Below, piece by piece: positions 1 through 15,285 of a DNA stretch of 15,285 bases. Location: the NCBI GenBank assembly GCA_016280695.1, contig JAEEHG010000245.1, positions 1-15,285 of the forward strand, given 5' to 3'. Position numbers and translations under genes: made by a program. This stretch comes from Solobacterium sp. GTDB lineage: Bacteria; Bacillota_I; Bacilli_A; Erysipelotrichales; Erysipelotrichaceae. The notes under the pieces are model-generated. The model was not told the origin of the DNA, did no database searches, and saw only the letters and a program-made list of their open reading frames with translations. Each line of letters starts with the position of its first letter. Within the stretch, counting starts at the first letter, position 1.

Positions 1-146
1 CTCTTCCCGCCGCCGGACGCGCCGATGATGGATACGACTTCGCCCTTATAGATTTTTTCGTTGACACCCTTCAGTACTTCCAGGTTTCCGAAGCTCTTAT
101 GCAGGTCGACGACCTCAATGAGCGGCTGTTTTTCTTTATCAGTCAC
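1..146 (-). CDS. Amino-acid ABC transporter ATP-binding protein, N-terminal part (cut by window edge)
   Basis: This is the start of the ATPase that powers the importer encoded just upstream. Only about 48 codons are inside the window; the gene runs off the left edge. The chosen start is a GTG at 146-144 that overlaps the permease stop codon. An AAAGGAGG ribosome-binding site lies about 10 bases upstream, inside the permease gene. The visible protein begins V(M)TDKEKQPLIEVVDLHKSFG, the usual opening of a polar amino-acid ABC ATPase (GlnQ/HisP group). It then reaches a Walker A P-loop, IIGASGGGK, right at the edge. Signature motif, Walker B and H-loop cannot be seen. The overlap with the permease indicates translational coupling in one operon. 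The family call is firm; the substrate is unknown. Confidence 0.9.
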   Translation of the reverse strand, partial: MTDKEKQPLIEVVDLHKSFGNLEVLKGVNEKIYKGEVVSIIGASGGGK

Positions 147-810
147 TGACGGCCAGCCTCCTTTCGAGCTGTCTTACACAGTATGTAAGCACGGTTGTCA
201 TGATCAGGTAGATACCGGCGATGATGAACAGCGGCTGCCAGATCAGGAACTTGTTGGCCAGCAGGACCCGGGTGTACATCAATTCGTACAGCATGAAGGT
301 TCCGGCCATGGAGGTTTCCTTGATCATGGCGATGTATTCATTTGCCAGCGCCGGCAGGATGTTCTTGATGGCCTGCGGCAGGACGATCCGGATCATGGTG
401 TTCCGGGCGCTCATGCCCAGGCTGCGCGCTGCCTCGGTCTGTCCGGCATCGACGGAATTAATGCCGCCCCGGATGATTTCCGATACATACGCGCTCGAGT
501 TCATGATCAGCGCGATCAGGACATATGTCTCTTTCGACAGGTTGTTCATGATCGGGAAGGCGATCGGCAGGAAGAAGTACGCAATGTACATCTGCACCAG
601 CAGAGGTGTGCCCCGCAGTACGGTCACGTAAATCCGCGCAATGGTCTGCAGCAGCTTCATCTTTGCCAGGCTCAGGAACGAGACCAGGCAGCCGAGAATA
701 CTGCCGAAGCCCACCGCAATGAACGAGAACTTCAGGGTGCCGATGGCACCTTTCAGGAAGATCGGCCAGTACTGCAGGAAGACATCAATAATACTCGGTC
801 CAAGACCCAT
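139..810 (-). CDS. Amino-acid ABC transporter permease (HisM/GlnP family)
   Basis: A 223-residue inner-membrane permease of the polar amino-acid ABC family, normal in length. Several hydrophobic helices are visible, starting near residues 22-48. The EAA cytoplasmic loop that docks the ATPase is present as GQTEAARSLGMSARNTMIRI, near residues 123-142. The family-typical VLRGTPLLVQMYI segment precedes it. The ATG at 810 is preceded by a GGAGGGA site lying in the end of the substrate-binding protein gene, only 6 bases away, so the genes are coupled. Only one permease gene is visible, so the transporter may use a homodimer; a second permease could lie beyond the left edge. Regulation should follow the upstream T-box leader. 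The specific amino acid cannot be read from the permease. Confidence 0.93.
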   Translation of the reverse strand: MGLGPSIIDVFLQYWPIFLKGAIGTLKFSFIAVGFGSILGCLVSFLSLAKMKLLQTIARIYVTVLRGTPLLVQMYIAYFFLPIAFPIMNNLSKETYVLIALIMNSSAYVSEIIRGGINSVDAGQTEAARSLGMSARNTMIRIVLPQAIKNILPALANEYIAMIKETSMAGTFMLYELMYTRVLLANKFLIWQPLFIIAGIYLIMTTVLTYCVRQLERRLAVSD

Positions 811-816
811 GGGATA

Positions 817-1842
817 TTATTCTCCCTCCAGGGCGATGATCTGGTCTTCAACGTACATCTGCTGCAGGGAGTTTGCCTGAGCCATGATGTGCTTGCCGAC
901 GAAGTCTTCGAGGGAGCTGTATTCAGCAACCTTGTCTGCCGGAACGATCAGGGTGTGGAAGGAAACGCTGCTGTCGCCGATGTAGCCGGTGCTCAGTTCG
1001 AACGCTTCTTCTCTGTCAGCCTTCCAGCCGAAACCGGAGAGCGCCAGGTCAACCTTGCCTGTATCAACCGCAGTCAGAACAGCGTTGAAGTCCATGGTTT
1101 CGATGACCAGCTTGACGCCGAGGCAGTCAGCGATGTACTTCGCGAGCATCATTTCGTTGCCGTAGACAACACCGTCTTCAGTGATGAATTCCGCTGCCGG
1201 GTAGTCCGGGGATGTCGCAATGACCAGTTCTCCCTTTTCCAGGATTTCCGCCAGCTTGCCGGTCGGGTTGGAGAGATCCAGCTCCGGCTTCACGAGGTCA
1301 GTTGTGTCAACCAGGTAGTTGTATGTGTCATCAATGGCGATATCTGTGAAGATCGGGACACCCAGGTCAGCCAGGATGCCTTCAGCTTCTTCGTCTTCTG
1401 TACCGGACTGCTTCTTGGCGATGGCAACCCAGGTTGTGTAGTAGGTGTGCGCGAAGTTCGGGTCAACCTTGGTGGTTGTCGCTGTCTTGATGCATTCGTT
1501 GACGGCGTTGATCAGGTCGGTTTCACCCTTCTTGGCAGCGGCGACATTGCCTTCATGCTGGCCGTACATTTCCAGGTCGAAGTTGATGCCGGTCATGGCG
1601 AAGGCGCCGTCGGACTGGTTGACATAGTTCTGGGCTGTTGTGCCGTCCAGGGCAACCGCGTCACACTTGCCGGATGCCAGGCCGAGGATGGCCTGGTCCA
1701 GGGTCGCGACCAGTTCGAGTTCGGTCTTCGGCTTGTCTTCCGGCTTGTCAGCTCCGCCGGAACCACCGGACGAACATGCGGCGAGGGAAACTGCCATGGC
1801 GGCAGCGGCTGTAATCTTCATGAGTTTACTGATTGCTTTCAT
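817..1842 (-). CDS. Circularly permuted amino-acid-binding lipoprotein of an ABC importer (SBP family 3)
   Basis: A 341-residue secreted lipoprotein that should capture the substrate for the importer. Residues 1-22 form a signal peptide ending in the lipobox SLAAC, with C23 as the lipidated cysteine, followed by a Gly/Ser linker. The domain order is reversed. Residues about 40-120 (ELELVATLDQAILGLASGKC, then DAVALD, and VNECIK) correspond to the C-terminal half of a normal SBP family 3 protein. Residues about 196-341 (TGKLAEILEKGELVIATSPD, then TGKVDLALSGF, ADREEAFELS and SLEDFVGKHI) correspond to the N-terminal half. Joining the C-terminus (SLQQMYVEDQ, IIALEGE) to residue 40 recreates the normal order. 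The binding-lobe Arg (R277) and the later Asp (D66) of the family are kept, but the usual GFDVDLA signature reads GNEMMLA. The start is supported by an AAAGGAG site 7 bases upstream. The family is certain; the permutation reading is strong. Confidence 0.92.
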   Translation of the reverse strand: MKAISKLMKITAAAAMAVSLAACSSGGSGGADKPEDKPKTELELVATLDQAILGLASGKCDAVALDGTTAQNYVNQSDGAFAMTGINFDLEMYGQHEGNVAAAKKGETDLINAVNECIKTATTTKVDPNFAHTYYTTWVAIAKKQSGTEDEEAEGILADLGVPIFTDIAIDDTYNYLVDTTDLVKPELDLSNPTGKLAEILEKGELVIATSPDYPAAEFITEDGVVYGNEMMLAKYIADCLGVKLVIETMDFNAVLTAVDTGKVDLALSGFGWKADREEAFELSTGYIGDSSVSFHTLIVPADKVAEYSSLEDFVGKHIMAQANSLQQMYVEDQIIALEGE

Positions 1843-1913
1843 TTTCTTTCTCCTTTATCTATCAGTTGGTTTGGCAGTGAAACGGATGTCTGATTGTATC
1901 GTCGTCGGCTCAC
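1839..1913 (-). CDS. Possible 24-residue small ORF between the T-box terminator and the substrate-binding protein
   Basis: A GTG at 1913-1911 sits 7 bases after a very strong AGGAGG ribosome-binding site (within TTAAAGGAGGTGAGGGA), directly after the T-box terminator. The frame runs 24 codons, reading (M)SRRRYNQTSVSL and ending GERK. Its TGA stop overlaps the ATG of the substrate-binding protein as ATGA. That layout favours translational coupling. The peptide is basic and shows no membrane segment or known motif. Against it: the downstream gene has its own good ribosome-binding site, and the strong upstream site could be incidental. No function is proposed beyond setting translation of the importer. 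Confidence 0.35.
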   Translation of the reverse strand: MSRRRYNQTSVSLPNQLIDKGERK

Positions 1914-1932
1914 TCCCTCACCTCCTTTAACG

Positions 1933-1969
1933 AAAAATGCCGTCTCCGATGTTAATCCAGAGACGACAT
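1933..1969 (-). terminator. Intrinsic terminator of the T-box leader
   Basis: On the minus strand ATGTCGTCTCTG (1969-1958) pairs with CGGAGACGGCAT (1948-1937) around a 9-base loop, giving about 12 pairs including G-U. A run of five T residues follows (1937-1933). The 5' arm overlaps the region needed for the competing T-box antiterminator, so this is the regulated OFF structure. Confidence 0.9.
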
Positions 1970-2181
1970 ATATGACATATATCGCGGTACCACTCCAGTT
2001 GCGGGAGATGCATGCATCTCCGACCACTCTTTACCCATAACGTGGGGGACCCGTTCTTCCCTATACGTGTTCAGGAAGACTTCTCGCGGATGCGTTTCAC
2101 CTTTGCCGTTCCCGCTGGACTCGCACTCTGTTCCAGCTCGCTGATGGCCGTGCATCGGTTACTCTTCCGGTCACTGAATGT
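1933..2181 (-). promoter_or_regulatory. T-box riboswitch leader of the amino-acid ABC importer operon
   Basis: The conserved T-box AACTGGAGTGGTACCGCGAT is at 2000-1981. Upstream is a stem III hairpin, GGAGATG-catg-CATCTCC (2021-2004). Stem I carries the AGTGA element (2175-2171), a lower helix GGAAG/CTTCC (2168-2164 with 2078-2074), a middle helix GATGC/GCATC (2156-2152 with 2093-2089) and an apical helix CTGGA/TCCAG (2136-2132 with 2119-2115) enclosing a GTGCGAG loop. The internal loop between the first two helices has AGTA on one side and GAGAAGTC on the other, as expected for a specifier loop. The best specifier by position is GTC (Val, 2080-2078), but this is uncertain. Uncharged tRNA binding should stabilise the antiterminator and switch on the importer during amino-acid starvation. 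This leader fills most of the 467-base gap between the importer and the cupin gene. Confidence 0.93.
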
Positions 2182-2187
2182 AATCAT

Positions 2188-2216
2188 AATTTAATTGAAT
2201 TCTGAAAAGATGTCAA
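2188..2216 (-). promoter_or_regulatory. Promoter of the T-box / ABC importer operon
   Basis: A consensus -35 box TTGACA (2216-2211) and a -10-like TAAATT (2193-2188) are separated by exactly 17 bases. The predicted start, about 2181, lies just upstream of T-box stem I, which fits a leader transcript of about 340 bases before the first importer gene. Confidence 0.75.
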
Positions 2217-2284
2217 CAATCATCTTTCAGAAAATTTCTGAAAACTGTTACATTTCTTCCGGTCCGTTCCGGCACTGCAGCTTA

Positions 2285-2290
2285 TATAAT
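2285..2290 (+). promoter_or_regulatory. Probable -10 box of the cupin gene promoter
   Basis: A perfect TATAAT at 2285-2290 lies 19 bases before the cupin ATG. The -35 region is poor (GTCCGT-like at 17-base spacing), which suggests activator dependence or modest strength. It is divergent from the T-box promoter, about 70 bases away. Confidence 0.55.
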
Positions 2291-2309
2291 GTGATCGGAG
2301 GATAAAGCA

Positions 2310-2744
2310 ATGAGTGATCGTTACAGTCATCTGATCGTTACCGATCTGAAACATGAACCTGACATGTCGCCCGAATTCCGGGCAATCTATCAGAAATTTG
2401 CAAAACGGATTCTCTGGATCGATGACAATGTTGTGCCGGGCGCATTCCAGATGAATACTTCCTGGTACAAAGCCGTGCCGGAACTGGATCCTGTCTTTGC
2501 CGAGCATTCCCATCCGGCGGCGGAAATCATCGGTTTCTTCGGCACGGACCCGGAACACCCGAACGACCTGCACGGGGAAGTGCAGGTGGACTTTGACGGC
2601 GAACCGCACCGGATTGACCGGTCGTGCCTGATCTTCGTACCGCCGAACCTGCCGCATGCCATCCATATTTACCGGGTGGATGAACCGATTTTCCATTTCT
2701 CTGTCGTTACGTCCGGCCTGTACAACGACGGGGCATATCAGTGA
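2310..2744 (+). CDS. Small single-domain cupin protein, function unknown
   Basis: A 144-residue soluble protein with a double-stranded beta-helix (cupin) signature. Motif 1 is EHSHPAAEIIGFFG, near residues 68-81, giving the metal-binding HxH plus Glu. Motif 2 is FVPPNLPHAIH, near residues 111-121, supplying the last histidine. In this family these residues bind a divalent metal. A good GGAGG site lies 8 bases before the ATG. No catalytic partner domain or DNA-binding domain is present, so it could be an enzyme, an isomerase or a ligand sensor. It lies between the importer and the MarR gene and on the opposite strand from the fermentation genes. The family call is secure; the role is not known. 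Confidence 0.82.
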   Translation: MSDRYSHLIVTDLKHEPDMSPEFRAIYQKFAKRILWIDDNVVPGAFQMNTSWYKAVPELDPVFAEHSHPAAEIIGFFGTDPEHPNDLHGEVQVDFDGEPHRIDRSCLIFVPPNLPHAIHIYRVDEPIFHFSVVTSGLYNDGAYQ

Positions 2745-2762
2745 TGTGCCCGGGCGGCATAC

Positions 2763-2791
2763 TTGCAATTTGACCGATCATACGGTAGAAT
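2763..2791 (+). promoter_or_regulatory. Promoter of the MarR-family gene
   Basis: TTGCAA (2763-2768) and TAGAAT (2786-2791) are spaced by 17 bases. A GAGGTG ribosome-binding site at 2805-2810 precedes the ATG at 2818. No clear symmetric operator was found over this promoter, so autoregulation is not evident. Confidence 0.65.
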
Positions 2792-2817
2792 CTAACCATT
2801 ATTTGAGGTGCTAAAAT

Positions 2818-3348
2818 ATGTCTGGTTCCAGCAAAGACGACGCCAAGAGGAAGTACGAAATGGCAGAAACAACAATCCTGAAATTCATCGATGCGGCGGA
2901 AAGCTACAATTCCTATGATAAGCAGCCCCGTCATTACGGTACAGAAGATATTCTGTACATGCGGGAAGCCTATTTCATCCAGGCTGCTGCCCGCTGTGAA
3001 AACCCGGAAATCGGCAGGATTGCCGAGATGCTGGGCGTAACCCCGGGCGCTGCCAGCCAGACTGCTTCCCGGCTGGAAAACAAAGGCCTGATCACCCGTA
3101 CCCGTTCACATGAAGACTCCCGCGTTGTCCTCGTCCAGCTGACGGAACGGGCAAAAGAACTGAATGCCTACCATGATGAACTGGATTTCCGGGAATATGT
3201 GCAGCTGGCAGACCGCCTGGCAGACTTTACCCCGGAAAACATGGATACTGTGTATCGCTTTCTTGATATCATGAATTCATTCTTCCATGATGACATTGAA
3301 GGCATCATGAAGAACTGGAAGTATTCTCCCGAAGCATCGGATCAATAA
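2818..3348 (+). CDS. MarR-family winged-helix transcriptional regulator
   Basis: A 176-residue protein with the MarR winged helix-turn-helix in the middle. The recognition region is IGRIAEMLGVTPGAASQTAS, near residues 64-83. The wing, RLENKGLITRTRSHEDSR, leads into VVLVQLTERAKEL, the usual MarR pattern. The flanking helical segments should form the dimer interface. The N-terminal part (about 45 residues before YMREAYF) is polar and somewhat longer than in minimal MarR proteins. The gene has its own promoter and terminator and lies beside the convergent transporter gene. It is therefore a candidate repressor of that transporter through the inverted repeat at 4733-4767, but this is inferred from proximity only. 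The inducer is unknown. Confidence 0.88.
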   Translation: MSGSSKDDAKRKYEMAETTILKFIDAAESYNSYDKQPRHYGTEDILYMREAYFIQAAARCENPEIGRIAEMLGVTPGAASQTASRLENKGLITRTRSHEDSRVVLVQLTERAKELNAYHDELDFREYVQLADRLADFTPENMDTVYRFLDIMNSFFHDDIEGIMKNWKYSPEASDQ

Positions 3349-3354
3349 CTGCAG

Positions 3355-3393
3355 AAACTTCTGTATCCTCCGGAAAGAGTACAGAAGTTTTTT
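3355..3393 (+). terminator. Intrinsic terminator of the MarR gene
   Basis: AAACTTCTGTA (3355-3365) pairs with TACAGAAGTTT (3380-3390), an 11-pair stem with a 14-base loop, followed by a T run (3388-3393). It starts 6 bases after the MarR stop codon. Confidence 0.9.
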
Positions 3394-3398
3394 ATATG

Positions 3399-3427
3399 AA
3401 AAACCAGGCTTTTGAGCCTGGCTTTTA
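3399..3427. terminator. Bidirectional intrinsic terminator between convergent genes
   Basis: CCAGGCT (3404-3410) and AGCCTGG (3415-3421) form a 7-pair stem with a 4-base loop. It is followed by CTTTTATTT on the plus strand and by TTTTTCAT on the minus strand. It can end the minus-strand transporter transcript and back up the MarR terminator. Confidence 0.8.
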
Positions 3428-3527
3428 TTTCTGTATTCCTGCAGGTAAGGGGGATTCTGCATGAACCTCTGAAAACCGCGGCGAACGGTGCTGTATATCC
3501 GCCATGGCCCGGAAAGGGGAATCCGGA

Positions 3528-4715
3528 TCAGAGCATGTTCATGACAATACCGGCAAGAACAACGGACAGAATCGTAACCACGGTGATGCCGCCGAGGACA
3601 TACGGAACAGACAGTGTATCTTCGATGTAGGTCTTTTCATCCGGGGTCTGGCCGACTGCCTCCGCGACTTCACGGCAGATGACAACATTTGACGGGAAAC
3701 CCAGGAACTGCTCGACACCGATACCCATGGCCAGATCCTTGTCACCGACAAGCTTCCAGACCGGCAGCACATAGCTGATCAGGGCAATACCGGCAACCGC
3801 GAAGACGAACAGGACGACTGTCTGGAAAGCCATTGTGGCGAGGTCGGAAAGGTGAACATTGGCCAGGGACGGGATGATGCCGCCGAAGCAGGCAACCAGA
3901 ACCAGGCCGTATGCCTGGGAACGCTGCAGCGGACGCGGCGGGAAGAAACCGCCAAGACCGGAAACGGAACCGAGCAGCAGGCACCAGATCGAATAGTTGA
4001 CCGGGGTCAGCCCGCCGAGAACGCGTCCCAGCCATGCCGCACACGCAACAACAGCCATCATAATATTTGCGGTGTAAAGACCCGGGTGGGTTTCATAGAA
4101 CGGCTTTTTTGCATTCGGATCAGAAATACCGGTCTGCTTAGCCTTGAGTTCTGCCATGTATCTGGCCGGATCCTTGCGGAATTCAACCATCAGTTTGTTG
4201 GCATACTTCAGACCCATATTCGAGGCGATCGGGGCGCCGACGAACTTCTGTACGGAGTAGATGACTGCGCACAGGGCCGCAGCTGTAGTCAGACCCTTGG
4301 CAGCAGCCGCCTGGCTCATCAGCATGGTTGCCATGGCCGCGCCGTTGATAACCGGCATGCCGACGAGAACTGTGTCAAATCCGATAATCGGTGTGGCCAG
4401 CAGCATCATGATGCAGGATGCGAGCATGCAGGCCGCAGCCATAACAACATACCGCCATTCTTTAATCATCTGCTTGATATTGATTGTTGTGCCCATATTG
4501 AACAGGATCATTCCGCTGGCAAGATTAGCCATCTGGGTCAGCCCGGCCTGGTCAATCAGATCCTTCGGAAGCGTGTTGGTGAGAAAGCAGGCCAGAACAA
4601 TGAACATGACAATCATCATGCCGGACAGCTTTCCTTTAGTGAAATAGCCGACTACATCGCCTATTCCGAAAATCAGCAATACTACTGCGAAATAGAAATA
4701 CATTGAACTGAACAT
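3528..4715 (-). CDS. Multi-spanning membrane protein, putative organic-anion transporter of unassigned family
   Basis: A 395-residue, highly hydrophobic protein with roughly ten predicted membrane helices and one charged loop (residues about 170-212). The chosen start is the ATG at 4715, 7-8 bases after an AGGAGAGG site; an in-frame ATG 15 bases upstream overlaps that site and is less likely. Two segments share the pattern VxxFxGxP: SVQKFVGAP (154-162) and GVEQFLGFP (333-341). This suggests an internally duplicated fold with a paired re-entrant or substrate-binding element, as in many secondary carriers. Conserved-looking stretches NMGTTINIKQ and GMPVINGAAMAT lie in the first half. The gene has its own promoter and operator and sits next to the hydroxyacid genes, so import or export of a 2-oxo, 2-hydroxy or short-chain acid is plausible. 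The family is not recognised with certainty. Confidence 0.75.
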   Translation of the reverse strand: MFSSMYFYFAVVLLIFGIGDVVGYFTKGKLSGMMIVMFIVLACFLTNTLPKDLIDQAGLTQMANLASGMILFNMGTTINIKQMIKEWRYVVMAAACMLASCIMMLLATPIIGFDTVLVGMPVINGAAMATMLMSQAAAAKGLTTAAALCAVIYSVQKFVGAPIASNMGLKYANKLMVEFRKDPARYMAELKAKQTGISDPNAKKPFYETHPGLYTANIMMAVVACAAWLGRVLGGLTPVNYSIWCLLLGSVSGLGGFFPPRPLQRSQAYGLVLVACFGGIIPSLANVHLSDLATMAFQTVVLFVFAVAGIALISYVLPVWKLVGDKDLAMGIGVEQFLGFPSNVVICREVAEAVGQTPDEKTYIEDTLSVPYVLGGITVVTILSVVLAGIVMNML

Positions 4716-4732
4716 ATGACCTCTCCTCATAT

Positions 4733-4767
4733 TATTTTATGTACTATATTATTTAGTACATAAAATA
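4733..4767. promoter_or_regulatory. Inverted-repeat operator in the transporter leader
   Basis: Perfect 14-base arms TATTTTATGTACTA (4733-4746) and TAGTACATAAAATA (4754-4767) flank a 7-base spacer. The repeat lies directly downstream of the predicted -10 box on the minus strand, covering the likely start of transcription and leader. It is AT-rich and not followed by a T run, so it fits a repressor site better than a terminator. The binding protein is unknown; the nearby MarR or GntR proteins are candidates. Confidence 0.65.
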
Positions 4768-4776
4768 TCCGAAGTT

Positions 4777-4806
4777 ATTTTAGCATATAAAATAAATTGA
4801 ATGCAA
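4777..4806 (-). promoter_or_regulatory. Promoter of the transporter gene
   Basis: On the minus strand TTGCAT (4806-4801) and TAAAAT (4782-4777) are spaced by 18 bases. The predicted start near 4770 lies at the upstream edge of the inverted repeat. Confidence 0.65.
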
Positions 4807-4822
4807 GTGGTATATGCAAATG

Positions 4823-4850
4823 AAAAAAAGACCGCCCTGCGGCGGTCTTT
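4823..4850 (-). terminator. Intrinsic terminator after the aldo/keto reductase gene
   Basis: AAAGACCGCC pairs with GGCGGTCTTT (10 pairs, 4-base loop, 4827-4850). On the minus strand a run of seven T residues follows. It ends the DUF1287-dehydrogenase-reductase transcript 24 bases past the last stop codon. Confidence 0.93.
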
Positions 4851-4874
4851 GGATCATGTAACTGTTACATGCGC

Positions 4875-5999
4875 TCACTCTTCCAGGGCAGCGGCGCATT
4901 CCTGCAGCAGTTCAATGATATGCAGGTGCTGCGGGCAGGCGGTTTCACACTGGCCGCACTGGATGCAGTCGGAAGCCTTACCCTTGTCCCGGGTGACCAT
5001 CTTGTAACGCTGCTTGGCGCCGCCGAGGTCGTTGTATACCTTCAGCCGGTTCATGGCGCCGAAGATATCCGGGATCGGGATATTCATCGGGCAGCCGCCG
5101 GTGCAGTAATGGCAGGATGTGCAGGGGATCTGCGGGATCGCTGCCAGGGCTTCGCGGACCTGTTCGATAACCTTTTCTTCCGCTTCATCAAGCGGCTTGA
5201 ACACCGCCGGGTCCATATAGGACAGATTGTCTTCCATCTGGGCCAGGCTGCTCATGCCGGACAGCACCATGGCAACACCTTCCTGGGAAGCCGCAAACCG
5301 GACCGCCCATGAAGCCGCGCTGGCTTCTGGATCTGCGGCCTTGAGGACCGCCTGGACAGATTCCGGCGGATTGGCCAGGGCGCCGCCCTTGACCGGCTCC
5401 ATGACAACGACCGGCTTGCCGTGCTTACGGCAGATTTCCAGGCATTCCCGGGATCTGACATCCGGGTTCTCCCAGTCGGCGTAATTGATCTGCAGCTGGA
5501 CGAATTCAACATCCGGGTGTTCGGTCAGCAGTTCTTCCAGCATGGCCGGCATATCATGGAATGAGAAGCCGTAATGACGGATCAGCCCCTGATCCTTCAG
5601 TTCCTTCACATAGTCCCACAGACCGTACTTGTCATAGAGCTCCCTGTTCTTGGTGCCCAGGGCATGCAGCAGGCAGAAATCAAAGTAACCTGCCCCGGTG
5701 CGCTCGAGACTGGTGTGGATCTGCTGCTTGGCGTCCGCCTCGTCCTTTGCCATCCCGGCGTTGATCTTCGTGGCCAGGGTGTAGCTGTCCCGCGGATGAC
5801 GGGCACACAGTGCCTTGCCGGCCGCCGCTTCGGAGCCCTCATAGACATACGCGGTATCAAAGTAGGTCAGCCCGGCTTCCAGGAACTTGTCCGTCATCAC
5901 GGAAACCTGTTCCACGTCAATGGTCCCGTCGGCCAGCCGCGGCAGACGCATCAGGCCGAAGCCCAGTTTTCCCTTTCCAAAGGGCAGTGTTTCTGTCAT
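4875..5999 (-). CDS. Aldo/keto reductase with C-terminal double [4Fe-4S] domain
   Basis: A 374-residue cytoplasmic oxidoreductase. Residues 1-280 form the aldo/keto reductase barrel, with the catalytic tetrad visible as D48 and Y53 (FDTAYVYEG), K78 (LATKIN) and H112 (LLHAL). The C-terminal part has two complete [4Fe-4S] motifs: C293/C296/C299/C303 (CTSCHYCTGGCP) and C345/C348/C351/C355 (CIQCGQCETACP). Such fusions are common in anaerobes and may couple NAD(P)H to ferredoxin-type carriers, but few have a known substrate. The ATG at 5999 is chosen because GAGGAGG lies 9 bases upstream; a longer frame from 6026 would overlap the dehydrogenase gene. It follows the D-2-hydroxyacid dehydrogenase by 16 bases and probably works on a related carbonyl compound. 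Confidence 0.93.
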   Translation of the reverse strand: MTETLPFGKGKLGFGLMRLPRLADGTIDVEQVSVMTDKFLEAGLTYFDTAYVYEGSEAAAGKALCARHPRDSYTLATKINAGMAKDEADAKQQIHTSLERTGAGYFDFCLLHALGTKNRELYDKYGLWDYVKELKDQGLIRHYGFSFHDMPAMLEELLTEHPDVEFVQLQINYADWENPDVRSRECLEICRKHGKPVVVMEPVKGGALANPPESVQAVLKAADPEASAASWAVRFAASQEGVAMVLSGMSSLAQMEDNLSYMDPAVFKPLDEAEEKVIEQVREALAAIPQIPCTSCHYCTGGCPMNIPIPDIFGAMNRLKVYNDLGGAKQRYKMVTRDKGKASDCIQCGQCETACPQHLHIIELLQECAAALEE

Positions 6000-6015
6000 C
6001 TCTGTTGTCCTCCTC

Positions 6016-7023
6016 TTATTTTTCAATCGGGTTCAGGCAGTATCTCGGGGTTTTCCCGTTCAGGAAATCCATAATGCCCTCCGCCGTAATATCAACCATG
6101 GCCCGCCGCGCCCGTTCGGAGTAGGCACCGACATGCGGGGTAAAGATGATGCGCGGGTACAGTTCAACCGCTTCCAGGACAGCCGGATCGGTGATTTCTT
6201 CCCCGGCATGCCGGTAGACGAACTGTTCCTTCTCAATGACGTCTGTCCCGTATGCCTGGATCCGGTTCTCCCGCACGGCTTCACACACAGCCGGCAGGTC
6301 CACCAGGTCACCGCGGGCTGTATTGACAATGATCACACCCGGTTTGACACCGGCCAGGAATTCCCTGTCGATCAGGTGGTAGTTTTCTTCCTTGACAAAC
6401 GGCAGATGCACCAGGATGATATCCGCTTCCCTGCGAATCTCTTCCAGATCGGTATAGGTCATGAATTCCCGGTTGGGTTCATAGGGGTTTTTGTCATACC
6501 CGAGGACCCGTGAACCCATGGCGGCGAACATCTTCGCGCTGAGGCTGCCGATATGCCCGACCCCGAGCACTCCGACGGTCAGGTCACGGATCTCCCGGAA
6601 GTGCGGGAAATTGACCCGGAAGTCCTTCTGCCGCATGTTGTCGGCAATCGCGAACAGGTTCCGGTTCAGGGCCATGGCCAGGGCCACGGCCAGCTCGGCA
6701 ATGACGTTCGGGTCGTAGTTCTGCACATTGGCAATTTCCACCCCGTGCCTTGTCGCGGCCGCGAAGTCCACCTGGCCGACACCGGTCATGCGCAGCACCA
6801 TCTTCCGAATGCCCGCCGCTTTCAGCAGGGCAAAGTAGTCATCTGTCAGTTTCAGGGTCGGATTCCCGCTCAGGACCAGATCGATATCCTGATAGGATGC
6901 AGGATCGAGGAACGCTTCCTGCGTATCGCACCATACCAGTTCGATTTCCTTGTCGGGGGTGAAGATTTCTCTGAGTGCCTGCATTTCAATATCCTGCATG
7001 GCGAAGACCAGAACCCGCTTCAT
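6016..7023 (-). CDS. NAD-dependent D-2-hydroxyacid dehydrogenase (LdhA/2-hydroxyisocaproate dehydrogenase-like)
   Basis: A 335-residue cytoplasmic enzyme that interconverts 2-oxo acids and (R)-2-hydroxy acids with NADH. The Rossmann dinucleotide motif is GVLGVGHIGS (151-160), and D177 (GYDKN) points to NAD rather than NADP. The catalytic triad is seen as R237 (NTARGDLVD), E264 (GTDVIEKE) and H297 (TPHVGAYS). Length and motifs match fermentative D-lactate and 2-hydroxyisocaproate dehydrogenases. An AGGAGGT site lies 6 bases before the ATG. In Had/Fld Stickland systems this activity makes the hydroxy acid that the CoA-transferase and dehydratase then use, so its nearness to those genes is meaningful, although it is in a separate transcript. 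The exact 2-oxo acid cannot be told. Confidence 0.93.
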   Translation of the reverse strand: MKRVLVFAMQDIEMQALREIFTPDKEIELVWCDTQEAFLDPASYQDIDLVLSGNPTLKLTDDYFALLKAAGIRKMVLRMTGVGQVDFAAATRHGVEIANVQNYDPNVIAELAVALAMALNRNLFAIADNMRQKDFRVNFPHFREIRDLTVGVLGVGHIGSLSAKMFAAMGSRVLGYDKNPYEPNREFMTYTDLEEIRREADIILVHLPFVKEENYHLIDREFLAGVKPGVIIVNTARGDLVDLPAVCEAVRENRIQAYGTDVIEKEQFVYRHAGEEITDPAVLEAVELYPRIIFTPHVGAYSERARRAMVDITAEGIMDFLNGKTPRYCLNPIEK

Positions 7024-7039
7024 GCTGTACCTCCTGTTG

Positions 7040-7651
7040 TTACTCTTCTAATTTTACCCGGCAGTGCAGGATAATATCATTGTATTTTTCCAGAATATCC
7101 TCTTCGTACCGCAGCTGCAGGGGATTGGCGTGATGAATGACATACGGTATGCCGTTCCGGTTGCGGCGGTCGGAGACCATGCCGATATGGTCCGTGAAAA
7201 TGACAATGTCCCCGGCCTGCCAGGCTTCGATGTCATGCACATCCGTGGTCAGGACCTCCGCGTTGGCCGCGAAGTACACCCGCAGGTTGCGCACCCGGCG
7301 GAAATCGATATTCCGGTCCGGGACATCGATATCGTAGCGGTCCGGATGGGCATGGATGTCGTCATCCACCAGCTGCTGCAGGTCATAGCCGCAGTCCCGC
7401 AGGGCAATGCCGACCACATCCACGCAGGTGCCGTATCCGTCATCCGGGTAGCCCGACGCGTAGTAGGCGCTTTTGTACTTCGGATGGGTATCCGTGTAGG
7501 CCAGGGCTGCCTCAAGCAGGCGGGAGGGTTCCCCCGGCTGGCCGTACCGGTCAGGCAGGCGCGCTGACGAGGTGCCCTGCAGCAGGCGCAGACCGCAGGC
7601 CACGGCAGCTGTGATAACAAAGATCAGGATGATCCGCTTCCGTTTCATCAT
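7040..7651 (-). CDS. DUF1287-family exported protein (NlpC/P60-like fold)
   Basis: About 203 residues. An N-terminal hydrophobic segment (MMKRKRIILIFVITAAVACG) is a signal peptide or anchor; the AVAC at 16-19 resembles a weak lipobox. The rest matches DUF1287: DDGYGTCVDVVGIALRDCG with C76, then DRNIDFRRVRNLRVYFAANA, WQAGDIVIF, HIGMVSDRRNRNGIPYVIHH. The family is thought to share the papain-like NlpC/P60 fold with Cys and His catalytic residues, and the activity is not established. The ATG at 7651 is chosen for the signal peptide. It has no ribosome-binding site and lies 6 bases after a perfect TATAAT, so the message may be leaderless. A GTG start at 7741 would put a hairpin terminator inside the gene and is unlikely. 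It is 16 bases upstream of the dehydrogenase gene. A cell-envelope protein among fermentation genes is unexpected. Confidence 0.85.
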   Translation of the reverse strand: MMKRKRIILIFVITAAVACGLRLLQGTSSARLPDRYGQPGEPSRLLEAALAYTDTHPKYKSAYYASGYPDDGYGTCVDVVGIALRDCGYDLQQLVDDDIHAHPDRYDIDVPDRNIDFRRVRNLRVYFAANAEVLTTDVHDIEAWQAGDIVIFTDHIGMVSDRRNRNGIPYVIHHANPLQLRYEEDILEKYNDIILHCRVKLEE

Positions 7652-7657
7652 AATATT

Positions 7658-7663
7658 ATTATA
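7658..7663 (-). promoter_or_regulatory. Candidate -10 box for the DUF1287-dehydrogenase-reductase transcript
   Basis: A perfect TATAAT (7663-7658) follows the terminator of the upstream operon. No good -35 box lies at 16-18 bases. Transcription would start at or next to the ATG at 7651. Confidence 0.45.
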
Positions 7664-7696
7664 CAATCCGACGGCATTCAGTGTTTCCCGCAGTAT

Positions 7697-7732
7697 AAGA
7701 AAACCAGGCAGAGGAAATATCCTTTGCCTGGT
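7697..7732 (-). terminator. Intrinsic terminator of the dehydratase operon
   Basis: On the minus strand ACCAGGCA (7732-7725) pairs with TGCCTGGT (7710-7703), and the loop contains a second short helix GGAtatTTCC. TTTTCTT follows. It lies 48 bases past the metallo-hydrolase stop codon and separates this operon from the DUF1287 gene. Confidence 0.8.
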
Positions 7733-7779
7733 CCGGGACACCGGTGCCGCAGTTCAGGCAACCCGCGTCCGGAATTAAT

Positions 7780-8586
7780 TTACTTCAGGCCGCGCCGGAT
7801 CATTGTTTCTTCCACAAGGGCATAGTACTGGCCCATGTAATAGGCAAAGCCTTCTTCGCCGATCACGAACGGGTTCGGGACGCCGTTGACAATGCACCGG
7901 GCCAGCGCCTGCCGCTCCAGCCCGTTGTCCAGGGTCGGATGGGCGCACAGTTCCGCATCCACGTGCTGTTCCCGGCAGAGGGCAGTAAACCGGTCCAGGG
8001 ATGCTTTGTAGGCATATGGATCAGAATCCGGCAGGAGTCCGGAACCGCCCCACATGCCGGCCATATGCTTTCTTCCTTCATCCCATACCGGCAGGATGAA
8101 CGAGTAGCATCCCGCAGTATGTCCGGGGGTCAGCACCGTCATGATCTCCATGTCACCGAATTTCAGGATGCCGCCGTCTTCATAATAATGATCCATGTCA
8201 TAGTCAATGACCGGCCACTTGTCCAGGGCCAGCGTCTTTGCCAGCACCGTATCCTCTTTTCCGAGATACAGCTCACACCCATAGTTCCGGCGGAACCAGT
8301 CTGCCTGGCCGTAGTGATCGAAATGTCCGTGGCTGATCAGGATTGCCTTCAGGTCATTAATATCCAGTCCCAGTTCCGCTATGCCCCGGACAATCGTATC
8401 CCGGGATTTGTCATCCGGTTCCATGCAGTCAATCAGCACAAAACCGTCACCCGTCTCAACCACATAACAGCCGACGATCACATTGCCGATAAACGATACA
8501 TTGTCAAAGATCCGGGTAGCCGGCGGGGCGGTCCATTCAGATCCGAACGGCGGTTTGACACTTCTTGGGGTTCTCCACGATTTCAT
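7780..8586 (-). CDS. Metallo-beta-lactamase-fold hydrolase, B3-like metal site
   Basis: A 268-residue cytoplasmic protein without a signal peptide. The metal site is HGHFDHYG (H86, H88, D90, H91), then H156 in TPGHTAGC, with H216 (CAHPTLDNG) as the likely last ligand. This is the arrangement of subclass B3-like enzymes, a fold that also includes lactonases, thioesterases and other hydrolases. Absence of an export signal argues against a role as a secreted beta-lactamase. The ATG overlaps the GntR stop (ATGA), with GGAGAAAG just upstream inside that gene. As the last gene of a CoA-ester operon it could hydrolyse an acyl-CoA or a lactone, for example to release the product or clear a dead-end intermediate; this is inference. 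The fold is certain. Confidence 0.9.
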   Translation of the reverse strand: MKSWRTPRSVKPPFGSEWTAPPATRIFDNVSFIGNVIVGCYVVETGDGFVLIDCMEPDDKSRDTIVRGIAELGLDINDLKAILISHGHFDHYGQADWFRRNYGCELYLGKEDTVLAKTLALDKWPVIDYDMDHYYEDGGILKFGDMEIMTVLTPGHTAGCYSFILPVWDEGRKHMAGMWGGSGLLPDSDPYAYKASLDRFTALCREQHVDAELCAHPTLDNGLERQALARCIVNGVPNPFVIGEEGFAYYMGQYYALVEETMIRRGLK

Positions 8587-9293
8587 TTTCTTTCTCCTTC
8601 AGTCTGATTTTTATAGAAATACGAATTATCTCTGCCTTCGTCCACGGACGCGGCGAATTTCAGGGTGTCAAAGTGTCTGTGCAGCAGCACGGACGCTTCC
8701 GCGGCATCCCGGTGCAGTACAGCATCACGGATTGACTCGTGTTCCTGAATCAGCGCGGGAATGCGCCTGGTTGTGCGGATTTCCAGGTTCCGCCAGCGCC
8801 GCAGATGAATGTATTCATCTTCCAGAAGTCTGTACAGGCTGGCCCGGCCGGCTTTTTCCAGCAGGATGCCGTGGAAGCGGTCATCGGCCCGGAAATACGC
8901 AGGCAGGTCCGCCTCCGCACCGGCAGAGGCTGTCTTCTGTTCTTCGATTGCCCCGGCCAGAAGTTCCGGAAGATCTCCCGGGTCTGTTTCCCGGATGATC
9001 GCGCTGACCGCTGCTGTTTCCACCGCTTCCCGCAGAAAGAGGATATCTTCAATCTGTTTCAGGTCGATCAGCGATACATATGACCCCCGGTGCGGATACA
9101 CTTCCAGCAGGCCTTTTTCCTTCAGCCTGGAAAACGCATCCCGTACCATGTGCCGGCTGCATTTATACGCCGCGCACAGTTCATTCTCACTTAGGGCATC
9201 TCCGGGCATATACTCGAGTTCCGTAATCTTTTTCAGAAGATCCCGGTAAATTTCTTCGCCGGTGATCATCGTTGTTTCCTGCAGTCTGTTCAT
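8583..9293 (-). CDS. GntR-family regulator with FCD ligand-binding domain
   Basis: A 236-residue transcription factor. The N-terminal winged helix spans about residues 10-75 (PGDALSENELCAAYKCSRHM, VRDAFSRLKEKGLLEVYPHR). The C-terminal FCD domain shows the expected metal or ligand residues: D and H in DDRFHGILLEKAG, H in EHESIRDAV, and H in LHRHFDTL. FCD regulators usually sense organic acids. The ATG at 9293 is used, with an AGGGGT-like site upstream; an ATG 24 bases further in is possible. The gene lies inside the operon it probably controls, and the 20-bp palindrome at the operon promoter has the TTGTCGACAA core typical of this family. Expected mode: repression relieved by a pathway acid. 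Confidence 0.92.
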   Translation of the reverse strand: MNRLQETTMITGEEIYRDLLKKITELEYMPGDALSENELCAAYKCSRHMVRDAFSRLKEKGLLEVYPHRGSYVSLIDLKQIEDILFLREAVETAAVSAIIRETDPGDLPELLAGAIEEQKTASAGAEADLPAYFRADDRFHGILLEKAGRASLYRLLEDEYIHLRRWRNLEIRTTRRIPALIQEHESIRDAVLHRDAAEASVLLHRHFDTLKFAASVDEGRDNSYFYKNQTEGERK

Positions 9294-9307
9294 GCGATGA
9301 ACCCCTG

Positions 9308-10555
9308 TCAGCCGATCCGGACAGTGTCCGTCGCTTCTCCGGCCGCTATCATCGCGTCGATCTGTTCCTGTGAATAGCCAAGCTGTGCCAGCACTTCACG
9401 GGTATCCTGGCCAAGGAAATGGGCGGGCCTGTACGCCGGAAGCTCCGTGTCCTGGAACATGACCGGTGTGCGCACCATGGTCCGCTTCATGCCGTTGGGG
9501 AATTCCACATCAGTCAGAATGTCGCTCGCATATGCCTGCTCGTCACGCAGGATTTCATCCCAGGTCTGGCAGACCGCATAGGGCAGGTCCGCTTTTTTCA
9601 TCTGGGCAATCCAGTATTGGACATCATGGCTGGCAACTTCGGCGTTGAAGATCTCGTCCCATTCATCCAGATGCCCGTTGACCAGGTTGGTCTGCGGATA
9701 GAAACGCGGGTCATTAACCAGATCCTCCCGGCCGAGCGCATCCTTGACAAACCTGTTGAACAGCTTGTCATATGCCGGCAGCGAGAACATGAACCAGCGG
9801 CCGTCTGCCGTCTTCCGGGCAGAATTCAGCGGGTTGGTCAGTTCGGCCTTGCGGATCGGGTACTGGGTGGATGCATCGCCGTACTGGCTGGCAATGAGAT
9901 ACAGGGAAACATCCCATACCCCGCTGTGATACAGGCTGACAACCACCTTGTCACCCCGGCCGGTCTTCTCTGCCCGGTACAGTGCGGCAATCACCCCGGA
10001 TGCCAGGCTCATCGCAACCTGATGATCGCCGAAACCGGCCAGCGGCAGCATCGGTTCGCTGTCCCGGTCATACAGGGTGCCCATCACGCCGGAATGGGCA
10101 AAATACGCTGTAAAGTCAAAGCCCGGCAGATCCTTGTCAGGGCCTTTTTCACCATAGCCGGAAACAATCCCGTATACGAGTTTCGGATACTTTGCCTTGA
10201 GCGATTCGTAGTCAAGGGCTGCCCTTTCCAGTGCCGGCTGACGCCAGTTGGTCAGGAAAACATCACTCTGCGCAATCAGTTTTTCCAGTGCTTCCCGGCC
10301 CGCGGCGCTTTTTGTGTCCAGGGTGATGCAGCGCTTGCCGGTGTTCTCCAGGGTAAAACTCGTATCTTCGGCATCCCCGAACGGGCGGCCTTCATTGACC
10401 GCCGTGTAACGCAGATCATCCCCCCGGGGTCTTTCCACCTTGATGACATCAGCGCCGAGGTCAGCGAGATAGCGCGCACAGCAGGGTGCCGCAATGAACG
10501 TCGCCAGTTCCACAACCCGGACGCCCGCAAGGGGTCGGGTATTCATTTCTGTCAT
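9308..10555 (-). CDS. Family III CoA-transferase (CaiB/BaiF; HadA/FldA-like)
   Basis: A 415-residue cytoplasmic enzyme that moves CoA between an acyl-CoA and a free carboxylic acid. The N-terminal motif LAGVRVVELATFIAAPCCAR and the following LGADVIKVERPRGDDLR are hallmarks of the family. The catalytic aspartate is D147 in DLPGFDFTAYFAHSG, preceded by SGYGEKGP, very like HadA and FldA of amino-acid-fermenting clostridia. Those enzymes form the (R)-2-hydroxyacyl-CoA that the dehydratase consumes, using the pathway's acyl- or enoyl-CoA product as donor. The ATG at 10555 follows the dehydratase subunit B stop by 2 bases, with GGAGG upstream. Length is normal for the family. The acyl group cannot be identified from the sequence. 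Confidence 0.95.
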   Translation of the reverse strand: MTEMNTRPLAGVRVVELATFIAAPCCARYLADLGADVIKVERPRGDDLRYTAVNEGRPFGDAEDTSFTLENTGKRCITLDTKSAAGREALEKLIAQSDVFLTNWRQPALERAALDYESLKAKYPKLVYGIVSGYGEKGPDKDLPGFDFTAYFAHSGVMGTLYDRDSEPMLPLAGFGDHQVAMSLASGVIAALYRAEKTGRGDKVVVSLYHSGVWDVSLYLIASQYGDASTQYPIRKAELTNPLNSARKTADGRWFMFSLPAYDKLFNRFVKDALGREDLVNDPRFYPQTNLVNGHLDEWDEIFNAEVASHDVQYWIAQMKKADLPYAVCQTWDEILRDEQAYASDILTDVEFPNGMKRTMVRTPVMFQDTELPAYRPAHFLGQDTREVLAQLGYSQEQIDAMIAAGEATDTVRIG

Positions 10556-10557
10556 AA

Positions 10558-11679
10558 TCAGTCCTCCATCATATCCCTGAATGTTTCAATGATCGTTGCG
10601 GCCTGTTCATGGTTTTCCATCTGCCTGTCCGTCTCTATGCTCACAAACGGCAGTCCGGCCGCCGTGCAGGCCCGGCGGATCAGCGGGTAATCAAACTCTT
10701 CCGGGTCACAGAACTTGGTAAGAATCATCAGCACGCCCCGGGCCCCGGCAGCCTTGGCAGTTTTCACCAGCGCTTCAACCCGTTTCTTTTCCGGATCATA
10801 CAGTACGGAGCAGCAGTTACGGGCGGAGAATTTCCGGGCCAGGGAGTACAGCGCATCTTCACCGATGACGCTGTCTGTCCGGTACTGGCGGCTTTCTGCC
10901 GCAACATCGTCCGCAACAATCTGCAGGCCGTTTTCGTCCAGAATCTTCAGCAGGCCGGGCGCGTCCGCCAGAATCCCGGTTACGGCAACCGGAATCTTTT
11001 TTTCAGTTCCGGCACTGCTGTTCTTCAGTTCATCCAGGAGTTCCCGGCAGAGTCCGCAGTGTTCTTCCCGGCACAGAAACCAGGCGCTTTTGAAGATCGC
11101 TGAACGCTCCGCGGCTGTGATTTCCGGATGCGCTGCCAGTTCGGCAGAAACCTGCCGCATCAGCGCGTTATGTTCGTTGTAGAGTGCCATGGATTCTTTC
11201 AGGCGTTCCTCACTGAAAGAACTGCCGGTAATCTGTTCCAGGTCCCGGATGACCCGGCGGTATCCGGCCACCGTGAAATCCAATGCGTATTCCGGTTTCC
11301 GGTTCTGCGGATAGGTCATCGGGATAAACGGAATCTCCGGTACAGCATATTTCCAGTTCTCCCCCAGGACTTTCAGGGAGTCACACAGGCTCGGGACAAG
11401 GATTGCGCTGACCCCGTCATAAACGCCGCGCATGCCCAGTTCCGTGATGGACTGGATGATGGCGCACAGAAACGCCGGATAGTATTTCTTGGCTGCGTTG
11501 AGCTGCGTGTCGCCGCCCCAGGCCCCCATCGGCACCAGGCCCATCGAATGAATGATCTCTGCCGGGGTATAAACCGGGGCGGTCAGGACAATTTTCCGTC
11601 CTTCCGCAAGATACCGCTCTTTCAGGGCCTGCGGGTTCTCTGCCGCTGCCTGCATTTTTGCCAGAACATCACTGATCAT
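10558..11679 (-). CDS. 2-hydroxyacyl-CoA dehydratase, subunit B (HadC/HgdB-like)
   Basis: A 373-residue subunit of the heterodimeric Fe-S dehydratase that removes water from (R)-2-hydroxyacyl-CoA by a ketyl-radical mechanism. Family segments include PVYTPAEIIHSMGLVPMGAW near the start and PQNRK in the middle. The candidate [4Fe-4S] ligands are C72 (PAFLCAIIQS), C99 (LVPSLCDSLK) and C324 (ILTKFCDPEEFDYP), spaced as in this family. A second cysteine group around residues 205-213 (CREEHCGLC) is additional and may not be a cluster site. The ATG at 11679 has AAGGAGG upstream and begins 2 bases after the partner subunit. Length matches HadC-type subunits. The enzyme is expected to be strictly oxygen-sensitive. 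Substrate unknown. Confidence 0.94.
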   Translation of the reverse strand: MISDVLAKMQAAAENPQALKERYLAEGRKIVLTAPVYTPAEIIHSMGLVPMGAWGGDTQLNAAKKYYPAFLCAIIQSITELGMRGVYDGVSAILVPSLCDSLKVLGENWKYAVPEIPFIPMTYPQNRKPEYALDFTVAGYRRVIRDLEQITGSSFSEERLKESMALYNEHNALMRQVSAELAAHPEITAAERSAIFKSAWFLCREEHCGLCRELLDELKNSSAGTEKKIPVAVTGILADAPGLLKILDENGLQIVADDVAAESRQYRTDSVIGEDALYSLARKFSARNCCSVLYDPEKKRVEALVKTAKAAGARGVLMILTKFCDPEEFDYPLIRRACTAAGLPFVSIETDRQMENHEQAATIIETFRDMMED

Positions 11680-11681
11680 TG

Positions 11682-12914
11682 TCAGGCCTCCTTCCGGGAC
11701 TGCATGATTTCCGTCAGTCCCTGTACCCGGGTGTCATACTGCGCTTCCGAAAAGTTGCGCGGGTCTGCCTGGTCGCCGTCAAAACTGACAACCGGAATCT
11801 CACAGGCCGCGCCGATCTGGCGGCTCATCTCATTCATGAAGCCGCTCCACAGTTTGCAGGACCGGTTGGTGTGGACCAGCAGACCTTCCACATGATTGTC
11901 CTGACAGAGCCGGATCCGTTTATCCCGGGCATATTCCAGATTGATCGCGTTGGGCACTTTTGCGTACGCCCTGCACATGCCGTCAAAATCCTCATAGATG
12001 AAACCGAACGCATCCGCGTAGATCGTTGTAACCATATTGATGCCCCGGTCCCGCAGACCGCGGGAAGTCACCCGCAGCCACGGCCAGCACGCGATACCCT
12101 CAAACATGATCCGGTGCTGTTCCTCGCCGCGGTAGGTGCTGATTCCTTTATTATGGTTTTCTTCGTATTCCTTCAGCAGTGTTTCCATTGCTTCGGCAGC
12201 TTCCGGTTTCCCGCGGGCCGTCACCATCACGGCCATATGATTCAGCAGGTCAAAGCCGTTGAACGGGGACGGCACATACCTGGCCATAGCCGTTGCGGCC
12301 AGCCAGGCCCGGCTTGTCCTGCCGGAGATTTCCATGACTTCCTGATAACGGTCCCAGCTCCATTTTTTTCCGGTTATCTTTTCCAGCTGCGCAATGGCAT
12401 CCAGGAACTGATTCCGGATATATGCAGTTTCCGCGTCACTGACCTCATAGTCAGGATTAAAGGGGATATCAATCATGATCATCGGGATCTGCAGTTCCCG
12501 GGAAAGATTCTCATACCATTTGATCATGCAGCTGCAGATATTGCTGCAGCACAGGACATAATCCGGCAGCGGCATCGGCTGTTCTTCCGCTTCCGCCCCG
12601 GAAGCATATGCCAGGGAAATCCTTGCATAGGCGCAGATATCGTTGGAATATCCCATTCCTTCTGCAATTGAGCACATGCGTTCGCCGCCGCCCCTTGCCG
12701 CGATCCCGGCCGCCTGGTTTTCCGGATAGCATACATGCAGTCCCAGTGTTTCCGGTATTTCAACCGGGAAGTTGCTGGCGCACCAGCCGATCAGTTCCCC
12801 CCGTTTCTTCGCCTCAGCCACATCATCATATGCCTGCTTCGCAATCATATTCAGTTTGTACTTTGCTGAGGCAGGATCCGGGGCCGGACGTGGTTTTCTG
12901 ACTTCTTCACTCAT
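11682..12914 (-). CDS. 2-hydroxyacyl-CoA dehydratase, subunit A (HadB/HgdA-like)
   Basis: A 410-residue partner of the subunit above; each subunit should carry one [4Fe-4S] cluster, with the substrate-binding one here. Conserved segments are YSNDICAYARISLAYA (C94), LCCSNICSCMIKWYENLSRE (C122, C123, C127, C129) and, near the C-terminus, VHTNRSCKLWSG; the three cysteine sites match those expected. The NFPVEIPETLGLHVCYPEN region is also typical. The ATG at 12914 overlaps the activator stop by 8 bases and has AGGAAA upstream. A longer open frame reaching 13055 is rejected because it lies wholly within the activator gene. Length agrees with HadB-type subunits. Together with the activator it forms the core of the pathway. 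Confidence 0.94.
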   Translation of the reverse strand: MSEEVRKPRPAPDPASAKYKLNMIAKQAYDDVAEAKKRGELIGWCASNFPVEIPETLGLHVCYPENQAAGIAARGGGERMCSIAEGMGYSNDICAYARISLAYASGAEAEEQPMPLPDYVLCCSNICSCMIKWYENLSRELQIPMIMIDIPFNPDYEVSDAETAYIRNQFLDAIAQLEKITGKKWSWDRYQEVMEISGRTSRAWLAATAMARYVPSPFNGFDLLNHMAVMVTARGKPEAAEAMETLLKEYEENHNKGISTYRGEEQHRIMFEGIACWPWLRVTSRGLRDRGINMVTTIYADAFGFIYEDFDGMCRAYAKVPNAINLEYARDKRIRLCQDNHVEGLLVHTNRSCKLWSGFMNEMSRQIGAACEIPVVSFDGDQADPRNFSEAQYDTRVQGLTEIMQSRKEA

Positions 12915-13698
12915 GTTCTTTTTCCTTTCCTGCTTTTTCCATCGCGTACAGTGCGGCCCCAAGGGCGCCGGCAAACTGGGCCAGCGGAGAATACAGGATT
13001 TCTGTACCCAGTTCCTCTTCCATTGCCCGGCGGACAGCTCCGTTGTTGGCAACACCGCCGCTCATGCATACCTTTTCTTCAACACCCATGCGGCGCACCA
13101 GGCCGGCAGTCCGGCTTGCGACAGACCCGCAGATTCCTTTGACAAGCGCCGGAATCTCCGCCCCGGCAGCGAGCTGTGAAATCACTTCCGACTCCGCAAA
13201 TACCGTGCATGTGCTGGAGATCCGCAGCGTCTGCGTGGCTTTGGCGGCTTCCTGCTCCAGTTCCGAGACATCCATCTGCAGGATTCCTGCCATGACTTCA
13301 AGGAAGCGGCCGGTGCCGGCGGCGCATTTGTCGTTCATGACAAAATCCGTCATCCTGCCATGGCTGTCCAGACGGATGACTTTTGCGTCCTGACCACCGA
13401 TATCAATGACCATGCGGACATCCGGAAACAGGAACGCGGAGCCTTTCGCGTGGCAGCTCAGTTCGCTGACCTGGCTGTCCGCTTCCGCATAGGTCCGCCG
13501 GCCGTATCCTGTCACCACCGTATAATCAATGTCTTCATCCTGCAGTCCGGCCGCCGCCAGAAGTTCCTTCTTAACCGCTGCCGGGCCGCTTGTGCCGATG
13601 CCGGCATGTACCAGGTGCTGTGCAAGTATTGCCTGTTCTTCGTTCATGAGCACGCCTTTGGACGTGGTTGAACCGATATCAATTCCCATAAAGACCAT
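12907..13698 (-). CDS. 2-hydroxyacyl-CoA dehydratase activator, ATPase (HadI/HgdC-like)
   Basis: A 263-residue homodimeric ASKHA-fold ATPase that injects one high-energy electron into the dehydratase. Motifs: phosphate 1 MGIDIGSTTSKGVL at the N-terminus; phosphate 2 MVIDIGGQDAKVI; the first cluster cysteine in NDKCAAGTGRFLEVMAG; the second in VKGICGSVASR; and the adenosine motif MSGGVANNGAVRRAME. The two cysteines per monomer should hold one [4Fe-4S] cluster at the dimer interface. The ATG at 13698 (MVFMGIDIG) is chosen because AAGGTG lies 8-10 bases upstream; the longer frame from 13779 would include the operator and -10 region. It is the first gene of the operon. In many clusters the CoA-transferase precedes it, so this order is a variant. 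Confidence 0.95.
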   Translation of the reverse strand: MVFMGIDIGSTTSKGVLMNEEQAILAQHLVHAGIGTSGPAAVKKELLAAAGLQDEDIDYTVVTGYGRRTYAEADSQVSELSCHAKGSAFLFPDVRMVIDIGGQDAKVIRLDSHGRMTDFVMNDKCAAGTGRFLEVMAGILQMDVSELEQEAAKATQTLRISSTCTVFAESEVISQLAAGAEIPALVKGICGSVASRTAGLVRRMGVEEKVCMSGGVANNGAVRRAMEEELGTEILYSPLAQFAGALGAALYAMEKAGKEKEHE

Positions 13699-13725
13699 GT
13701 TCGTCACACCTTTTGTTTCTTCTTG

Positions 13726-13745
13726 TATACTTGTCGACAAGTATA
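13726..13745. promoter_or_regulatory. 20-bp perfect palindrome, probable GntR/FCD operator of the dehydratase operon
   Basis: TATACTTGTCGACAAGTATA is identical to its reverse complement. The core TTGTCGACAA has the GT-N2-AC pattern of FadR/FCD-type GntR sites. It lies 5 bases downstream of the predicted -10 box, at the likely transcription start, a classic repressor position. The operon encodes a GntR/FCD regulator as its fifth gene. Confidence 0.75.
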
Positions 13746-13750
13746 TACAT

Positions 13751-13759
13751 AATATATCA
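13751..13759 (-). promoter_or_regulatory. Extended -10 promoter of the dehydratase operon
   Basis: TGATATATT on the minus strand (13759-13751) fits an extended -10 (TGn plus TATATT). The -35 region is poor, as is common for extended -10 promoters. It lies 52 bases upstream of the activator ATG. Confidence 0.55.
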
Positions 13760-13814
13760 CGGCAGATAAATCGCTGCACAGCAGGATTCGTCCGGAAACG
13801 TTGATAAAGCAGAA

Positions 13815-13836
13815 GAAAAACACCGTTTCCGGTGTT
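13815..13836 (-). terminator. Intrinsic terminator after divIC
   Basis: On the minus strand AACACCG (13836-13830) pairs with CGGTGTT (13825-13819) around GAAA, followed by TTTTTCTTC. It separates the cell-division/housekeeping transcript from the dehydratase operon. Confidence 0.85.
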
Positions 13837-13845
13837 CCTGAATGC

Positions 13846-14187
13846 TTATTTGTTTTCCTTCTCCGGCAGGTAGAAGATCTGTTCGCCGTCCTTCGACAGC
13901 ATATAGTTGCCCCGGGCATAGCTCTGGATGTAGTCCGGATCCTCCAGCTTGGCCCGTTCGGTGGTCAGATAGACGTTTTCATCAAGCACTTCCTGATAGC
14001 GTTCCTGGACTTCCGCCAGCTGCTGCCGCAGGGTCAGGGTTGTATAGACTTCCCGGCCGACCTGGAACAGCAGGAAACAGGAAAAGCCGATGATGACGTA
14101 GCAGATCAGTTTCAGAAACGGCGTCATCTTACGCTTTTTCTTCTTGTTTTTCTTTTTTGCGGTCTTTACCGGTTTCGGTTCTGTCAT
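13846..14187 (-). CDS. divIC: Septum formation initiator DivIC (FtsB/DivIC family)
   Basis: A 113-residue bitopic membrane protein of the divisome. The N-terminal cytoplasmic tail is strongly basic (KKKNKKKKRK), one membrane helix spans about residues 22-43 (FLKLICYVIIGFSCFLLF), and the outside part begins with a coiled coil (LRQQLAEVQERYQEVLDENV). It ends with the family-typical YARGNYMLSKDGEQIFYLPE. In Bacillota DivIC works with FtsL and DivIB at the division site. A GGGGAAA site precedes the ATG. Gene order mfd-rqcP-divIC is conserved in Bacillota. Confidence is high from topology, ending motif and context together. Confidence 0.93.
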   Translation of the reverse strand: MTEPKPVKTAKKKNKKKKRKMTPFLKLICYVIIGFSCFLLFQVGREVYTTLTLRQQLAEVQERYQEVLDENVYLTTERAKLEDPDYIQSYARGNYMLSKDGEQIFYLPEKENK

Positions 14188-14233
14188 GATTTCCCCTTGT
14201 GTATTATCTATATATCATTTTTACCGGGACGGA

Positions 14234-14509
14234 TCAAGAATCCTCCCCGGTTTCCGGCAGGACAGTCTCTTCGATAATCTCATACATGTCCTCCGTTTCC
14301 CGCTTCCGCCGCTGTTCTTCGGTGGAAAGCACCCGGACTTTCATCTGCCGGCGGCCGAACGTAATCGTGATGATATCCCCGGCATATACTTCCTTCGCCG
14401 GTTTGACGATCCGGCCGTTCACCTCGATCCGCTGGTTTTCCGCCAGCTGCCGGGATACCGTGCGCCGTTTGAGGATCCGCGCGGCTTTCAGGTATTTGTC
14501 CACTCTCAT
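14234..14509 (-). CDS. rqcP: S4-domain RNA-binding protein RqcP (YabO)
   Basis: A 91-residue protein made almost entirely of an S4 RNA-binding domain (MRVDKYLKAARILKRRTVSR, then VNGRIVKPAKEVYAGDIITI). In Bacillus RqcP (YabO) works with RqcH in ribosome quality control, helping add alanine tails to peptides on obstructed 50S subunits. Length and sequence match that family closely. The ATG overlaps the mfd stop codon (ATGA), so translation is coupled. The C-terminal tail beyond the domain is acidic and low in complexity (EQRRKRETEDMYEIIEE). DivIC follows after 46 bases. Confidence 0.93.
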   Translation of the reverse strand: MRVDKYLKAARILKRRTVSRQLAENQRIEVNGRIVKPAKEVYAGDIITITFGRRQMKVRVLSTEEQRRKRETEDMYEIIEETVLPETGEDS

Positions 14510-15285
14510 CTTTTTGCCTCCCGGGCGGTTTCAATCGCCCTGATTACCATGTCCAGGCTGTCCTTTGTCTTCGGCACGGACGCGATGATCCGGCTGTTGG
14601 TATAACGCAGCGTGATATCACGGGACAGCTTTGAATACAGCGAGAACAGCTTCACCCCGTCCAGCTGCTGGGAGAAATCCTTCGCGAAGGTGATCTCACA
14701 GTGATCCCGCACTTCCCGGTAGCTGTCCACATCGCCTTCGTTCAGCAGGATATCAAGCTGTTTCTTCTCGAACAGCCCTTCCACTTCCTCGGGCAGGCGG
14801 CCGTACTGGTCAATGACGTTCCGGCGGTACTGTTCCAGGGCGTTCATGCTGTCGAGCAGGTCGATCTGCTGGTACATGCTCAGCTTGTCATAGTCATCCG
14901 GGGCGAATTTATGCGGGATGTAGCTGGTGCGGCCGACGTTGGCGAGCTTTTTCGCCTCCTGTTTCTTCCGCGGCTGCCCCTTGCGCGCGGCAATGGCTTC
15001 CTCCAGCATCTCCACGTACATATCGATGCCCACAGTATCGATGAAGCCGGACTGGTTCGGTCCGAGCAGGTCGCCGGCCCCGCGGATGGTCAGGTCCCGC
15101 ATGGCGATCTTGTAACCGCTGCCCAGGCGGGCAAACTCCTTGACGGCCTGCAGACGCTTCGAGGCGGTCTCGCTGAGCTGGCGGCGCGGCGGGACCAGCA
15201 GGTAGGCATAGGCCACCCGGTCACTGCGCCCCACCCGGCCCTTGATCTGGTAGATCTGGGCCAGCCCGAAGTTCTGCGCGTTGTC
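14506..15285 (-). CDS. mfd: Transcription-repair coupling factor Mfd, C-terminal part (cut by window edge)
   Basis: The last 259 residues of Mfd, the DNA translocase that removes stalled RNA polymerase and recruits UvrA; the gene continues past the right edge. The visible part starts DNAQNFGLAQIYQIKGRVGR, which contains helicase motif VI (GRVGRSDR), followed by AYAYLLVP and the translocation region FARLGSGYKIAMRDLTIRGA, then GDLLGPNQSG. The remaining roughly 150 residues form the C-terminal regulatory domain that blocks UvrA binding in free Mfd. No frameshift is seen. It overlaps rqcP by 4 bases. Confidence 0.96.
   Translation of the reverse strand, partial: DNAQNFGLAQIYQIKGRVGRSDRVAYAYLLVPPRRQLSETASKRLQAVKEFARLGSGYKIAMRDLTIRGAGDLLGPNQSGFIDTVGIDMYVEMLEEAIAARKGQPRKKQEAKKLANVGRTSYIPHKFAPDDYDKLSMYQQIDLLDSMNALEQYRRNVIDQYGRLPEEVEGLFEKKQLDILLNEGDVDSYREVRDHCEITFAKDFSQQLDGVKLFSLYSKLSRDITLRYTNSRIIASVPKTKDSLDMVIRAIETAREAKR

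Follow-up and report, generated by a model that had tools for sequence, protein, structure and literature searches.

The window, which is the whole 15,285-nt stretch analyzed here, belongs to a fragmented MAG (1.74 Mb in 291 contigs, 77% complete). Its beginning carries four features on the reverse strand: a T-box leader, a gene for a substrate-binding protein (SBP), a permease gene, and the start of a gene for an ATP-binding subunit (Table 1). Relative to the ordinary fold, the SBP chain begins midway through the second half and continues to the former C-terminus; a linker of about 22 residues then leads to the former N-terminus, and the chain stops at a loop where ordinary relatives run on. 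Elsewhere in the window, positions 9308 to 13779 hold a CoA-transferase-like gene, two 2-hydroxyacyl-CoA dehydratase-like subunits, and an activase; the top models for these genes are those of (R)-2-hydroxyisocaproyl-CoA dehydratase, with the activase alone scoring above the NCBIfam cut-off. Together with a D-2-hydroxyacid dehydrogenase-like gene at 6016 to 7023, this cluster looks like amino-acid fermentation. The membrane-type protein of 400 aa encoded at 3528 to 4730 matched nothing in Pfam at E values up to 1 or in NCBIfam up to 0.001.

Table 1. Features at the start of the window
Feature	Positions	Strand	Basis
ATP-binding subunit, start only, cut at contig end	1..146	-	Walker A by eye; ATPase after permease in relatives
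Permease, BPD_transp_1 (PF00528)	139..810	-	Pfam, E 2.4e-21
Circularly permuted SBP_bac_3 lipoprotein, 341 aa	817..1842	-	ORF, Pfam, phmmer, half HMMs
Residues 173-340, N-terminal half in ordinary SBPs	823..1326	-	Half HMM, i-E 2.6e-90
Linker, residues 151-172, old C-terminus to old N-terminus	1327..1392	-	Sequence alignments
Residues 40-150, C-terminal half in ordinary SBPs	1393..1725	-	Half HMM, i-E 2.6e-47
Signal peptide and lipobox, residues 1-23	1774..1842	-	Alignment and sequence
T-box leader, RF00230	1956..2183	-	97.9 bits against a gathering cut-off of 93

A preliminary description of this DNA had proposed that the SBP is circularly permuted, and we confirmed that its two halves are swapped. 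The segments on which the proposal rested lie where it had placed them, with ATLDQAILGLASGKCDAVALD at residues 46 to 66, VNECIK after it, and the segments that normally begin the domain in the C-terminal half. The description also expected two PF00497 matches in swapped order; the part that held was one partial match, at residues 206 to 289, which corresponds to profile positions 1 to 84 of 132 (E 5.1e-19, 68.8 bits against a cut-off of 26.4), and Pfam matched no profile position beyond 84 anywhere in the protein, so the second match did not appear. Single-domain annotation, with Pfam covering 84 of 132 profile positions, conceals permuted SBPs. We rejected Phosphonate-bd, a related fold, as the family, because the PF12974 match (residues 233 to 322, 31.6 bits against a cut-off of 27) is weaker and sits inside the PF00497 half. 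A phmmer search of the PDB matched 4h5f_A twice in swapped order, with query residues 199 to 334 aligned to chain residues 7 to 141 and query residues 35 to 119, a stretch that is weak on its own (i-E 0.039), aligned to chain residues 140 to 220. Two HMMs built from the separate halves of unpermuted relatives (48 sequences) each found their half once, near-complete and without overlap. Both SBP_bac_3 halves are thus present in the window protein, and by the half HMMs and phmmer the ordinary half order is absent. A single collinear family 3 match over the whole protein, which the description had named as evidence to the contrary, was returned by none of Pfam, the phmmer PDB search, and the half HMMs.

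We applied the half HMMs to 138 database proteins, namely those listed among the best 120 of 702 and the best 120 of 623 search matches. C-then-N order was found in 111 of them and N-then-C order in 26; one fragment (P0112) matched one half only. That 111 of 138 proteins are swapped argues against both chance and an assembly artefact of one contig. Among 63 SBPs from related loci and the window, 38 were C-then-N and 25 were N-then-C; three permuted-like genes cut by contig ends (L039, L041, and L064) were left out of this test and of the trees. Agreement is built in for the 48 sequences from which the HMMs were made; P0114 and the two distant paralogues were not among these. The 63 related loci come from MAGs or uncultured bins, many of them ruminant; most are labelled Solobacterium or Erysipelotrichaceae, and a few are labelled Lachnospiraceae, Oscillospiraceae, or a broader group.

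The unpermuted sisters (P0113 to P0138, L042 to L063, and L065) came from the same homology search as the permuted proteins. They belong to the same family, their best segments being 56 to 73% identical to the window protein, and share its operon type of T-box, SBP, permease, ATPase, and M14 carboxypeptidase, but all 51 of their sequences have the N-then-C order, in which the signal peptide is followed by the N half and then the C half. The junctions are clean: P0001 ends in VEDQIIALEGE and its body starts with TELELV, and P0114 reads VEDQIIALDPNNTTELELV. Across 85 aligned permuted proteins the lipobox Cys23 is invariant, as are Asp66, in the first-encoded half, and Arg277, in the second. Both of these residues align with 4h5f in sequence; from their roles in LAO/HisJ, we take the Asp66 position to be that of the family's ligand-amino-group Asp and the Arg277 position to be that of its ligand-carboxylate Arg. 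The permuted form has a short lipid tether: in 137 of 148 proteins, those with a lipobox match, a median of 10 residues separates the lipobox Cys from the body, compared to 16 between the Cys and the first conserved residue of the N half in the unpermuted form (n = 49).

The description had also named, as contrary evidence, a predicted fold in which the two halves do not form one closed two-lobe domain; model confidence and order-dependent alignments bear on this indirectly, and the two halves would together close a two-lobed clamp. The top solved sequences, the Streptococcus pneumoniae amino-acid SBPs 4h5f_A and 4i62, match both halves but have the ordinary half order, and full-length alignment was obtained with an unpermuted sister only. 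The best structural matches listed for the permuted model are amino-acid SBPs. About 210 residues of the permuted model align collinearly with the glycine-betaine SBP OpuAC (2B4L), which belongs to another family that we take to be PF04069; the window protein has no PF04069 match at E values up to 1. PfVFT1 (5jkq_B) also aligns over both halves (177 residues, model residues 105 to 340, rmsd 4.8).

The preliminary description had called for a survey of how widespread the arrangement is, and the permuted form is well delimited and was found in three genera of one family. We searched 315 genomes of the order and found a permuted match across both halves in 33 of them, of which 17 belong to the window's genus, 14 to a second genus, and 2 to a third. 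One of these matches starts at residue 79, at a contig start. In an additional genome, G271, the match is limited to residues 163 to 340 and lies within a 188-aa open frame. Of 392 genomes sampled across the phylum, 5 match at 1e-40, and each of these belongs to the window's family. Fourteen genomes, all in the window's genus, have a close unpermuted form (E no higher than 4.2e-64), with the order established by a second downstream match in eight and by HMM in six; none of these 14 holds the permuted form. Given 18 genomes with the permuted form (G271 included) and 14 with the unpermuted form among the 70 of the genus, the probability of zero co-occurrence under independence is 0.009; this calculation followed the observation of the pattern and ignores relatedness and incomplete genomes. 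Seven permuted genomes hold another SBP of ordinary order (E 1e-56 to 1e-59), which in all seven is the distant paralogue found at loci L016 and L029 (79 to 100% identical).

The operon is conserved around both forms. An ATPase follows the permease at 35/35 permuted and 22/22 unpermuted loci that extend >1.5 kb past the permease start (57/57), and an M14 carboxypeptidase, a call checked as PF00246 on three loci, is present at 27/32 permuted and 19/20 unpermuted loci with enough sequence. We read the T-box leaders of 54 loci out of 63; most of the nine omitted ones had too little upstream sequence. The antiterminator motif was found in 48 of the 54 and was unseen in 4 of 34 permuted (L015, L025, L035, and L037) and 2 of 20 unpermuted loci (L049 and L063). 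In the window, the specifier loop is GAA-A-CGC-A, and we read CGC as an arginine codon after setting the register on leaders from the same genome that precede MetRS, AlaRS, ValRS, SerRS, IleRS, and metN (genes named by eye); those before HisRS, TrpRS, and LysRS aligned less cleanly. This MAG (G000) has eleven T-box matches, six of them above the cut-off, the window's included; of nine others that we examined, eight precede genes read as aminoacyl-tRNA synthetases and one precedes metN.

An arginine codon (CGC, CGU, or AGA) is readable in a 7- or 8-base register in 49/49 loops, the window's included. Loops of both lengths occur, and a single loop permits another codon in the other register, with alanine being a close alternative in five unpermuted leaders (GAACGCGC); arginine is nevertheless the reading common to all loops, though each alone has an alternative. 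These data, together with the operon, suggest that this gut-bacterial binding protein probably catches arginine for import. A permutant that binds something else, for example another basic amino acid, is unlikely in our estimate: a T-box reports regulation rather than ligand, and the solved relatives among the matches listed bind various amino acids, but arginine was read in every one of the 49 leaders, the operon supplies a carboxypeptidase partner, and arginine-binding proteins stand near the top of the structural lists. The T-box and the arginine link are both additions to the preliminary description.

Three loci bear on how the two forms relate to their surroundings. At L054 (L054:1-10180), the flanks are 82% and 87% identical to the window at the DNA level, the permease and ATPase start 77%, and the leader plus the ~25 codons that encode the signal peptide and lipobox 90%. 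The SBP body, by comparison, is unpermuted, and identity to the window drops just past the lipobox. The genome carrying this locus is G257 (SBP 100% identical), in which the genome search showed no permuted gene. Relative to the window, L054 has about 2 kb inserted upstream, which includes a sigma-70-like gene and a neighbor without a Pfam match. L016 holds, in series, a permuted SBP, a distant unpermuted SBP, a permease, an ATPase, and M14, such that both SBPs precede one permease; if both serve it, docking would tolerate either order. A distant ordinary-order paralogue adjoins the permuted SBP at both L016 (L016:7992-9960) and L029 (L029:5336-8993); at L029, the permuted gene lies after the other transporter and has no permease behind it. 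We rejected the grouping of the permeases of permuted loci as one clade (p-AU 0.008), in part because of L016, where the permease comes after a second, unpermuted SBP and clusters with the L029 permease.

P0114, one protein from one metagenome contig with 2 member sequences, has the ordinary order, but its halves are closest to the permuted proteins. Both halves of the permuted proteins resemble it (up to 77% and 83%), and its C-terminal tail (AIAKVQSGTADEAALQIVGD) matches the linker sequence of the permuted proteins, a tail not seen in the other 32 unpermuted rows displayed. We thinned near-identical rows before computing two bootstrapped full-length trees and dropped four long branches (L054, L060, L061, and L063) from these and from the half trees. 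The permuted proteins and P0114 form one clade (100/99). Without P0114, the permuted proteins were monophyletic in 22% of 200 bootstrap trees in one set and in 0% in the other, so that these trees do not show a single clean origin; holding them together was not rejected in either set (p-AU 0.426 and 0.495, respectively). The ML tree of the 0% set nests P0114 among the permuted proteins (92/83), and a quick tree places it outside them with a support of 16. Either P0114 was the final lineage of ordinary order to split off before the permutation, or it has reverted. That the chain order changed in both directions, with P0114 reverting from a permuted ancestor, is possible but doubtful; if true, this and L054 together would mean that the mature SBP body can be exchanged as a cassette downstream of a constant leader.

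The trees of the separate halves bear on whether the protein could instead be a chimera, fused from pieces of two different SBP genes and having halves with different histories. In the C-half tree, the permuted proteins and P0114 form a clade (95/94). The best N-half tree breaks this clade (2 changes), as would be expected of a chimera, and the clade is unbroken in 8% of 200 bootstraps; however, a tree held to it is not rejected (p-AU 0.51) and is 0.44 lnL better. The C-half clade and the N-half non-rejection support a shared history of the halves. Because both halves also resemble one sister, P0114, and each is found once and near-complete, we regard a chimera as highly improbable, and on the half trees we reject a fusion of unrelated genes. 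Tandem duplication followed by trimming is the usual route to circular permutation, and the version put forward in the preliminary description, duplication and then loss of the outer halves, plausibly fits this one; we saw no duplicated intermediate in a protein search that spans up to 1.75 times the query length.

Taken together, swapped HMM matches, unpermuted sisters, structure comparison, and operon bear out a circular permutation in an amino-acid ABC importer. The whole reading, to which we give a probability of roughly 0.87, is a family 3 permutant SBP that binds arginine, serves a T-box-controlled importer, and originated from an unpermuted gene. The permuted order would have arisen once or nearly so, plausibly by tandem duplication and trimming. 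Accumulation of uncharged tRNA-Arg would lead the T-box to turn the operon on, and in relatives the M14 carboxypeptidase of the same operon may free arginine from peptides. Arginine would be bound between the lobes by residues of both halves and then passed to the permease, with the protein anchored to the membrane through lobe 2 rather than lobe 1, an arrangement that may alter hinge, tether, and permease docking. We give almost no credence to a decayed or nonfunctional product (a pseudogene, misassembly, or orphan protein), for which the fragmentation of the MAG and the missing permease at L029 could be cited, given that 33/33 genome matches spanning both halves have no internal stop, that the lipobox Cys and ligand-site residues are invariant and the operon conserved, and that occurrence of the permuted gene on many contigs from several assembly series excludes assembly error.

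Many inferences of natural circular permutation link proteins that are very distant from each other. The permuted and unpermuted forms compared here are still close, as shown by the identities of the sisters to the window protein and by the value of up to 83% per segment for P0114. It is rare for a transport protein reshuffled in nature to have close unshuffled relatives extant for comparison. The operons of the two orders match and share tRNA-Arg control, and in one genome pair the two forms occupy the same chromosomal site, which provides a test bed for the rise and fixation of a permutation, for the effects of a lobe 2 versus a lobe 1 tether on transport, and for the dependence of docking on chain order.

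In the titles and abstract openings of the literature matches listed on natural permuted SBPs, OpuAC/ProX, and PfVFT1, we recognized no permuted SBP_bac_3 protein. The literature already contains two natural SBP permutations, which reduces the surprise of this one. The first report describes circular-permutation relations among the glycine-betaine-binding proteins 2B4L, 1R9L, and 1SW1 and with molybdate-binding proteins, any pair of which is <24% identical, such that this set appears to include no close unpermuted sister (PMC2395249). The second describes TpMglB-2, a glucose-binding protein of Treponema pallidum that is likewise a natural permuted lipoprotein SBP; it still binds ligand and changes shape, a "Cluster Bc" was proposed for it, and its authors suggested tethering as a possible reason for the permutation (PMC4990184). 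TpMglB-2 differs from the protein described here in having a Type I fold in which the first three N-lobe strands have moved to the end, with a fourth hinge cross-over and a moved part that is 13% identical to E. coli MglB (PMC4990184).
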